A stretch of 64,000 nt of DNA, from assembly GCF_029589435.1 (NCBI RefSeq), contig NZ_JARRAG010000002.1, positions 3,658,001 through 3,722,000 of the forward strand. Direction: 5' to 3'. Shown piece by piece: positions 1 to 64,000 of this stretch. The position numbers and the translations under genes are program-made. Under the pieces are notes generated by a model. That model made no database searches and was not told where the DNA came from. It saw only the letters and a program-made list of their open reading frames with translations. Source of the DNA: Paludisphaera mucosa. GTDB lineage: Bacteria; Planctomycetota; Planctomycetia; Isosphaerales; Isosphaeraceae. Position 1 is the stretch's first letter, and the number at the start of each line of letters is the position of its first letter.

Positions 1-795
1 GTGATCCCGCTGATCCACTTCACGTCCAACCGGCGCAACATGGGCCCGTTCGCGACCCCCTGGTGGGGGCAGATCCTGGCCTGGGCCATCGCGGCCGTGA
101 TCGTGGGGCTCAACGGCTACCTCGTGTTCGACCAGGTGCTGGAATGGACCGCGGCGGCCGCGGCGTCGGGGATCCGGCTGGGCCCGATCCCGCTGGCCTG
201 GCCGGTGGCGGGCGTGCTGTGGGGCGTGACCGCGGGCGTCGCGACGCTGCTGGGATGGGTCCTGATCAAGCCGATCGTCCGCCCCTCGCCCGCGTGGTCG
301 CTCCCGACCCGGACGGAGATGGACTGGGAAGAGGCGCTCCGGCCCCGGCCGATGGGCCGGATCGGCGTGGCCCTCGAGCATACCTCGGCCGACGTCGAGA
401 TCCTCAACCGGGCGATCAGCCTGGTGCAGGGCCAGGGCGGCCAGGGGGAGCTGGTGCTCCTGCACGTGGTCGACTCCCCCGTGTCGGTGCTCCACGGGCC
501 CGAGACGGCCGACCTGGAGACCAGCGCCGACGCCGACTACCTGGACGGCCTGGTCCGGGCCCTGACCGATCAGGGCTATCGCGCCTCCCCCTCCCTGCTC
601 CACGGGCCCAACCCGGCGCGGACCCTAGTCGAGCACCTGCGCGAGCGGCCGGTCGACATCCTGGTCGTCGGCTCGCACGGCCACGGCTGGGTCCGGGACC
701 TGCTCTACGGCGAGACCGTGGACCGCGTGCGGCACAGCCTGGACGTCCCCATGCTGATCGCCCGCCCCGGCCCCCAGGCGGGTCCCGACGCCTGA
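1..795 (+). CDS. Nramp-type divalent metal transporter fused to UspA domain (3' part only)
   Basis: This is the C-terminal 264 residues of a protein whose start lies before the window. Residues 1-50 carry the typical last part of an Nramp/MntH Mn/Fe transporter: an 'IPLIHFTSNRRNMG' loop and a hydrophobic helix ending in GLNGYLVF. A second hydrophobic segment follows at about 63-90. Residues about 118-258 form a universal stress protein domain, recognisable by 'GRIGVALEHT', 'LLHVVD' and the ATP-binding-type run 'DILVVGSHGHGWVRDLLYGETVDRV'. The likely role is proton-coupled import of Mn2+ or Fe2+ across the inner membrane with a cytosolic nucleotide-binding sensor domain; the sensor role is inference. 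The frame is open at base 1, so the gtg there is only an internal codon. Confidence 0.85.
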   Translation: MIPLIHFTSNRRNMGPFATPWWGQILAWAIAAVIVGLNGYLVFDQVLEWTAAAAASGIRLGPIPLAWPVAGVLWGVTAGVATLLGWVLIKPIVRPSPAWSLPTRTEMDWEEALRPRPMGRIGVALEHTSADVEILNRAISLVQGQGGQGELVLLHVVDSPVSVLHGPETADLETSADADYLDGLVRALTDQGYRASPSLLHGPNPARTLVEHLRERPVDILVVGSHGHGWVRDLLYGETVDRVRHSLDVPMLIARPGPQAGPDA

Positions 796-888
796 GCCCG
801 CGTCAAGCCGCCGCGGGGCATTTCGGGGGAAATGGCCGGAATCATTGGGCTTGACCCGGCGATCCGGCCGATTCCTTAACCGAGTAAG

Positions 889-987
889 AAGCCCGACGGC
901 CGAGACGCGAGGCCCGCGGATCGGTCAGTCGAGAGCGGATCGGGTCGCGGGTCGCCCGCGTCATCGCATCCGGCCGTCGGGCTTTTT
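889..987 (+). ncRNA. Long self-complementary hairpin ending in a T-run: terminator or small structured RNA
   Basis: AAGCCCGACGGCCG at 889-902 is the perfect reverse complement of 971-984 and is followed directly by TTTTT (983-987). The 68-base interior also folds: GACGCG (904-909) pairs with 957-962, CCCGCG (913-918) pairs with 946-951, and GATC (919-922) pairs with 938-941. The structure is far larger than a usual intrinsic terminator. A TTGACC hexamer lies at 851-856. It could be the terminator of the upstream transporter gene, or an independent small RNA of about 100 nt. The rest of 796-1079 shows no coding sequence. Confidence 0.45.
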
Positions 988-1079
988 AGAAATACGACTC
1001 CCCGCGGCGGCCCTCCTCCCCCTACCCGGGGGTCGAAGGAATGGAGGGCCCGCCGAAGACGCCAAGGAGGGTGGAAGCT

Positions 1080-1535
1080 ATGGGGTTGCCCGGCATGAGT
1101 TCGCCGCGAGGAGCCACGCGCCGACGGGCGGCGCTCTGGTCGGCGCTGGCGATGGGTTTCGTCTTGCCGACGGTCGGCTGTCAGGTCGAATACGCCGGCA
1201 TGACCTTGCCCTCCGGCAAGTATATGCACGACGACGTCCAGTACTTCGCGAAGGGTCCCGAGTTCCCCTGGGCCAACACCCAGGCGGCCACCCAGCGGGC
1301 CCGGATGCGGGCCATGGGCATGGACGTGCCCGGCAGCACCGAGCCGATCACGACGCAGCGCTCCGCCCCGGGGACCACCCCGGGCATCCAGCGCGGGTTC
1401 GGCAACCCGACCGACGTCAACGCCAGCCCGCTGGAAGACATCCCGCAGCCGCCGAATCCCGGCGTCGGCCCCGGCCCCGACCCGGATCCGGTCCCGGCCA
1501 TGGATGAGGCCAATCCTCAGCGCAATCGTCCCTGA
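1080..1535 (+). CDS. Small planctomycete lipoprotein
   Basis: A 151-residue secreted lipoprotein of unknown function. The N-terminus is basic (about residues 9-14), then hydrophobic, and ends in a lipobox-like 'PTVGC' at about residue 34. The mature part begins with 'YAGMTLPSGKYMHDDVQYF', a segment I associate with small lipoproteins of this phylum, and ends in a Pro/Asp-rich low-complexity tail. The start at 1080 is preferred over 1041 because AAGGAGG (1064-1070) is correctly spaced before it. The upstream neighbour is the large hairpin at 889-987, so the gene probably has its own promoter. Confidence 0.75.
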   Translation: MGLPGMSSPRGATRRRAALWSALAMGFVLPTVGCQVEYAGMTLPSGKYMHDDVQYFAKGPEFPWANTQAATQRARMRAMGMDVPGSTEPITTQRSAPGTTPGIQRGFGNPTDVNASPLEDIPQPPNPGVGPGPDPDPVPAMDEANPQRNRP

Positions 1536-1750
1536 CCCGGACGGACCTCCATCCGCCCCCACGAGGGCGGCCCCTCCGACGATCGCGGCTTCACGGCCCG
1601 CGATCGGCGGGGGAGCCGCCCTTCGTCCGTTTCCGGCCCTCCCCGTTGACGCGGCCCCGCCGCCCCCCTAGCCTGCACTCCAGGCCCGGATCCGGCCCCG
1701 GCCTTGAGGCCGCGACGAACCATCATCTCCTTGATCGAGGCCCGGCCCCC

Positions 1751-2074
1751 ATGTTCAGCTTCCTCTTCGCCCGGATCCTCCTGGGGTTGTACGCCCTCCT
1801 CCTCGGCGTGGGCGGATACGTCGGCTACAAGAAGGCCGGCAGCAAGCCGTCGCTCTACGCCGGGGTCGGCAGCGCGGCGTTGTGCCTGCTCGCGCTCCTG
1901 TTCTCGTTCCTCCACGCGGAACGCGGACTCCAGGCGGGCGCCGCCGTCGCCCTTGCGTTGACCATCTTCTTCAACTTCCGGTTCGTGGCCGGGACCCGCA
2001 AGCTCATGCCCGCCGGCATGCTCGCCATCATCAGCCTCCTGGTCTTCACCGGCCTCCTGCTCTCGGTCATCTGA
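1751..2074 (+). CDS. TMEM14 family small membrane protein
   Basis: A 107-residue protein with four hydrophobic segments (about 4-24, 32-48, 57-75 and 83-105) separated by short basic loops. The 'GLYALLLGVGGYVGYKKAGSKPSLYAG' region matches the TMEM14/UPF0136 family, which is also found in plants, animals and cyanobacteria. Some members are linked to fatty-acid or haem-precursor transport; the bacterial function is unknown. An in-frame extension upstream to 1646 exists, but the ATG at 1751 coincides with the start of homology. The gene sits alone between a lipoprotein gene and the PSCyt2 gene. Confidence 0.8.
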   Translation: MFSFLFARILLGLYALLLGVGGYVGYKKAGSKPSLYAGVGSAALCLLALLFSFLHAERGLQAGAAVALALTIFFNFRFVAGTRKLMPAGMLAIISLLVFTGLLLSVI

Positions 2075-2203
2075 GCGAACGCGCCCCGCCGCGGTGAAAT
2101 TTCCCCACCAGGCGACACCTCGGCTCGATCCGGGTGTTGAATGGACAGCGAAGGACGCGCGTCGGGCGCGTCGATCGTCGAGATGCAGCGGGGAGCGGCC
2201 GTC

Positions 2204-4099
2204 ATGCGCGAGGGAACCGTCGAAGTTCGCCGAGGCTCCGGGTGGTTGGCGTTCGCGGCGGCGGGCTGGCTCGGCCTCGCCCCCGGCGCCCACGCCCAGG
2301 CACCTCCCAGGCCCGCCCCCCCCTCGGCCGAGATGTCCCTCGACGCCGACGGGGCCCGCGAGGTCATGCGGGCCGTCCAGGAGCTGCGCCAGGCCAACCT
2401 CAAGAAGAACGGCAAGCCGAAGGCCGTCGAGCCGCCGAAGCGCCCCGAGCGGAAGGTCGTCGCGCCCACGATCACGACCGCGGAGATCGACGCCCTGGTC
2501 GCCGCCCGCCTGGCCAAGTCGAGCCCGGGCGTCGAGCCCGCCCCCGCGACCACCGACGTCGAGTTCGTCCGCCGCATCCACCTCGACGTGGCCGGCGTGC
2601 CGCCGACCCCCGCCCAGGTCCGCGATTTCGTCGTCGACAAGTCGCCGGACAAGCGGGCGAGGCTGATCGACGAGCTGCTGAAGTCGCCCGAGTACGCCCG
2701 CAACTGGTCGCGCTACTGGCGCGAGGTCGTCCAGTTCCACGCCTCGAACCCCGCCGCCGCCCAGGTCCGCTACGACCTGCTGGAGACCTGGCTGGCCGAG
2801 CAGTTCGAGCGCAACCGCCCCTGGGACGAGATCGCCTCGGGCCTGATCCGGGGGACCGGCCGCACCGACGAGAACGGCGCCGCCAACTTCAGCGCGGCGC
2901 ACGCGGCCTCGGCCGTGCAGACGGCCGGCGAGGCCTCGCGGGTCTTCCTCGGCGTCCAGATCCAGTGCGCGGAGTGCCACGACCACAAGACGGATTCGTG
3001 GAAGCGCGAGCAGTTCCACGAGTTCGCCGCCTTCTTCGCCGGCGGCCGGGTGCAGCGGGTGGTGAAGGCGTCGCCCGGCGTTCGGGCCGCGTTCGCCGTC
3101 CAGGAGACCCCTCGCGCCCGCTACGCCATGCCCGACCTGGCCGACCCGGCCAAGACGACCCCGGTCAAGCCCCGGTTCTTCCTGGCGGCGTCGAAGTCCG
3201 AGAGCGTCCCCGACGGCCTCACGCCGGCCCAGCTCCGCGAGCTGATCGCGTCGTACATCACCGGCCAGGACGACCCCTGGTTCGCCCGCGCCTACGTCAA
3301 CCGGGTCTGGACGGTCCTGATGGGCGAGGGCTTCTACGACGCCGTCGACGACATCGGCCCCGAACGGGCCGCGAAGGGCGAGGAGATCCTCTTCCCCCTG
3401 GCCGACCAGTGGCGCGCCGGCGGTTACGACGTGCAGTGGCTCTTCCGGACGATCCTCAACACCCGCGCCTACCAGCGGCGGGCGCGGTCGACCTCGTCGC
3501 CCGCCGGCGCGACCCGGCTGGCGGCCGTGTGCCCCAGCCGCCTCCGCGCCGACCAGATCTTCGAGTCGCTGGCCGTCGCCCTCGACCTGCCGACCGAGTC
3601 GGCAACGCCCCCCGACGGCTCGCCGAAGCAGCCCGACGGCAAGCCGTTGACCCCGATCCAGGCCTCCGCGGGGGCGCCCAAGAATCCCAAGAAGGCGATC
3701 GAGGCGGCCGGCCTGGCCGGCGCGGCCGGCGGCAAGAAGGGGGGCCGCGCGACGAGCCTCCGCCAGCCGTTCGACAAGCTCTTCGGCGTCGACCCCTCGA
3801 CGCAGCCCGACGAGGTCCTCGGCACCATCCCCCAGGCCCTCTTCCTGATGAACGGGCCGATCGTGCACAACCGCACTCAGGCCCGCCCCGGGACGCCCCT
3901 GGGAGCGATCCTGGCCCGCTCGGCCGGCGATCGCGAGGCGCTCGACGCGATCTACGTACGCGTCCTCTCCCGCCGCCCGACCCCCCGGGAGGTCGAGGTC
4001 TGCGGCGAGTACCTGGCGAAGGCCGACGACCGCAAGGAGGCCTTCGAGGACGTCTACTGGAGCCTCGTGAACTCGACCGAGTTCCTCTCGCGACGCTGA
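2204..4099 (+). CDS. PSCyt2/PSD1 (DUF1549-DUF1553) cytochrome-like protein
   Basis: A 631-residue exported protein of the planctomycete DUF1549/DUF1553 family. An N-terminal signal peptide (residues about 1-31, ending 'GAHAQA') leads into the DUF1549 region ('EIDALVAARLAK...DVEFVRRIHLDVAGVPPTPAQ'). A single haem-attachment-like motif CAECH lies at residues 255-259, followed by the family's 'DHKTDSWKREQFHEFAAFFAGG'. The C-terminal DUF1553 part has the 'RAYVNRVWTVLMGEGFYDAVDDIGPER' block and the family's closing 'LVNSTEFLSRR'. In this phylum the family is almost always encoded next to a DUF1501 protein, as here (36 bases downstream). The biochemical role is unproven; an envelope redox or polymer-degradation function is often supposed. 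Starts at 2141 and 2183 are possible but give poorer signal peptides. Confidence 0.9.
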   Translation: MREGTVEVRRGSGWLAFAAAGWLGLAPGAHAQAPPRPAPPSAEMSLDADGAREVMRAVQELRQANLKKNGKPKAVEPPKRPERKVVAPTITTAEIDALVAARLAKSSPGVEPAPATTDVEFVRRIHLDVAGVPPTPAQVRDFVVDKSPDKRARLIDELLKSPEYARNWSRYWREVVQFHASNPAAAQVRYDLLETWLAEQFERNRPWDEIASGLIRGTGRTDENGAANFSAAHAASAVQTAGEASRVFLGVQIQCAECHDHKTDSWKREQFHEFAAFFAGGRVQRVVKASPGVRAAFAVQETPRARYAMPDLADPAKTTPVKPRFFLAASKSESVPDGLTPAQLRELIASYITGQDDPWFARAYVNRVWTVLMGEGFYDAVDDIGPERAAKGEEILFPLADQWRAGGYDVQWLFRTILNTRAYQRRARSTSSPAGATRLAAVCPSRLRADQIFESLAVALDLPTESATPPDGSPKQPDGKPLTPIQASAGAPKNPKKAIEAAGLAGAAGGKKGGRATSLRQPFDKLFGVDPSTQPDEVLGTIPQALFLMNGPIVHNRTQARPGTPLGAILARSAGDREALDAIYVRVLSRRPTPREVEVCGEYLAKADDRKEAFEDVYWSLVNSTEFLSRR

Positions 4100-4134
4100 C
4101 CAACCCGGCCCCCATCCGAATGGAGCAGACCTTG

Positions 4135-5442
4135 ATGCGGACCGAATCGAACATCGTCCAGGTGGCCATGAACCGTCACGGCGTCGCCGGCCGTCGCGGC
4201 TTCCTCCGGGCCGTCGGCCTGGGCGCGGCGGGGCTCGCCGCGGGGGGCGTCGCGCCCCTGGGCCTGACCGACCTGCTGACCCTGCGGGCCGACGAGCTGC
4301 GCAAGCGGCAGACGGCCTGCATCCTGCTCTGGATGGCCGGCGGGCCCAGCCAGCTCGAGACCTTCGACCCCAAGCCCGAGGCCGCCAACGGCGGCGGAAC
4401 CAAGGCGATCGAGACTGCCGCGCCGGGCATCTCGATCGCCCAGGGCTGGGAGAAGACCGCCGGCGTCATGAAGGACGTCGCCCTGATCCGGTCGATGACC
4501 AACAAGGAAGGCAACCACCAGCGGGCCGACTACCAACTCCACACCGGCTACACCCCGACGGCCACGCTCAAGCACCCGAACATCGGCTCCATCGCCGCCG
4601 CCGAGCTGGGCGATTCCGGCTTCGACCTGCCGCACATGGTCGCCATCGGCGGCCCGACCGCCGGGGCCGGCTTCCTCGGCGCCTCGTACGAGCCCTTCGT
4701 CGTCCCCAACGTCCAGAAGCCGCCCGACAACGCCCAGGCCCGCGTCCCGGTCGACCGCTTTCAGCGCCGGCTGGGCCTGTTGAACCGGCTGGAGAAGGCC
4801 GGCTTCGAGCAGGCCGGCGGCGCCGACCGCGTCCGCGACCATCGCGCCCTCTACAGCCAGACGTCGAAGATGGTCCTCTCGCCCCGGATGAAGGCGTTCG
4901 ACCTCGACCAGGAGGCCGCCCCGATCCGCGACGCCTACGGCCGCACGCCCTTCGGCCAGGGCTGCCTGCTCGCCCGTCGGCTCGTCGAGGCGGGCGTCAC
5001 CTTCGTCGAGGTCCGCTGCGGCGGCTGGGACACGCACACCGAGAACAACCAGCGCGTCGCCGCCCTCGCCGGCCAGGTCGACCCGGCCTTCGCCACGCTG
5101 ATCAACGACCTCAAGAGCCGCGGGATGCTCGACCGCACGCTGGTGGTCTGGATGGGCGAGTTCGGCCGCACGCCCAAGGTCAACCCGAACGCCGGCCGCG
5201 ACCACTTCCCGCGCGTCTTCAACGTCGCCCTGGCCGGAGGCGGCGTGAAAGGCGGCCAGGTGATCGGCGGCTCCAGCGGCGACGGGACCGAGGTCAAGGA
5301 CCGCCCCGTGACCGTGCCCGACCTGATGTCCTCCATCTGCCGCTCGCTCGGAGTCGACGCCGCCAAGGAGAACCAGACGTCCATCGGCCGACCCATGAAG
5401 ATCGTCGACGGCGGCAAGGCGGTCGGCGAGCTCTTCGGCTGA
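4135..5442 (+). CDS. DUF1501 (sulfatase-like) exported protein
   Basis: A 435-residue protein of the DUF1501 family, which has an alkaline phosphatase/sulfatase-like fold. A twin-arginine-type leader, 'GRRGFLRAVGLGAAGLAAGG' (about residues 20-39), suggests Tat export of a folded protein. Recognisable blocks are 'ACILLWMAGGPSQLETFDPKP', 'RSMTNKEGNHQRADYQLHTGY', 'CGGWDTHTENN', 'WMGEFGRTPKVN' and 'GRDHFPRVFNVALAGGGVKGG'; their Asp, His and Asn residues resemble metal ligands of the fold. I chose 4135 because GGAG lies 9 bases upstream; 4120 has no ribosome-binding site. It forms a two-gene unit with the PSCyt2 gene. The substrate is unknown. Confidence 0.9.
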   Translation: MRTESNIVQVAMNRHGVAGRRGFLRAVGLGAAGLAAGGVAPLGLTDLLTLRADELRKRQTACILLWMAGGPSQLETFDPKPEAANGGGTKAIETAAPGISIAQGWEKTAGVMKDVALIRSMTNKEGNHQRADYQLHTGYTPTATLKHPNIGSIAAAELGDSGFDLPHMVAIGGPTAGAGFLGASYEPFVVPNVQKPPDNAQARVPVDRFQRRLGLLNRLEKAGFEQAGGADRVRDHRALYSQTSKMVLSPRMKAFDLDQEAAPIRDAYGRTPFGQGCLLARRLVEAGVTFVEVRCGGWDTHTENNQRVAALAGQVDPAFATLINDLKSRGMLDRTLVVWMGEFGRTPKVNPNAGRDHFPRVFNVALAGGGVKGGQVIGGSSGDGTEVKDRPVTVPDLMSSICRSLGVDAAKENQTSIGRPMKIVDGGKAVGELFG

Positions 5443-5458
5443 CCGCTCCGAACGGGAG

Positions 5459-7315
5459 TCACGACGCGGCCCCGGCCGGCGCGTCCTCACGGGGGCGAGC
5501 CGGCCGGCCGACGAGCGCGTCGAACGCGAGCGTCAGCGTCCCTGCGAAGAGGACGGCCTCGACCAGCAGCGCGGTCGTCCCGCCGAGGCACGCGAGGCCG
5601 ATCGTCCGCGCGCCGATCCAGGGCCGGAGGATCGGCTCGTCGAACGGCGGGAACGGTCCCGAGCGGGCCGCGGCCTGGACGTCTTCATAAGTGAAGAGAG
5701 ATGCCCCGGCGAGGAGCATGGGGACGAGGGTCAACAGCGTCGACACGCCGAAGAAGGCCGCGAGGGACCGGGCCCACATGGCCGGATTGAGGGGCCATTT
5801 CGACTCCTCCGCTCGAAGGCCCGCGGAGACGCCGAGCATCCCGTACAGCGGTCCCGAAACGCCCATCCAGAAGAGCGCGGCGGCCAACCCCAGGGGGTGG
5901 ACCGCGCCGGCGGCGAGCCCGACCGTCCACAGCCCCAGCAGCACGGCCGCCGTCGAGCGAGCCTTCCAAAGCGCCCCCAGGACCTTGCCTCGGATGATGT
6001 CTCGGCCCGAGAGCGGCGTCGCGAGCAGGCCGGTCCAGGTGTCGCGTCGACGCTCGCGGGCCACGCCCTCGACTCCGAACCCGAAGATCGAGATGGCGAA
6101 ACCGAGGGCGACCAGCGCCGTGAACTGCCGGAGCGCGAGGTTGAACTCCAGCCGCGCCCGCCCCGGCGCCGGAACGACGGCCGTCCCCACGACCAACCGC
6201 TCGGCGATCACCCGGGGCAGCGGATTCATTTCCGGCATCCGGTACGCCTCGGCCGAAGGCCCGTAGCCGCGATCGGCCAACTCCCTGAAAGCGGGCCCGG
6301 CGAACCACCAGGTGCAGACGACGATCGCGCCGATCCCCGCGAACTGGACCCCTCGACTCGCGGCGCGGCCCGCCCGGGTCTCCGTCGGCTGGCCGAAAGC
6401 CTCGTTCCAGAACACCGGGTCGTCGCCGCAGAGGCGTCGCCTCGGCCGCGATCGACTCGCCGCCCGCAGAGCCTGGAGCAGGCCGATTCGCCCTTCGAGG
6501 TCGTACAGCGCACGCGAAACCGGCCGAAGCCGCCGGATCGCCCAGGCCGTCAGCGCCCCGGCGACGACGACCTGGATCGCGGCCATGCGAGCGACCGCCT
6601 CGACGATGCCCCAGGGCCTCGGGAGGATGCCGATCCCGCTCCCCGCCGGGCCGAGCGGACCGCCGTCGAGAGCCCACAAGAGGGGCGTCAGCAGCCAGTC
6701 CGGGACGGCCGGCAGGAGGAAGCCGCGGGCCGTCAGCAAGAGCGCCGGGACGACGAACCACAGGTAGAGGAGCCCGAACGCCGACCTGGCCGCGCGACCC
6801 GCCGTGCGCGACTCCACCGAGGCCGCGACCGACATCGCCGCGACGAGCAGGGCCGTCGACGCGGAGCCCGCGAACGCCAGCAGGGCGTACCGAGGATCGA
6901 CCCCGCCCAGGTAGACGATCAGGACGGACACCGGGATGGTGGCCGCCAGCGCGTTCGCGAACCGAAACAGGCCCGCCGCCATCACGCCGAGGACGATCTC
7001 CGAGCTGGACAGGCGGGTCGCGAGCAGGTCGTCCAGCGACCTCCCGTCCCGCTCCGAGGCGATCGCCCGCGCCGTGGGGAGGACGAACGCGACCGCGAAG
7101 CCGACCTGCACGACGACAAGCAGCCCGAAAGCGACGCGGCCGACCGACGAGGCCCCGGCGATCGACGTCCGGTCCCACCGGTTCCAGTCCCACAGCAGGA
7201 GGCACGCGAGCACCGCGGACCCTGTCAGGGCCGCCGCCAGGAGGCGGTCCCGGAACAACGACCCGCGGCCGATCGAGACGACGTACTCGCGCCGCAAGAA
7301 CATCCCCAACGACAT
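5459..7315 (-). CDS. ABC-2 type transporter permease
   Basis: A polytopic membrane protein of about 618 residues with at least twelve hydrophobic segments in two similar halves. The first half (about 1-285) has 'ARAIASERDGRSLDDLLATRLSSSEIVLG'; the second (about 310-600) has 'VARERRRDTWTGLLATPLSGRDIIRGKVLGALWKAR'. This ERE/D-x-T-L-LATPLS-type coupling-helix motif is characteristic of ABC-2 permeases of the NatB/gliding type, and it occurs once in each half, which suggests an internal duplication. No ATPase gene is adjacent on either side, so the partner is elsewhere. The start at 7315 is chosen for the beginning of the conserved 'MSLGMFLRREYVVSIGRGSLF'; 7303 is an alternative. Confidence 0.8.
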   Translation of the reverse strand: MSLGMFLRREYVVSIGRGSLFRDRLLAAALTGSAVLACLLLWDWNRWDRTSIAGASSVGRVAFGLLVVVQVGFAVAFVLPTARAIASERDGRSLDDLLATRLSSSEIVLGVMAAGLFRFANALAATIPVSVLIVYLGGVDPRYALLAFAGSASTALLVAAMSVAASVESRTAGRAARSAFGLLYLWFVVPALLLTARGFLLPAVPDWLLTPLLWALDGGPLGPAGSGIGILPRPWGIVEAVARMAAIQVVVAGALTAWAIRRLRPVSRALYDLEGRIGLLQALRAASRSRPRRRLCGDDPVFWNEAFGQPTETRAGRAASRGVQFAGIGAIVVCTWWFAGPAFRELADRGYGPSAEAYRMPEMNPLPRVIAERLVVGTAVVPAPGRARLEFNLALRQFTALVALGFAISIFGFGVEGVARERRRDTWTGLLATPLSGRDIIRGKVLGALWKARSTAAVLLGLWTVGLAAGAVHPLGLAAALFWMGVSGPLYGMLGVSAGLRAEESKWPLNPAMWARSLAAFFGVSTLLTLVPMLLAGASLFTYEDVQAAARSGPFPPFDEPILRPWIGARTIGLACLGGTTALLVEAVLFAGTLTLAFDALVGRPARPREDAPAGAAS

Positions 7316-7417
7316 CGCACGCGCCTCGACGCCTTCTACGACACTTGTCGCACAAGGGGCCATTAGAGCGCCCGGGCGTCGTCGATTCAAGGGACGAAGG
7401 CGGAATTCTCGGGCGGA

Positions 7418-10400
7418 TCAGCCGCCTGAACCGGCCGGCGGGGCGGCGGCGGGCTTCACTTCCTTGAGGGTCTCCAGGAAGGCGATCAGGTCGGCGAAGT
7501 CGGCGGGGCTGATGCCCTCGGCGAGTCCCGGGGGCATGATCGAGACGTCGCCGCGCTTGCGTTCCTCGATGCGTCCGGCCTCGACCTTGATCGTCTTGGC
7601 CTCCGAGTCCTGAAGCTCGACGGCCTCGGGCGTCTCGCTCTTGACGATCCCCGAGAGGACGCGGCCGTCGTCGAGGGCCAGGACGACCGGCTCGTAGCCG
7701 CTGGAGATCTTCGCCGAGGGGTACAAAACGGCCGTGATCAGCTCGTCCCTCGGGTACTTGGCCCCGACGCTCGAAAGCTCGGGCCCGACCGTCGCCCCGC
7801 CCGGGCCGACCGCGTGGCACTTCACGCAGGCGAGCCCCTTCAGATCGTGGAAGATCGCCTTCCCGTGGTTCGCGTCGCCGCCCCCCTTCACGGCCGCGAC
7901 GCGATAGGCCTCGGGATCGAACCCGCCCGCGGCCGGCTCCTTCAGGAAGGCGTAGTCGACCGCCCCCGAGACGGCCACCGAGAAGTCCCAGGGCCCGCCG
8001 TTGTTGCCGCAGCGGACGACGATGCGGTTCGGCCCCTTCCGAAGCCTGGCGTCGAAGTGGTCGGACTCGTGGCTGTAGCTCCGGCTGTCGCCGAAGTGGT
8101 AGACCTGCTCGCCGTTCACCCAGACGGTCAAGGTGTCGTCCGAGCCGACCGTGAACTTCGCCGCGCGGTCGGACGGGCTGTCGAACTCGGCGACGCCGAA
8201 GGCCGAACGCTTGTCGCTCGATCTGTAGATCCGCGCCAGGTTGATGCGGCCCCGACGCTCGCGGGCCGCGGCCTCCCTCCAAGCGACCTTCGCACCGTCG
8301 ATCGCGTCCATTTCGGCCTTGGGATCGATCGGCTGGTCGAGCGGGAACGGCGGCGGGGCGTCGATCGGGAACGGCCCGGCGAGGCTCCACGTCGCGATCG
8401 GCGCCGCCACCGAGAACGCCTCGCGGAGGTCGGGCAAGGCGGCGGCCGGCAGCTCGCGACGGCCGGCCAGCTGGTCCAGCCGCGGCGCGGCCTGGTCCTT
8501 CAACTGGGCCAGCGCGGCGGCGGCTCGCTTGCGGATCGCCGGGCTCCTGTCGCCGAGGGCGCCCAGGTAGACCGAGAGCGCCGCCGGATTGGGATGGGCG
8601 GCCAGCGCCTCGACGGCCTCGAAGCGGACGTCCTCGCGGTCGGCCGCGGCGATCAGGGCCGGGACCGACGCCGGGTCGGCCAGCGTCCCGAGCGACTCGA
8701 TCGCCCGCTTGCGAACCTCCAGCGCCGGGTCGTCGAGCCGCGCGCGGATCGCGGCCAGGGCCGGCTCCGGCGCGTCGCCCTTCCTGGCGTCGAGCACCGA
8801 AGCCAGGGCCCCGACGGCCGCCTCGCGGACCGAGGGCGCGGTGTTGGCGAGCGTCTTCACCAGGGCCGAGACGGCCGCCTCGGCCTGGAACCGCCCCAGC
8901 GCCGCGACCACCCCCTTGCGGCGGTCGTCGCCCAGGGCGGGATCTTCCAGCACCTCCACCAGCACGCCCGTCGCCTGCTCGCCGCCGATCGCCTCGACCG
9001 CCTTGAGCGCCGCGTCGCGGACGACGTCGGGCCCGTTCGCGTCCCGGACGGCCGCGGCGAGAATCGGCAGCGCCTCGGCGTCGTGCAGCCCGCCCAGCGC
9101 CCGGGCCAGGGCCGCGCGGACCTCGGGATCGGGTTCTTTGGGAAGCCTCGCCCGGATGAGGGCCTTGGACGGCTGATCGTCGACCTCGGCCACGGCGTCG
9201 GCCGCCGCGATCCGGACGGGCGACGCGGGGTCGTCGAGCCGGGCGCGGAGCGAGTCGAGCACGATCGTCGTCCCCTCCCACTCGACGGTCTTCGCCGGCG
9301 GCTTGCCCTTGGCGGGCTGCGTGCCCCACCACTTGCCGTCCCAGGGCGGCGTCTCACGCGCCGCCGAGGCCAGCCGCCGCACCGCGAGGGCTCGTTCGGA
9401 CGCCTCGCCCCCGCCGGCGGCGAAGCCCGCCAGCACCGTCACGGCCTCCTTGCGATAGACCCCTTCGAGGGCCAGCAATGTGCCCTCGCGAACCCGGGGA
9501 TCGGGCGACTCCAGGCCCTTCGAGACCTTCTCCCAGTCGCCGATGCGGGCCAAAGCCTTGCGGGCGGAGAAGGCGAGGAAAGCGTCGGGGTCGGCCACGA
9601 TCGGGATCAAGGCGGCGACGGCCGAGGGCTCGGCGATGCGCCCCAGCGCGATGATCGCCTGGAGCCGGACCGGGGCCTCGGGGTCGGCCAGCCTCTCGAC
9701 GAGGGCGTCGGCCGCGACCGGGCCGAAATTGAGGCCGATCGCGCGGGCGGCCTGGGCGCGGACGTCGGCCGAGGGGTCCTTGAGGGCCGCCGCCACCGGC
9801 TCCTGGCCGCGCGGCGAGCGGGGGGCGATGTCGGCCACGGCCCAGGTCAAGTGCCGACGGGCCGTCTCGGGCGTCTCGGGCTTCGCCAGGGCGGCGGTCA
9901 CGGCGTCATAGGCCGCGTCGCCGCGGCGGATCAGCTCGCGCTGGGCGCGGAGCCGTTCCGACCGAGCCGGGTGGTCGAGCGAGGCGATCAGCGAGGGCGT
10001 CGGATCGGCGTCCTTCCCGCGCGGCTTCCGCGCGATCGGCTCGCCCGCGTAGGTCACGGCGTAGACGCGGCCGAACTGGTCCTTCTTCTCGCCCCAGCCG
10101 CCCATCGACCAGTCGGCGACGTAGAGGGTCTCGCCGTCGTGCGATAGGGCCAGGTCGATCGGCCGGAAGCTCTCGACGTCGCCCGGCTGGACGAACTCGA
10201 CCACGTCGGCGACCTCGAAGCTCGCCCCCTTGGGCTTGAAGCGGAAGGCCCGCACCGAGCGCTTGCCCCACTCCGACCAGAAGGCGCGGCCGCGGAAGTC
10301 CTCGGGCCAGGCGTCCTCCTCGTAGACGAGGCCCCCGCAGGGGGAGCCACCGCCGTACTCGGCCATGTGGGGGAGGATCTTGTCCTTGCGGTCGTGATAG

Positions 10401-11155
10401 TCGAAGGGATAGCCGTAATAGCCGCCGTCGACGTGGTGGACGACCCGCGTCCACCAGCCCAGGCCGTCATCGGTGTTGTCGTACGTGAAGAGCGTGTCGC
10501 GGGCGTCGAGGTTCGGCTCCAGGTGGTTCCGCGTGCCCGAAGAGAGGACTTCGAGCATCGTGCCGTCGGGCCGGCAGCGAACCACGCCGCCCCCCTTGAG
10601 CTGGATCGTCCGGCCGTCGGGGCCCGTCGCCTTGGGCACCCCCTTGTCGCCGACCGAGATGTACAGATAACCGTCCATGCCGACCTGAATGCCCGAGACG
10701 ATGTGGTCGTTGAGCATGTTGGGGAAGCCGGGCCCCACCCCCATATCCGTGAACAACTCCTTGCGCACGTCGGCCTTGCCATCGCCGTCGGTGTCCCGAA
10801 GGATGGTCAGGTTGGGCATGTTCATGACGTAGAGCGATCCGTCGTGCCAGAGCATCCCGAAGACGGCGTTGAGCCCCTCGGCGAAGACGACGGGATCCTT
10901 GCCGGGGCGGAACACCAGGACGCGGTCGATGGGCTTGTCGGCCGGGCCCACCTGGTCCATCGGGTCCTCGCCGACGAACAGCGAGCCGTCCGGCGCGGTG
11001 GCGAGCTGACACGGATACGACACCGCCGGCACCGCCGCCACCAGCCGGATCTTGAAGCCGTCCGGTACCTTGGGCAGGTCCCCCCGCGCGGGGGCGGCGA
11101 GGGCGAGTCCGAGCAGGAGGGCGAGCGTCGTCCGCGAGGGAAATCCGGGGGGCAT
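7418..11155 (-). CDS. Large PVC-type dehydrogenase / HEAT repeat / CxxCH haem protein
   Basis: A 1245-residue exported protein. A signal peptide occupies about residues 1-25. A six-bladed propeller dehydrogenase-like domain follows (about 30-385; 'DGSLFVGEDPMDQVGP', 'ILRDTDGDGKADVRKELF', 'DHIVSGIQVGMDGYLYISVGDKG'). A long array of HEAT-like alpha repeats (about 395-880) and a beta-sandwich (about 900-1080) come next. The C-terminal cytochrome-like domain has haem motif CVKCH at about residues 1109-1113. This architecture corresponds to the planctomycete membrane-bound dehydrogenase plus haem-binding families. It presumably acts in the periplasm in oxidation of a sugar or polyol, but no substrate can be inferred from the sequence. 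It is the first gene of a minus-strand pair with the ABC-2 permease and is divergent from the GNAT genes. Confidence 0.9.
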   Translation of the reverse strand: MPPGFPSRTTLALLLGLALAAPARGDLPKVPDGFKIRLVAAVPAVSYPCQLATAPDGSLFVGEDPMDQVGPADKPIDRVLVFRPGKDPVVFAEGLNAVFGMLWHDGSLYVMNMPNLTILRDTDGDGKADVRKELFTDMGVGPGFPNMLNDHIVSGIQVGMDGYLYISVGDKGVPKATGPDGRTIQLKGGGVVRCRPDGTMLEVLSSGTRNHLEPNLDARDTLFTYDNTDDGLGWWTRVVHHVDGGYYGYPFDYHDRKDKILPHMAEYGGGSPCGGLVYEEDAWPEDFRGRAFWSEWGKRSVRAFRFKPKGASFEVADVVEFVQPGDVESFRPIDLALSHDGETLYVADWSMGGWGEKKDQFGRVYAVTYAGEPIARKPRGKDADPTPSLIASLDHPARSERLRAQRELIRRGDAAYDAVTAALAKPETPETARRHLTWAVADIAPRSPRGQEPVAAALKDPSADVRAQAARAIGLNFGPVAADALVERLADPEAPVRLQAIIALGRIAEPSAVAALIPIVADPDAFLAFSARKALARIGDWEKVSKGLESPDPRVREGTLLALEGVYRKEAVTVLAGFAAGGGEASERALAVRRLASAARETPPWDGKWWGTQPAKGKPPAKTVEWEGTTIVLDSLRARLDDPASPVRIAAADAVAEVDDQPSKALIRARLPKEPDPEVRAALARALGGLHDAEALPILAAAVRDANGPDVVRDAALKAVEAIGGEQATGVLVEVLEDPALGDDRRKGVVAALGRFQAEAAVSALVKTLANTAPSVREAAVGALASVLDARKGDAPEPALAAIRARLDDPALEVRKRAIESLGTLADPASVPALIAAADREDVRFEAVEALAAHPNPAALSVYLGALGDRSPAIRKRAAAALAQLKDQAAPRLDQLAGRRELPAAALPDLREAFSVAAPIATWSLAGPFPIDAPPPFPLDQPIDPKAEMDAIDGAKVAWREAAARERRGRINLARIYRSSDKRSAFGVAEFDSPSDRAAKFTVGSDDTLTVWVNGEQVYHFGDSRSYSHESDHFDARLRKGPNRIVVRCGNNGGPWDFSVAVSGAVDYAFLKEPAAGGFDPEAYRVAAVKGGGDANHGKAIFHDLKGLACVKCHAVGPGGATVGPELSSVGAKYPRDELITAVLYPSAKISSGYEPVVLALDDGRVLSGIVKSETPEAVELQDSEAKTIKVEAGRIEERKRGDVSIMPPGLAEGISPADFADLIAFLETLKEVKPAAAPPAGSGG

Positions 11156-11342
11156 GGGGCGGGCGTCCTGTTCGGGCTTCGAGGACCGGGCGACACGGAG
11201 TGGCCGCGATTGTACAACCCTTGTGAAACCGCCCGCAACCTCGCGACCTCGCGGCCCGAGCGGCCCCGAGGTTTGACGAGCCCACGATTCAGACGCACCA
11301 TGGAAAGGGCGAAGCGCCGGAACTCCCGGACCGGGGCGCGAG

Positions 11343-12197
11343 ATGGGGACCTCGATGAACCGCTTTCACGTCGAACGCATGCCCCGGCCCGAACTCGACC
11401 TCGCGATCGAGGCCGCCGCGCGCGAGGGTTGGAATCCCGGGCTGCACGACGCCGAATGCTTCTGGGCCATCGACCCGACGGGGTTCTTCATGGGGGTGAT
11501 GGACGGCCGGGTCGTCGGCCGCGCCTCGGCGGTCGCGTATGACGACCGTTTCGCGTTCGTCGGCCTCTACATCGTGGCCCCGGAGTTCCGCGGACTCGGC
11601 TACGGGATGGCGATCACCCAGGCCCTGATGCGCCACGTCGGGGACCGGAACGCGGGCCTGGACGGCGTGACCTCGATGGTCGAGAAATACGGCCGGCTCG
11701 GCTACCGGCCGGCGCATCGGAGCATCCGACACGTCTACACGCCTCGGCAAGCCTTGGACCCCGACGGCCGGATCGTCGACGCCGAGAGCGTGGACTTCGA
11801 GAGGCTGGCCGATTACGACGCCCGGCACTTCTCCGCGCCTCGGCCGACTTTCCTCGCGCGCTGGATCGCCCAGCCCGGCGCGACGGCCCTGGCGTTCGTC
11901 GAGGACGGCGAGATCGGCGGTTACGGCGTCATCCGACCCTGCCGGACGGGATTCAAAATCGGCCCCCTGTTCGCCGAGGACGAGCGCGCAGCCGACGCCC
12001 TGTTCGCCGCCCTCGGCAACCACGGGTTGGGCGGTCCGGTCTACCTGGACGTCCCCGAGCCGAACCGGGACGGAATGGCGCTGGCTGGGCGATACGGCAT
12101 GACCCCCGAATTCGAGTGCGTCCGCATGTATCTGCGGGGAGACCCGGGCCTGCCGCTCGACCGCATCTATGGGATCACCGCGTTCGAGATCGGCTGA
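11343..12197 (+). CDS. GNAT family N-acetyltransferase (two-domain)
   Basis: A 284-residue protein. The first half is a GNAT domain with the acetyl-CoA-binding pattern 'VAPEFRGLGYGMAITQALMRHVG' (the R/Q-x-x-G-x-G/A loop) at about residues 80-102. It follows 'DGRVVGRASAVAYDDRFAFVGLYIV'. The C-terminal half ('FVEDGEIGGYGVIRPCRTGFKIGPLFAEDERAADALF') matches the acetyltransferase-18/YitH-like second domain. The acceptor substrate is unknown. An internal ATG at 11355 is an equally good start, with GGGG upstream of it. The second GNAT gene starts 27 bases after this stop, so the two are probably co-transcribed. Confidence 0.85.
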   Translation: MGTSMNRFHVERMPRPELDLAIEAAAREGWNPGLHDAECFWAIDPTGFFMGVMDGRVVGRASAVAYDDRFAFVGLYIVAPEFRGLGYGMAITQALMRHVGDRNAGLDGVTSMVEKYGRLGYRPAHRSIRHVYTPRQALDPDGRIVDAESVDFERLADYDARHFSAPRPTFLARWIAQPGATALAFVEDGEIGGYGVIRPCRTGFKIGPLFAEDERAADALFAALGNHGLGGPVYLDVPEPNRDGMALAGRYGMTPEFECVRMYLRGDPGLPLDRIYGITAFEIG

Positions 12198-12223
12198 GGT
12201 TCATGCGAGGGGGTCGCCGGTCC

Positions 12224-12901
12224 ATGCTGGACAACGTCATTTGGAGCGCCCTGACGACGCGGCAAACCCATCTGGCCCTGGGCGGCGAGCGGGCCAGGCG
12301 CTACCCCGCGGACATGGCCCCGTTCCTGGGGACGGTCGACGCGAGCCCGGAATCCACCGCCGCGATGGCCGAACTGATCGAGCCCGGAGAGACGCTCTAC
12401 GTCGCCGGCGTCGCGCCGGATCTGCCGCCAGGCGTGACGGCCGAGCGTCTCCCGCCGATCGCGCAGATGGTCTTCGTCGGCCGCATCGCCCCCCCGGCGA
12501 GCGACGAGGGCGTCGCGGTCCTCGGGCCGGGAGACGCGCCCGACATGATCGACCTCATGGCCGAGGTCTACCCCGGGTACTTCCGGCCGAGGACGCCCGA
12601 GATGGGGATGTACCTGGGCGTCCGCCAGGGCGGCCTACTGGTCGCGATGGCCGGTCAGCGGATGTGCCTCGACGGCCATCGCGAGATCAGCGGCGTCGCC
12701 ACGCGCCCGGAGGCGCGGGGGAAGGGCCACGCCAGCCGTCTCGTCGCCCTGCTCGTCGGGGCGATCCTCCGCGAGGGCCTCACGCCGTTCCTGCACGTGG
12801 ACGCCGACAACGCCGTCGCGAGGTCGGCCTATGAGAACGCGGGCTTCGTCCGGCGTCGCGACGTGGAATTCTTCCGGGTCCGTCGCGACCTGGCGCCGTG
12901 A
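12224..12901 (+). CDS. GNAT family N-acetyltransferase (FR47-like)
   Basis: A 225-residue acetyltransferase. The C-terminal GNAT core shows 'EISGVATRPEARGKGHASRLVALLVGAIL' (acetyl-CoA loop R-G-K-G-H-A, about residues 161-190) and 'PFLHVDADNAVARSAYENAGFVRRRDVEFFRV', as in FR47-like proteins. The N-terminal 90 residues are a variable domain. The start at 12224 has GAGGGGG (12206-12212) upstream; ATG 12203 overlaps the Shine-Dalgarno-like TGAGG too closely. It is co-directional with the preceding GNAT gene. The substrate is unknown. Confidence 0.85.
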   Translation: MLDNVIWSALTTRQTHLALGGERARRYPADMAPFLGTVDASPESTAAMAELIEPGETLYVAGVAPDLPPGVTAERLPPIAQMVFVGRIAPPASDEGVAVLGPGDAPDMIDLMAEVYPGYFRPRTPEMGMYLGVRQGGLLVAMAGQRMCLDGHREISGVATRPEARGKGHASRLVALLVGAILREGLTPFLHVDADNAVARSAYENAGFVRRRDVEFFRVRRDLAP

Positions 12902-12916
12902 CGACGGACGCGCCCC

Positions 12917-13522
12917 CTACTCCGCGGCGAATTCCCCGAAGGCCAGCCGCAGGCCGTGGACCACGACGACCATCGAGGCCAGGCAGCCGGTCAGGATGAC
13001 GAATCGGCCCAGCCCAGGTCGGCGGCGTTCGACGACCTCGCCGACGACGACCACGAACGCGATGACCGAGAACTTGAAGACCGCCATGCCGGCGATGTTC
13101 CACCTCGCGAAGAAGAACTGCGCGACGGGGTTCGACTCGTAGAACTTGGGATGCGTCCGCATCAGGTGGTAGGTGGTCATCAGGTCGGCGACGCTCAGCA
13201 GGAGCAGGGCCGAGATCTCGGCCGCCAGCACGCTTTCGCGCCCGGCCGATTCGTGGAGGAGGCTCCGCCAGAAGCCTTTCGAACCTCGCACCACGCGAGC
13301 GGGAACGGGCGTGGGCGTGGGCGCCGCGACCGCAGGGGCGGGCGGTTCCTCGATCAGCGCGTACGGCTCGGGCGGGGGCGTCGCCGGCCGCGGGACGTCC
13401 TGGACGGCCCCGCAGTGCGGACACCGCCCCTTCACCTTCGCCACGCCCGCCGGCGCCGTGACCCCGAGGCCGCACCACGCGCAGGGGAACCGCACCGTCG
13501 CATCGGAATCGTCCGCCCGCAT
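12917..13522 (-). CDS. Zinc-ribbon membrane protein (DUF5658-like)
   Basis: A 201-residue protein. The N-terminus holds a two-Cys-pair zinc ribbon ('FPCAWCG' ... 'GRCPHCGAVQ', about residues 13-38), common at the front of planctomycete membrane proteins. A Pro-rich linker (about 45-70) follows. The C-terminal 110 residues contain three to four hydrophobic helices with 'LLLSVADLMTTYHLMRTHPKFYESNPVAQFFF', the signature I associate with DUF5658. The function is unknown. GGGGAGGG precedes the chosen ATG. The gene is convergent with the GNAT gene and divergent from the MarR gene. Confidence 0.75.
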   Translation of the reverse strand: MRADDSDATVRFPCAWCGLGVTAPAGVAKVKGRCPHCGAVQDVPRPATPPPEPYALIEEPPAPAVAAPTPTPVPARVVRGSKGFWRSLLHESAGRESVLAAEISALLLLSVADLMTTYHLMRTHPKFYESNPVAQFFFARWNIAGMAVFKFSVIAFVVVVGEVVERRRPGLGRFVILTGCLASMVVVVHGLRLAFGEFAAE

Positions 13523-13602
13523 CCGACCCTCCCCGCCTCCCGGCGTGAGGCCGATCACACCATGCACGCCCCGGGGCCGTCCAGCGAAATCCCCGGCTAA
13601 TC

Positions 13603-13641
13603 TTGACTCGTCGATAGTTGACACGTAAACTAATGACGTGT
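13603..13641 (+). promoter_or_regulatory. Promoter of the MarR gene with overlapping operator-like inverted repeats
   Basis: TTGACT (13603-13608), a 17-base spacer and TAAACT (13626-13631) form a good housekeeping promoter. The inverted repeat ACACGT (13621-13626) / ACGTGT (13636-13641) overlaps the -10 element. A second one, TAGTT-N8-AACTA (13615-13632), also covers it. This is the expected place for autorepression by the MarR protein encoded just downstream. Confidence 0.55.
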
Positions 13642-13673
13642 GACGAAAGTCGCGGTCGATGGGAGGGCGGGCG

Positions 13674-14147
13674 ATGTCGGACGAGCTGGGGCGGAGGATC
13701 GGCAAGCGGGAGCCGTTCGGCACGCGGGAGGAGGCGGCGATGCTGAACCTCGTGCGGACGGCGGACCGGGTCCAGGGGCACGCCGGGAGGCTGCTCCGCG
13801 ACCACGGCCTGACGGCCGCCCAGTACAACGTCCTGCGGATCCTGCGGGGCCTCGGCGCCCCCACGCCGATCCTGGGCATCGCCGACCGGATGCTCACCGA
13901 GACGCCCGGGATCACGGGCCTGATCGACCGCCTGGAGAAGCTCGAACTGGTCCACCGCCAGCGTTGCGACGAGGACCGGCGGATCATCTACGTCGTCATC
14001 GCCCCCAGGGCCGAGGCGATCCTGAAGGAACTCGACGGCCCGTTGAAAGAGCTGCAGTCGCGGATCTGCTCGGGCCTGACCCCGGCCGAGCTGGCCACGC
14101 TCGGCCGGCTCCTGGACAAGATCCGCGAGCCGCTCGAGGCCCCGTAG
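13674..14147 (+). CDS. MarR family transcriptional regulator
   Basis: A 157-residue winged-helix regulator. The helical N-terminus (about 1-35) is followed by 'LTAAQYNVLRILRGLG', the recognition region 'GIADRMLTETPGITGLIDRLEKLELVHRQRCDEDRRIIYVVI' (about 63-105; wing with D-E-D-R-R) and a C-terminal dimerisation helix. GGAGGGCGG lies just upstream of the chosen ATG at 13674. The pirin and DoxX genes follow on the same strand, and that combination points to control of a response to quinones, electrophiles or oxidants. This role is inferred from context. The gene probably represses itself through the operator-like repeats at 13615-13641. Confidence 0.9.
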   Translation: MSDELGRRIGKREPFGTREEAAMLNLVRTADRVQGHAGRLLRDHGLTAAQYNVLRILRGLGAPTPILGIADRMLTETPGITGLIDRLEKLELVHRQRCDEDRRIIYVVIAPRAEAILKELDGPLKELQSRICSGLTPAELATLGRLLDKIREPLEAP

Positions 14148-14214
14148 CCGCAGACTCCCCAACATACCAATTTACAGTTACAAGTTCACGTCGGTCGCAA
14201 TAGGAGGTTTTGTT

Positions 14215-14913
14215 ATGATCACGATCCGCAAGGCCGCCGACCGCGGCGGCGCCGACCACGGCTGGCTGCAGACGGCGCACACCTTTTCGTTCAACACGTA
14301 TCACGACCCCCGGCAGATGGGCTTCCGCTCGCTCCGCGTCATCAACGAGGACGTGGTCCAGCCCGGCCAGGGCTTCGGGATGCACGGGCACCGCGACATG
14401 GAGATCGTCACGGTCGTCCTCTCGGGGGCGCTCGAGCACCGCGACAGCATGAACAACGCGTCGGTGCTCGGCCCCGGCGAGGTCCAGAGGATGACCGCCG
14501 GCCAGGGCGTGCGGCACAGCGAGGCCAACCCGTCGGACGAGTCTCCGGTCCACCTCTACCAGATCTGGCTGCTGCCCGAACGCCCGGGGCTGACGCCCAG
14601 CTACGAGCAGAAGGCCTTCCCGGACGCCGAGCGGCGCGACGCCTGGCGGGTGGTCGTCTCGCCCGACGGCCGCGAGGGCTCGCTGAAGATCCACCAGGAC
14701 GCCTCGATCCACCTGGCGTCGCTCGACCCCGGCAAGGAGCTGAATCGGGACCTCGCGCCGGGCCGTCACGCCTGGCTGCAGGTCCTGAAGGGCTCGGTCG
14801 TCCTCAACGGCCGGCCCCTCGAAACCAGCGACGGGGCCGCCGTCAGCGGCGAATCGTCGCTCGCCCTCCGGGCCGACCAGCCCGCCGAGGTCATGCTCTT
14901 CGACCTGGCCTGA
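14215..14913 (+). CDS. Pirin family protein (YhhW/quercetinase-like)
   Basis: A 232-residue bicupin pirin. The N-terminal cupin holds the metal-binding set: 'GFGMHGHRDMEIVTVVLSG' supplies His residues and 'RMTAGQGVRHSEANPS' another His. 'LLPERPGLTPSYEQKAF' is the typical interdomain stretch. Pirins of this type can have quercetin 2,3-dioxygenase activity in vitro; the physiological substrate is unknown. The strong ribosome-binding site AGGAGG (14202-14207) lies 7 bases before the ATG. The leader (14148-14214) is AT-rich and has repeated GTT-AC half-sites that may bind the MarR protein. It is the middle gene of the MarR-pirin-DoxX cluster. Confidence 0.9.
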   Translation: MITIRKAADRGGADHGWLQTAHTFSFNTYHDPRQMGFRSLRVINEDVVQPGQGFGMHGHRDMEIVTVVLSGALEHRDSMNNASVLGPGEVQRMTAGQGVRHSEANPSDESPVHLYQIWLLPERPGLTPSYEQKAFPDAERRDAWRVVVSPDGREGSLKIHQDASIHLASLDPGKELNRDLAPGRHAWLQVLKGSVVLNGRPLETSDGAAVSGESSLALRADQPAEVMLFDLA

Positions 14914-14930
14914 GCCGGGCTCAATTCAGG

Positions 14931-14958
14931 GCCGGACGAGGTCGGCGCCTCGTCCGGC
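14931..14958 (+). terminator. 10-bp perfect stem hairpin between pirin and doxX genes
   Basis: GCCGGACGAG (14931-14940) and CTCGTCCGGC (14949-14958) are perfectly complementary around an 8-base loop. No T-run follows, so it is either a weak or factor-dependent terminator/attenuator or an mRNA-stabilising stem between co-transcribed genes. Confidence 0.35.
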
Positions 14959-15032
14959 GGCCCGCCCCTGCTCGGTCGTGAGCGGGTTTCCTCTTCGAGC
15001 CTCTTTTCAGTTCCTGCTATACGGAGGTCTTC

Positions 15033-15482
15033 ATGGCTACGGCGTTTCAAGGTCTGGTCAGCGTGGCGGGTCGGGTGGCGCTTTCGACGATCTTCCTGCT
15101 GAGCGCGGTCGGCAACAAGATCCCGAATTTCAACCAGGTGTCGGACCTGCTGGGCTCGAAGGGCCTGCCCGCGCCGAAGTTCCTGCTGCTGGGCGCGATC
15201 GCCTTCCTGGTCGCCGGCAGCCTGTCGGTGATCGCGGGCTGGAAGACGCGGCTGGGCGCGCTCCTGCTATTCCTCTTCCTGCTGCCGACGACGTACCTCT
15301 TCCACGACTTCTGGAATCACCCCGGCCAGGAGGGTCAGGAGCAGATGATCCAGTTCATGAAGAACCTGTCGATGGCCGGCGCCATGCTCTTCCTGATCGC
15401 CAACGGCGGCGGGGCCTGGAGCCTCGACTCCCGGCGGTCGCAGTCGGCGAAGGCTGTGGTCCTCGAGGAAGCCGTCGTCTGA
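15033..15482 (+). CDS. DoxX family membrane protein
   Basis: A 149-residue protein with four hydrophobic helices (about 12-30, 47-68, 72-92 and 108-128). The DoxX family pattern is clear: 'RVALSTIFLLSAVGNKIPNF' at the N-terminus, 'GWKTRLGALLLFLFLLPTTYLFHDFW' in the middle and 'MIQFMKNLSMAGAMLFLIANGGGAWSLD' near the end. Bacterial DoxX proteins act in redox or thiol-stress defence at the inner membrane. GGAGG lies 7-8 bases before the ATG. The position behind MarR and pirin genes supports a shared stress regulon. Confidence 0.85.
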   Translation: MATAFQGLVSVAGRVALSTIFLLSAVGNKIPNFNQVSDLLGSKGLPAPKFLLLGAIAFLVAGSLSVIAGWKTRLGALLLFLFLLPTTYLFHDFWNHPGQEGQEQMIQFMKNLSMAGAMLFLIANGGGAWSLDSRRSQSAKAVVLEEAVV

Positions 15483-15499
15483 GGCGAGGCCTCGCCTCA
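15480..15499. terminator. 20-bp perfect palindrome between convergent genes
   Basis: TGAGGCGAGGCCTCGCCTCA is a perfect palindrome that includes the doxX stop codon and lies before the end of the convergent gene at 15505. It could act as a bidirectional terminator, but neither side has a T-run. Confidence 0.3.
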
Positions 15500-15504
15500 C
15501 GCGG

Positions 15505-16182
15505 TCATTTGCCCCGCAGCGGATCGTCCGTTCCCGTCAGTCCGATCTGGCCGGAGATGATGACGCCCAGCCGACCCGAGCCGCCGCCGCGCGGGCCTCG
15601 GGTGCTGGGCGTATACACCAACTCGACCGTCCCGGCGCCCTGGCTGGCGGTGTACTGGGCCGAGCTGGCCGGATCGACCGTCCAGGTGAACGTCGTGGGC
15701 CGGCCCGACTTGTCGAGCGCGCCCGGGACGGCCTGCAGGTCGAGCACGAGCTGCGAGCCGCTCTGGATGGCGCTCTTCGGGAGGATGAGGGAGCGGCCCA
15801 CGGCCGGCTGGGTCGCGTCGGTCGGCGTGTAGTAGGCGATCTGGATGTTGCCGTGCAGGAACATCGAGCCCATGCCGCCGCCGTTCATGTAGAGCATCGT
15901 CGAGAAGCCGTCGAGCCGGGCCGGCGCGGTGAGGTAGTTCCCCTGGAAGCGGGCGGTGAATTTCTGGTAGCGAAGCGGGAAGACGGAGACGTCCACCCCC
16001 GCGAGCGCCGCGGCCGTCGACGCGTTGAAGCTCAGTCCCGACGAGCCGCCGAAGTTGAGGGCGGCCCCGCCCACGGCCGAGGGGCCGGAGAGGACCGTTC
16101 GGAGTTCGAGTCGCTCGCAACGGGGCGCGAAGCGAGGCCGGCGGCGGGGGGTGGGCGGGGGCGTGGGGCGGTCCATCGGCAT
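15505..16182 (-). CDS. Predicted surface/exported protein with LEPR-like N-terminal motif
   Basis: A 225-residue protein of unknown function. After a basic Pro-rich N-terminus it has 'CERLELRTVLSG' (about residues 22-33). This resembles the L-E-x-R-x-L-L-S motif found at the start of many planctomycete cell-surface proteins. The remaining 190 residues are rich in Gly, Ser, Thr and hydrophobic residues in alternating patterns, consistent with a beta-rich domain, and include 'TFTWTVDPASSAQYTASQGAGTVELVYTP'. The start at 16182 has GGAG at a good distance. It lies downstream of the TolC gene on the same strand (77 bases), so co-transcription is possible. Confidence 0.65.
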   Translation of the reverse strand: MPMDRPTPPPTPRRRPRFAPRCERLELRTVLSGPSAVGGAALNFGGSSGLSFNASTAAALAGVDVSVFPLRYQKFTARFQGNYLTAPARLDGFSTMLYMNGGGMGSMFLHGNIQIAYYTPTDATQPAVGRSLILPKSAIQSGSQLVLDLQAVPGALDKSGRPTTFTWTVDPASSAQYTASQGAGTVELVYTPSTRGPRGGGSGRLGVIISGQIGLTGTDDPLRGK

Positions 16183-16259
16183 GCTCGCTCCGTGAGGGGC
16201 TGGCGGCGCCGGCGACCCGTACCGGGCCCGGGGCCTGGATCCGATCGGTTCGGGTCGTG

Positions 16260-17867
16260 TCAGGGGAGGACGCGCATCGCGACCGCCGAGTCGAGGTCGA
16301 GCGACGCGCGGCGGTGGCGGACGATGACGTCGCGATAGTCGCGGACGCGCTCGTTGAAGTCGCGCTGGGCGGCGAGGAATTCGAGGATGTTCGACTCGCC
16401 CCCCTGCCAGCGTCGGAAGGCCGCGTCGCGGACCCGTCGCGAGGCCGGGAGGATCCGCGTCTCGGCCTCGATCATGGCCAGGCGGCTGAGCTCGAACTCG
16501 TTGGCCGCGTCGACGACCTCGTCTTGCACCTGCCGCTCCATCCGGGCGAGCTCCAGGTGGGTCTGGTCGACGTTGAGGTGGGCGCGGGCGATGTTGCCCT
16601 GGTTGCGGTTGTAGAGCGGCATCGGCGCCGTCAGGCCGAAGGCCCACGACGTCGGGCTCTTCACGCCGCTCGGGCGGTTGTCCTGCAGCGTGTAGGGCTG
16701 GCAGAGGAGGTAGAAGTCCGACAGCCGCTCGCGCTGGGCCAGGCGGACGTCGGCGTGGGCCCGCTGGACGCCCAGGCGCATCGCGGCCAGGTCGGGCCGG
16801 CGCTCGAGGGCGAGGGCGACGAGCTGGTCCTCCGGCATCGGCAGCGTGCGTTCGTCGCGGAGCCGGTCCTTGATCTGGATCGAAAGGGCCTGGTCGCGGG
16901 GGACGTCCAGGAGCTGGGCCAGCGTGCGCGTCGTCCGGGTGACCGACAGGGTCGCCTCGCGGACCTGCACCCGCGACGCCTCGTGCTGGGCGCGCAGGGC
17001 GAAGACCGGGTCTTCCGAGATCTGCTTCTTCTCGAGCAGGTCCGCGTTGATGGTCAGGAGCTGGGCGATCCCCTGCTCGTACTTGCGGCTGTATTCGAGC
17101 GTGAGCTTCGCGGCGGCGACGTCGACGAACGACGTGTAGAGGTTGTCGATCTGGCGGCGGACGGCGTCCTGGAACTGGGCCTCGACGGCCCGCTTGGCGA
17201 CGCGGGCGACCTCTTTCCGCATCCGGCGCTTGCCGTTGGCGTCGATCGGATGGGTGATGTTGACGTCGTACTGGGTCTGGCCGCCGGGCCGCGAGGACGA
17301 GTAGTGGCCGTAGGGGACGAGCTGGGCGTCCGCGTAGAAGATCGGGTTGGACCACAGGCCGGCCGTGAGGACGTCGGCCTCGGCCATGGGGATCTCGTAC
17401 TTCATCGCCAGCAGGGTGAGGTTCCGCTGGAGCAGGATCGCGATCGCGTCGTCGATCGAATAGCCTTCCTCGCCGCCGATCGGCACGTCGGCGGCCGGCA
17501 GGTCGAGGGCCCCGTAGGTGGGCACAGACGCCTCGGGGAGCGCGCGGACCCGAAGGTCGGGTTGGCCCTGGATCTCGCCCCGGCCCGAGCGGGGCGTGGC
17601 CGAATCGAGCGGGGCGCGGGTCGCCGACGGCCCCGCCCGGCCGCCGATCACCGGCTCGTCCGCGCCGCCGATCCGGCCCGAGCCCGCGGCCCCCGGCGCG
17701 GGGCCGAGCATGCTGCGCCCCGCGGAGACCCCGGGCGGATCCGGGACGTCGAACTCGGGCGCCTGGCCGCGGGCCGAGGAGGCGGACGCCAGTCCCAGCG
17801 CCCCCAGCACCAGCGCGGATCTCCAACGGCCCGGGGCCGGCCTGCTCGCTTGGATTCCCTGATACAT
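16260..17867 (-). CDS. TolC family outer membrane efflux protein
   Basis: A 535-residue protein with a signal peptide (about residues 1-35, ending 'SARGQA') and a long Pro/Gly-rich linker to about 125. Two outer-membrane efflux protein repeats follow. Family features are 'SIDDAIAILLQRNLTLLAMKYEIPMAEADVLTAGLWSNPIFYADAQ', a first coiled-coil stretch with 'FVDVAAAKLTLEYSRKYEQG', and the second repeat 'LVALALERRPDLAAMRLGVQRAHADVRLAQRERLSDF'. It would form a trimeric outer membrane channel for a tripartite exporter, perhaps of the heavy-metal or CusC kind, but no pump or adaptor genes are adjacent. AGGAG precedes the ATG by about 10 bases. The leader has a GGTATC/GATACC stem (17963-17984). Confidence 0.88.
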   Translation of the reverse strand: MYQGIQASRPAPGRWRSALVLGALGLASASSARGQAPEFDVPDPPGVSAGRSMLGPAPGAAGSGRIGGADEPVIGGRAGPSATRAPLDSATPRSGRGEIQGQPDLRVRALPEASVPTYGALDLPAADVPIGGEEGYSIDDAIAILLQRNLTLLAMKYEIPMAEADVLTAGLWSNPIFYADAQLVPYGHYSSSRPGGQTQYDVNITHPIDANGKRRMRKEVARVAKRAVEAQFQDAVRRQIDNLYTSFVDVAAAKLTLEYSRKYEQGIAQLLTINADLLEKKQISEDPVFALRAQHEASRVQVREATLSVTRTTRTLAQLLDVPRDQALSIQIKDRLRDERTLPMPEDQLVALALERRPDLAAMRLGVQRAHADVRLAQRERLSDFYLLCQPYTLQDNRPSGVKSPTSWAFGLTAPMPLYNRNQGNIARAHLNVDQTHLELARMERQVQDEVVDAANEFELSRLAMIEAETRILPASRRVRDAAFRRWQGGESNILEFLAAQRDFNERVRDYRDVIVRHRRASLDLDSAVAMRVLP

Positions 17868-18056
17868 CCTGGACGAACTCCTGGGACGGCTCCGCCGTCG
17901 ACCGCGCCACGCCGGTTCGCCCCGACCTCGGAGGCCGTGGCACGTCGTCTCGGTTCGTCTCAGGTATCGGACTTCGGAGATACCCCGGTTTAGCGACTTA
18001 TCCCCAACCGCCTTCCCCTCCGGCGGTCTCCCAGGGGTCTTCTTTTACCGCAATCC

Positions 18057-18917
18057 TCAGACCTTGCGCCACCCGCTTCGGCCGAAGATGAGGGTTCCGG
18101 CCAGCCCCAGGCTCATCAGCGCCCATGTCGCCGGCTCGGGGACGGCGGCCGCGGGGGCGAAGGTGGTGAAGTTGTCGAACGCGGCGGTGAGCGGCGTCCG
18201 GGCCTCGCCGTCCAGCGCCCCGACGTCGGTGGTCTCGAAATCGAACCGGAGCGATCGGGCCGCCGAGCCGAGCGAGGTCAGGTCGACCGTCGTCCAGTCG
18301 TCGCGGACGTACCAGTCCCGGGAGTCCTGGCTCGTGTAGTCGGCGAGGGTCACGTCGACCGAGCCGACGACCTGGCCGGAGGCGTCGAGCCCCTCGATGG
18401 AAAGCTTGAACGAATCGCCCAGGCCGAAGGCGCGGGCCCAGCCGTCGCCCTGCGTGATCGCCATGAAGGCGTACAGGGTGTTGGCGACGTCGATCGAGTA
18501 GGCGGACTGCCCCTGGGCCAGGGTGATCGTCGCGTAGTTCGACCGGAAGACGCTCTCCGGGGAGTACGCCACGGCGTAGTTCGACGACCCGCCGGCGCCG
18601 GCCGTCGGGACGGCCAGGTACTGGTTCATGAAGTCGGCGTTCGGGCTGGTCGGCAGGGTCTGGTTCGAGATCGCCCAGCCGTCCCAGTAAGGGCCGAACG
18701 TGTCGTCGTAATGATTGTTGAAGCCGTTGCCGTTGAACGCGAACGAGCCGTCGCCGACCGAGGAGCCGCTGGCGTTGTTGGCGTAGCTCTCCGGGGCGGT
18801 CAGGCCGGGAAAGCCCTCGAAAGTGGTCGTCGTGAGGACGTCGCCGGCGCGGGCGGCGGGCGTCGCCGAAACGAGGGCGACCGCAAGGGTCAGGGCGGGG
18901 GCGATGGCGAGACGCAT
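18057..18917 (-). CDS. PEP-CTERM sorted DUF4465 protein under cobalamin riboswitch control
   Basis: A 286-residue exported protein. The signal peptide is residues 1-24 ('TPAARA'). Residues about 27-255 match DUF4465: 'WDGWAISNQT', 'NQYLAVPTAG', 'ANTLYAFMAITQGDGWARAFG', 'DSFKLSIEGLDASG', 'LADYTSQD' and 'DWTTVDLTSLGSA...LRFDFETTDVG'. The C-terminus has a PEP-CTERM signal: 'VPEPATWALMSLGLAG' then a basic end, 'GRSGWRKV'. This predicts exosortase processing and envelope anchoring. A cobalamin riboswitch (19065-19249) lies upstream on the same strand with no other gene between them, so expression should fall when B12 is plentiful. In Bacteroidetes, DUF4465 proteins (BtuH, from memory) bind cobamides at the cell surface; an equivalent role here is inference. 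Confidence 0.85.
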   Translation of the reverse strand: MRLAIAPALTLAVALVSATPAARAGDVLTTTTFEGFPGLTAPESYANNASGSSVGDGSFAFNGNGFNNHYDDTFGPYWDGWAISNQTLPTSPNADFMNQYLAVPTAGAGGSSNYAVAYSPESVFRSNYATITLAQGQSAYSIDVANTLYAFMAITQGDGWARAFGLGDSFKLSIEGLDASGQVVGSVDVTLADYTSQDSRDWYVRDDWTTVDLTSLGSAARSLRFDFETTDVGALDGEARTPLTAAFDNFTTFAPAAAVPEPATWALMSLGLAGTLIFGRSGWRKV

Positions 18918-19064
18918 GGGCGGGACTCCAGGGAGGTGACGCGCGCGGGCGGTGGGCCCGCGCGGGGATGGGATGTCGTCGTTTCCGGTGAGTCGCTGGG
19001 AGCAGGTCGCCTGCGTACGCGCTCGCCCGGATGCTCGCGGCCGAAGCATCCCAAGCAAAATGGG

Positions 19065-19249
19065 CTCGACGGGCAGGTCTTCTGGCTCACGGCCTGGCGT
19101 CGAGCGGCCTTCCCACCTCGCGGCAGTGGCCCTGCGGCTCGCGCTTTTCGGCCGTTTACAGCGGCGGCCCCGCGCCGGAATCGCACCGGCTTCCCTATTC
19201 TTCCCGTTCTCGAAGGCCGGCCGAAGCCGACCCCGGGACTCCCGTCGAG
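19065..19249 (-). ncRNA. Cobalamin riboswitch upstream of DUF4465 gene
   Basis: Read on the minus strand, the element has the closing stem P1, CTCGACGGG (19241-19249) pairing with CCCGTCGAG (19065-19073), a perfect 9 bp. The core GGGAAGCCGGTG and a CCGCCGCTGTAAACGG-type segment follow. The conserved B12 box AGCCAGAAGACCTGCC (19072-19087) is just before the P1 3' arm. After it come a GGATGCT/AGCATCC hairpin and a GC-rich hairpin before the gene start, which may be the expression platform. The remainder of 18918-19474 shows no coding sequence. Confidence 0.93.
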
Positions 19250-19474
19250 GAGGTCGATTAGAGCATCGCGGCGTGCGAGGCGTCAAGCGGCGCGTCGGCG
19301 GCGCGGCGGAGGTCCTTCGGCCGATCGCCGATTGGACTTGAGCCGAATTTCGGTGTCTGCTAGGTTTCCGCCAGATGATCGGGCCGAGGCGTCGGGTCGG
19401 CGGCTTCGCGTCCGCGGCCCGCCGATCGCCTCGCCGTCCGGATCCCGCCCCAACCGGCAAGGAGGCCTCGTGGC

Positions 19475-20743
19475 ATGGATCGCCGCACCGCTCTGATGCT
19501 GACGACGCTGCTGGGCGCCCTCGCGCCGTCGAGGCTCCTGGGGCAGGAGCCGAAGCGGCGCGAGCCGAAGCCGAAGCCCCGCGAAGACCCCGACTTCCGC
19601 CCCGCCGGCACCGCCGAGGCCGAGGCCCAGGCGTCGCGGCGGACCGCCCTCGACGCCGACGAGCCCCAGCCCGCGGGCTTCGTCAACGAGCCCGGCTTCC
19701 AGTGGCGAAGCTTCCCGATCACGCGCTACACGCAGGCCGCCCTGGAGCAGAAGGTCCCCCAGAAGGCGATCCTCGACTGGATCTTCCGCCGCACCGGGAC
19801 CGCCGACTGGCACGGCGAGAAGACCGCCGTCCTGACCGCGAGCAAGACCGAGCTGCGGGCGTACAACAGCCCCGAGGTCCTCGACCAGGTGGACAGCGTC
19901 GTCGAGCGGTTCACCGACGCGCTCGAGGACGTGCTCTCGCTGCACATCCAGGTCGTCGCGGCCGTCGACACCCGCTGGCGGCACGCCGTCTACTGGAGGC
20001 TGGAGCCGGTCGGCAGCGGCCCCCAGGGGCAGCAGATCTGGACCCTCGCCATGGACGACGCCGCCCACGTCCTGGCGCAGATGCAGATGCAGCAGGGGTT
20101 CCGCCGTCTGGTCGATCAGAAGGTCGAGGTCGTCAACGGCCAGACCCTGACCGTCCGCACGTTCGAGCCCCGGACCTACTCCGGCGGCATCCAGCGCGAG
20201 AGCGCGGCGGGGACCGGCTTCCAGCCCAAGGCCGACAAGCTCGAGGAGTCGATCGTCCTGCGGATGAGCCCCCTGCTCACCCACGAGGGCGACGCCGCCG
20301 ACGCCGCGGTCGACCTGACCGTCAACTCGGTGCAGGCGTTCCAGCGCACCAAGATCATCGCCCCCCGCGAGGTCGGCTCCAGCGAGATGTCGATCGACGT
20401 CCCCGTCGCCTACCAGACCCGGCTGGACCAGACCATCAAGAACTGGCCGCTGGGCCAGACGCTGCTGCTCAGCGGCGGCATCCACCCCGGCGTGATCGAC
20501 AAGAAGGGCGGCTGGCTGGGCACCCCGCTGGGCGCCCCCAGCAGCACCGAGGTCCTCGTCTTCCTCGACATCGCCGTCGCCAGCCGCGCCAAGTCGAGCG
20601 CCCGCGGCGACGCCGCCAAGACGACCCTCGAGGGCGCCGACGCGGACGCCGAGGCCGACGCCCCCAGGCCGAAGTCCGCCAAGGCCCCCAAGGCCGGCAG
20701 CCGCGCCGTCCGCGGCCCCGACCTGGACCCCGAGGATCCCTGA
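19475..20743 (+). CDS. Secretin-like (type II/III secretion domain) exported protein
   Basis: A 422-residue protein with a signal peptide (about 1-22) and a charged Pro-rich segment. 'VLTASKTELRAYNSPEVLDQVDSVVERFTDA' (about 125-155) resembles a secretin N-domain. Later, 'ESIVLRMSPLLTHEGDAADAAVDLTVNSVQAF' and 'NWPLGQTLLLSGGIHPG' resemble parts of the secretin C-domain found in GspD/PilQ. A full beta-barrel secretin is normally longer, and the tail here is a Lys/Ala-rich disordered stretch. It may be a secretin-derived envelope protein rather than a channel. AGGAGG lies about 10 bases before the ATG. No other secretion genes are nearby. Confidence 0.65.
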   Translation: MDRRTALMLTTLLGALAPSRLLGQEPKRREPKPKPREDPDFRPAGTAEAEAQASRRTALDADEPQPAGFVNEPGFQWRSFPITRYTQAALEQKVPQKAILDWIFRRTGTADWHGEKTAVLTASKTELRAYNSPEVLDQVDSVVERFTDALEDVLSLHIQVVAAVDTRWRHAVYWRLEPVGSGPQGQQIWTLAMDDAAHVLAQMQMQQGFRRLVDQKVEVVNGQTLTVRTFEPRTYSGGIQRESAAGTGFQPKADKLEESIVLRMSPLLTHEGDAADAAVDLTVNSVQAFQRTKIIAPREVGSSEMSIDVPVAYQTRLDQTIKNWPLGQTLLLSGGIHPGVIDKKGGWLGTPLGAPSSTEVLVFLDIAVASRAKSSARGDAAKTTLEGADADAEADAPRPKSAKAPKAGSRAVRGPDLDPEDP

Positions 20744-20915
20744 TCGCGGCGGCCCGGCCGGATTCCGGCTTCCTTTGTTTCCGACGTCTGGCGTATCATG
20801 ACCGCCAGATCATCCTTAGCGACGATCCGCGGCGGCGGCCCGCAGGGGCCTTCGGGAGGCGAGGAGCGCCCCCGAGCCGATCGCGGCGGACTCGACCCAG
20901 GAGGCTTGCATCGCG

Positions 20916-21797
20916 ATGTTCGACCCCTCTTCCGCCGCGCCTTCGAGGCTGGCCGACGCCGATCCGCACGAAGGCGGCGGCCCGAACTTCCCGCTCGACG
21001 AGGAACGCCGCGACTGGTTGCTGAGCAACCTCGGCGAGACCTTCTGCCGCAAGATCGGCGTCTACCGGATCCCGCCCGACTTCCTGCTCTCGGTCGTCAT
21101 CCCGGTCTACAACGAGCACAAGACGATCCACGAGATCCTCCGCCGGGTCCGGGCCGTCCCCATCCGCAAGCAGATCATCCTGGTCGACGACTGCTCCCGG
21201 GACGGCACCGCCGACGTCCTCCGCGAGCTGGCCAAGGCCGACGACGACCTCGTCGTCGCCTTCCACCAGGTCAACCAGGGCAAGGGCGCGGCGCTGCGCA
21301 CCGGCTTCAAGCACGCCACCGGCGACGTCGTGATCATCCAGGACGCCGACCTCGAATACGAGCCCGAGCAATATCCCGAACTGCTCCAGCCGATCATCGA
21401 GGGCAGGGCCGACGTCGTCTTCGGCTCGCGGTTCGTCGGCGAGACCCACCGCGTGCTCTACTTCTGGCACTCGGTCGGCAACAAGGTCCTGACCCTGCTG
21501 TCGAACATGTTCACGAATCTGAACCTGACCGACATGGAGGTCTGCTACAAGCTCTTCAAGCGCGAGATCATCCAGAGCATCCCCCTGAAGAGCGACCGGT
21601 TCGGCTTCGAGCCCGAGGTCACCGCCAAGGTCGCCCGCTACCGCATGAAGGACGAGAACGGCCAGGAACGCGCCTGCCGGATCTACGAGATCCCCGTGTC
21701 GTACCACGGGCGAACCTACCGCGAGGGGAAGAAGATCGGCGTCAAGGACGGCTTCCAGGCGCTCTACTGCATCGTCCGCTACGCCTTCGGCGACTGA
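20916..21797 (+). CDS. Glycosyltransferase family 2 (dolichol-phosphate mannosyltransferase-like)
   Basis: A 293-residue cytosolic or membrane-associated glycosyltransferase. The GT-A fold is visible from about residue 58: '[19 protein letters not shown]', '[16 protein letters not shown]', '[36 protein letters not shown]' with the D-A-D metal site, and 'VVFGSRFVG'. It lacks C-terminal membrane helices, as in DPM1-type enzymes that load a sugar onto a polyprenyl phosphate. Donor and acceptor are unknown. AGGAGG precedes the ATG. The methyltransferase gene starts 6 bases after its stop, which suggests an operon. Confidence 0.9.
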
Positions 21798-21803
21798 GGC
21801 ACC

Positions 21804-22610
21804 ATGACGAACGCGACCGGTCGACTCCTCGCGGCCATCCTCTGCGCCTGGCTCGCCGCCGCTCGCGCGCAGGCCCAGCAACCCGCCCCGACGCCGCCCG
21901 GCGACGCGAAGCCGCAGGAGAAGCCGAAGGCCAAGCCCGCGCGCCGCGACCGGCCCGGCTTCTACATGGGCCGGCCGATCGCCGACGTCATGTCGTGGGA
22001 GGGCGTCGAGTGGCTCTTCCGCGAGACCCGCGTCGAGGAGGAGCAGCCCGAGGCGATGCTCGACGCCCTGGAGATCGCCCCCGGGATGACCGTCGCCGAC
22101 GTCGGCGCCGGCGCGGGCTACCACAGCCTGCGGCTTGCGAAGCGCGTCGGCGAAGCGGGCGTCGTCCTGGCCACCGACGTCCAGCGCCAGATGCTCACCA
22201 TGCTCCGCGACAACGCCAAGGCCGCCGGCGTCCGCAACATCCGCCCCCTGCTCTGCACCCAGCGCGACACCAAGCTCCCCGCCGGCGAGGTCGACCTGAT
22301 CCTGATGGTCGACGTCTACCACGAGTGCTCAAGCCCGGAGGCCCTCCTCGACGGCATGCTCGCCGCGCTCAAGCCCGGCGGCCGGCTCGTCCTGGTGGAG
22401 TTCCGCGGCGAGGACCCCGAGGTCCCCATCAAGCCCGAGCACAAGATGACCCTCGAACAGGTCCGCCGCGAGGTCGAGCCCCGCGGCTTCACCTTCAAGA
22501 CCTCCCACGAGTTCCTCCCCTGGCAGCACGTCATCGTCTTCGAGAAGCCCGCCGAACCGAAGCCCGCCGAGCCCAAACCCTCCAGCGAAGCGAAGCCGTC
22601 CGCCCCCTGA
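21804..22610 (+). CDS. Class I SAM methyltransferase with signal peptide
   Basis: A 268-residue protein with an N-terminal signal peptide ('LLAAILCAWLAAARAQAQ', about residues 8-25). A complete class I methyltransferase core follows: motif I 'MTVADVGAGAGYHSLRLAKRVG' (about 93-114), 'VVLATDVQRQML', 'VDLILMVDVYHEC' and 'LKPGGRLVLVEF'. The tail is Lys/Pro/Glu-rich with 'AEPKPAEPKP' repeats. Export is odd because S-adenosylmethionine is cytosolic; proteins of this kind recur in planctomycetes, but the role is unknown. Only 6 bases separate it from the GT2 gene. Confidence 0.85.
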   Translation: MTNATGRLLAAILCAWLAAARAQAQQPAPTPPGDAKPQEKPKAKPARRDRPGFYMGRPIADVMSWEGVEWLFRETRVEEEQPEAMLDALEIAPGMTVADVGAGAGYHSLRLAKRVGEAGVVLATDVQRQMLTMLRDNAKAAGVRNIRPLLCTQRDTKLPAGEVDLILMVDVYHECSSPEALLDGMLAALKPGGRLVLVEFRGEDPEVPIKPEHKMTLEQVRREVEPRGFTFKTSHEFLPWQHVIVFEKPAEPKPAEPKPSSEAKPSAP

Positions 22611-22943
22611 CCCGATCCCTCAGGGGCCGCCGAACCCTGGCGGCGCTCCAACCCAAAAAATCGGCTCCGCTCGTCCCGGGCGACCAACAGACCCATACAA
22701 CCTAAACCCTATTGCTATTGGGGTTTAAGGTCGAAAAACGGCCTCCGGGATTGGCTTCGGTCGTCGATATTTTTTTCTGCGAGCCGCCTTCCATCGCTCA
22801 CCCCGGATCCTCACGGGGCGGTGCCGCGCGCACCATCCCTGTAGAGATCATGGGCCAGCCTCGGCGATTGCGAACGCCCCTTGGTCTTCAGACCGCCGGA
22901 ATCTCCTCGGCGGCCGATGCCCCGGAGGGATGATCGGGAGAGG
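22611..22943. other. Non-coding gap with a TAAACCC/GGGTTTA hairpin
   Basis: No convincing gene is present. An AT-richer patch contains TAAACCC (22703-22709) and GGGTTTA (22721-22727) around an 11-base loop, extended by CC/GG pairs with one bulge. It lies about 90 bases after the methyltransferase stop and may be its terminator region. The rest holds nothing I can name. Confidence 0.4.
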
Positions 22944-23660
22944 TCAGGCCGTCCGATCGTCGTCGCGGCTGCCGCGTCCCACCGCGCCGCTGCGGATGAG
23001 GAAGTACACCAACTGCGAGACGCCCGTCAGGGTGGCGGCGACGTAGGTCATTGCGGCCGCGTTCAGGACCTTACCGACGACGACGTCTTCCTCGGGCGAG
23101 ATCAAGCCCGATTGCTGGAGCATGGTCCGGGCGCGTCGGCTGGCGTTGAACTCGACGGGCAGGTTCACGACCTGGAACAGCACGGCCAGCGAGAAGAGGC
23201 CGATGGCGATGTACATGAGCGCCGGCCATTGCAGCGCGACGCCGCCGATCAGCAGCATCATCGAGGCGTTCGAGCCCAGGCCCGCGAGCGGGACCATCAG
23301 GTTGCGGACCACCAGCAGGGGATAATGGGTCGCGTCCTGGATCGCGTGCCCGGCCTCGTGCGCGGCGACGCCGACGGCCGCGAGCGAGTCTTCCTGGAAG
23401 TTCCCCGACGAGAGCCGGAGGACCTTGTGCGAGGGGTCGTAGTGGTCGGTCAACTGGCCGGCGACGGGTTCGATCGTCACCCCCTGGACGCCCCCCTCCC
23501 GCATCACCATCTCCGCGGCCTGCGCGCCGGTCACCCCCGACGACGCGCGATACCGCGACCCCTCGCGGTACGCCGTCACGATGCGGGTCTGGGCCCATCC
23601 CGCCAGCGCGAGGGCCGGCATCACCAGGAGCAGGTACAGGGGATCGGCGCCGAAGAACAT
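22944..23660 (-). CDS. Membrane zinc metallopeptidase (YugP family)
   Basis: A 238-residue membrane protein of the neutral zinc metallopeptidase_2 family (YugP-like). A hydrophobic helix starts at residue 8. The zinc site HEAGH is at about 101-105 within 'SLAAVGVAAHEAGHAIQDATHYPLLVVRN'. 'HYDPSHKVLRLSSGNF' precedes it, as usual for the family. Two more membrane helices follow at about 125-165 and one near 205-225, with 'PVEFNASRRA' between them. It probably degrades or processes membrane proteins, but no substrate is known. The start at 23660 gives the family's usual short N-terminus. Confidence 0.9.
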   Translation of the reverse strand: MFFGADPLYLLLVMPALALAGWAQTRIVTAYREGSRYRASSGVTGAQAAEMVMREGGVQGVTIEPVAGQLTDHYDPSHKVLRLSSGNFQEDSLAAVGVAAHEAGHAIQDATHYPLLVVRNLMVPLAGLGSNASMMLLIGGVALQWPALMYIAIGLFSLAVLFQVVNLPVEFNASRRARTMLQQSGLISPEEDVVVGKVLNAAAMTYVAATLTGVSQLVYFLIRSGAVGRGSRDDDRTA

Positions 23661-23803
23661 GGGGGCGGTTCCTGTGGTGGGGCCTGACTCGACGTCGTCT
23701 CGGGGCGGGCCGACCATCCGGCCCGCCCCGTGACTTCACGCAAATCATAGTCCAGCCACAGGCGCATTCCCACGGTCCGCCGGGTCCACGGACCGGGCGA
23801 GGC

Positions 23804-24697
<894 letters not shown>

Positions 24698-24733
24698 GCG
24701 TCTCGTCCTCCGTCTCGTCTCAATCCGGGAAAG

Positions 24734-24747
24734 GGTGGTCGACCACC
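24734..24747. promoter_or_regulatory. 14-bp palindrome upstream of the dienelactone hydrolase gene
   Basis: GGTGGTCGACCACC is a perfect palindrome 36 bases upstream of the hydrolase start codon, a good position for a dimeric repressor site. The rest of 24698-25226 has no gene. Its last 190 bases become AT-rich (about 25035-25095) and probably hold the promoter for the DUF1559 gene. Confidence 0.4.
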
Positions 24748-25226
24748 GCCATCATAACGGCGTCGGGAAGCCCTCGCGCGGAGGCGCCATGGTAATTCCG
24801 CCGCGGGCCCCGGTCCAGCGCCCCGCCCGGCGGAGCGATTCCTCCATCCGATCGGCCCGAGCTCGGACGCCGCGGCCGCGCCGGACGCGTCGGCCGATGA
24901 TACGTGGACGCCTGGATTCGTCCGTCCGTCGCGTCGAGGCCGTCCCGAGGCCGAATTTCGAGGAATTCCGCCCGCGAGGGCCCCGCCGGACGCTGCCGGG
25001 CCTCGGGGCCGTCCCGGGGCGTCGGCGTGACGCGATTTCTTAGTTCGAATGCATGAAAGCTCAATTCCATTCCTGCTCGACGATTGTTTAACTTGTGCTC
25101 ACCCAACCGTGTAGAGCCGACCGCGCCTCTCCCGACGCGCCCTCCCTGCCGGCGTCCACAACGCCCCGGGCGCATCGTCGCCGAACCGAACCCTTGCACC
25201 TCAACAGGTTCCCAGGAGATTCGACC

Positions 25227-26309
25227 ATGCGCCGGAGATGCGGTTTCACCCTGATCGAGCTGCTGGTGGTCATCGCGATCATCGCGGTCCTCATCGCCCT
25301 GCTCCTGCCCGCCGTCCAGTCGGCGCGCGAGGCGGCCCGACGGGCCCAGTGCGTCAACAACCTGAAGCAGCTGGGCCTGGCGGCCCAGAACTACCTCTCG
25401 ACGTACGACTGCATGCCGATGCAGTGCAACTACAACACGGCCGAGACGGTGGACCAGGGCTTCTCCTGGTCGTGGACGGTCGCCCTGCTGCCCCAGTTCG
25501 AGCAGGGGGCCCTGTACGACGCGATGAACTTCGGGCTCGGCAACTTCGGCCTCCACGCCACGACGGCCGGCTACACCCAGGTCGGCTCGCTCCTCTGCCC
25601 TTCCGAGTCGATCGGCCAGCGCCCGGGGTATCCCTGGGGGACGAGCAGCTACGTCGGCAACTTCGGCGGCCCAGGGCAGCTCTCGGCCTACAGCGGCACG
25701 ATCGTGCCCCCCAAGGACCTGGCGCTCAACGGCGGGATCGGGACGAAGGGCTGGGGCGGCGGCGCGGGGATCGTCCGGATCGCCTCGATCACCGACGGCA
25801 CCTCGAACACGGCCGTCTTCAGCGAACACCTGATCGGCCTGGGGTCGCAGCCCGTCCTGGTCGCGACGATGACCCCCGGCTCCAAGGACGCCAAGCGGGT
25901 GATCTTCCCGGGCGTCGACAACTCGGGCGTCGGCTCGGGGGTCGACGGCGCGACGAAGGCGGCCCAGGCCTGCATGTCGCTGCCCGCCACGACGACGGCC
26001 AATCCCACGGCCTCGTCGTACCTCGGCTTCAACTGGATGGCGGCCTACCCGACCCACGTCGCGCTCGTGAACTACATGCACGTCGCCCGCCCCAACAGCC
26101 TGCATTGCGGCAACTCGGGCGACATCTCATACGTCCAGTTCGTCGGCCCCACGGGCTCGGCCGCGGCGAACAGCAACCACTCCGGCGGCGTGAACGTCGC
26201 CCTGTCCGACGGCTCCGTCCGGTTCGTCAAGGACTCGATCAGCCTCCCCGCGTGGTGGGCGCTCGGCACGCGTTCGGGCGGCGAGGTCTTGAGCGCCGAC
26301 TCCTACTGA
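25227..26309 (+). CDS. DUF1559 prepilin-like protein
   Basis: A 360-residue type II/IV pseudopilin-like protein of the DUF1559 family, which is greatly expanded in planctomycetes. The N-terminus has the prepilin peptidase site and helix '[35 protein letters not shown]' (cleavage after the Gly at about residue 6). The C-terminal 'H-x-G-G-x-N-V-A-x-x-D-G-S-V-R-F' motif is present as '[24 protein letters not shown]'. It is probably assembled in the envelope by a pilus-like system; individual functions are unknown. AGGAGA precedes the ATG, and the frame upstream of 25227 does not look coding. A small lipoprotein gene follows after 35 bases. Confidence 0.92.
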
Positions 26310-26344
26310 TCCAGGATGAGTCACCGACGGAGGACGACCCGACC

Positions 26345-26554
26345 ATGAACGCCACCCTCACGAAGCGGACCGCGCGGCTCCTCGCGGCGGCCTTCGCCTC
26401 CGCCTTCTGTCTCGGCTGCTGGGCGGAGGATAAGCTGTCCGGCACGCCGGCCGACCTGCCGCCGGGGACGTTGACCCCCGCGCCCCCGCTGGAGCTTTCC
26501 CCGGCCGACCTGGCGAAGATATCCAAGGCGAAAGGGAAGAAACCCCGTCCCTGA
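26345..26554 (+). CDS. Small lipoprotein downstream of DUF1559 gene
   Basis: A 69-residue lipoprotein. A basic N-terminus and hydrophobic stretch end in the lipobox 'CLGC' (Cys about 25). The mature part is short, with 'DKLSGTPADLPPGTLTPAP' and a Lys-rich end. CGGAGG lies upstream at a proper distance. Such small lipoproteins often directly follow DUF1559 genes in this phylum and may act as partners, but no function is known. Confidence 0.7.
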   Translation: MNATLTKRTARLLAAAFASAFCLGCWAEDKLSGTPADLPPGTLTPAPPLELSPADLAKISKAKGKKPRP

Positions 26555-26647
26555 CCGACCCCGTCGCCGCGCCGGCCCCGCCGGCGCGGCGGCCGACAGC
26601 CCCCACGGCCGGCCCCGCGCCGGCCGCAGCACCACGGAGCCTCTTCC

Positions 26648-28006
26648 ATGCATCGGAGCCTCTTCTTCTGCGGCACCCTCCTCGCGGCCGCCCTGGCGGG
26701 CCCGCCCGCGTCGGCCGGCGATTTGAAGGTCGGCGCGGCCGCCGCCAACATCGCGGCCGACGACGCGATGGTCATCGGCGGCGGCATCGGCCCCGGCAAA
26801 GCGACGGGCCAGGAGGGCGAGCTGCGGGCCACCGCCGTCGTGATCGAGGACCCCCAGGGGGCCAAGGTCGCGCTCGTCGAGCTGGACGTCCTGATGGTCG
26901 AGCGCGACGTGCTCGACGACGCCGCCCGGCGGATCGAGAAGGCGACCGGCGTCCCGTTCGACAACATTTTGATCAACGCCACCCACACCCACCACGCGCC
27001 GACGACCGTCTCGATCCACGGCTACCGCCGCGAGGAGGCGTTCACGAAGCAGGTCGGCGACAAGGCCGTCGAGGCCGCCGTCGCGGCGAACGCGCGGCTC
27101 GCCCCGGCGACGATGACCTTCCGCCTCGGCGAGGAGTCCTCGATCGGCAGGAACAGCCGGCTGCTGCTCTCCAACGGCATGATCTTCTGGACGGGCGCCA
27201 TGGACGACGTCGTCCGCCCCACCGGCCCCTTCGACCCCGAGCTGCCCGTCTGGGCCTTCCGCCGGCCCGACGGCAAGCTCGAGGCCTTGATGTTCAACCA
27301 CTCGACCCACACCATCGGCGCCAAAACGCCGGGCAAGCGCTCGCCCGCGTTCTACGGCCTGGCCGCCCAGGAGCTGGAGAAGGAGCTGGGGGGCACGGTC
27401 CTGTTCTTCGAGGGCGCCTCGGGCTCGACCCACAACCTCGACCTGAAGGCCGACGAGATGATCGTCCGCATCAAGAACTCGGTCCTCGCCGCCCTGGCGA
27501 AGGCCGAGCCGACCCCCGTCGGCAGCGTGAAGGGTATCCGCAAGGAGATCGTGGTGAAGGTCCGCGACTTCGACGACTCGAAGGACGACGCGACCGTCTC
27601 GGCGTACGAGGCCCACAAGCTCAAGGACCACCCCAAGATCGCCCAGTTCGTCGTCGACGTCTTCCGCGACATGCGCAAGGAGCTGGCCCCGCGCAAGGGC
27701 GAGGACCGCAAGACCTGGATCCAGGCGATCCGCATCGGCGACGTCGCCGTCGTGGGAGTGCCGGCCGAGTTCTTCACCGTGCTGGGCCAGGACATCAAGC
27801 GCCGGAGCCCGTTCCGCCACACATACGTGTTCGAGCTCGCCAACGACTACATCGGCTACGTCCCCGACCGCAAGGGGTTCGAGCTGGGCGGCTACCAGAC
27901 CTGGACCGGTCTGCACAGCTACACGTCGCCCGGCGTCGGCGAGATGATCGTCGACGAGGCCGTCGGCCTGCTGAAGACCCTCCACGACGAGAAGCCGACG
28001 CCCTGA
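26648..28006 (+). CDS. Neutral/alkaline ceramidase-like exported protein
   Basis: A 452-residue protein with a signal peptide (about 1-23). It resembles the N-terminal catalytic domain of neutral/alkaline non-lysosomal ceramidases: 'LKVGAAAANIAADDAM', 'ELDVLMVERDVLDDAARRIEKATGVPFDNILINATHTHHAPT' with the His-rich zinc site, 'LMFNHSTHTIGA', 'FFEGASGSTHN' and 'FELANDYIGYVPDRKGFELGGYQTW'. The usual C-terminal Ig-like domain is missing, as in many planctomycete members. It likely hydrolyses an amide or ester substrate outside the cytosol; ceramide itself is not assured. Confidence 0.88.
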   Translation: MHRSLFFCGTLLAAALAGPPASAGDLKVGAAAANIAADDAMVIGGGIGPGKATGQEGELRATAVVIEDPQGAKVALVELDVLMVERDVLDDAARRIEKATGVPFDNILINATHTHHAPTTVSIHGYRREEAFTKQVGDKAVEAAVAANARLAPATMTFRLGEESSIGRNSRLLLSNGMIFWTGAMDDVVRPTGPFDPELPVWAFRRPDGKLEALMFNHSTHTIGAKTPGKRSPAFYGLAAQELEKELGGTVLFFEGASGSTHNLDLKADEMIVRIKNSVLAALAKAEPTPVGSVKGIRKEIVVKVRDFDDSKDDATVSAYEAHKLKDHPKIAQFVVDVFRDMRKELAPRKGEDRKTWIQAIRIGDVAVVGVPAEFFTVLGQDIKRRSPFRHTYVFELANDYIGYVPDRKGFELGGYQTWTGLHSYTSPGVGEMIVDEAVGLLKTLHDEKPTP

Positions 28007-28035
28007 ATCGGAACTCGGGGCTCCCTCTGAAGCAC

Positions 28036-28257
28036 CCTTCTCCCGGCGGGAGAAGGTGCCGCGCAGCGGCGGATGAGGGTCGAGGGAGTTCGGACGGCGT
28101 GACGGACCACGAAGGTTTCCTCGAAGCGCCGCGACCCTCATCCGGCCCTGCGGGCCACCTTCTCCCGCCGGGAGAAGGAGTGGCTGCGACGATCTTCGTG
28201 CTCGTCCTCCCCCTCATCCGGCCCTGACGGGCCACCTTCCCCCGCGCGGGGGGAAGG
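28036..28257. repeat. Cluster of three REP-like palindromic repeats
   Basis: Three copies of a 47-49 base unit lie between two co-directional genes: 28036-28082 (inverted), 28132-28178 (direct) and 28209-28257 (direct, diverged). Each unit begins CGACCCTCATCCG or a variant. It contains a GGCCC-N3/4-GGGCC-type stem and ends in a stem such as CCTTCTCCC/GGGAGAAGG (9 bp around 3 bases). The first two copies form an inverted pair, as in BIME-type elements. The same unit recurs at 60016-60061 and 60146-60192. The rest of 28007-28297 shows no coding sequence. Confidence 0.85.
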
Positions 28258-28297
28258 CCATGACGGTACGGCTCTCGGCCGCGAAGGGAACCACTCC

Positions 28298-31177
28298 ATG
28301 GCGAGGCTCTTGTACTCTCCGCGAAGCCCGATCTTCGGCCTGGTCGCTGCGACGCTCCTCTCGACGGCCGCCTCGGGCCAGGGGCCGCTGCCGCCGGAGC
28401 GGGCGAAGGCGACGCTCCGGCTGATCGACCCGGAGCTGACGATCGACCTGGTGGCGTCCGAGCCCGACATCCACAGCCCGGTGGCCGCGGCCTGGGACGA
28501 GGACGGCCGGCTGTACGTCGCCGAGATGCTCGACTATCCCTCCGGGCCGGGCTCGGGGAAGGTCCGGCTGCTGGAGGACCGCGACGGCGACGGCCGGTAC
28601 GACCGCGTGACGGCGTTCGCCGAGGGGCTGAACTTCCCCAACGGCGTCCTCCCCTGGAACGGCGGCGTGCTGGTCACCTCGGCGCCCGACATCCTCTTCC
28701 TCAAGGACGACGACGGCGACGGCGTGGCCGACGCGAAGAAGGTCGTCCTGACCGGCTTCGCCGAGGGGAACACCCAGCTCCGCGTCAACGGCCTGAGCTG
28801 GGGCGCCGACAACTGGGTCTACGGCGCGAACGGCCGCAGCGACGGCGTCGTGCGCAAGCCCGGCGACCCCGACGACAAGGCCGTCCCGCTCCGGCTCCAC
28901 GACTTCCGGTTCCGCCCCGACACGGGCGAGGTCCAGGTCGTCTCGGGCTTCAGCCAGTTCGGCCTGCCGCGCGACGACTGGGGGCGGCGGTTCCCCTCGT
29001 GGAACACCATGCCCATCCGCCACGTCGTGCTGGAGGAGCGGACGCTCGCGCGCAACCCCTACCTGGCCGAGTCGGCCACGGTCGCGCCGATCCTCGACCC
29101 CGCCGATGGCGGCCGCGTCTTCCCCATCAGCCCGCCGCCGACGACGTTCAACCGCGAGTCGACGACCTACTTCAACGCGAGCTGCGGCCCGACGATCTAC
29201 CGCGGCGACCTGCTGGGCGACGCCTATCGCGGCGACGCCTTCTTCTGCGAATCGCTCACGAACCTCGTCCAGCGCCGGGTGCTGGAGCATCGCGGGCCGA
29301 CGTTCCTCGCCCGCCGCGCCGAGCCCGACCGCGAGTTCCTCGCCTCGACCGACCCGTGCTTCCGCGCCGTGAACCTGGCGACCGGGCCGGACGGGGCGCT
29401 CTACGTCGTCGACTTCTACCGCGAGATGGTCGAGCACCCCGCGTTCGTCCCGGCCGCCCTCCGCGAGTCGATCGAGTTCCGCCGCTGGAACAATCGCGGC
29501 CGGATCTGGCGGATCGCCAAGAAGGGGACCACGCCGCCCGCGCCGCCCCGCCTGGCGAAGGCCCCAACCGAGGAGCTGGTCGCCCTGCTGGAGCACCCCA
29601 ACGGCTGGCGGCGCGACGTCGCCCAGCGCCTGCTCGTCACGCGCGCGGACCGTGCGGCCGTGCCGGGTCTGGAGGCCCTCGCGAAGTCGAGTGCGACGCC
29701 CGTCGGCCGGATCCAGGCCGCCTGGACGCTCGACGGCCTCGGGTCGCTCGACGATCGGATCGTCGCCGGCCTCCTCGCCGACGCCTCGGCCGACGTCCGC
29801 GAGGCCGCCGCGAAGCTCGCCGCCGGCCGTCCCGGTTTGCTCGCTGCGCTCGCGACCCTGGCCGACGACCCCGAGGCCCGCGTCCGCTTCCAGGCGGCGA
29901 TCGTCCTGGGCGATTCCGACGCCCCCGCCGCCGTGAGCGCCCTGGCGAAGATCGCCGCCCGCGACGCCGACGACGAGTGGGCCCGCCTGGCCGTTTTGAG
30001 CGGCCTGCGCGACACGGCCCCGCTGTTCCTCTCGGCCATCCTCGACGCCCATCCCGGCTGGCTCGCGGAGCCGACGGCGGGCCAGGCGTATCTCCTGAGC
30101 GCGACGGCCGCGATCCTCGGCGCGCGGGCGAAGCCCGAGGAGTTGCAGGCGTTCGCGACGCGGCTCGCGGCCGCCCCGGACGAGGCCGGCATCGCGGGGC
30201 GGGTCGCGCTCCTGCTCGGGCTCTCCGACGGACTGGCCCGCGCGGGGCGTCCGCCGCGCGAGCTGACGGCCGGCGACCGCTTCAAGGGGGTCGGCGTGCT
30301 CCTCGACCGCGCGGCGGCCGTCGTGGGGTCGGCCGACGTCGAGCCGGGGGATCGGGCCCGCGCCCTGACGCTCCTGGCGCGGTTCCGGCCCGACGACGCG
30401 GCCGAGCGGATCGCCGCGTTGCTGGCGGCCGACCAGCCCGACGCGGTCCGCGCCTCCGCCGCGGAGGCCGTCGCGGAGGTCGGCTCGCCGGAGCTGGCGG
30501 ATCGGATCTTCGCGGCCTGGGAGTCGATCCCGACCGGCTCGCGGGCGGCCGTGCTGGCGGCGATGCTGCGGTCGGCCCCGCTGGCGGGACGCCTCCTCGC
30601 CGCGCTCGAGGACGACTCCGTCGCCCTGGCCGAGCTGACCCCGGCGGGCCGCGAGGCGCTCCGATCTTCCGCCGACCCCGAGGTCGCCCGCCGCGCCGCG
30701 GCGCTGCTGGAGTCGCGCACGCCCCGCGATCGCGCCAGCGTCGTCGCCCGATTCCAGCCCGCCCTCGCGCTCGCCGGCGACGCCGGCCGCGGCCGCGAGC
30801 TGTTCGTCAAGAACTGCCGGACCTGCCACCAGCACCGGGGCGACGGCTACAAGGTCGGCCCGGACCTCTCGGGCGTGGCCGGCCGGCCGCCGTCGGCGCT
30901 GCTGAAGGACGTCCTCGACCCGAACGCGGACGTCTCCCCGGACTTCGTCGCCTTCGTCATACTGACCAGACGCGGCCAGACCCTCACGGGCCTCCTCGCC
31001 GAGGAGACCGCCGCCAGCCTGAAGCTCCGCGGCGCCGAGGGCGTCGAGCAGGCGGTCCTCCGCTCCGAGGTCGAGGCCGTCCGCCGCACCGGGCGCTCCC
31101 TGATGCCCGAGGGCTTCGAGGACGCGCTCGGCGAGCAAGGCGTGGCCGACCTGATCGCGTTCCTCAGGCAGCCCTGA
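28298..31177 (+). CDS. PVC-type dehydrogenase/HEAT/CxxCH haem protein (second copy type)
   Basis: A 959-residue exported protein. The signal peptide is about residues 1-28. A membrane-bound-dehydrogenase type beta-propeller follows (about 35-420; 'AAAWDEDGRLYVAEMLDYP', 'LLEDRDGDGRYDRVTAFAEGL', 'TNLVQRRVLEHRGPTFLARRA'). HEAT-like repeats occupy about 430-810. The C-terminal haem domain has CRTCH at residues 840-844 and 'YKVGPDLSGVAGRPPSALLKDVLDPNADV'. It is shorter than the 1245-residue protein at 7418-11155 and lacks the beta-sandwich insert. The DUF1080 gene begins 29 bases later, and this pairing often occurs in planctomycete gene clusters thought to serve carbohydrate breakdown. The specific substrate is unknown. 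Confidence 0.9.
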   Translation: MARLLYSPRSPIFGLVAATLLSTAASGQGPLPPERAKATLRLIDPELTIDLVASEPDIHSPVAAAWDEDGRLYVAEMLDYPSGPGSGKVRLLEDRDGDGRYDRVTAFAEGLNFPNGVLPWNGGVLVTSAPDILFLKDDDGDGVADAKKVVLTGFAEGNTQLRVNGLSWGADNWVYGANGRSDGVVRKPGDPDDKAVPLRLHDFRFRPDTGEVQVVSGFSQFGLPRDDWGRRFPSWNTMPIRHVVLEERTLARNPYLAESATVAPILDPADGGRVFPISPPPTTFNRESTTYFNASCGPTIYRGDLLGDAYRGDAFFCESLTNLVQRRVLEHRGPTFLARRAEPDREFLASTDPCFRAVNLATGPDGALYVVDFYREMVEHPAFVPAALRESIEFRRWNNRGRIWRIAKKGTTPPAPPRLAKAPTEELVALLEHPNGWRRDVAQRLLVTRADRAAVPGLEALAKSSATPVGRIQAAWTLDGLGSLDDRIVAGLLADASADVREAAAKLAAGRPGLLAALATLADDPEARVRFQAAIVLGDSDAPAAVSALAKIAARDADDEWARLAVLSGLRDTAPLFLSAILDAHPGWLAEPTAGQAYLLSATAAILGARAKPEELQAFATRLAAAPDEAGIAGRVALLLGLSDGLARAGRPPRELTAGDRFKGVGVLLDRAAAVVGSADVEPGDRARALTLLARFRPDDAAERIAALLAADQPDAVRASAAEAVAEVGSPELADRIFAAWESIPTGSRAAVLAAMLRSAPLAGRLLAALEDDSVALAELTPAGREALRSSADPEVARRAAALLESRTPRDRASVVARFQPALALAGDAGRGRELFVKNCRTCHQHRGDGYKVGPDLSGVAGRPPSALLKDVLDPNADVSPDFVAFVILTRRGQTLTGLLAEETAASLKLRGAEGVEQAVLRSEVEAVRRTGRSLMPEGFEDALGEQGVADLIAFLRQP

Positions 31178-31206
31178 CCGACGACCCCCCTGAAAGGTGG
31201 TGACCG

Positions 31207-32004
31207 ATGCTCCTCTCCCTCCCCTCCCTGGTCCTCGCGTCGAGCCTGGCGCTCGCGGCGCCCCCCGACTCGTCGGAGGGCTGGACGCCCCTGTTCAACG
31301 GCAAGGACCTCACCGGCTGGTACACGTTCCTCCAGCAGCACGGCCGCGACGCCGACCCCGACAAGATCATCACGATCGAGGACGGGACGATCCACCTCTA
31401 CAAGGGCGTCCCGGACAAGACCAAGGTGCTGATGGGCTACATCGGGACCGAGAAGGAATACGGCGACTACCACCTGCGGCTCCAGTACCGCTGGGGTACG
31501 ACTAAGTTCGAGCCCCGCTATGCGCTCAAGAAAGACGCCGGGCTGTACTACCACATCACCGGCCCCGACGCCGTCTGGCCGCGGTCGCTGCAGTACCAGA
31601 TCGAGGAGACGAACGTCGGCGACCTGATCGCGCTCTTCGGCATGCAGCTCGACACCACGATCGACCCCCGGACCCGCGACGCCAAGTCGCCCGACTACCC
31701 GACGTTCCTGCCGGCCGACAAGGGGGGCGAGCCGCGCGTCCTGGGGCTGAAGGGGATCGACTACCAGCACCGGCTCGCCGAGGTCGCCGAGCGCGACGGC
31801 TGGAACGACGTCGAGATCATCGCCAAGGGGGCCGAGGTCACGCACCTGCTCAACGGCCGGGTCGTCAACCGCGGCGTCGCCGTCCGCTTCGACGACCCCG
31901 CCAAGCCGGGCTCGCCCGTCCCCCTGACCAAGGGCCGGATCGCTCTGGAGATCGAGGCCGCCGAGCTGTGGTTCCGCAACGTCGAGATCCGGCCGGCGCC
32001 GTGA
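31207..32004 (+). CDS. DUF1080 (3-keto-disaccharide hydrolase-like) protein
   Basis: A 265-residue exported protein with a short signal peptide (about 1-18). The DUF1080 concanavalin-like fold begins at 'GWTPLFNGKDLTGWYTF' and includes 'GYIGTEKEYGDYHLRLQYRWG', 'SLQYQIEETNVGDL', 'GWNDVEIIAKGAEVTHLLNGRVVNRG' and 'GRIALEIEAAELWFRNVEIRP'. Some family members hydrolyse 3-keto-glycosides, which would fit a propeller dehydrogenase next door that oxidises the sugar; that link is inference. It lies between the CxxCH gene and the XylR-like regulator. Confidence 0.9.
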   Translation: MLLSLPSLVLASSLALAAPPDSSEGWTPLFNGKDLTGWYTFLQQHGRDADPDKIITIEDGTIHLYKGVPDKTKVLMGYIGTEKEYGDYHLRLQYRWGTTKFEPRYALKKDAGLYYHITGPDAVWPRSLQYQIEETNVGDLIALFGMQLDTTIDPRTRDAKSPDYPTFLPADKGGEPRVLGLKGIDYQHRLAEVAERDGWNDVEIIAKGAEVTHLLNGRVVNRGVAVRFDDPAKPGSPVPLTKGRIALEIEAAELWFRNVEIRPAP

Positions 32005-32069
32005 AATGCGTCGGCGTCGATTCCGCCGTCCCCCTCTCCGGAGCCGTACGACCCGATGGGCCCCCCGCC

Positions 32070-33308
32070 ATGCCTCGAAGACGGCGACGAAGGACGGGAC
32101 CTCCCCACGTCGCGTTGATCATCGAGACCTCGATGGCCTACGGCCGCGAGATCCTCCACGGCACGGTCCAGTACGTCCGCGAGAACGGGCCGTGGACCGT
32201 CTTCTTCGAGCCCCGCTCGATGCAGGACCCCGCGCCCCCCTGGCTGAAGGACTGGGACGGCGACGGCATCATCACCACGCTCTACCCCCAGTTCTCCGAG
32301 CTGATCCGCCAGACCGGCATCCCCACGATCGACCTGGACGACCAGGAGCCGCGATCGGGGCTGCCGACCGTCCAGAGCGATCAGCTCGCCATCGGGGCGA
32401 CGGCCGCCGCGCACCTCATGGAGCGGGGCTTCACCCGCTTCGGCTACTTCGGCTACCCGCAGTTCGAGTGGTCCCGCCTGCGCCTGGAGTCGTTCCGCCG
32501 GGCCGTCGAGGCCGCCGGCTTCGTCTGCGAGGACTACGAGCCCGCGCACGCCGTGTCGTGGGGCCACCAGATGCCGGCGTGGGAGGCCGAGATCGAGCGC
32601 GTCGCGCGCTGGATCGACGGCCTGCCCAAGCCCCTGGGCCTGATGGCCTGCAACGACTTCCGGGGGGTCCAGGCGCTCGACGCCTGCCGCCGGGCCGACG
32701 TCGCCGTCCCCGAGGAGGTCGCCGTGATCGGCGTCGACGACGAGATCCTGGCCTGCGAGCTGGCCCAGCCTTCGCTCTCCAGCGTGATCCCCGACTGCCG
32801 GCGGATCGGCTACGAGGCCGCGCGGCTGCTCGACGGGGTCCTCGCCGGCGCGCCGCCGCCGGCCGCGACGCTGCACGTCCCGCCCCTCGGCATCGCCGTG
32901 CGGCAGTCGAGCGACGTGACCGCGATCGCCGACCCGATCGTCGCCGACGCCATGCGGTTCATCCGCGAGCACGCCTGCCGGGGGATCCGGATCGAGGACG
33001 TGGTCGGCCGCGCGGGGGTCTCGCGGAGCACGCTGCACCGCCGCTTCCGGGCCTCGACGGGCGGGACGATCCACGACGCCATCGCCGGGATGCGGCTCGA
33101 CCGCGTCAAGCGGCTGCTCGTCGAGACGGACCTGTCGCTCCACGCCGTCGCCGAGCGCGTCGGCGTCGCCCACGTCGAGTACCTGATCGCCGCGTTCCGC
33201 AAGTCCACCGGCGCGACCCCGGGCGCCTTCCGCCGGGCCCACCGCGACGGGGCCTCGCGCGCCACCCGGGCGCGTCCCCAGGCCGGGGGCCGCGGCCCGG
33301 CCGACTGA
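32070..33308 (+). CDS. XylR-type regulator: LacI-like sensor plus AraC helix-turn-helix
   Basis: A 412-residue DNA-binding regulator. The N-terminal two-thirds is a periplasmic-binding-protein-like sugar sensor: 'VALIIETSMAYGREILHGTVQYV', 'HLMERGFTRFGYFGYPQFEWSRLR', 'LGLMACNDFRGVQALDACRRADVAVPEEVAVIGVDDE'. Residues about 290-385 form an AraC-type double helix-turn-helix ('GIRIEDVVGRAGVSRSTLHRRFRASTGG', 'SLHAVAERVGVAHVEYLIAAFRKSTGATPGAFRR'). This is the XylR/xylose-operon layout. It probably senses a sugar and controls the upstream CxxCH-DUF1080 genes, judged only by position (65 bases downstream). Confidence 0.9.
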   Translation: MPRRRRRRTGPPHVALIIETSMAYGREILHGTVQYVRENGPWTVFFEPRSMQDPAPPWLKDWDGDGIITTLYPQFSELIRQTGIPTIDLDDQEPRSGLPTVQSDQLAIGATAAAHLMERGFTRFGYFGYPQFEWSRLRLESFRRAVEAAGFVCEDYEPAHAVSWGHQMPAWEAEIERVARWIDGLPKPLGLMACNDFRGVQALDACRRADVAVPEEVAVIGVDDEILACELAQPSLSSVIPDCRRIGYEAARLLDGVLAGAPPPAATLHVPPLGIAVRQSSDVTAIADPIVADAMRFIREHACRGIRIEDVVGRAGVSRSTLHRRFRASTGGTIHDAIAGMRLDRVKRLLVETDLSLHAVAERVGVAHVEYLIAAFRKSTGATPGAFRRAHRDGASRATRARPQAGGRGPAD

Positions 33309-33438
33309 TCGGCCCGAATCGCCCCGGTCCCGACGATTTTCGATGCGGTCCGCGAATTGCTCACTTATGCTGGGGAGACCACATTCAGCGACCAGGGCGC
33401 CCGATCCCGGATGCGGGCGCGCGCAGGGGAGCGTCATC

Positions 33439-34479
33439 ATGACGGCGATGCCCGTGAAGATCGAGACCTCGCAGTTCGAGTTCCTGGTCAGCCCCCTCAG
33501 CTCCTCGACGCGGCCCGCGCCCCGCGAGCCGGCCACCACCTCCGTGCAGGTCGACCTCGCGGCGACGTCGCACCCGGGCAAGGTCCGCAGCCGGAACGAG
33601 GACCACTTCATGGTCGCGAAGGTCTCGCGGCACATGGAGATCCTGATGGACAACCTCCCCGCCGGGCAGCTCCCCCAGGAGCTGGCCGAGGACGGCTACT
33701 CGATGGTCGTCGCCGACGGCATGGGCGGGATGAACGCCGGCGACGTCGCCAGCATGCTGGCCATCAGCACGGGGGTCCGCCTCGCCGACAAGTCGGTCAA
33801 GTGGGGCTTCAAGATCAACGAGAAGGAAGCCCGCGACCTGCTCAATCGGATGAGCATGTATTTCCAGGAGATCGACCGCCGCCTGACGCTGAAGAGCGAG
33901 GGCGACCGCCGGCTGTTCGGGATGGGGACCACCCTGACGCTCGCCTACAGCGTCGGCGCGCACCTGTTCCTGATCCACGTCGGCGACTCGCGCGCCTACC
34001 TGTTCCGCGGCGGCGAGATCGCCCAGCTCACCCGCGACCACACGGTCGCCCAGGCGCTCGCCGACGCCGGCCAGATCAAGCCCGAGGACGTCCGCACCCA
34101 CGCCCGGCGCAACACGCTCACCAACTACCTCGGCGGCCACCGCGGCAAGATCCAGGCCGACGTCCGCTGGCTCCGGCTGGAGCACGGCGACCGCGTCGTG
34201 CTGTGCAGCGACGGCCTCTCCGACATGATCGACGACGCCGCCATCGCCGAGGTCCTCCGCCGCGGCGAGTGCTCCCAGCGGACCACCGAGATCCTGCTCG
34301 AGAAGGCCCTCGAGGCCGGCGGCAAGGACAACGTCACCATCATCGTCGCCGGCTACAGCATCCCCACCGACTCCCTCTCGCACGCCCTCGAAGGCCACAA
34401 GGAAGTCGCCAAGGCGCAGGACACGAGGCTCATCGACACGGACGAATTCCACCCGTCTCGAGACTCGGGCCGGAATTAG
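33439..34479 (+). CDS. PP2C family serine/threonine protein phosphatase
   Basis: A 346-residue cytosolic phosphatase. All PP2C motifs are visible: 'GKVRSRNEDHF', 'MVVADGMGGMNAGDVAS', 'GMGTTLTLAYSVGAHLFLIHVGDSRAYLF', 'LTRDHTVAQAL', 'VLCSDGLSDMID' and 'GGKDNVTIIVAGY'. The metal-binding Asp residues of the NED, ADGMGG, SDGL and KDN motifs are all present. The N-terminal 40 residues are a variable extension and the C-terminus a charged tail. It would dephosphorylate Ser/Thr kinase targets, but no kinase gene is nearby. AGGGGAG precedes the ATG. Confidence 0.93.
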   Translation: MTAMPVKIETSQFEFLVSPLSSSTRPAPREPATTSVQVDLAATSHPGKVRSRNEDHFMVAKVSRHMEILMDNLPAGQLPQELAEDGYSMVVADGMGGMNAGDVASMLAISTGVRLADKSVKWGFKINEKEARDLLNRMSMYFQEIDRRLTLKSEGDRRLFGMGTTLTLAYSVGAHLFLIHVGDSRAYLFRGGEIAQLTRDHTVAQALADAGQIKPEDVRTHARRNTLTNYLGGHRGKIQADVRWLRLEHGDRVVLCSDGLSDMIDDAAIAEVLRRGECSQRTTEILLEKALEAGGKDNVTIIVAGYSIPTDSLSHALEGHKEVAKAQDTRLIDTDEFHPSRDSGRN

Positions 34480-34504
34480 GCGAGGTCGATCGGGAGGGCG
34501 AGTC

Positions 34505-34999
34505 TTGCGTCGCAACCTGTTGAACCTCGCGGCCGTCGCCGCCTGCGCGGCCGCCTTGTTCTTCGTCGGCCGATTCTTGGCGAGGCGGGAGAGCTTCCGG
34601 GCCCTCTCCGCGCACCACGCCGAGAACATCCGCCTGGAGCTTGAGCGGGAACGGCGGCTTCGCGACGCGATCGAGGCCGCCCTCGCGTCCGCCCCGGACG
34701 ATCGCGACGCGTCGAAGGCGGCGACCGACCGGCTCTTCGAAACGATGCGATCGACCGTCGCCGAGAAGAGCCGCGAGGTGGATCGCTGGCGCGACGCGCC
34801 CGAGTCGCCGGAGCGGCGGGCCGTGGCCGTCAAGTGGGCCCGGACCGCGGCGGCCGAGGCGGCCTACATGGCCGAGCTGGATCGGCGTTGGCTCCTCGAT
34901 TGCGCCTGGGGCCTGCTCCCCCATCACGTGACGCTGGGCGAGGTCCCGACCTTCGTCATGCCCCGCGGGTGGACCGAGGCGGACCGCAAGCCCAACTGA
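34505..34999 (+). CDS. Hypothetical single-pass membrane protein
   Basis: A 164-residue protein read from a TTG start with GGGAGGG about 7 bases upstream. A single membrane helix (about residues 5-25, 'NLAAVAACAAALFFVGRFLA') is followed by a charged, probably coiled-coil helical region to about residue 125. 'LLPHHVTLGEVPTFVMPRGWTEADRK' lies at the end. I recognise no family. It starts 25 bases after the PP2C gene and may be co-transcribed with it. Confidence 0.55.
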   Translation: MRRNLLNLAAVAACAAALFFVGRFLARRESFRALSAHHAENIRLELERERRLRDAIEAALASAPDDRDASKAATDRLFETMRSTVAEKSREVDRWRDAPESPERRAVAVKWARTAAAEAAYMAELDRRWLLDCAWGLLPHHVTLGEVPTFVMPRGWTEADRKPN

Positions 35000-35014
35000 G
35001 GACGCGGGGGCTCC

Positions 35015-35926
35015 TCAGCCGTGCTCGCCGATCTTCGTCACGCCGTAGTCGTGCTTCAGCTCGTCGACCAGGCCGTTGAAGTCGGCGGGGAGCGGGGCGT
35101 CGACCCGGATCGGGTTGCCCGACAGGGGGTGGTTGAAGCCCAGGGCGGCGGCGTGGAGGGCCTGGCGGGTGAAGCGGATCGGGAACTTGGGGCGGCCCCG
35201 ACGGCCGTAGACCTGGTCGCCGACGACCGTGTGGTCGAGCGCCGCGAGGTGGATGCGGATCTGGTGCGTCCGGCCCGTCTCCAGGCGGAGGGAGACGAGG
35301 CTGGCGGCGGTGCCGTAGCTCTCGACGACGCGGAAGTGGGTCGTCGCCGGCACGCCCCGCTCGGGGTCGCGCGAGACGCCCCGGCGGTTGTCGCCGGCGT
35401 CTTCCACCAGCGGCAGGTTGATGCTCCCCACGTCGGTCAGGAAGACCCCCTCGACCACCGCCAGGTAGTCGCGCTCGATGGTGTGGGTCCGGAAGAGTTC
35501 CTGGAACGGACGCAGGGCCCGCGGCGAGGTCACGAGCAGGATCACGCCCGACGTCTGCTGGTCGATCCGATGGACGATGCCGACGTACGGCTTTTTGACG
35601 CCCCGCTTGTGGAGCTGATACCGCCCGGCGCGTTCGAGGAGGGTGTCGCGCTCGCGGAGGAACGTGGGCTGGACGAGCAGGCCGGCGGGCTTGTTGACGA
35701 TCAGGACGTCGCGATCCTCGTACATGACGTCGAGGCGGCGGTCGGCCATGTCGGCGCGCGGCCGGTTCGGGCTGAAGGCCACCGCCTCGTCGGGCCCGAC
35801 CTCGTCGGCCGGGTCGAGGCGACGCTCGCCGCCGACGTCGACCTGGCCGCGCTCGACCGCCTCGCGCGCGGCGCGGCGGGAGAGCTGGAATCGCTCGGCG
35901 ACGAGCTTGTCGAGCCGTACCTTCAT
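35015..35926 (-). CDS. RluA family pseudouridine synthase
   Basis: A 303-residue RNA pseudouridine synthase. An S4 domain covers about 1-50 ('VRLDKLVAERFQLSRRAAREAVERGQVDVGG'). The catalytic domain has 'VLIVNKPAGLLVQP' and the active-site motif 'HRIDQQTSGVILL' (Asp about 122), followed by 'RTHTIERDYLAVVEG', 'RLETGRTHQIRIHLA' and 'VVGDQVYG'. The architecture fits RluD/RluC-type enzymes acting on 23S rRNA, but the exact target uridines cannot be told. The start at 35926 removes an upstream extension without homology. The gene is divergent from the XPB-like helicase gene. Confidence 0.92.
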   Translation of the reverse strand: MKVRLDKLVAERFQLSRRAAREAVERGQVDVGGERRLDPADEVGPDEAVAFSPNRPRADMADRRLDVMYEDRDVLIVNKPAGLLVQPTFLRERDTLLERAGRYQLHKRGVKKPYVGIVHRIDQQTSGVILLVTSPRALRPFQELFRTHTIERDYLAVVEGVFLTDVGSINLPLVEDAGDNRRGVSRDPERGVPATTHFRVVESYGTAASLVSLRLETGRTHQIRIHLAALDHTVVGDQVYGRRGRPKFPIRFTRQALHAAALGFNHPLSGNPIRVDAPLPADFNGLVDELKHDYGVTKIGEHG

Positions 35927-36137
35927 CAGCGGGAGGCCTTCGTACTGCGGGAAGGAAGAGGGGTCGCGATCGCCCCGTCCAGTATAGCCGCGGGGGCGGG
36001 CCGGGCGATACGCGCGACGGCCGAGGGCGGGCTCGTCGGCCGGCCGGGAGTCGGGTAGACTGGATAAAACGCCAGCAGTGCGGCGCGGGCGGACGGCCGC
36101 CGCGGCGGCGAGCGGCGGGGCGCGGAGCGGCCGGTTC

Positions 36138-37556
36138 ATGAGCGCGGGCGAGACGATCTCGGTCGAGGGCGAATCGCGCCCCCTGCGCCTGGTCTTCGAC
36201 CGCGGGACGGTCCTCGTCGAGGGCCTGTCCGAGGGCGACGAGGCCGCCCTGCCGGGCGTCCGCTACGACCCCCGCACCAGGACCTTCCGGGCCGAGGCCA
36301 TCTGGTACCGCCCGCTCGTCGAGCACCTCCGCAGTCGGAAGATCGCCTACGCCGACGAGGCCCGGGGCTACGGCCCGACCCAGACGCCCTGGCGGATCCA
36401 GGTCGCCAAGGAGGCCTTCCCGCACCAGGTCGAGGGCCTCGACGCCTGGTGGAAGGCCGGCGGCCGCGGGGTCGTGGTGCTCCCCACGGGCACCGGCAAG
36501 ACCCACCTGGCCAACATGGCCATCGAGAAGGCCGGCCGGCCCACCCTGATCGTCACGCCCACGATCGACCTGATGAACCAGTGGTACGACGAGCTGACGA
36601 TGAGCTTCGGCGTCGAGATCGGCCTGCTCGGCGGCGGCTACAACGACGTCCGGCCGATCACCGTCACGACCTACGACTCGGCCTACATCAACATGGAACG
36701 CCTCGGCGACCGGTTCGGCCTGCTCGTCTTCGACGAGTGCCACCACCTGCCCGGGGCGACCTACGGGATCTCGGCCGTCTCCGCCATCGCCCCGTTCCGC
36801 CTCGGCCTGACGGCCACCCCCGAGAGGGCCGACAACGCGCACACGCACCTCGACCAGCTCATCGGCCCGATCGTCTACCGCCGCGAGATCACCCAGCTCC
36901 GGGGCGAGTTCCTGGCCGAGTACCAGACGATCCCCCTGTTCGTCTCGCTCAGCGAGGAGGAGCGGCAGCGGTACGAGAACGCCCGCGAGTGCTATCGCGC
37001 GTTCGTCAGCGGCTCGGGCATCGACATGCGTCGGCCAGACGGCTGGAGCCGGTTCCTGTTCCTCGCCTTCCGCTCGCCCGAGGGCCGCGAGGCCTTCCGC
37101 GCCTACCGCGACCAGCGCGAGCTGGCGCTGGCCGCCCCCGCCAAGCTCAAGCTCCTCGACAGGCTGCTCGACCGCCACAACCAGGACCGCGTGCTGATCT
37201 TCACCCACGACAACGCGACGGTCTACACGATCGCCCGGCGGTTCCTCGTGCCGGTCATCACCCACCAGACCAAGACCAAGGAGCGACGGGAGATCCTGCT
37301 GCGGTTCAACTCGGGGGCCTACCCGATCGTGGCGACGTCGAAGGTGCTCAACGAGGGCGTGAACGTCCCCGAGGCCAACATCGCGATCATCCTCAGCGGC
37401 TCCGGCTCGGTCCGCGAGCACGTCCAGCGCCTGGGCCGCATCCTCCGCAAGTCGGGCGACAAGCAGGCCGTGCTCTATGAGGTCGTCACCCGCGGCACCG
37501 TCGAGGAATACACGTCCAACCGCCGCCGGCAGCACAGCGCCTACGACGGCGATTGA
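36138..37556 (+). CDS. XPB/Rad25-like superfamily 2 DNA helicase
   Basis: A 472-residue SF2 helicase. A short N-terminal domain (about 1-80) precedes 'AFPHQVEGLDAWW', Walker A PTGTGKT (116-122), Walker B DECH (199-202) within 'LLVFDECHHLPGATYG', motif III 'RLGLTATPER' and motifs V/VI 'ATSKVLNEGVNVPEANIAIILSGSGSVREHVQRLGRILR'. The middle 'QRYENARECYRAFVSGSG' and the close 'KQAVLYEVVTRGTVEEYTSNRR' match XPB-like helicases of Archaea and some bacteria. A Bax1/DUF790 nuclease gene lies 2.4 kb downstream, with a SulP gene between. Together they suggest a helicase-nuclease DNA repair pair. Confidence 0.88.
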   Translation: MSAGETISVEGESRPLRLVFDRGTVLVEGLSEGDEAALPGVRYDPRTRTFRAEAIWYRPLVEHLRSRKIAYADEARGYGPTQTPWRIQVAKEAFPHQVEGLDAWWKAGGRGVVVLPTGTGKTHLANMAIEKAGRPTLIVTPTIDLMNQWYDELTMSFGVEIGLLGGGYNDVRPITVTTYDSAYINMERLGDRFGLLVFDECHHLPGATYGISAVSAIAPFRLGLTATPERADNAHTHLDQLIGPIVYRREITQLRGEFLAEYQTIPLFVSLSEEERQRYENARECYRAFVSGSGIDMRRPDGWSRFLFLAFRSPEGREAFRAYRDQRELALAAPAKLKLLDRLLDRHNQDRVLIFTHDNATVYTIARRFLVPVITHQTKTKERREILLRFNSGAYPIVATSKVLNEGVNVPEANIAIILSGSGSVREHVQRLGRILRKSGDKQAVLYEVVTRGTVEEYTSNRRRQHSAYDGD

Positions 37557-37786
37557 TCGCGACGCGGGCCCGCGAGTCTTCTATGTATGCGCCGCCGGAA
37601 CGCATCGTGATCCGTCGACGCCCTTGACAGCGGCGGCGGGAAGGCGTCTGCTGGACGGAGCCGCCGCGACGATGCGGTCTCGCGCCATTTCGCTCCAACA
37701 TCCGACCGGCGGCCACGTGCGCGCCGAATCTGCGGCGAAGCCGACGCGCACGCGACCGGGGGGTCTTGCGCCGCGAAGGAAGTGCG

Positions 37787-39790
37787 ATGATGCACGAGAC
37801 CGAAGGGCAGGAGGCGGCTGAAGGCCGTCCCGCGGATCAGGCCGCGCCCCCGGAGAAACCGGCCAACGGAGTGGCGGGGCTCAAGTATTGGCGACAGGAC
37901 GTCGTGGCCGGCCTGCTGGTGTCGTTGATCTCGCTGCCGCTGTCGCAGGGGATCGCGGTGGCGTCGGGGGCCCCGCCGATCGCGGGGCTCATCTCGGCGA
38001 TCATCGCCGGGCTGCTGCTCCCCTTCCTGGGAGGGTCGTTCGTGACCATCAGCGGTCCGGCGGCCGGGCTGGCCCCCGTGCTGCTGGCCGCGATGCTGAG
38101 CCTGGGCAAGGGCGACCTGGCGACGGGCTACCCGCTGCTCCTGGCCCTCATCTCGATCGTCGGCGTGATCCAGATCGTGCTCAGCCTGCTGAAGGCGGCG
38201 CGGTTCAGTGCCATCTTCCCGGCGGCGGTGGTCGAGGGGATGCTGGCGTCGATCGGCCTGATGATCATCGCCAAGCAACTCCCGAACTTCCTGGGCGCGC
38301 CGTACCACGCGCACGAGTTCTTCGAGTACCTCGCCGAGACCCCGGCCGCCTTGCGGCACATGCAGCCCCAGGTCTTCGGGCTGGGCCTGACGTGCCTGGC
38401 GCTCCTGTTCGCGCTCGGGTCGCGGTGGTCCGGCCCGCTGAAGAAGGTGCCGCCCCAGCTCACGGTCGTCGTCGTCGGGATCTTGCTCGGCCGCCTGCTG
38501 GGCCTCGGCGGCTCCTCGCTGATCCACCTGCCCGACCAGATCCTGGGGCACGGGCTCGTCCTGCCCGACTTCGCGGGCCTGTTCGGCGACTCGACGCTCT
38601 GGGGCTACGCCCTGGCCGGCGTGCTGACGCTGACGATGGTCGACGGCGTCGAATCGCTGGCGACCGCCCAGGCGATCGACAAGATCGACCCCTTCCGGCG
38701 GAAGTCGAGCCCGAACCGCGTGCTGTTCTCGATGGGCGTGCTGAACATCGCCTCCAGCATGGCCGGCGGCCTGACGATCATCCCCGGCGGCGTGAAGAGC
38801 AAGGCCTGCATCGTGGGCGGCGGGCGGACCCTCTGGGCCAACTTCTACAACGCCTGCTTCCTGCTGATCTTCCTGTTCGCGGGGCGGCCGGTGATCGGCA
38901 TGATCCCCCTGGCCGCGCTGGCGGCGATCCTGATCCACACCGGCTACAAGATGAGCGAGCCGGCCATCTGGCGGCACATCGGGCTCATCGGCCGCGAGCA
39001 GCTCGGCCTGTTCACGATCACGGTGATCGCCACCCTCATGACCGACCTCCTGATCGGGATCGGCGTGGGGATCGTCGCCAAGCTGGCGCTGAACCTGGCG
39101 ATCGCCTCGCGGGGCGAGGGGCCCGTCGAGGCGATCGCTCGGGCGCCCGAACACCTGGCGGCCCTGTTCCGCAGCCCGGTCTCCGGGGCGGGCGTCGAGG
39201 GGAACTCGTACCACGTCCGGTTCGACGGGCCGCTCGTCTGCTTCAATTCGCTGCGCGTCAACAGCACGCTGGCCGCGATCCCCCGCGATGCCGACCGCCT
39301 CTACCTCCACTTCCAGGACGGGGTGTCGATCATCGACCACACGACCTGCGAGAACCTGATCCACTTCGCCGAGGAGTTCGAGCAGTCGGGGCGGGGCGAG
39401 GCCGAGTTCGTCGGCATGGACCTGCTCGGCCGGCTGTCCGACCACGAGTCGTGCACCCGGATCCGTCAGATCAACCTGCCCGGCGCGGTGGCCCCCCGCC
39501 CGCGGCGAGCCGTCCCCGTCGACTTCGGAAACGACCTGGCGCTCCTGCCCGCCTCGACGGCCCTCCAGGACATGGCGATCGACGAGGCGATCCGCGACGC
39601 CTTCGCCGACGTGCCGGTCCACGCCGACCACCCCCGCGGCGTCCTCGTCCGCCTGGGGATGGTGCCGGTCGATCGCTACACCAAGCACCCCGAGGGGGAC
39701 CTCGCCGCCCTCGCCCTGCAACAGCCGGCCGACCAGAGGGTCGAATACGGCTCCAAGGCCAGCGACGAGCGGGCCCGGCCGATCATGTAG
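37787..39790 (+). CDS. SulP family anion transporter
   Basis: A 667-residue inner membrane transporter. About twelve hydrophobic segments run from residue 30 to about 455, starting with 'YWRQDVVAGLLVSLISLPLSQGIAVASGAPPIAGLISAIIAGLLLPFLGG' and 'TISGPAAGLAPVLLA', which are typical of SulP/SLC26. A STAS-like cytosolic domain follows ('YHVRFDGPLVCFNSLRV', 'YLHFQDGVSIIDHTTCENLIHFAEEF', about 465-560). An extra C-terminal stretch of about 100 residues has no match I recognise. Substrates could be sulfate, bicarbonate or other anions. The start at 37787 has an AAGGA ribosome-binding site. It interrupts the XPB-like and Bax1 genes. Confidence 0.92.
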   Translation: MMHETEGQEAAEGRPADQAAPPEKPANGVAGLKYWRQDVVAGLLVSLISLPLSQGIAVASGAPPIAGLISAIIAGLLLPFLGGSFVTISGPAAGLAPVLLAAMLSLGKGDLATGYPLLLALISIVGVIQIVLSLLKAARFSAIFPAAVVEGMLASIGLMIIAKQLPNFLGAPYHAHEFFEYLAETPAALRHMQPQVFGLGLTCLALLFALGSRWSGPLKKVPPQLTVVVVGILLGRLLGLGGSSLIHLPDQILGHGLVLPDFAGLFGDSTLWGYALAGVLTLTMVDGVESLATAQAIDKIDPFRRKSSPNRVLFSMGVLNIASSMAGGLTIIPGGVKSKACIVGGGRTLWANFYNACFLLIFLFAGRPVIGMIPLAALAAILIHTGYKMSEPAIWRHIGLIGREQLGLFTITVIATLMTDLLIGIGVGIVAKLALNLAIASRGEGPVEAIARAPEHLAALFRSPVSGAGVEGNSYHVRFDGPLVCFNSLRVNSTLAAIPRDADRLYLHFQDGVSIIDHTTCENLIHFAEEFEQSGRGEAEFVGMDLLGRLSDHESCTRIRQINLPGAVAPRPRRAVPVDFGNDLALLPASTALQDMAIDEAIRDAFADVPVHADHPRGVLVRLGMVPVDRYTKHPEGDLAALALQQPADQRVEYGSKASDERARPIM

Positions 39791-39990
39791 CTCGGATGGG
39801 TCGACTCCCGCCGCGCGCGGTCGCTCATCGGGTAGAATGTCTCCCGATGAGCCTCCGTGCGCGGAGTGGGTCGAGGCTCGACCCGCGGCGCTCGCGCGGC
39901 CGGACGAAGCGAGAACGAAGTGCACGACCGAAGGCATAACCCCCGGGAACGATCCCTCTCGCCGCAAGTCCCGTCCGGGAGCCCCGCCCG

Positions 39991-41277
39991 ATGCTGACCG
40001 GCGACCTGATGCGGGTGAGGTTCAGCAAGGAGCGGGTGCTGCCGCTCTACCTGAACCGCGAGGGCGCGCAGTGGCTCGAAGCGGCCGAGAGCCTGCTGGC
40101 GATCTTCCGCGAGGGGGTCGGGATGACCCGGGGGGAGATCGAGGGCGAGATCGACGAGATGTTCGGCGGCGGCGGCAAGGCGACGCTCGTGCATCGCGGG
40201 CTCGCCAAGGTGCTCGAGGACGGGGCCGAGTTCGAAGTCGTCGCCGACGTCCCGCCCGACGTCATCCGCGAGAAGGTCTTCACCGCCGCGGCCGAGCACC
40301 GCAAGGCCCTGGCGATCGCCCACCCGACCGACGGCAACCCCCTGCCCGAGCCCGGCCGCGGGCCGCGCCCGGCCTTCCGCCGCGACGTCGTGCTCGAAGG
40401 CGTGGCGAAGGAGCTGGAGGTCGACCCCAAGATCCTGATCGACGGCCTCTTCGCCGACCTCCGCGACGAGAACCGGATGCTCTCGTTCCAGGACATGACG
40501 GCCCAGCGGCTGCTCGACCGCTACAACGTCGCGCTCGCCCAGACGGTCCTCTTGCGCTCGGTCCGCGTCCAGGTCGAGGTCCGCAACGAGACCCCCGCGC
40601 GGTATCGCCAGCTCTTCCGCCAGCTCAAGTTCCACCGGCTCTTGTACCGCGTGAGCGGGACGATGAAGGAGGGCTACGTCTTCCACGTCGACGGCCCGCT
40701 GAGCCTCTTCAGCGCGACGACGCGGTACGGGCTCCAGATGGCGCTCTTCCTGCCCGCCCTGCTCCGCTGCCGCGACTTCCGGCTCGACGCCGAGCTGCGC
40801 TGGGGGCCGAAGCGCGAGCCCCGCAGCTTCCACGTCGACGCCGGCCTGGGGCTCGTGCCGCATACGGCCGACACGGGCGTGTACGTCCCGCCCGAGATCC
40901 CCGCCTTCGCCGAGCGGTTCCGCCAGGTCGTCCCCGCGTGGGAGCTGACCGAGACGACCGAGATCGTCGAGCTGGGCCGAGAGGGCGTGTGGGTGCCGGA
41001 CTTCCGCGCGGTGCACAAGAAGACCGGCGTCGACGTGTTCGTCGAGGTCGTCGGCTTCTGGAAGAAGGCCACGCTCGACCGCCTGCTCGACCAGCTCCCG
41101 CGGCTGGGGCCGCCGCGGTTCGTGATGGTCGTCTCCGAGAAGCTCAAGGTCGACGAGGAGGCCCTCGAGAAGCTCCCCGGCCCGATCCTCTGGTTCAAGG
41201 AGATCCCCAGCGCCCCCGAGCTGGCGGGGCTGCTGGATCGGTTCCTCCCCGAGAAACAGGAAAGCATGCTGAAATGA
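39991..41277 (+). CDS. Bax1-like nuclease (DUF790 family)
   Basis: A 428-residue protein of the DUF790 family. The N-terminal 'MLTGDLMRVRFSKERVLPLYL' is the family's usual start. The DUF790 region continues with 'LIDGLFADLRDENRMLSFQDMTAQRLLDRYNVALAQTVLL' and 'FHRLLYRVSGTMKEGYVFHVDGPLSLFSATTRYGLQMALFLPALL'. Near the C-terminus 'WVPDFRAVHKKTGVDVFVEVVGFWKK' supplies a PD-(D/E)xK-type nuclease site. In Archaea, Bax1 binds XPB and the pair unwinds and cuts DNA; an XPB-like gene lies upstream. Its stop codon overlaps the next gene's ATG. Confidence 0.9.
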   Translation: MLTGDLMRVRFSKERVLPLYLNREGAQWLEAAESLLAIFREGVGMTRGEIEGEIDEMFGGGGKATLVHRGLAKVLEDGAEFEVVADVPPDVIREKVFTAAAEHRKALAIAHPTDGNPLPEPGRGPRPAFRRDVVLEGVAKELEVDPKILIDGLFADLRDENRMLSFQDMTAQRLLDRYNVALAQTVLLRSVRVQVEVRNETPARYRQLFRQLKFHRLLYRVSGTMKEGYVFHVDGPLSLFSATTRYGLQMALFLPALLRCRDFRLDAELRWGPKREPRSFHVDAGLGLVPHTADTGVYVPPEIPAFAERFRQVVPAWELTETTEIVELGREGVWVPDFRAVHKKTGVDVFVEVVGFWKKATLDRLLDQLPRLGPPRFVMVVSEKLKVDEEALEKLPGPILWFKEIPSAPELAGLLDRFLPEKQESMLK

Positions 41278-41924
41278 GTCGCGAAACCACCCTCAGGCGC
41301 ATCCTCGACGGCGGGATCGTGGCCGTCGTCCGGGCCGAGTCGGGCGAGGCGCTCGTGAAGGTCGTCGAGGCCCTGGCCGACGGCGGCGTCACGGCGGCCG
41401 AGATCACCTTCACCGTCCCCGACGCCCTCGACGTCATCCGCGACGCCCGCCGCGCCCTGGGCGACGCCCTCGTCCTGGGCGCCGGGACCGTGCTCGACCC
41501 CGAGACCGCCCGCGCGGCGATCCTGGCCGGGGCCGAGTACGTCGTCAGCCCGGTCGTGAGCCTGGACGTGATCCGGCTCTGCCGCCGCTACGACAAGGCC
41601 GTCATGCCCGGCGCCTTCACGCCCACCGAGATCCTCTCGGCCTGGGAGGCCGGGGCCGACGTGGTCAAGGTCTTCCCCGCCGACGTCGGCGGCCCGCCCT
41701 ACCTGAAGGCCGTCCGCGGCCCCCTTCCCCAGATCAGGCTCATGCCCACCGGCGGCGTCGACCTGACGACCGCCGCCGCCTTCCTGAAGGCCGGCGCCTG
41801 CTGCCTGGGCGTCGGCGGCACCCTCGTCGAGCCCAGGGCCGTCGCCGCCGGCGACTTCGCCCGCATCCGCGAACTCGCCGCGAAATTCGCCGCGATCGTC
41901 CGCGAGTTCCGCTCGACCTCCTGA
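41274..41924 (+). CDS. eda: KDPG/KHG aldolase
   Basis: A 216-residue 2-dehydro-3-deoxy-phosphogluconate aldolase of the Entner-Doudoroff pathway, giving pyruvate and glyceraldehyde 3-phosphate. Recognisable parts are 'GIVAVVRAESGEALVKVVEALADGGVTAAEITFT', 'VLGAGTVLDPETARAAILAGAEYVVSPVVSLDVI', 'VMPGAFTPTEILSAWEAGADVVKVFPAD' (Schiff-base Lys in V-V-K-V-F-P) and 'LMPTGGVDLTTAAAFLKAGA'. ATGA overlaps the Bax1 gene's stop, so the two are translationally coupled, although the functions seem unrelated. AGGAAA lies upstream. Confidence 0.93.
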   Translation: MSRETTLRRILDGGIVAVVRAESGEALVKVVEALADGGVTAAEITFTVPDALDVIRDARRALGDALVLGAGTVLDPETARAAILAGAEYVVSPVVSLDVIRLCRRYDKAVMPGAFTPTEILSAWEAGADVVKVFPADVGGPPYLKAVRGPLPQIRLMPTGGVDLTTAAAFLKAGACCLGVGGTLVEPRAVAAGDFARIRELAAKFAAIVREFRSTS

Positions 41925-41977
41925 GCCCCATGGCGGCCGCCGTCCGCCTGCCCGGCGCGGCCGATCCCGCGCGCCGT

Positions 41978-43207
41978 TCAGGTGGCGCGCTCGGGCAGGA
42001 GTGACGATTTGAACTCCACGTCGGGAGCGGCTTCGACCCGCCCACCGATCGCCAAACCCTCGAGCGTCGGCGAGGGCCCCGTCCGGGACGGGAACCACCG
42101 GTCGCGGAGGCGAAGGGTGGGGATCTCGATCAACCGGCACATCACGATCCCCAGCGCCACCGAGCCGACCAGGTAGAGCGGGACCTGCGTCAAGAAGCTC
42201 AACTTGCGAGATGTGAGATGCTCCGCCAGGGGAAACGCCCAATCGATCAGCGGCATGTGCCAGAGGTAGATCGAGTAGGAGTACGCCCCCATGATCCCGA
42301 GTGCGACGAGCGCCTTGACGCGGGGTATCTCCGAGAGGAGCACGCCCACGAGGAGGGCCCCGCTGGCCAGATAGAAGATCGTGAACCCGATCGTCCAGAT
42401 GAACGCGCTCCGCTCCGAGGCCAGCACGAAGGCGGGCAGCAGGCCGAGCGCTCCGCCGAGGATCAGCCGCCGGCGACGGCCGTGGAAGGTCGCCCGAAAC
42501 CAGTCCTGATGGAAGTGATAGGCATAAGCGATGACGACCCCGAACATGAGCGAGTCGAGCCGCAGATGGGTCGGGAAGACGTGGGTCCGGAACTCGAAAT
42601 GATCCCTCGCCAGGGCGTTGACGATCCTGAAGATCAGCAGCGTCAGGCCCATGACGGCGGTGACCGCGACCACCGGCTTGAAGGGGTTCGCGGCCCCCTT
42701 GCGAAGCCACGCCAACCCGGCCAGGAGCGCCGGGAGCATCAGGTAGAAATGCTCCTCGACGGCGAGCGACCAGGTGTGGTTCCACATGGGCCTGAGGTAG
42801 TTCTGCAAAAACAGGAGCTCGGAGCCCAGTTCTCGCCCCGTCGGCGGCCGCCCCCGCACGATCCCGACCAGGGCGGTGGCGGCGATCAGGAGCAGGAACG
42901 GCGGGTAGATCTTCCAGCCCCGGCGGACGTAGAACCGGGGCAGGGAGAGCTCGCCCTTCTTCCGGTACTCCGCGAACAGGAGCTCGGAAACCAGGAAGCC
43001 GCTCAGGACGAAGAACAGGTCGACGCCCACCCAGCCTCCGCGTCGCCAAACGGCGAAGAACAGACGCGTCGGCAGAGGCAGGTCCGTCGGGACCTTCGGC
43101 ATGTGCCGCCCCAGCACGAGGATCACCGCGAACGCGCGAAGGATGTCGAGCCCCATGTTGCGACGGCTCGGCGGCGGCATGGACTGGACTTCGCATCGCT
43201 CCGACAT
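41978..43207 (-). CDS. Acyltransferase 3 family membrane protein (OafA-like)
   Basis: A 409-residue integral membrane acyltransferase with about ten hydrophobic segments. It begins 'GLDILRAFAVILVLGRHMP' with the family's R-x-x-A...H signature. 'VGVDLFFVLSGFLVSELLFAEY', 'FYVRRGWKIYPPFLLL' and 'NHTWSLAVEEHFYLMLPALL' complete the acyltransferase-3 pattern. Such enzymes O-acetylate surface polysaccharides; the acceptor is unknown. I chose ATG 43207 because AGAGGG lies 6 bases before it; 43222 would be a TTG. It stands alone after the hairpin at 43392-43432. Confidence 0.9.
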   Translation of the reverse strand: MSERCEVQSMPPPSRRNMGLDILRAFAVILVLGRHMPKVPTDLPLPTRLFFAVWRRGGWVGVDLFFVLSGFLVSELLFAEYRKKGELSLPRFYVRRGWKIYPPFLLLIAATALVGIVRGRPPTGRELGSELLFLQNYLRPMWNHTWSLAVEEHFYLMLPALLAGLAWLRKGAANPFKPVVAVTAVMGLTLLIFRIVNALARDHFEFRTHVFPTHLRLDSLMFGVVIAYAYHFHQDWFRATFHGRRRRLILGGALGLLPAFVLASERSAFIWTIGFTIFYLASGALLVGVLLSEIPRVKALVALGIMGAYSYSIYLWHMPLIDWAFPLAEHLTSRKLSFLTQVPLYLVGSVALGIVMCRLIEIPTLRLRDRWFPSRTGPSPTLEGLAIGGRVEAAPDVEFKSSLLPERAT

Positions 43208-43391
43208 GGCGACCCTCTGCAAGGACGGACGATTCTTCGAGGATTCATCGTTGGGGCGGCCCGACCCGGCGAGGATCCGAGTCCTTCATGGTTAGCTTCG
43301 GCCCCGCGCCGGGACAAGAGGATCTTGCGGCGATCGTTCCGCGGGCGTCACTCGCCTCGCACGAGGTTTCCTCGCGGCCGAACGAAAGGCG

Positions 43392-43432
43392 AGCCGCCCG
43401 GCGAAGGTGACGAGGCCCTTCGCCGGGCGGCT
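43392..43432 (-). terminator. 16-bp perfect stem hairpin after the SRPBCC gene
   Basis: AGCCGCCCGGCGAAGG (43392-43407) pairs perfectly with 43417-43432 around a 9-base loop, 40 bases after the SRPBCC stop on the minus strand. The following minus-strand bases CGCCTTTCGTTC are moderately T-rich. It is probably the terminator of the ArsR-SRPBCC operon. Confidence 0.6.
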
Positions 43433-43473
43433 TCGGTCGACGAGAGATGGATCGCGCGACCCCGGGGCTCGGC

Positions 43474-43968
43474 TCAGACCATAGCGGCTTGGAGGATCTC
43501 GTCGAGACGGTCGTAGCCGGCGGCCATGCCATGTTCCATCCCGGAGGCGGCGGCGCCGTCGCGCGCCTCCTTCGACGAGTACAGGAGAGTGATCGTCAGC
43601 TCCGTCGTTTCGCCCATATCGGCGAGGTCCAGGGTCGCGAGTTGTTCGGCGCCGGCGGGGCCGCAGCCGAAGTCGAACCGCTCGATGCGGACGCACCGCT
43701 CGGGCGGCGTGACTTCATGGTAGACTCCCGACATCGACATCGCGGCCCCGTCCGGCCCGGTCCAGGCCCAGCGGAACGTCCCGCCCACGCGGGCGTCCTC
43801 CTCGCAGACCGTCATCTCCCAGCCCGGAGGGCCGGTCACCCAGCGCTTGAGCAGCTCGGGCCGGGACATCGCGTCCCAGACCAGCTCGCGCGGGGCGTTG
43901 AACCGGCGGGTGACGACGATCTCGCGGTCGGTCGGGGTCGTGACCTTCAGGGCGTTCCGCATCGGCAT
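43474..43968 (-). CDS. SRPBCC/AHSA1 family protein
   Basis: A 164-residue START-like protein related to the activator of Hsp90 ATPase homologue family. Family features are 'REIVVTRRFNAPRELVWDAMSRPELLKRWVTGPPGW', 'VGGTFRWAWTGPDG' and the C-terminal helix 'GMEHGMAAGYDRLDEILQ'. It probably binds a hydrophobic ligand; no enzyme activity can be assigned. It starts 6 bases after the arsR stop and its ribosome-binding site (GAGG) overlaps that stop codon, so the two are translationally coupled. ArsR-SRPBCC pairs are very common. Confidence 0.9.
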   Translation of the reverse strand: MPMRNALKVTTPTDREIVVTRRFNAPRELVWDAMSRPELLKRWVTGPPGWEMTVCEEDARVGGTFRWAWTGPDGAAMSMSGVYHEVTPPERCVRIERFDFGCGPAGAEQLATLDLADMGETTELTITLLYSSKEARDGAAASGMEHGMAAGYDRLDEILQAAMV

Positions 43969-43974
43969 GATCCT

Positions 43975-44319
43975 CTAGGATTTCTCGGGGTTCTTTCGGG
44001 CCTTCAACTCGTCCAGGAGCGAGTCGAGGCGGTCGAAATGCGCTTCCCAGATCTTTCGATAGTCTTCGAGCCATTCATTGGCCTCGGCGAGCGGCTCGGC
44101 CGCGATCCGGCACGGCCGCTTCTGGGCGTCCTTCCCGCGCGTGATCAGCCCGGCCTTCTCCAAAACCTTGAGGTGCTTGGAGATCGCCGGCTGGCTGAGC
44201 TGGAACGGGGAGACCAACTCCGTCACCGTGGCCTCGCCCTGGGCCAGCCGGGCGAGGATCGCCCGACGGGTGGGGTCGGCCAGCGCCGCGAACGTGGCGT
44301 CGAGACTCGCTGTCATCAT
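43975..44319 (-). CDS. ArsR family transcriptional regulator
   Basis: A 114-residue winged-helix repressor. 'FAALADPTRRAILARLAQGEATVTELVSPFQLSQPAISKHLKVLEKAGLITRGKDAQKRPCRI' (about residues 10-72) is the typical ArsR core. The metal-binding cysteines of the ArsR/SmtB sensor helix are absent, so this belongs to the non-metal SRPBCC-linked subgroup. ATG codons at 44319 and 44316 are both possible; GAAGGG lies upstream. A GGTT-N4-AACC site about 17 bases upstream may be its own operator. Confidence 0.92.
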   Translation of the reverse strand: MMTASLDATFAALADPTRRAILARLAQGEATVTELVSPFQLSQPAISKHLKVLEKAGLITRGKDAQKRPCRIAAEPLAEANEWLEDYRKIWEAHFDRLDSLLDELKARKNPEKS

Positions 44320-44335
44320 CGGTGGATAACCCTTC

Positions 44336-44347
44336 GGTTGTATAACC
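44336..44347 (-). promoter_or_regulatory. Likely ArsR operator and promoter region
   Basis: The inverted repeat GGTT-N4-AACC (44336-44347) lies between the ArsR start and an AT-rich block that reads TATATT on the minus strand (about 44353-44360), a plausible -10. The placement fits autorepression. The remaining bases to 44532 hold nothing I can name. Confidence 0.45.
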
Positions 44348-44532
44348 TAAAGGAAATATATCCCGACTATCATCCTTCGTCAACGAGTTTCGGAGAACTC
44401 GCACGGGATCGCGTCGAATGGGCCCTCGGCATCGCGTTCGATCGGAACTTCGGGCGACCCGTAACGCGAATCGCCGTCGTCCCGGGGATCCGGCACGACG
44501 GCGAAGGGGTGAAAACGGTCTGATCGAGACGA

Positions 44533-46626
44533 TCACGGCGCCTCGTCGGCGGCGTCGAGCTTCTTGAGGAGGCGGTCGAGCTTCTCTTCGACGCGGCGGA
44601 GGCGACGATCCGTCTCCGTTTCGGCCTCGCCTCCCGGAGCAGCCCCGGGGCGGCGCATGGAGCCCGAGCCCATCATGCCGCCCATCGCCGAAGCCGCCCC
44701 GCCGGCGGGCGGCGGCGGGGCGGCGCTCTGTTCGCCCCAGTTGATGATCTCGCCGCCGGACCGGGTGACCAGGGCGGCGAAGAGCCCGGGGCGGTGCGGG
44801 GTGTCGAGCAAGAACTGGGTCGAGCCGTCGACCAGGCCGATCAACGCCCCGCGGGGGTCGTGGCCGTCGAGGGCCCGGACGGAGACGGTGGTCGGCTCCT
44901 CCGGCTTCGTCCACTCGATCGGCTGGTCGGCCACGACGAGGAAGACGGTGTTCGAGGTCCCGTCCGTCACGGTTTCGAGCTTCACGCCCAGGTCGTCGGA
45001 CCGCGCGTCGGCCGACGATCCGCCCCCCGCCGCGGACTCCGCCCCCCTCCCGACCGGACCGACTCCCGCGCCGACCTCGGGGGCCGTTTCGAGTCGTGGA
45101 GCGTTCTCGGAAGACCTCGCCCCGCCCGCCTGCGGCCCGGCGGCGCCTCCCATCATCATGCCGGCTCCCATCATCGGGCCGGTCCGCTTCGAGGCGGGTC
45201 CGCCTCCCATCATGCCGGGCATCCCCATCCCGGCCCCCATCATCGAGCCGGTCGGCTTCGAGGCGGGTCCGCCTCCCATCATGCCGGGCATCCCCATCCC
45301 GGCCCCGCCGCCGTCCATCCTCATCATCATTCCGGGCATCCCCATCGCGGCCCCGCCGCCGTCCATCCTCATCATCCCGCTCCCCATCATGACGCCGTCC
45401 GAAGCGTTCGCGTCCGGGCCGAACATCGCACCCGGGGTCGTGAACCCGCGAAACCGGGAGAAGCCCAGGGGCGTGGAGAGGTCAGGCGTCTGGTAGACCT
45501 CCGGCATGCGCCGGAGGAGCGTCCGGTTGTGGGGCCCGTCCCAGGGCTCGTCGAGGTGGAATTGCTTGTAGAGGGCCTCCTCGCCGAGATACGGCAGCAG
45601 CGCCACGCGCCAGCTCAGCAAGGGCCGGCCGTCGGGGCCGGCGACGGCGGCCGCCGGAAAGGCGTTCCGCGCATCGTGGTGATTGTGCATCGCCAGCAGG
45701 ATGGCCTTCAGGTTCTGGACCTTGATCTGGGCCACCTCGGGCGTCGCGGGGCGTCCGGGGTCGCCCCCGCCCCCCCCGGCGTCTTGCGTCGGGTCGGAGG
45801 TCCAGGCCGTCGCGGAGAGGCCGAGGACGCCCAGGCCGCCGGCCGCGGCCAGCATCAGGAGGAATGGCTTGGAGAACATGGTCGGTGCGACTCCCTGGGT
45901 CAGGGCGGCGACGGCCGGCGCGATCGCGGCCCTCGCCGAGACGGCCGCCAGCGTCGCGTGGATCAGGTTCGGGGACACGGGGGACGCGATCGATTCGACG
46001 GACGCCAGCGCCGCCGTCGCCGCCGCAGGCGCGATCCCCCGCCGGACGAGACGCCCCCGGAGGGCCTCCTTCGCACGCGAGAGCCGGCTCTTGACCGTGC
46101 CGACGGGGCAGTCCAGGCGTCGCGACGCCTCTTGCTCGGACGCCCCGCCGAGCAGGCAGAGCGCCAGGACGTCGCGCTGGCCCGTCGGCAGGCGGGCCAG
46201 CTCGGCGTCGAGGACGGGGAGGACGTCGGACCACTCGGCGCGATCCTCCTCGCGAGCGGGGAAGTCGGCGACGAGCGGCTCGGCGCGGCGGCGGTCGGCC
46301 CGGACGCGGGCCCTCACGGACACGCGGCGGGCGATGCTGTAGAGCCACGAGGCCAGGCGGTCGGGGTCGCGGAGCTTCCCCCCGTCCCGGGCCAGGACCA
46401 GGAAGGTCGCCTGGAAGGCGTCGTCCGCGTCGTGAGGATCGCGCAGGAGCCGGCCGCAGACGCCCCGGACCATCGGCCCGTGGCGGCCCAGGATCGCCTC
46501 GAACGCGTCCTCGTCCCTGGCGGACAGGAACCTCCAAAGCAGCTCGCCGTCGGGGGCGAGGTCGACCCCCTGGCGGAAGAGCCGGTCAAGGTCCCGGACG
46601 ATCAGGCCCTCGTCACGCTTTCTCAT
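44533..46626 (-). CDS. ECF sigma factor fused to DUF1559 domain with Met/Gly-rich repeats
   Basis: A 697-residue protein. Residues about 45-110 are sigma region 2 ('GRLLRDPHDADDAFQATFLVLARDGGKLRDPDRLASWLYSIARR') and about 135-190 region 4 ('LARLPTGQRDVLALCLLGGASEQEASRRLDCPVGTVKSRLSRAKEAL'). A hydrophobic segment at about 253-275 ('FLLMLAAAGGLGVLGLSATAW') would span the membrane. A DUF1559-like domain follows ('LKAILLAMHNHHDARNAFPAAAVAGPDGRPLLSW', 'VTDGTSNTVFLVVADQPIEW'), split by a Met/Gly-rich insert (about 410-495). A C-terminal coiled coil ends it. The layout suggests a membrane-tethered sigma factor with an extracytoplasmic sensor. The start at 46626 excludes a non-homologous extension. 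Confidence 0.85.
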   Translation of the reverse strand: MRKRDEGLIVRDLDRLFRQGVDLAPDGELLWRFLSARDEDAFEAILGRHGPMVRGVCGRLLRDPHDADDAFQATFLVLARDGGKLRDPDRLASWLYSIARRVSVRARVRADRRRAEPLVADFPAREEDRAEWSDVLPVLDAELARLPTGQRDVLALCLLGGASEQEASRRLDCPVGTVKSRLSRAKEALRGRLVRRGIAPAAATAALASVESIASPVSPNLIHATLAAVSARAAIAPAVAALTQGVAPTMFSKPFLLMLAAAGGLGVLGLSATAWTSDPTQDAGGGGGDPGRPATPEVAQIKVQNLKAILLAMHNHHDARNAFPAAAVAGPDGRPLLSWRVALLPYLGEEALYKQFHLDEPWDGPHNRTLLRRMPEVYQTPDLSTPLGFSRFRGFTTPGAMFGPDANASDGVMMGSGMMRMDGGGAAMGMPGMMMRMDGGGAGMGMPGMMGGGPASKPTGSMMGAGMGMPGMMGGGPASKRTGPMMGAGMMMGGAAGPQAGGARSSENAPRLETAPEVGAGVGPVGRGAESAAGGGSSADARSDDLGVKLETVTDGTSNTVFLVVADQPIEWTKPEEPTTVSVRALDGHDPRGALIGLVDGSTQFLLDTPHRPGLFAALVTRSGGEIINWGEQSAAPPPPAGGAASAMGGMMGSGSMRRPGAAPGGEAETETDRRLRRVEEKLDRLLKKLDAADEAP
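45166..45400 (-). repeat. In-frame tandem repeats coding Met/Gly-rich segment
   Basis: Two nearly identical 69-base units lie side by side (about 45166-45234 and 45235-45303), coding 'GMGMPGMMGGGPASK'-type blocks. Two shorter units of about 54 bases follow, coding 'MRMDGGGA-MGMPGM' blocks. All keep the reading frame of the sigma-DUF1559 gene. Low-complexity expansion by slippage or unequal exchange is likely. Confidence 0.8.
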
Positions 46627-46894
46627 CCTCGGCCCCCGTCGATCGATTCGCGTCTGCAGAGGCAGTGTCCGAGATCCGCCGGCGGGTTCCATCGACTTTG
46701 CGGAATCCCGGATCGGCGACATTCGAATCATCGCCGGTCGTCCGAGCGCGGTCGAGGAGCCAGGCACGCTCGCGGGCGTTCTGCGCGTCCTCGAACGAGC
46801 CTCTCGGCAACTTCGCGGGCCGGAGCTTATTCTGGATCGGGCGGCGCGGCGGCTCGCGGTTCGCTCATCTTCGTCGAGACCGAGTCATCCGATC

Positions 46895-47722
46895 ATGCGA
46901 TATCCGCGTTTTCTTGCGACGTGCCTGGTCCTCGGCCTTGCGGCCTCGTGCGCCCCTCCCGTGCCGGCGCCCTCGGGGAATCCCGACCGGATCACGCAGG
47001 CGTCGGTGATCAACGCCCTCATGATCGGCCGGTACGACGGGGTGAACACGATCGCCGAGATGCTGGAGCACGGCGACTTCGGGCTCGGCACGCTGGACCA
47101 CCTCGACGGCGAGCTGATCATCCTGGACGGCCGGGCCTATCAGGTCCGGGGCGACGGGGCCGTGGTCCCGGTCGGCCCCGAATGGACGACGCCGTTCGCG
47201 GTCGTCACCCCCTTCGACGAGGACGGCTCGTTCGCATGCCCGCAGGTCGCCGGCCTCACCGCCCTGGAATCCCGACTGGACGAGGCGCTGCCGCAGAGGA
47301 ACTCGTTCGTCGCGGTCCGGATCGAGGGCCGTTTCGCCTCGCTCAAGCTGCGGAGCGTCCATCGCCAGGAGCCGCCCTACCGGCCGCTGGGGGAGGTGGC
47401 CGAGAGCCAGTCGGTCTGGACCCGCGAGGGCCTCTCGGGGACGGTCCTGGGCATCCGCAGCCCGGCCTGGGTCGGCGGGCTGACCGTGCCCGGCTGGCAC
47501 TGGCACTTCCTGTCGGACGACCGCAAGGTCGGCGGCCACGTCCTCGACGCCCGCCCCACCGAAGGCCGCGTGCGATACGACCTCTGCCACGACTGGGAGG
47601 TGCTCCTCCCACGCTCCCGGGAGTTCGACCAGGCCGACCTGACGCCGAACTTGAGCCGCGAGCTGAAGCGGGTGGAGAGCGCCCGCGATCCCGCCCCGCC
47701 GCGCGGTCCCGAAGGCCGGTGA
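46895..47722 (+). CDS. budA: Alpha-acetolactate decarboxylase with lipoprotein signal
   Basis: A 275-residue protein. Residues about 38-235 match acetolactate decarboxylase: 'INALMIGRYDGVNTIAEMLEHGDFGLGTLDHLDGELIILDGRAYQV', 'TTPFAVVTPF' and the zinc-site block 'GWHWHFLSDDRKVGGHVLDA' with His 202, 204 and 215. The enzyme converts 2-acetolactate to acetoin. A hydrophobic N-terminus with 'LGLAASCAPP' (Cys about 19) predicts lipid anchoring outside the cytosol, where acetolactate is not made; some other family members also carry signal peptides. No acetolactate synthase or butanediol dehydrogenase gene is nearby. It is divergent from the sigma factor gene. Confidence 0.9.
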   Translation: MRYPRFLATCLVLGLAASCAPPVPAPSGNPDRITQASVINALMIGRYDGVNTIAEMLEHGDFGLGTLDHLDGELIILDGRAYQVRGDGAVVPVGPEWTTPFAVVTPFDEDGSFACPQVAGLTALESRLDEALPQRNSFVAVRIEGRFASLKLRSVHRQEPPYRPLGEVAESQSVWTREGLSGTVLGIRSPAWVGGLTVPGWHWHFLSDDRKVGGHVLDARPTEGRVRYDLCHDWEVLLPRSREFDQADLTPNLSRELKRVESARDPAPPRGPEGR

Positions 47723-47924
47723 TCCGCCCGGGCCGTCCCGGGTCGGCGGGCGGGGCGGTCAGCCGGTTGACAAGGGGGATCCCGAGAGCTAGCCTGGTTT
47801 TCGACCTCGCGTCGGATATCGTCGGGTCGTCGCCGCGCAATTCCCGCTTGGAACCCCAATCATCGCCGCGCCAAACTCCACGACCCACCGGGACGAGGCC
47901 CGCCTGCTCGCCGAGTGTCAGGCC

Positions 47925-48596
47925 GTGCTCGGTTACGAGTTCCGGGACGCCGACCTGCTCCGCGAGGCGCTCACGCACGCCTCGGGGGCCAACCACCGCC
48001 TGGCCTCGAACGAGCGCCTGGAGTTCCTGGGCGACGCCATCCTGGGCGCGGTCGTCTGCGAGATGCTCTTCCGCCAGTTCCCCGACTACCAGGAGGGGGA
48101 CCTGACCCGGATCAAGTCGATCGTGGTCTCGCGGCGGACCTGCGCGCGGATCTCGGAATCGCTCTCGCTCGACCTGTACCTGTTCCTGGGCAAGGGGATG
48201 GGCGCGGGCGACCAGACGCCCCCCTCGGTCCTGGCCGACGTCTTCGAGAGCCTGATCGGGGCCATCTTCCTCGACGGCGGGATGTCCGCGGCGGCGCAGT
48301 TCATCGTCCGCTACATGGGCCCCGAGATCGAGTCCGCCGACGAGGGCCAGAACGGCCTCAACTACAAGAGCAACCTCCAGCAGGCCGCCCAGCGCGACTT
48401 CGGCGAGACGCCGACCTACCTCCTCCTCGACGAGAAGGGGCCGGACCACTCCAAATGCTTCAAGATCTCGGCCCAGATCGGCGGCACCCGGTACGCCCCG
48501 GCGTGGGGCCGGAACAAGAAGGACGCCGAGCAACGCGCGGCCCTGAACGCCCTCTGCCAGCTCTCGGGCTCCCCCATCCCCTACGAGTCGGATTGA
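47925..48596 (+). CDS. rnc: Ribonuclease III
   Basis: The double-strand-specific endoribonuclease that matures rRNA. The catalytic domain has 'SNERLEFLGDAILGAVVCEMLF' and 'DVFESLIGAIFLDGG', with the acidic Glu/Asp metal ligands. The C-terminal dsRNA-binding domain ('NYKSNLQQAAQRDFGETPTYLLL' ... 'GRNKKDAEQRAALNAL') is complete. From GTG 47925 the protein is 223 residues, but homology seems to begin about 7-10 residues earlier ('LLAECQAVLGYEF'). The frame stays open back to 47793 without any in-frame ATG, GTG or TTG. Possible upstream starts are CTG 47904 or ATC 47859/47862. The polytopic protein gene follows after 10 bases. Confidence 0.92.
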   Translation: MLGYEFRDADLLREALTHASGANHRLASNERLEFLGDAILGAVVCEMLFRQFPDYQEGDLTRIKSIVVSRRTCARISESLSLDLYLFLGKGMGAGDQTPPSVLADVFESLIGAIFLDGGMSAAAQFIVRYMGPEIESADEGQNGLNYKSNLQQAAQRDFGETPTYLLLDEKGPDHSKCFKISAQIGGTRYAPAWGRNKKDAEQRAALNALCQLSGSPIPYESD

Positions 48597-48606
48597 CGAG
48601 GTCGCC

Positions 48607-49905
48607 GTGAATGGTCCGCTCGTCACCGACCTGGGATTGGCGCCGATCGTCTGGCTCTTCCTGGCGCTGCTGGGGTGCGCCACGCTCTTCTTCAAGTTCA
48701 GCCGGATCTGGAGCGTCCGCAACCTCGACCTGCTGCTCCTCTTCGCGCTCGTGCCGGGGATGATGATGTTCGTGGGGCGGCACGACCAGGCCCCCTGGAT
48801 CGCCTACATCGTGCTCTTCCTGGGCACGGCCGCCTGGCTGGCCCGGTTCCTGGTCGACCTGGGCTTCTCGCGACGGCCGCTGCTCGAACCGAACCTGAAC
48901 GCGTCGGGCCTGCTGACGCTCTCGATCGGAGTCCTCGGCCTGCTGCTCGTCGAGACCGTGAGCCTCCCCGTCGGCGAGGGCGCCGCGCGGAACCCGGCCG
49001 AACCGTCCGGCCGCGAGGATGTCAACGCCCGGCCCCCCGCGTCGGCCGACGAGCCGGAGGAGAAAGGGACGGTCCAGCAGGTCCTCGACATCGCCCCCCT
49101 CCCCTCGTCGCTCAGGCAGGAGCGGCCGCAGGTGATCGTGGCGCGGGTGCTGGCGGTCCTGGCCCACCTGGGGCTGGTCTCGGGGCTCTGGCTGATCGGC
49201 TGGAAGCATTTCGAGCGGTCGATCACGGGGCTGTCGATGGCCTCGTGCTATTTGCTGCTGCCCTACACGCGGATGGCCCTGGTGGACAGCGGCCAGCTGA
49301 TCCCCGCGGCGTTGATCATCTATGCGGTCTTCTGGTACGCGCGGCCGGCGATCGCCGGCTTGCTGATCGGCCTGGCGGCGGGCTGGATCCCGGCCTGCCT
49401 GGGCCTGATCGCGCTCTGGACGGGGTTCTACCGGGGACGGTCGCGGGTGGTCTACCTCGCGGTGGCGACCTCGGTCGCGATCGTCTGCGCCCTGCTGGGC
49501 TCGGCCGGGCTGGGCGTGTCGGAATGGGCCCGGGCGCTGGGGGCGCGGAGCATCGCCGAGGTCGGCCTGCTGCCGCAGTTCGAGCCCCGGCCCAACGGCA
49601 GCAGCTTCTGGGGAGGCATGAACTCCAGCTTCCGGCTGCCGGTCCTGATCGGCTACCTGGCGATGGTCATGATCTTCAGCTTCTGGCCGGCGCGCAAGGA
49701 CCTCTCGCAGCTCATCACGCTCTCGGCGGCCTTGCTGGCGGCAAGCCAGTTCTGGTACCTCGACAAGGGGGGGACGCTCGTCCTGCTCTACCTGCCGCTG
49801 GCGCTCCTGGTCATGTTCCGGCCCACGATGAACGCCCGCCGCCTCCGCGCCGGGGCGTTCGCGCGCAACGGCGCCGCGACGGCCGCGGCGAACCAGGCGT
49901 CCTGA
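48607..49905 (+). CDS. Polytopic membrane protein of unknown function
   Basis: A 432-residue protein with roughly ten hydrophobic segments. They start with 'GLAPIVWLFLALLGCATLFF' (about 9-28), and a hydrophilic Pro/Glu-rich loop lies at about 120-165. The 'FFKFSRIWSVRNLDLLLLFALVPGMMMF' and 'LYLPLALLVMFRPTMNARRLR' parts resemble planctomycete hypothetical membrane proteins I cannot name. It starts at GTG with GAGG upstream, 10 bases after rnc, so it probably shares that transcript. No transporter or enzyme motif is visible. Confidence 0.75.
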   Translation: MNGPLVTDLGLAPIVWLFLALLGCATLFFKFSRIWSVRNLDLLLLFALVPGMMMFVGRHDQAPWIAYIVLFLGTAAWLARFLVDLGFSRRPLLEPNLNASGLLTLSIGVLGLLLVETVSLPVGEGAARNPAEPSGREDVNARPPASADEPEEKGTVQQVLDIAPLPSSLRQERPQVIVARVLAVLAHLGLVSGLWLIGWKHFERSITGLSMASCYLLLPYTRMALVDSGQLIPAALIIYAVFWYARPAIAGLLIGLAAGWIPACLGLIALWTGFYRGRSRVVYLAVATSVAIVCALLGSAGLGVSEWARALGARSIAEVGLLPQFEPRPNGSSFWGGMNSSFRLPVLIGYLAMVMIFSFWPARKDLSQLITLSAALLAASQFWYLDKGGTLVLLYLPLALLVMFRPTMNARRLRAGAFARNGAATAAANQAS

Positions 49906-49936
49906 CGCGTCGGAAGCGAAGCCCCGCGGCGCAGGG

Positions 49937-50233
49937 TCAAGATTCGTCGTCGGCCCCCAGGTCCCAGCCATCCTCGACGAACACCCGCTCGACGGCCTCG
50001 AACAGATCAGGCGGGTCGTGCAGGATCGCCATGTCGAACGTTGCGAACACCACGGCCTCGTCCTCGACCGTTAGGTCGAGGTAGGACTCGAATCCCTCGA
50101 AGGCCACGCGACGGCCCCACTCATCGGCCTCCTCGCAGCAGGGATACCCCGCCGCGGTCAGGAGCCCGACGAGGTCGGCGACCGTGCGGTCCGAGGCTTC
50201 AGCCGACCGGGAGTAATAAGCCTCGGTACCCAT
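49937..50233 (-). CDS. Small acidic hypothetical protein
   Basis: A 98-residue acidic protein. It has 'DRTVADLVGLLTAAGYPCCEEADEWGRRVAFEGFESYLDLTVEDEAVVFATFDM' and a helical 'DLFEAVERVFVEDGW' tail. The size, acidity and alpha/beta pattern resemble immunity-type or SMI1-like small proteins, but no family can be assigned. GGGAG lies about 11 bases upstream of the ATG. It sits next to another unrecognised small gene. Confidence 0.5.
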   Translation of the reverse strand: MGTEAYYSRSAEASDRTVADLVGLLTAAGYPCCEEADEWGRRVAFEGFESYLDLTVEDEAVVFATFDMAILHDPPDLFEAVERVFVEDGWDLGADDES

Positions 50234-50330
50234 TTGGAGATCAACTCCCGACGACCTGTACTTTCCGGGATTTCCTTGGCCAGGGGGGGGTGCGTCCAGC
50301 CTGGCCGCTTTGTTCGTCGCGCGTCGGACG

Positions 50331-50699
50331 TCAGGGTGAGTCCGAGTCGGCGTCGAGATCGATCACCTCGCGAGCCCAGCAGGTGACGGTGCCGCGAGTC
50401 GCCTCGAAGTCGGCCACTCGGAGGTTAATCCCTTCGAGTTGTCGACGGCTGACGTCCAGGATGCGCATGCCTCCGGTCGGTTGCGGGAAACAGCCTTTCT
50501 CGACCGCGAAGTCCTGCGGCCCGAGGAAGCGCAACCGGCGGACGACGTCGCCCCGGCCCAACTTCATATCGATGTAGGAGGCGGACCATTCCCCCGGATC
50601 GTTGTGATAGCAAAGGGAGACGATCTCGTACTCCCACGGCCGCTCGACGATGGCATGGTCCGGGTCTCCGTCGTACGGCATGCTGCCGGTCTCCGTCAT
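50331..50699 (-). CDS. Hypothetical protein
   Basis: A 122-residue protein with no signal or membrane helix. Visible features are 'ERPWEYEIVSLCYHNDPGEWSASYIDMKLGRGDVVRRLRFLGPQDFAVEKG' and 'RILDVSRRQLEGINLRVADFEA', which suggest a compact beta-rich domain. I do not recognise a family. An internal ATG six codons later (50681) is an alternative start. It lies between the SDR gene and the 98-residue acidic protein on the same strand. Confidence 0.5.
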   Translation of the reverse strand: MTETGSMPYDGDPDHAIVERPWEYEIVSLCYHNDPGEWSASYIDMKLGRGDVVRRLRFLGPQDFAVEKGCFPQPTGGMRILDVSRRQLEGINLRVADFEATRGTVTCWAREVIDLDADSDSP

Positions 50700-50823
50700 C
50701 CCTGGATGAGTGGGGGGAGTCGACGAGGGCCAGCCCGAGGAGGACGATGGCGTTTGCCGCGTCGGGCTGTCGACATCTGTCTCAGAGAGGACAGGACGAC
50801 GGAGCCCCGGGTCGAATGACGAT

Positions 50824-51690
50824 TCAGGAGACCTGGCCGACCTGCTTCTTCGGCTTGGGCTTGCGAAGGACGGGCGAGTCGGGGAACTTGCGGAGGATCC
50901 AGCGCGAGAGCCCCCAGTCGACGAACCAGGGCGCGATCCGGTTGGCCAAAACCAGCATCCGGCCCTTGCCCGAGAGGGTGATCTCGCGCTTCTTCTTCTC
51001 GACCGCCCGCAGCGCGGCGGCCGCGACGAACTCGGGGGACGCGGTCCGCCAGTCGGCGACGGACACCCGCGCGGTCTTCGCCACGGCGTTCTCGTCGAAC
51101 GGGGTCGCGGTGAAGCCGGGGTTCACCTGCAGGACGTGGATCCCGTACCGCCGCCACTCGATCCGGATCGACTCGACGAATCCCGAGACCGCGAACTTGC
51201 TGGCGCTGTACTCGACCCGCCCGGGGAGCCCCCGGCGGGCGTTGATCGAGCCCATCACCAGCATCACCGGGTCGACGCCCTCGCCCAGGAGCGGCAGGGC
51301 CGCGCGGCAGACCTCGGCCATCGCGAAGAAGTTGATCTCGAAGACCCGGCGCAGCACCCAGGCCTCGTGGGTGTCGAACTGCCCCGTGGCGCCGACGCCG
51401 GCGTTGTTGACGACCAGGTCCAGCGCGCCGAACCGCTTGCGGACGGCGTCGAAGAGGCGGTTGCGGTCGGCCTCGACCGTCAGGTCGGCGGCGACGACGG
51501 CCACGCGATCGGGATCGGCCCCGGCCGCGATCAGCCCTCGGGCCGTCTCGTCGAGCCTGGCGAGGGAGCGGCCGGTCAGGACGACGCTGGCGCCGCGGCG
51601 GACGAGATCCTCGGCGACGGCCCGCCCCAGCCCCGAGGACGCGCCCGTGACGAGCGCGCGAGTGTCTTTCCAAGATCGAACTTGGCCCAT
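50824..51690 (-). CDS. Short-chain dehydrogenase/reductase
   Basis: A 288-residue NAD(P)-dependent SDR. The Rossmann nucleotide site is 'TGASSGLG' (15-22), followed by 'NNAG' (about 95-98). The catalytic residues are Ser about 148, Tyr 161 and Lys 165 in 'VEYSASKFAVSGF'. 'VNPGFTATPFDE' is the usual PG motif. The C-terminal ending is basic and may bind membranes. It matches the DltE/YqjQ-like classical SDR group, but the substrate is unknown. The small gene downstream starts 124 bases after its stop. Confidence 0.9.
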   Translation of the reverse strand: MGQVRSWKDTRALVTGASSGLGRAVAEDLVRRGASVVLTGRSLARLDETARGLIAAGADPDRVAVVAADLTVEADRNRLFDAVRKRFGALDLVVNNAGVGATGQFDTHEAWVLRRVFEINFFAMAEVCRAALPLLGEGVDPVMLVMGSINARRGLPGRVEYSASKFAVSGFVESIRIEWRRYGIHVLQVNPGFTATPFDENAVAKTARVSVADWRTASPEFVAAAALRAVEKKKREITLSGKGRMLVLANRIAPWFVDWGLSRWILRKFPDSPVLRKPKPKKQVGQVS

Positions 51691-51762
51691 GTCGGTCTAA
51701 CCCGGATGACTTCGAGTGGTCGATCAGGAGGTCGGTCCGGGTATTCTATCAGGGGAGGCAAA

Positions 51763-52158
51763 TCATTTGACAGTCGTGTTCACCGCACCCTCGATCTGGG
51801 TGAAGGTGGGGACGTCTTCGGGATTGGTGCTGCGCCAGCCGTAGCGAGAACTGGAGCCGGAGCGCTGGGGCTCGCTGACGACGACTCGAGGCTTGCTTCG
51901 GCCGTCGTCGATGACGGTGGAGCGCGAGCCGACGACGGTGGCGCCGTCGATCGAGTCGGGGACCTCGCAGACCGGCCCGACGGTGACGTTGCTGGGCACG
52001 ACGGCCCCGGTCCCGGGCGGGCACGGGCTCATCGCCGAGGCGCCGTTGTAATAGTAATGGTGCTGGTGGCAGCCCCCAAAGCAGCAGCAGAAGCCGCCGA
52101 TCAGCAGGGCCGCCAGTCTCCTGCGCCCCTCCCGGAGCGGCGTGCGGGCGTTCCTCAT
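51763..52158 (-). CDS. Small lipoprotein, hypothetical
   Basis: A 131-residue predicted lipoprotein. Basic residues, a hydrophobic run and a Cys-rich lipobox region, 'GGFCCCFGGC' (Cys about 30), are followed by a His/Tyr-rich start to the mature chain, 'HQHHYYYNGA'. The rest ('SIDGATVVGSRSTVIDDGRSKPRVVVSEPQ') is hydrophilic and probably unstructured. GGGAG precedes the ATG at a good distance. I recognise no family. Confidence 0.65.
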   Translation of the reverse strand: MRNARTPLREGRRRLAALLIGGFCCCFGGCHQHHYYYNGASAMSPCPPGTGAVVPSNVTVGPVCEVPDSIDGATVVGSRSTVIDDGRSKPRVVVSEPQRSGSSSRYGWRSTNPEDVPTFTQIEGAVNTTVK

Positions 52159-52358
52159 GGCGAATCTCCCAACGAACCGATCCATCCGGAGAGCCGCGCG
52201 AGTCGAAGATGTGGATGCAGCGATGGGGCCCCTGGCCGACCTCCTGTCGGCACTGGTCATGCCGGACTTTATCGAAACCCGGGCGATCGGCCAACGGCAG
52301 TTTGCGCGGCGCTGCGCGACCCTGCGGGCGAAGCGGGGCGGGGCGGATCCGGTCCGGC

Positions 52359-52862
52359 TCAGTCGCGGCGTCGGGTGGCGCGGTCGATGTCGCGCTTGGC
52401 TTCCTGCTTCTTGAGGGCCTCGCGCTTGTCGTAGGTCTTGCGGCCCTTGGCGACCGAGATCTCGACCTTGGCCATGCCCTTCTTGAAATAGATCATGAGC
52501 GGCACGAGGGTGATGCCGCGCTCGTGGGTGCGGCCGGCGAGCTTCTCGATCTCCTTGCGATGCAAGAGCAGCTTGCGGGGCCGCTTGGGGACGTGGTTCA
52601 TGCGGTTGGCTTGCAGGTACTCGGGGATGTCGCAGCCGTTGAGCCAGATCTCGTCCCGGTTCACCTCGGCGTAGGCCTCGTCGAGGCTCGCCTTGCCGTT
52701 GCGCAGGCTCTTGACCTCGGTGCCGGTCAGGACGATGCCGGCCTCGACCTTCTCGATCAGGTCGTAATCGAACCGCGCGCGGCGGTTGCGGGCGACGATC
52801 TTGATGCCGTCCGAATCGTCCTTGCCCTTGGAGGCCGATTTCCCCGCGTCTTTCTTGGCCAT
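52359..52862 (-). CDS. smpB: SsrA-binding protein
   Basis: A 167-residue tmRNA-binding protein that brings tmRNA to stalled ribosomes. The SmpB barrel is clear: 'VARNRRARFDYDLIEKVEAGIVLTGTEVKSLRNGKASLDEAYA', 'RPRKLLLHRKEIEKLAGRTHERGITLVPLMIYFKKGMAKVEISVAKGRK'. The basic C-terminal tail, 'YDKREALKKQEAKRDIDRATRR', enters the mRNA path. An N-terminal extension of about 20 charged residues is longer than usual. It follows folK and dapL on the same strand (67-base gap), so the three may form an operon. Confidence 0.95.
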   Translation of the reverse strand: MAKKDAGKSASKGKDDSDGIKIVARNRRARFDYDLIEKVEAGIVLTGTEVKSLRNGKASLDEAYAEVNRDEIWLNGCDIPEYLQANRMNHVPKRPRKLLLHRKEIEKLAGRTHERGITLVPLMIYFKKGMAKVEISVAKGRKTYDKREALKKQEAKRDIDRATRRRD

Positions 52863-52929
52863 GGTCTCGACGGAGCCCCGTTTGAGTTGGCTTTCGGTTC
52901 GTTCGGGCCGCGTCGCGCGCGACGTCCGC

Positions 52930-53946
52930 TCAGGCCCGGGTCGCGTGGCAGGCGACGACGGCCTCGGCGACGATCGCGGCCGGGTCGCTCGACTCGGGGA
53001 CCAGGACGGGCCTCGGGAAGCCCCCGTCTCGGATCGCCGCGGCCTCGCGGCCGATCAGCACGACGAAAGTCGGGGTCAGGGCCCGGTCGACGGCGGCCGC
53101 GGCGGCGCGCTCGTAGGTGAACAGGTTCCAGACGCCTTTCCAGCGGCCCTCGTCGACGGCCGGCTCGCTCGCCTCCATGCTGGCGGCGCGGCGCAGCTCC
53201 AGGTCGAGCGCGAAGTCGGCGGCGAGCCAGCGATCGCCCAGGCCGCTCTGCCGCCACTTCGACTCGGGCATCCGGTGGGCCGCCGCCCGGACCTCGGCGA
53301 AGAGCCGGTCGCGCGGGTGCGCCGGGAACCCCGACGGCGGATCGCCTTTCAGGGCGTCCCGCCGCAGCGACTCGGCCCCGAGCGCCTGGACGATCCTGGA
53401 ATGCACTTCCGAGGCCAACTCGACCGCCCCGGCGTCGTCCGGGTTCGCTGCGGCCACGGCGATCAGGCTTGGCCGGCGGTCGAGGCTCGCGAGCAGCTCG
53501 TTGACGGTCATGTTCGTGAGCGGGTCGAGCGACCAGGGGGCGATCTCGACCGCGGGCACCAGCGCGAACCGCCGGAAGGGCAGCCGGGGGTGGGGCACGG
53601 TGATCTGGGGCGTGCGGCGCACTTCCTGGCCGTAGAGCAGCAGGTCGAGGTCGAGCGTCCGCGCCCCCCAGCGCTCGTCGCGGACGCGGCCCAGGCGGGC
53701 CTCGACCTCGTGGAGCCGCTCCAGCAGGCTCAGCGGGTCGAGGACCGGCTCGGTCAGCAGGGCCGCGTTGAGGAACGGGGCCTGGCCGGGGGGGCCGCCG
53801 ACGGGCGTCGTCTCGTAGTAGCGGCTGACCGTCCAGACGTGGACGTGGGGGGTGGCCCTGAGGATCTCGACCGCCTCGTCGAGGATCGCCTCGCGATCCC
53901 CCTGGTTGCTCCCCATCCCGATGATCGCCAGCGAGCCCTCGCTCAT
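52930..53946 (-). CDS. folK: HPPK (folate pathway pyrophosphokinase) with extra C-terminal domain
   Basis: A 338-residue protein. Residues 1-155 are a complete 6-hydroxymethyl-dihydropterin pyrophosphokinase: 'AIIGMGSNQGDREAILDEA', 'SRYYETTPVGGPPGQAPFLNAALL', 'LEARLGRVR-type' helix and 'WGARTLDLDLLLYG' with the Asp-x-Asp metal site, then 'VPHPRLPFRRFALVPAVEIAP'. The enzyme is normally about 160-170 residues. The remaining 180 residues ('DRLFAEVRAAAHRMPESKWRQSGLGDRWLAADFALDLELRRAA') may be a degenerate deoxynucleoside-kinase-like domain, as fused to HPPK in some other bacteria; no P-loop is visible. GAGGACGGA precedes the ATG. It follows dapL by 29 bases. Confidence 0.9.
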   Translation of the reverse strand: MSEGSLAIIGMGSNQGDREAILDEAVEILRATPHVHVWTVSRYYETTPVGGPPGQAPFLNAALLTEPVLDPLSLLERLHEVEARLGRVRDERWGARTLDLDLLLYGQEVRRTPQITVPHPRLPFRRFALVPAVEIAPWSLDPLTNMTVNELLASLDRRPSLIAVAAANPDDAGAVELASEVHSRIVQALGAESLRRDALKGDPPSGFPAHPRDRLFAEVRAAAHRMPESKWRQSGLGDRWLAADFALDLELRRAASMEASEPAVDEGRWKGVWNLFTYERAAAAAVDRALTPTFVVLIGREAAAIRDGGFPRPVLVPESSDPAAIVAEAVVACHATRA

Positions 53947-53975
53947 TCCGTCCTCGATTCGCGAGCCGCCGCGGT

Positions 53976-55148
53976 TTACAGGGAGAGCTTGCCGATGCGG
54001 TCGACGGCCTCCAGCAGCCGCGGAGTCTCGACCGTCAGGGCGACCCGGATGTAGCCGTCGGCGGTGCGGCCGAAGCCGAGGCCGGGCGTGGTCACCACGT
54101 CGGCCTCATCCAGCAGCCGGGCGCAGAGGTCGCTCGACGTGTAGCCCTTCGGGCAGGGGATCCAGACGTAGAACGTGGCCTCCGGCGAGGGGACGTCCCA
54201 GCCCAGCTTCCGCATGGCCCCGACGAAGGCGTCGCGACGCTCCTTGTACAGGGCCCGGATCGGCGGCGTCAGCTCGTCGTAGCGGTCGAGGGCCGTCTTG
54301 GCGGCGAACTGGATCGCCGTGAAGATGCCCGAGTCGCAGTTGGCCTTCACCTGCTTCAAGGCCGCGATGATCGGCTCGCCGCCGATCGCGAAGCCCACGC
54401 GCCAGCCGGTCATGTTGAACGTCTTCGAGAGGCTGTGGAACTCGATCGCCACGTCCTTCGCGCCCGGGACCTGGAGGATGCTGGGCGCGGGCTGGTCGAA
54501 GTACATCTCGTTGTAGGCGGCGTCCTGGGCGATGGTGAAGTTGTGCGCCTTCGCCAGCTCGACGACCTTGCGGAAGTACGGCAGGTCGGCCGTGCCGCCG
54601 GTCGGGTTGTTGGGGAAGTTCAGGAACATCAGCCGGGCGAGGGCGTAGACGTCGGCCGGGATCGCGTCGAGGTCGGGGCGGAAGCCCAGCGACCGCTCCA
54701 GCGGCATCGTGTAGACGTCGGCCCCGGCGAACTGGCTGGCCGAGCGGTAGACCGGGTAGCACGGGTCGGGGACCAGGCTGATCTCCGCCGGGTTCAGCAC
54801 CGCCAGCGGGAAGTGGGCCAGCCCCTCCTTCGAGCCGATCAGCGGCAGGATCTCGGTCTCGGGGTCCAGATCCAGCCCGTAGCGCGTCTGGCAGAACGCG
54901 GCGATCGACTTGCGAAGCTCGGGAGAGCCCTGGTCGAGGGCGTACTGGTGGAACGCCGGGTTCTCGACGTTCTTCTGGAGGCTCTCGACGACCGGCCGCG
55001 GCGTGGGCCGGTCGGGGTCGCCGACGCCCAGGTTGATGACGTCGCGGCCCGCGGCGATGGCGGCTTTCTTCTTCTTGTCGATCTCGGCGAACAGGTACGG
55101 CGGGAGCTTCTGGAGCCGCTGAGACTTCACGAATGGGGGGGTCGCCAT
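53976..55148 (-). CDS. dapL: LL-diaminopimelate aminotransferase
   Basis: A 390-residue PLP-dependent class I/II aminotransferase that makes LL-diaminopimelate directly from tetrahydrodipicolinate for lysine and peptidoglycan precursor synthesis. Key parts are 'INLGVGDPDRPTP', 'YALDQGSPELRKSIAAFCQTRYG', 'GSKEGLAHFPLAVLNP', 'NFPNNPTGG', 'QDAAYNEMYFD' and the PLP-binding 'SLSKTFNMTGWRVGF' (Lys 242). The size matches the family. GAGG lies upstream of the ATG. It is divergent from the hydrolase gene and heads the dapL-folK-smpB group. Confidence 0.92.
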   Translation of the reverse strand: MATPPFVKSQRLQKLPPYLFAEIDKKKKAAIAAGRDVINLGVGDPDRPTPRPVVESLQKNVENPAFHQYALDQGSPELRKSIAAFCQTRYGLDLDPETEILPLIGSKEGLAHFPLAVLNPAEISLVPDPCYPVYRSASQFAGADVYTMPLERSLGFRPDLDAIPADVYALARLMFLNFPNNPTGGTADLPYFRKVVELAKAHNFTIAQDAAYNEMYFDQPAPSILQVPGAKDVAIEFHSLSKTFNMTGWRVGFAIGGEPIIAALKQVKANCDSGIFTAIQFAAKTALDRYDELTPPIRALYKERRDAFVGAMRKLGWDVPSPEATFYVWIPCPKGYTSSDLCARLLDEADVVTTPGLGFGRTADGYIRVALTVETPRLLEAVDRIGKLSL

Positions 55149-55347
55149 CGCACCAACCTCGAAATCATCACCAGGGGATCATGCGGCCCCCCAGTGTATC
55201 CCCCGCCGCGCGATCCAACAACGGGCCCGTCGCTCGCGATCGGACGACGAGTCCCGACCGCCGCGGCGACCTTGTGACCCGATGGTGATGGTCGCATACC
55301 CTTGATGTCCGGCCCGATACGTCCAATCCCCGAGCGAGAGGCCCATC

Positions 55348-56871
55348 ATGCACCAATCCTCCCGACGGCGTCTGCAACTCGGCCTGGCCGCGGTCCTGAT
55401 CGCGACGTTTGGGTCTCACGCCGCGATGGCCGCCGACGGCGCGCCGTTCGAGGGCGAGAAGTCGACGTGGCACGACGGCTTCGACCGGTATGACTACGTG
55501 ATGGACGAGCAGACCTTCGCCGTCACGCCCTTCCAACGCGACGCCGACGAGCGATACGGCGTGAAGGGGCCGGCGAAGGGCCGGCGGCGGTGCATCGTGG
55601 TCGTTCCGAAGACGCCCGCGCCGGGGAATCCCTGGTCGTGGCAAGCTTGCTACTGGGATCACGAGCCGCAGACCGAGGTCGAACTGCTCCGCCGCGGGTT
55701 CCACGTCGCCTTCGTCACGCCCGAGCCGGACAAGTGCTGGGACGCCTGGTACGCCTGGCTGACGGAAAAGCACGGGCTGTCGAAGAAGCCCGCGTTCATC
55801 GGCATGAGTCGGGGCGGGGTCAACGAGTACGACTGGGCCACCGCCAATCCCGACAAGGTCTCGTGCATCTACGCCGACAACCCGGCGATCCGGCCGTCGG
55901 CGTTCGCGAAGCTCGACGAGCTGGCGAGGCGCGACGTGCCCTTGCTCAACATCTGCGGAAGCCTCGATTTCCTGCTGGAACGCCACACCCTGCCGATCGA
56001 GAACCGCTACCGCGAGCTGGGCGGGCGGGTCACCGTCATGATCAAGGAGGGCGCGGCGCACCATCCCCACAGCCTGCGCAACCCGAAGCCGATCGCCGAC
56101 TGGCTCGTCGAGCACGTCCGGCCTGACGTCGTCGCCAGGCCCGACTTCCTCGACGCGAGCTGGGCGAAGACTTACTTCTACGGTAGGGAGAGCGTCTACC
56201 AGCACCTCAAGGAGGAGGACACCTACGCCACCTGCCGCGGCCCCGGATTCGTCGATTGCTACGAGAGGTACGACGCACCGGCTCCGGGTCCTTGGGGCCT
56301 GACCGGCCTGACGATCATCGCCCCCAAGACGCCCGCGGCGGGCAGGCCCTGGGTCTTCCGGGCCGATCGCTTCAACGGCGAAGTCGGGGCGGTGGATCTG
56401 GCGTTGCTCGCGAAGGGCTATCACATCGCGGCCCCTCCGCTCCTCGCCCAGGCCGGGCCGCTGCGCGAGGAGTGGGACGCCGTCTACAAGCGGATGATCG
56501 ACCACGGCTTCGCCCGCAAGGCCGTGCTGGAAGGCGCAGGGACGTCGGCCGGCGAGGCCTACGCGTGGGCCGTCGAGAACCCCGACAAGGTCGCTTGCCT
56601 CTACGCCGAAAACCCCGCACTGCGCAGCCTGATGGCGAAGACGCCGCCGATCGATCGCCTCGACGTCCTGGCCAGGGCCGGCGTCCCCCTGATCCACGTC
56701 TGCGGAGCCCTCGATCCCTGGCTGGAGGGCGAGACCCGGGTCGTCGAGAGGCGATACAAGGAACTCGGCGGGACCATCACCGTCGTCGTAAAGGAAGGCG
56801 AGGGCCACTTCCCCCTCGGCCCGAAAGCCCCCGAAGCGATCGTCTCGCTGATCACCCGAACCGCGAATTGA
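55348..56871 (+). CDS. Exported tandem alpha/beta hydrolase-like protein
   Basis: A 507-residue protein with a signal peptide (about 1-28). Two similar halves each have an alpha/beta-hydrolase layout. In the first (about 50-265) 'IVVVPKTPAPGNPWSWQACYW' is followed by the nucleophile elbow 'FIGMSRGGVNEYDWATANPDKV', then 'NICGSLDFLLE' and a His-rich 'KEGAAHHPHS'. In the second (about 310-507) 'IIAPKTPAAGRPWVFRADRF' is followed by 'LEGAGTSAGEAYAWAVENPDKVACLYAENPA', 'HVCGALDPWLEG' and 'KEGEGHFPLG'. Both copies keep candidate Ser, Asp and His residues. The substrate is unknown. The stop is 84 bases before the second cobalamin riboswitch. Confidence 0.8.
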   Translation: MHQSSRRRLQLGLAAVLIATFGSHAAMAADGAPFEGEKSTWHDGFDRYDYVMDEQTFAVTPFQRDADERYGVKGPAKGRRRCIVVVPKTPAPGNPWSWQACYWDHEPQTEVELLRRGFHVAFVTPEPDKCWDAWYAWLTEKHGLSKKPAFIGMSRGGVNEYDWATANPDKVSCIYADNPAIRPSAFAKLDELARRDVPLLNICGSLDFLLERHTLPIENRYRELGGRVTVMIKEGAAHHPHSLRNPKPIADWLVEHVRPDVVARPDFLDASWAKTYFYGRESVYQHLKEEDTYATCRGPGFVDCYERYDAPAPGPWGLTGLTIIAPKTPAAGRPWVFRADRFNGEVGAVDLALLAKGYHIAAPPLLAQAGPLREEWDAVYKRMIDHGFARKAVLEGAGTSAGEAYAWAVENPDKVACLYAENPALRSLMAKTPPIDRLDVLARAGVPLIHVCGALDPWLEGETRVVERRYKELGGTITVVVKEGEGHFPLGPKAPEAIVSLITRTAN

Positions 56872-56955
56872 CGAAGGGCCCGGGGAGTCGCGGCGGCCGC
56901 ATCGCCGCCTTCCTCTTTGCAAATCCGTCGGCCGGGAGTCTAATGAAATCGTCCG

Positions 56956-57139
56956 CCTGACGGGTGCTCCCGTCTCCGATCGCCGGGGACGGGGGAGAAT
57001 AGGGAAGCCGGTGAAACTCCGGCGCGGGGCCGCCGCTGTGATCGGCCAGGCCCCGGACGTCGCGCCACTGCCGCAGCTTGCGGCGGGAAGGCCGTCCGGG
57101 ACCGTGACGAGCCGAGAGCCAGAAGACCTGCCCGTCGGG
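56956..57139 (+). ncRNA. Cobalamin riboswitch upstream of the B12 uptake operon
   Basis: P1 is CCTGACGGG (56956-56964) pairing with CCCGTCGGG (57131-57139), with one wobble pair. The core AGGGAAGCCGGTG (57001-57013), the segment GCCGCCGCTGTGAT (57029-57042) and the B12 box AGCCAGAAGACCTGCC (57117-57132) are all present. A CGGCC/GGCCG hairpin and GC-rich leader follow before the GTG at 57273. The gap 56872-57272 holds nothing else. The downstream genes are a DUF1289 protein and btuCDF, consistent with repression by B12. Confidence 0.95.
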
Positions 57140-57272
57140 ACGCCGATCGACGAACCGGCCGAAGAGGCCGTCATCAAAGCCCACTGCCCGGCCCGGCGGA
57201 AAGGTCTGCCTCGATGTCCCCTGCCCCGAACCGTCCCCGCCGCCCGCACGGCGCAGCCGGGGGGTCGCGTCC

Positions 57273-58163
57273 GTGACGACGAGCCCCTGCCTCGGATTCT
57301 GCCGGCTCGACGCCTCGTCGAGCCAATGCCTGGGCTGCGCCCGCACCGCGGACGAGATCACCGCCTGGCGCGACGCCCCCCCCGCGTTCCTCGAACGGGT
57401 CTGGTCCGAACTGCCGGCGCGTCGCGAGCGCCTGGGCGTCGGCCTCCACCGCCTGAAGTGGACGCGCGACGGCCTGGTCGACTTCATCGCCGGCACCCTG
57501 CGGGCGGGCGGCGGCGCCTGGGCCTTCGGCAACTTCGGCGGGGCCTCGGAGTTCCGGGTCGATCCAGGCGAGGACTGCACGCGCGAGCTGATCGGCCCGT
57601 CGCGGGTCGTCGCGCGGACGGCCCGCGCCGCGATCCGATTCGACGTGCCCGAGCCGATCCGCGTCCTGTCGCGGGCGCGTCCCGGCGCCGAGCCGAGGCG
57701 TGGGCCGCTCGTGCTGGCGGTCCCTCGGGGCCGATCCCGCCCCGGCGCGAGGCCGGGCCTGGCGGCGTTCGGGCCCGACCGCGACGCGATCGACGGCCGC
57801 GACCGCGACGCCCGGCTCTACGACCTGGGGCTCCCCGCCCGCGGGGCCGCCTTCTGCCTGCGCACCGACGACCCCGGCCTGATCCGCAGGCTGGACGACT
57901 GCCTGGGGCTGGAGTGGCCCGACCTCTTCTCGAACCTCGGCCGGCGGATCGTCGAGGCGTCGCCGGCGCGGGTCGTGCTCGGCCCCATCGGCCGCGTCGA
58001 GGCCTTCGCGCCCATCGCCGCGATAGACGACCGGGAGCCCTTGGCGCCGATCCAGCTCGCGGGCGGGCGGGACGTGCCGAACGGGCTCGAGTCGCTCGAC
58101 GCCCTCGCGCCCTGCGCCTTCTACTTCCCCGACGAGGCCGCGTCCGGGAGCCCCTCGCCGTGA
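57273..58163 (+). CDS. DUF1289-containing protein, first gene of B12 uptake operon
   Basis: A 296-residue cytosolic protein. Residues about 4-32 are a DUF1289 four-cysteine motif, 'SPCLGFCRLDASSSQCLGCARTADEI' (C-x3-C...C-x2-C), probably binding zinc or an iron-sulfur cluster. The remaining 260 residues ('FNFGGASEFRVDPGEDC-like' region, 'LPARGAAFCLRTDDPGLIRRLDDCLG', 'LAPIQLAGGRDVPNGLESLDALAPCAFYFPD') form a domain I cannot name. Its place right behind a B12 riboswitch and its GTGA overlap with the permease gene suggest a role in B12 handling or use. The GTG start has a G-rich run upstream. Confidence 0.75.
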   Translation: MTTSPCLGFCRLDASSSQCLGCARTADEITAWRDAPPAFLERVWSELPARRERLGVGLHRLKWTRDGLVDFIAGTLRAGGGAWAFGNFGGASEFRVDPGEDCTRELIGPSRVVARTARAAIRFDVPEPIRVLSRARPGAEPRRGPLVLAVPRGRSRPGARPGLAAFGPDRDAIDGRDRDARLYDLGLPARGAAFCLRTDDPGLIRRLDDCLGLEWPDLFSNLGRRIVEASPARVVLGPIGRVEAFAPIAAIDDREPLAPIQLAGGRDVPNGLESLDALAPCAFYFPDEAASGSPSP

Positions 58164-59155
58164 GCGACCGCATCGTCCGCGTGCTGATCCTGCTGGCGCT
58201 CCTGACCGCCGTGGGCCTCGCCAGCCTGGCGGTCGGCTCGGTGCGGCTCTCGCCGGCGCAGATCGTCGCCGCGTTGTCCGATCGGGGCCCGTCGCGCGAC
58301 GTCGCCACGACGATCGTCTGGGACCTGCGGCTGCCGCGGGTGATCCTGGGCAGCCTCGTCGGCCTGGCGCTAGGGGCGGCGGGGGCGGCGTATCAGGGGC
58401 TCTTCCGCAACCCGCTGGCCGATCCCTACGTCATCGGCGCGTCGACCGGGTCGGCGCTGGGGGCGACCATTGTGATCGTGACGGCCGGACAGGCCGGGGG
58501 CATGGGCTTCGGCGCCGTGCCGCTGGGGGGCTTCCTGGGGGCCATGGCCGCGGCGGGGCTGGTCTACATGTCGACCGCCTGGTGGGGCCCCGCGCCGATC
58601 GTCTCGCTGCTGCTGGCGGGCTCGGCGGTGAGCAGCTTCCTGGGGGCGATGGTCTGGCTCCTGATGGTGCTGCACGACGAGGAGCTGGCCCGGATCGTCT
58701 CGTGGCTGATGGGGAGCCTGGCGGGTCGCGGTTGGCCGGCCCTGATCGGCGGCGGGCCGTACATCGCGATCGGCTTCCTGGGGCTCTGCATCCTGTCGCG
58801 GCCGCTGGACGCGCTCTCGCTGGGCGAGCAGCCCGCGCGGGCGCTGGGGCTGCCGCTGAAGCCGATCAGCGGCCTGATCGTCGCGGCGGCGAGCCTGGCG
58901 ACGGCCGCCGCGGTGGCGGTCGCGGGCGTCATCGGCTTCGTCGGCCTGATCGCACCCCACCTGGCGCGGGGCTTCGTGGGGGCTCGACACCGCTACCTGA
59001 TCCCCGCCTCCGGCCTCGTCGGCGCGATCCTCCTCGTGCTGGCCGACGACCTGGCGCGCACCGTGGCCGACCCGATCGAGCTCCCCGTGGGCGTGCTCAC
59101 GGCCATCCTGGGCGGGCCGTTCTTCCTCGTCGTGCTGAGGAGGTCCGTGCGATGA
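58160..59155 (+). CDS. btuC: Cobalamin ABC transporter permease (FecCD family)
   Basis: A 331-residue inner membrane permease with about ten hydrophobic segments. Family signatures are 'DLRLPRVILGSLVGLALGAAGAAYQGLFRNPLADPYVIGASTGSALGA', 'LAGSAVSSFLGAMVWLL', 'SWLMGSLAGRGW', 'LSLGEQPARALGL' and 'GVIGFVGLIAPHLARGFVG' (the ATPase-coupling EAA-like loop). FecCD permeases import B12, siderophores or haem; the riboswitch upstream decides for cobalamin. Its GTG start overlaps the previous stop (GTGA), and its stop overlaps the ATPase start (ATGA), so the operon is translationally coupled. Confidence 0.93.
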   Translation: MSDRIVRVLILLALLTAVGLASLAVGSVRLSPAQIVAALSDRGPSRDVATTIVWDLRLPRVILGSLVGLALGAAGAAYQGLFRNPLADPYVIGASTGSALGATIVIVTAGQAGGMGFGAVPLGGFLGAMAAAGLVYMSTAWWGPAPIVSLLLAGSAVSSFLGAMVWLLMVLHDEELARIVSWLMGSLAGRGWPALIGGGPYIAIGFLGLCILSRPLDALSLGEQPARALGLPLKPISGLIVAAASLATAAAVAVAGVIGFVGLIAPHLARGFVGARHRYLIPASGLVGAILLVLADDLARTVADPIELPVGVLTAILGGPFFLVVLRRSVR

Positions 59156-59991
59156 CCGCCGGCCGACCTCCCCTGCCCCGGCTCCGGGTCCAAGGGCTTG
59201 CCTGCGGCTACGGCCGAGGCCGGCCCGACGTCCTCACCGGCGTCGAATTGGACGTCGAGGCCGGCAGCATCCTGGCGCTGCTGGGGCCCAACGGATCGGG
59301 CAAGACGACGCTGCTGCGGACGCTCGCCCGACTGCTGCCGCCGCGCGCCGGATCGATCACGGTCGACGGCGAGGACGCCTGGAAGCGCGGCCGCGCGTGG
59401 TCGCACCGGCGGGTCGCGATCGCGCTGCAGGACGAACCGCAAGGCTCGCGTCTCACGATCGACGAGGTCGTCCGCCTGGGCCGCGCCGCGCATCGGGGGT
59501 GGTGGCTGCCGATGACCGACGAGGACGGCGCGGTCGTCGAGCGAGTGCTGGAGCGGACCCGCCTGGCCCCGATCCGCGACCGGACCGTCGACGCCCTGTC
59601 GGCCGGCGAGTGGCAGCGCGTGGTGCTGGCCCAGGCGATGGCGCAGGAGCCTCGCGTCCTCCTGCTCGACGAGCCCACCGCGCACCTGGACTGGCATTAT
59701 CAGTTCGAGATCCTCGAACTCGTCGACCACCTGGCGCGCGACGAGGGCCTGGCGGTCGTGCTCAGCCTGCACGACCTGAACCAGGCGTCGACCTGGGCCG
59801 ACCGCATCGCCCTGCTCGCCGAAGGCGCCCTGCTCTGCGTGGGCTCGCCCGAGGAGGTCCTGACGGCCGACCTCCTCGCCCGCGCCTACCGCTGCCCGGT
59901 CCTGGTCGACCGCCACCCCCTCACGGGCGCCCCGATGGTCCTCCCCCCGCCCCGTTCCCGTCGCGGGGCCGAAGAAACGAGGAAGCCATGA
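59152..59991 (+). CDS. btuD: Cobalamin ABC transporter ATP-binding protein
   Basis: A 279-residue ATPase with all ABC motifs: Walker A 'LGPNGSGKTTLLR', Q-loop 'ALQDEPQG', signature 'ALSAGEWQRVVLAQAMAQEPR', Walker B 'VLLLDEPTAHLDWHY' and H-loop 'VLSLHDLNQAS'. It powers the BtuC permease. A strong GAGGAGG precedes the ATG, which overlaps the btuC stop. The DNA beyond its stop carries an inverted pair of REP-like repeats before btuF. A second ATG overlapping its stop (59988) opens the btuF frame but is probably not the real start. Confidence 0.94.
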   Translation: MTAGRPPLPRLRVQGLACGYGRGRPDVLTGVELDVEAGSILALLGPNGSGKTTLLRTLARLLPPRAGSITVDGEDAWKRGRAWSHRRVAIALQDEPQGSRLTIDEVVRLGRAAHRGWWLPMTDEDGAVVERVLERTRLAPIRDRTVDALSAGEWQRVVLAQAMAQEPRVLLLDEPTAHLDWHYQFEILELVDHLARDEGLAVVLSLHDLNQASTWADRIALLAEGALLCVGSPEEVLTADLLARAYRCPVLVDRHPLTGAPMVLPPPRSRRGAEETRKP

Positions 59992-60015
59992 GCGACTCAA
60001 CCGTGACCCTCAAGT

Positions 60016-60061
60016 CCTTCCGCCCTCGCCAGGGAGGGTGGCCCGCGGGGCCGAATGAGGG
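60016..60061 (-). repeat. REP-like repeat, inverted copy, between btuD and btuF
   Basis: A diverged copy of the repeat unit seen at 28036-28257, in inverted orientation: CCTTCCGCCCTCGCCAGGGA at its start, then a GGCCC-GGGGCC stem and AATGAGGG. It forms an inverted pair with 60146-60192. Confidence 0.75.
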
Positions 60062-60145
60062 AGATCTCGCAGGCTCACGCTCGCGCCTCGCTCTTCGGCC
60101 GAGTCGCGAAGGTTCAGCCATGCCGGCGCCGTTCGCGAAATCCGA

Positions 60146-60192
60146 CGACCCTCATCCGGCCCTGCGGGCCGCCTTCTCCCGGGGGGAGAAGG
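60146..60192 (+). repeat. REP-like repeat, direct copy, directly before btuF
   Basis: A 47-base unit starting CGACCCTCATCCGGCCCTGC and ending GGGGGGAGAAGG, nearly identical to the copy at 28132-28178. Its terminal GGAGAAGG lies 2 bases before GTG 60195 and can serve as the ribosome-binding site of btuF. Confidence 0.85.
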
Positions 60193-60194
60193 TC

Positions 60195-61172
60195 GTGATC
60201 CGCCCCACCGTGCTCGCCTTGCTCGCCATGTTGACGGCTTGCCGCCAGGCGAAAGAGTCCGGCCCGCCCGCCGCGCCCCCCGCGCCGATCCCGGCCGTTC
60301 GGATCACGAGCCAAGGGGCAGGCTGGCCGCTGGAAGTGGTCGACTCGCTCGGGCGCAAGGTCGTCCTGCGGGAGCCGGCCCGACGTGTCGTCTCGCTCGT
60401 GCCGTCGAACACGGAGATCCTGTTCGCCGTCGGGGCCGGCGACCGGGTCGTGGGCGTGACGATGATGGACGACTATCCGCCCGAGGCGAAGGAGCGGAAG
60501 TCGATCGGCGGGATGGCGCCGGGGAGCGTGAACCTGGAGACCCTGACGGCGCTCAAGCCCGACCTCGTGCTGGCGACGGGGGGCGTGCAGCAGCCGCTCG
60601 TCGAGCCGCTCGAACGCCTCGGCCTGGCAGTGGTCGCGCTCGACGCCGAGCGTCCCGAGGACGTGGCCGCGAACATCCGCCTCGTCGGCCGGCTCGTCGA
60701 CCGAGGCGCCGAAGGCGAGGCGCTCGCGTCGAAGTTCGTCGAGAGGCTCGACGCCGTGCGCCGCCGCGTCGCGGCGCGGCAAGACCGGCGGCCGAAGGTG
60801 CTCTACCTCCTGTACGACGACCCCCTGATGACCGTCGGCCCGGGGACGTTCCTGGGCCGGATGATCGAGGAGGCCGGCGGCGACAACGTCTTCGGCGACG
60901 TCTCGGCGCGCTACCCCACGCCCAGCGACGAGGAGGTCCTCGTCCGCGCCCCGGAGGTCGTCCTCGCAACTTTCGGGCTCATGGGCGGCGGCGGCCGACC
61001 CGAGACCGAGAACCAGGCCCGCCTGCTGAAACGCCCCGGCTGGCGCGACGTCCCCGCCGTCCGCGAGCGCCGCATCCACGCCCTGGACGAGAACCTCACG
61101 ACCCGCGTCGGCCCCCGGCTCGTCGAGGGCCTGGAGTCGATCGAGCGCGCCCTGGCCCCGCCGGGCGGCTGA
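60195..61172 (+). CDS. btuF: Cobalamin-binding lipoprotein (periplasmic binding protein)
   Basis: A 325-residue substrate-binding lipoprotein. The signal 'VIRPTVLALLAMLTAC' puts the lipobox Cys at about residue 17, followed by a Pro-rich linker. The BtuF/FhuD-type fold follows: 'VVDSLGRKVVLREPARRVVSLVPSNTEILFAVGAGDRVVGVTMMDDYPPEA', 'LETLTALKPDLVLATGGVQQPLVEPLERLGLAVVALD', 'VLYLLYDDPLMTVGPGTFLGRMIEEAGGDNVF' and 'AVRERRIHALDENLTTRVGPRLVEGLE'. It would hand B12 to BtuCD. In-frame ATGs at 60120 and 59988 would translate the REP repeats into an implausible N-terminus, so I prefer GTG 60195. It ends the riboswitch-controlled operon. Confidence 0.88.
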   Translation: MIRPTVLALLAMLTACRQAKESGPPAAPPAPIPAVRITSQGAGWPLEVVDSLGRKVVLREPARRVVSLVPSNTEILFAVGAGDRVVGVTMMDDYPPEAKERKSIGGMAPGSVNLETLTALKPDLVLATGGVQQPLVEPLERLGLAVVALDAERPEDVAANIRLVGRLVDRGAEGEALASKFVERLDAVRRRVAARQDRRPKVLYLLYDDPLMTVGPGTFLGRMIEEAGGDNVFGDVSARYPTPSDEEVLVRAPEVVLATFGLMGGGGRPETENQARLLKRPGWRDVPAVRERRIHALDENLTTRVGPRLVEGLESIERALAPPGG

Positions 61173-61181
61173 CCCGCTCGA

Positions 61182-63377
61182 TCAGCTCGACGCGGCGGCC
61201 GGCGGTGACGGGGGCGGGAGCAGGACCTTTTTCTCCTGGAACCGCTTCTTGAGGCGGCGGAGGAACTCGCGCTTGACGTTCCACTGCTGGAGCGGCAGCG
61301 TCTTGATCGAGAAGAGGATCACGGCCGCCGAGTCGGTCAGCGCGTCGACCCCCATCATGTTCAGGTCGTCGACGATCATGAGCCGGAGGTTCGGATCCTG
61401 GCGCAGCTCCTTGCCCAGGTCCTGGATGATCGCGATGACGCGGTCGACGTCCTCCTCCCAGGCGATCCGGACCGCGAACGAGGCGCTCGACCAGCCGTGG
61501 GTCATGTTGACGACCGAGGTCGTGGCGCCGTTGGGGAGGAAGTGGAGCGCGCCGTCGCCGTCGCGCAGGGCGGTCATCCGCAGCGTGATCTGCTCCACCT
61601 GGCCGCTGTGGTCGCCGATCTTGACCACGTCCTTGAGTTTGTACTGGTTCTCCAGCAGGATCATGAAGCCGTAGAAGAAGTCCTTGATCAGGTTCTGGGC
61701 GCCGAACGCCACCGCGACGCCGGCCACGGCGGCTCCTCCGAGGAGGGGGGCGACCGGGATGCCCACCTGGCTGAGAAGCGTCGAGATCCCGCCCAGCAAC
61801 ACGACGACGCTGCCGGTGTTCTGGAGCACGCTGACGAGCGTGTCCATCCGGTTGTCGCGCTCGGCCTTCGAGCCCCGCAGCCCGCGCGACGCGAACAGCT
61901 CCACGACCTTCTGGGCGTATCGGCTGACCAGCAGGTAGAGCAGCGACATCACGATCAAGGTCGCCACGATCGGCGGCCCGTGCTCGAAGAGCCAGGCCTT
62001 CATGTTGTGCGTCGAGAAGGGGCTCTCCAGGGCCTCGACCGTCTCCTGGGTCTTCTCCAGGCCCTCCTGGGCCGACTGGGCGCGGAGGCTCGTCCGCTGG
62101 AGCGCGTCGACCACGAGGGCCCGCTCCTCGACCATCTCCTCGAACCGGTTTTTGAGCTGCTTCACGTCCTCGGAGGCGGTGCGGATCCGGCGGTCCATCG
62201 CGCCCAGGGCGTCGCCGCCGTCATGGGTCCAGGCCTGGACGGCGGCCGAAGGCTTGCCCTCCTGCATCTCGCGCACGAGGTACTCGCGAGTCTTCGTCGC
62301 GTTGTCGACGCTCTGCTGCGAGACCTCGACGAGTTCCTTGACCAGCTCGATCGAGCGGGCCAGGTTCTGCATCCGGGCGTCGAGCGTCATGGTCCGTTCC
62401 TGCAGCTTCTGGACGGCCGTGCTCTTGGCATCCAGCTCCTGCTTGGCGGAGATCAACTCCTTGTTCGGCGCCGCGGCGGCCTTCGCGGGGGCCTCCCCCT
62501 TGCTCTCGGCCTCGGCCTTCTTCTCGGCGTCGGTCTTGGCGGCCTCGGGCTTGGCGGCGTCCTTCGTCTTCTCGACGTCCTTGGGGTCGACCGCCTTGGG
62601 GACCAGGGGCTGGCCCGGGATGATCGGGATCTGCACGGCGGCCGGGGCGGGATTCGGGGGCCCTGACGGCGGCGGCGCCGGAGTCGCGGCCGCCTCGGCC
62701 GGCGCGGCCGGGGCCGCGACCGGCGCGGCGGCGGGCTTCGACTCGTCCAGAAACCGGGCCAGGTCGCCGGTGGCGAGGACGGCGGCCAGCCGTTCGCGGT
62801 CGTGGGCGAGGACGCTCTTGAGGATGCTGATCCGTTCCAGCATCAGCATCCGGGCGCGGAGGTCCAGGTTGAGCCGCTCGCGCGCCAGGTTCCAGGGCTC
62901 CTTGAGGTTCGTCGCCTGGCGCTCGATCTCGGCCACGCGCTCGGGCTCGTGCGCGGCGACGGCCTTCTTCTTCTCGCGGTCGAGGCTCTTGAGCAGGTCG
63001 TCCAGGTGCTGGAAGACGTCGCGCGCCTGCTCCGCCTCCTCGTGCTCGTCGACCTTGGGGGCGAGGTCGTCCAGCTCGTGCTGATTGCCCCGGATGATCC
63101 GCTCGAGCATCGTGACGACCTCGGCCGCGGTCAGCCGGACGGGCTCGCCCGTGGCCGGGTCCGTCACGACGGGCGTGTTCGGCGCCGTCGGGTCGATGCC
63201 CAGCTTCGCCGCCGGGTCGGCCGCCTTCCCGGGCGTGAGCCTGGCCAGGCGCTCGGACGTGAAGTACTCGCAGCCCGAGGCGGCGAGCATCAGCCCCCCC
63301 ACGGCGCAAGCGGCCAGGGACAGGCGGAACGCGGCCGAAACAGAGCGGTCGTGGGAACTTGCGGGCGACGAAGACAA
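61182..63377 (-). CDS. MscS family mechanosensitive channel with long periplasmic domain
   Basis: A 731-residue protein read from a TTG start with GAGG about 8 bases upstream. Residues 1-36 form a lipoprotein-like signal ending 'LAASGC'. A long, mostly coiled-coil region (about 90-470) carries an Ala/Pro/Lys-rich low-complexity stretch (about 210-310). Membrane helices follow from about 478. The MscS core has '[68 protein letters not shown]' and '[15 protein letters not shown]'. It likely gates small solute efflux during osmotic shock. Lipid anchoring of an ion channel is unusual. It is convergent with the btu operon. Confidence 0.88.
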
Positions 63378-63529
63378 CGGCGACCTCGGCTGGTGAGGAC
63401 GCGGCAGCGTCCGAATTCGGGGGAAACGGGGTGGGTGGTCGTCGGCGACCGACTATACATTGGCGTCCAACGGGCTGCCAAGGGCTGCAAGTGCAGTGCC
63501 AAGGACGCCACCTCGCCGGGATCCCGCCG

Positions 63530-64000
63530 ATGCCTCGCACGATCAAGCTGTTCAAGCCGTACGACGCCCTCTGCCAGTTCACCGACGGCCAGGGCCGGGC
63601 GACGCTCGCGGATTTCGTCCCGATCCCGGGCGTCTACGCCGCCGGCCGGCTCGACCGCGACAGCGAAGGCCTGCTCCTTCTGACCGACGAAGGGCCGCTC
63701 GCGCATCGCCTGACCGACCCCCGGTTCGAGCACCCCAAGTCCTACCTCGTGCAGGTCGAGCGCATCCCCGACGCCGCCGCGCTGGAAGCCCTTCGTCGCG
63801 GCGTGACGCTCGCCGACGGGCCGACCCGCCCGGCCGAGGTCGAGTCCCTGGACGTCCCCCCAGACCTCCCCGATCGCCCCGTCCCCATCCGCTTCCGCAA
63901 GAACGTCCCCACCGCCTGGATCCGCCTGACGATCCGCGAAGGCCGGAACCGCCAGGTGCGCCGGATGACCGCCGCCGTGGGCTTCCCCACCCTCCGGCTG
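63530..64000 (+). CDS. RluE/RsuA-type pseudouridine synthase (5' part only)
   Basis: The frame is open from ATG 63530 through the end of the window (157 codons). It shows '[15 protein letters not shown]', '[43 protein letters not shown]' with the catalytic Asp at about residue 42, and '[29 protein letters not shown]'. There is no N-terminal S4 domain, which fits RluE, the enzyme modifying 23S rRNA. The missing C-terminus lies beyond the window and is probably about 20-40 residues. It is divergent from the MscS gene. Confidence 0.9.

Follow-up and report, generated by a model that had tools for sequence, protein, structure and literature searches.

DUF4465 proteins (PF14717, IPR027828) that bind vitamin B12 are known from Bacteroides thetaiotaomicron, which encodes BtuJ1 and BtuJ2, and from beyond Bacteroidetes, including the planctomycete Mucisphaera. 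B12 binding has been shown for eight DUF4465 proteins, among them a Mucisphaera protein (‘Pan’), which like D5EK51 of Coraliomargarita (9HMU) comes from outside Bacteroidetes (PMC13398666). B12 binding by the family is therefore already published and is not a new result here. The accessible text of that paper names no PEP-CTERM tail, DUF1559 partner or planctomycete riboswitch (PMC13398666). Four hydrogen-bonding residues, Tyr146, Asn241, Thr242 and Tyr245, are conserved in BtuJ1 and BtuJ2 (PMC12751083). A different B12 binder is BtuH2, to which the H domain of BtuG1 is homologous (PMC10404256; PMC8941943); a term search for DUF4465 in the BtuH2 paper gave no occurrence (PMC8941943).

Three further systems bear on the locus described below. 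ZepA, a PEP-CTERM zinc exoprotein with PVC homologs, has been detected in the exoproteome of Anabaena and contributes to the supply of zinc (PMC10957091). It is nutrient-responsive and scavenges a scarce nutrient, as we propose for our protein, but its ligand is zinc and its regulator Zur, and we liken the two by description, not by fold (PMC10957091). DUF1559 (SBP_bac_10, PF07596) comprises planctomycete pilin-like proteins, and literature naming DUF1559 yielded no ligand or function for the family. The crateriform structures of planctomycetes carry pili-like fibres that bind dextran, and how material then crosses the outer membrane is described as unclear (PMC5394234).

Our literature search, which took in few subscription papers and no preprints, found no account of a planctomycete B12 surface regulon or its DUF1559 member, and no riboswitch-controlled BtuJ paralog that lacks the tyrosine. 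Searches joining PEP-CTERM with cobalamin riboswitch, or with vitamin B12 and exosortase, returned nothing relevant, and nothing was found on Planctomycetes with cobalamin riboswitch.

The DUF4465 protein and its riboswitch

We analyzed a 64,000-nucleotide stretch of Paludisphaera mucosa DNA, hereafter the window; its features are listed in Table 1. Profile searches assigned the protein of interest to DUF4465 (PF14717, 131 bits; cut-off 25) and detected its PEP-CTERM tail with two models (PF07589, 27.0 bits, cut-off 20.7; TIGR02595, 20.8 bits, cut-off 16). A putative export signal was recognized by eye. A preliminary description of this DNA had read the product as a DUF4465 protein that is exported and bears a PEP-CTERM anchor, and these results agree with it. 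It had also proposed that exosortase sorting holds the protein at the envelope; the part concerning the tail is borne out by the scores above and by two exosortase matches (PF09721, 223.7 and 177.1 bits) in the window’s genome. The tail sets the protein apart from BtuJ1 and BtuJ2, which have a lipid anchor.

Table 1. Features of the window around the DUF4465 gene and the btuCDF locus.
Feature	Position	Strand	Detail
DUF4465 (BtuJ-type) gene with PEP-CTERM tail	18057..18917	-	861 bp, 286 aa
DUF4465 domain (PF14717) within gene	18168..18698	-	profile match
Leader, aptamer to start codon	18918..19054	-	137 nt before ATG
Cobalamin riboswitch (RF00174), full length	19055..19236	-	87.0 bits, E 4.3e-20
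Second cobalamin riboswitch, before btuCDF	56945..57149	+	91.9 bits
DUF1289 + DUF6925 gene, first behind second riboswitch	57273..58163	+	domain matches
BtuC-type permease (FecCD, PF01032)	58136..59155	+	305.3 bits
BtuD-type ATPase (PF00005)	59146..59991	+	profile match
Open frame holding BtuF-type periplasmic binding protein (PF01497)	59991..61172	+	116.2 bits

Structure comparison gave a consistent result. The AlphaFold model of the protein (mean pLDDT 83.1) was aligned with BtuJ1 in complex with cyanocobalamin (9qpm) over 209 residues at Z 27.2 and rmsd 1.8, with BtuJ2 at Z 21.9 and with B12-bound 9hmu at Z 26.0, whereas the best chain outside DUF4465 reached Z 9.6. Foldseek matched the model to a DUF4465 structure at E 2.4e-18. 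As modeled, the window protein has the augmented beta-jellyroll fold of known B12 binders.

The preliminary description had read a complete cobalamin riboswitch upstream of the single DUF4465 gene and proposed a covariance-model search of the region. That search confirmed the reading: the RF00174 match spans model positions 1–189 and its score lies well above the gathering score of 31.5 bits. BtuJ1, too, lies in a riboswitch-regulated locus. The leader region (18905–19052) folded more strongly than its shuffles (z −3.38), no intrinsic terminator-like site was found on the strand of the leader, and a sigma-70 promoter scan found 0 sites. Because the leader combines strong folding with the lack of a terminator on its strand, we infer that control of translation is the likelier output of the riboswitch.

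A second riboswitch was said to control the btuCDF importer, and we did find one there, followed by btuC, btuD and btuF. The first gene behind it, with DUF1289 and DUF6925 domains, is 71–73% identical in genus relatives (L057, L070, L075), is represented by 54 residues in L066, and is possibly a B12 gene. Genome-wide we counted five cobalamin riboswitches, which head the window’s DUF4465 gene, another DUF4465 gene located on contig C1, btuCDF, a DUF1559 gene (L049) and a gene that we label THIRD (L050), a name used here for this second riboswitch-headed PEP-CTERM gene and its relatives. The description of the window gene as ‘lone’ therefore holds locally but fails at the scale of the genome, where the gene belongs to a conserved riboswitch set. 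In the window’s genome the DUF4465, DUF1559 and THIRD genes each have their own riboswitch; in several genomes they stand in a row behind one.

A riboswitch-linked gene set

We surveyed 39 genomes of the order, all from one family, and obtained 88 riboswitch matches and 35 DUF4465 matches, the latter in 25 of the 39 genomes. All DUF4465 matches but one (34/35) had a same-strand riboswitch upstream, 311–2398 bp from the domain; the exception was a 55-bit fragment. A PEP-CTERM tail was present on 32 of the 35. This survey had been suggested in the preliminary description, and the genome-wide linkage supports the role it proposed for the protein in B12 acquisition at the envelope. The interval between riboswitch and DUF4465 often held a DUF1559 gene, giving the order riboswitch-DUF1559-DUF4465, sometimes with THIRD following. 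Other riboswitch targets included metE, nrd and cobN genes, recognized by eye and not by profiles, and their presence among the targets supports the riboswitch calls.

Some loci departed from this layout. In L018 and L106 (G033) the DUF4465 domain continues in frame into many repeats of Ig-like appearance, and the stretch shows no PEP-CTERM tail. At L093, L097, L098 and L103 the riboswitch precedes a gene that by eye resembles an ATP-pyrophosphatase, with a BtuF-like gene nearby by profile; three of these four also have a small membrane protein that by eye resembles an ECF S component.

One orthogroup of DUF1559 genes was found behind a riboswitch in 25 of 25 genomes with DUF4465 and in 0 of 14 without it, a comparison that considers riboswitch-linked DUF1559 genes only and is uncorrected for kinship. 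The riboswitch search matched nothing in two of these 14, and some survey stretches end early at contig ends. Eight of the 14 carry a riboswitch-linked DUF1559 gene of another subfamily, so the link between riboswitch and DUF1559 is broader than the orthogroup. Overall, a DUF1559 gene lay within ~2.3 kb downstream of at least 41 of the order’s 88 riboswitches (43 profile rows less one duplicate and one second gene, from 60 stretches, five of the own genome and the DUF4465 loci). With 129 DUF1559 matches in the 8.2 Mb genome, we estimate that chance would yield fewer than 2 riboswitch neighbors.

In the DUF1559 tree, the orthogroup (26 rows from the order) and 20 DUF1559 proteins that other planctomycetes encode at their DUF4465 loci formed one clade with 99/99 support, which excluded 36 other DUF1559 proteins of the window’s genome and 15 riboswitch-linked ones of other subfamilies. 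Own paralogs were sampled by hand for this tree, and four of the 40 own rows and one motif-less order row were dropped; rows of other planctomycetes that scored below 290 bits, being incomplete, more distant or no more than prepilin-like, were also dropped, and 20 were kept by score. The orthogroup profile, whose seed was the order’s riboswitch-linked DUF1559 set, scored 292–477 on the orthogroup and at most 249 on the 40 sampled own paralogs. The regulon partner carries a prepilin motif and an H-X9-DG domain and is a DUF1559 member whose orthogroup is tied to B12.

Several arrangements involving DUF1559 genes were seen in single or paired loci. In L084 and L085 (G032, G033) a riboswitch, a DUF1559 gene of another subfamily, btuF, btuC and btuD run in one direction, and in L062 and L063 of the same two genomes riboswitch and DUF1559 gene are followed by a membrane protein gene of PepSY-type appearance (by eye). 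At L115 (G137) and at L119 and L125 (G116), the DUF1559 gene is on the other strand from DUF4465, and L115 has a separate cobalamin riboswitch for each direction.

THIRD was present in 15 of the 39 genomes, all of which have DUF4465, and stood behind a riboswitch in all 15 when positions were compared by eye. Five members scanned had no Pfam domain beyond PEP-CTERM. A THIRD profile matched the H domain of BtuG1 (8blw) at E 2.2e-4. One planctomycete THIRD protein was modeled (pLDDT 90.8), and its best structural matches were BtuH2 (Z 12.6) and the H domain of BtuG1 (Z 11.4), with the next structure at 9.6; Foldseek likewise ranked BtuH2 and BtuG1 H-domain entries at the top. A phmmer search of the PDB with one BtuH-like protein was uninformative. 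On these models THIRD is BtuH-like.

The preliminary description had merged the two families by counting BtuH as a DUF4465 protein, an assignment that we reject. The DUF4465 proteins of B. thetaiotaomicron are BtuJ1 and BtuJ2, BtuH is a separate family, and the BtuH-like protein is the product of a different gene in the same regulon. The phmmer matches of the window protein consisted of three DUF4465 chains; in the structure comparison of its model DUF4465 entries led and neither 7biz nor 8blw was among the best 50 listed, which by itself excludes nothing. Very long frames in Pirellulaceae (L129, L131–L133, L143–L145, L167; profile scores 560–607 bits) hold a BtuH-like domain together with what appear to be several DUF4465 domains.

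Beyond the order, DUF4465 was found in 13 of 294 genomes drawn across the phylum, the window’s included. The 12 other genomes held 13 loci, every one with a cobalamin riboswitch (weakest E 6.8e-6) and with at least one neighbor that is THIRD, a DUF1559 gene or a prepilin-like gene. The G080 locus runs from the riboswitch through DUF4465, THIRD, an N_methyl pseudopilin-like gene and btuF to a piece that the BtuD profile matches at 40 bits. We also compared 79 named loci, drawn from the 80 most similar to a planctomycete query, and 71 had a same-strand riboswitch ahead of DUF4465 (9 of the 71 are seeds of the model). In stretches of unequal length, DUF1559-type genes occurred at 27/32 planctomycete versus 1/46 other loci, and TonB receptors, sought with a profile built from two sequences, at 0/32 versus 33/46; L146 was left out of this tally. 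By the rule used for the order, a PEP-CTERM tail followed DUF4465 in 10/32 planctomycete and 6/47 other loci.

TonB receptors and the need for B12

The TonB plug profile matched in 0 of the 39 genomes of the order versus 208 of the 294 across the phylum. The barrel profile matched in one of the 39, as a 116-residue piece at a contig end of G006, which has neither a DUF4465 nor a riboswitch match. In the window’s genome PF07715 and PF00593 each gave 0 matches at the profile level, whereas both profiles matched the E. coli, Caulobacter and Bacteroides controls. We therefore rejected a handoff to BtuB in this genome, which differs in this respect from the setting of BtuJ1 and BtuJ2.

The same genome encodes MetH and methylmalonyl-CoA mutase. 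Its three PF07685 matches are a CobB-like protein below the equivalog cut-off, HisH, and a 23.5-bit match below the family cut-off, which makes a full de novo B12 pathway unlikely, as judged from this one family. B12 has a mass of ~1.35 kDa. The size limit of porins is ~600 Da (PMC5394234), so a diderm that needs B12 and lacks a TonB receptor would need another route, and the regulon described above names candidate parts for one.

The situation differs elsewhere in the phylum. We inspected 20 TonB-plug loci of other planctomycetes, hand-picked among the matches listed and hence not random, of which 10 had a cobalamin riboswitch at E <1e-4 and one more was marginal (0.043). This linkage makes BtuB probable elsewhere in the phylum. 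Seven of the 20 came from DUF4465-bearing genomes, and one of those seven had a riboswitch (L264, G230); G230 thus has a riboswitch-linked TonB receptor as well as the DUF4465/DUF1559 pair. A TonB plug occurred somewhere in 9 of the 12 other DUF4465 planctomycete genomes. The idea that DUF1559 replaces BtuB throughout planctomycetes is weakened by the 10 riboswitch-linked loci and by G230. The riboswitch-linked receptors, probably BtuB, are at L264, L271–L273, L275–L279 and L283, all outside Isosphaeraceae; at L283 btuF, btuC and btuD follow the receptor gene.

Proposed role and history of the window copy

We propose that the window gene probably encodes a B12-regulated, exosortase-processed, BtuJ-type envelope protein for cobamide capture, as one of the scattered genes of a planctomycete surface set for B12 that feeds BtuFCD. 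This set would consist of the DUF4465 protein, the BtuH-like protein and one B12-dedicated, pseudopilin-like DUF1559 protein. When cobamide is low, the riboswitch would leave translation of DUF4465 on, and the mature protein would reach the surface through Sec and exosortase. There the pocket of its jelly roll would hold cobamides and hand them on, the BtuH-like partner would also capture them, the DUF1559 pseudopilin would work with both proteins, and BtuFCD would import the ligand. On this proposal the DUF1559 orthogroup gains a probable ligand, B12, in a family for which we found no established function, and macromolecule uptake in planctomycetes (PMC5394234) becomes testable with a colored, assayable molecule.

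A more far-reaching version concerns the outer membrane, and we consider it a possibility on the doubtful side. In Isosphaeraceae, B12 might cross the outer membrane free of TonB: exosortase-processed BtuJ-like and BtuH-like proteins would capture cobamides, and the B12-dedicated DUF1559 pseudopilin, within a pilus-like or crateriform fiber, would carry or draw them to the periplasm for BtuFCD. The joining of crateriform fibers to the B12 regulon is our own inference. The riboswitch-controlled TonB receptors of other planctomycetes count against this version. If it were true, each of the more than 100 DUF1559 paralogs of the genome would adapt a single, general uptake machine of planctomycetes to its own solute.

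We examined the B12-contact residues by aligning a canonical planctomycete homolog to the 9fct chain, which mapped position 146 to the Y of NTTY and positions 241–245 to NTPSY. The window protein has Y149 and R240-T241-P242-L243-T244 at these sites. It shares with BtuJ1 and BtuJ2 the equivalents of the DE-helix Tyr146 (Y149) and of Thr242 (T241), but Asn241 is replaced by arginine (R240) and the HI-loop Tyr245 by threonine (T244). The second DUF4465 protein of the genome has the loop SIPGA, with alanine at the tyrosine position. By hand count, which left out the 55-bit G032 fragment, 26 of the order’s 34 DUF4465 domains keep the HI tyrosine; the losses are to Thr or Val in three proteins, namely the window copy and the two orthologs nearest to it (loops RTPLT, RTPLT, RTPLV), to Ala in the second own copy, to Ser in two and to Phe in two. 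The tyrosine was present in 75 of the 79 named loci, a figure that is uninformative because the motif itself served as the scan pattern.

A DUF4465 tree that left out the G032 fragment and G137 grouped five copies from the genus, the window’s among them, in one clade (support 99/89) with G025b as sister; G025b keeps the canonical loop and has a DUF1559 gene between riboswitch and DUF4465. The paralog-b clade has long branches, and its proteins evolve fast. Values of dN/dS were 0.40 and 0.53 between the window copy and its two closest orthologs, 0.32–0.53 among the three nearest copies, and up to 0.98 for distant pairs of the clade. Alignment and tree mark the window copy as a derived paralog whose HI loop has been rebuilt, so that a change in its affinity or in the cobamide it prefers is probable. 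Direct B12 binding by the modeled protein is likely, and we go no further than that because Tyr245 and Asn241 of BtuJ1 are replaced.

Other readings of these data differ in where the protein acts or in what it passes B12 to. It could be released instead of anchored, as a secreted B12 scavenger comparable to ZepA, whose PEP-CTERM tail and place in an exoproteome make the parallel; the co-occurrence with a pilin-like protein and BtuFCD favors capture near the cell, and we regard release as rather unlikely. Ordinary BtuB-dependent uptake, with a TonB-dependent receptor taking over B12 from DUF4465 as it does in Bacteroides, fits the receptor genes found beside DUF4465 at most non-planctomycete loci and the riboswitches at half of the TonB-receptor loci inspected in other planctomycetes. 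Given that profiles detected no plug in the order and one barrel fragment, in G006, this explanation is extremely improbable for the window protein.

Two more readings concern what the window copy still does. It may have ceased to bind B12 and have kept riboswitch and tail while taking on, within the B12 set, a structural role at the surface or another ligand. The replacement of Asn241 and Tyr245, which the window copy shares with the two orthologs nearest to it, speaks for this, as does the contrast between 26/34 in the order and the published retention of the HI-loop tyrosine across DUF4465, which at 97% is typical and not absolute (PMC13398666). The riboswitch, the fold and the Tyr146 equivalent are nevertheless kept, dN/dS to the two nearest orthologs is 0.40 and 0.53, and published pockets have 11–16 hydrogen bonds and many aromatics, such that two changes need not abolish binding (PMC13398666); we judge this loss of binding to be unlikely. 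That the gene is a decaying relic still attached to its riboswitch would agree with the long branches of the paralog-b clade and with dN/dS near 1 between its distant members. Such decay is very unlikely in view of the lower dN/dS among the three nearest copies and of the copies in five of six genus genomes, which have intact frame, tail and riboswitch; the sixth genome has the canonical sister copy.
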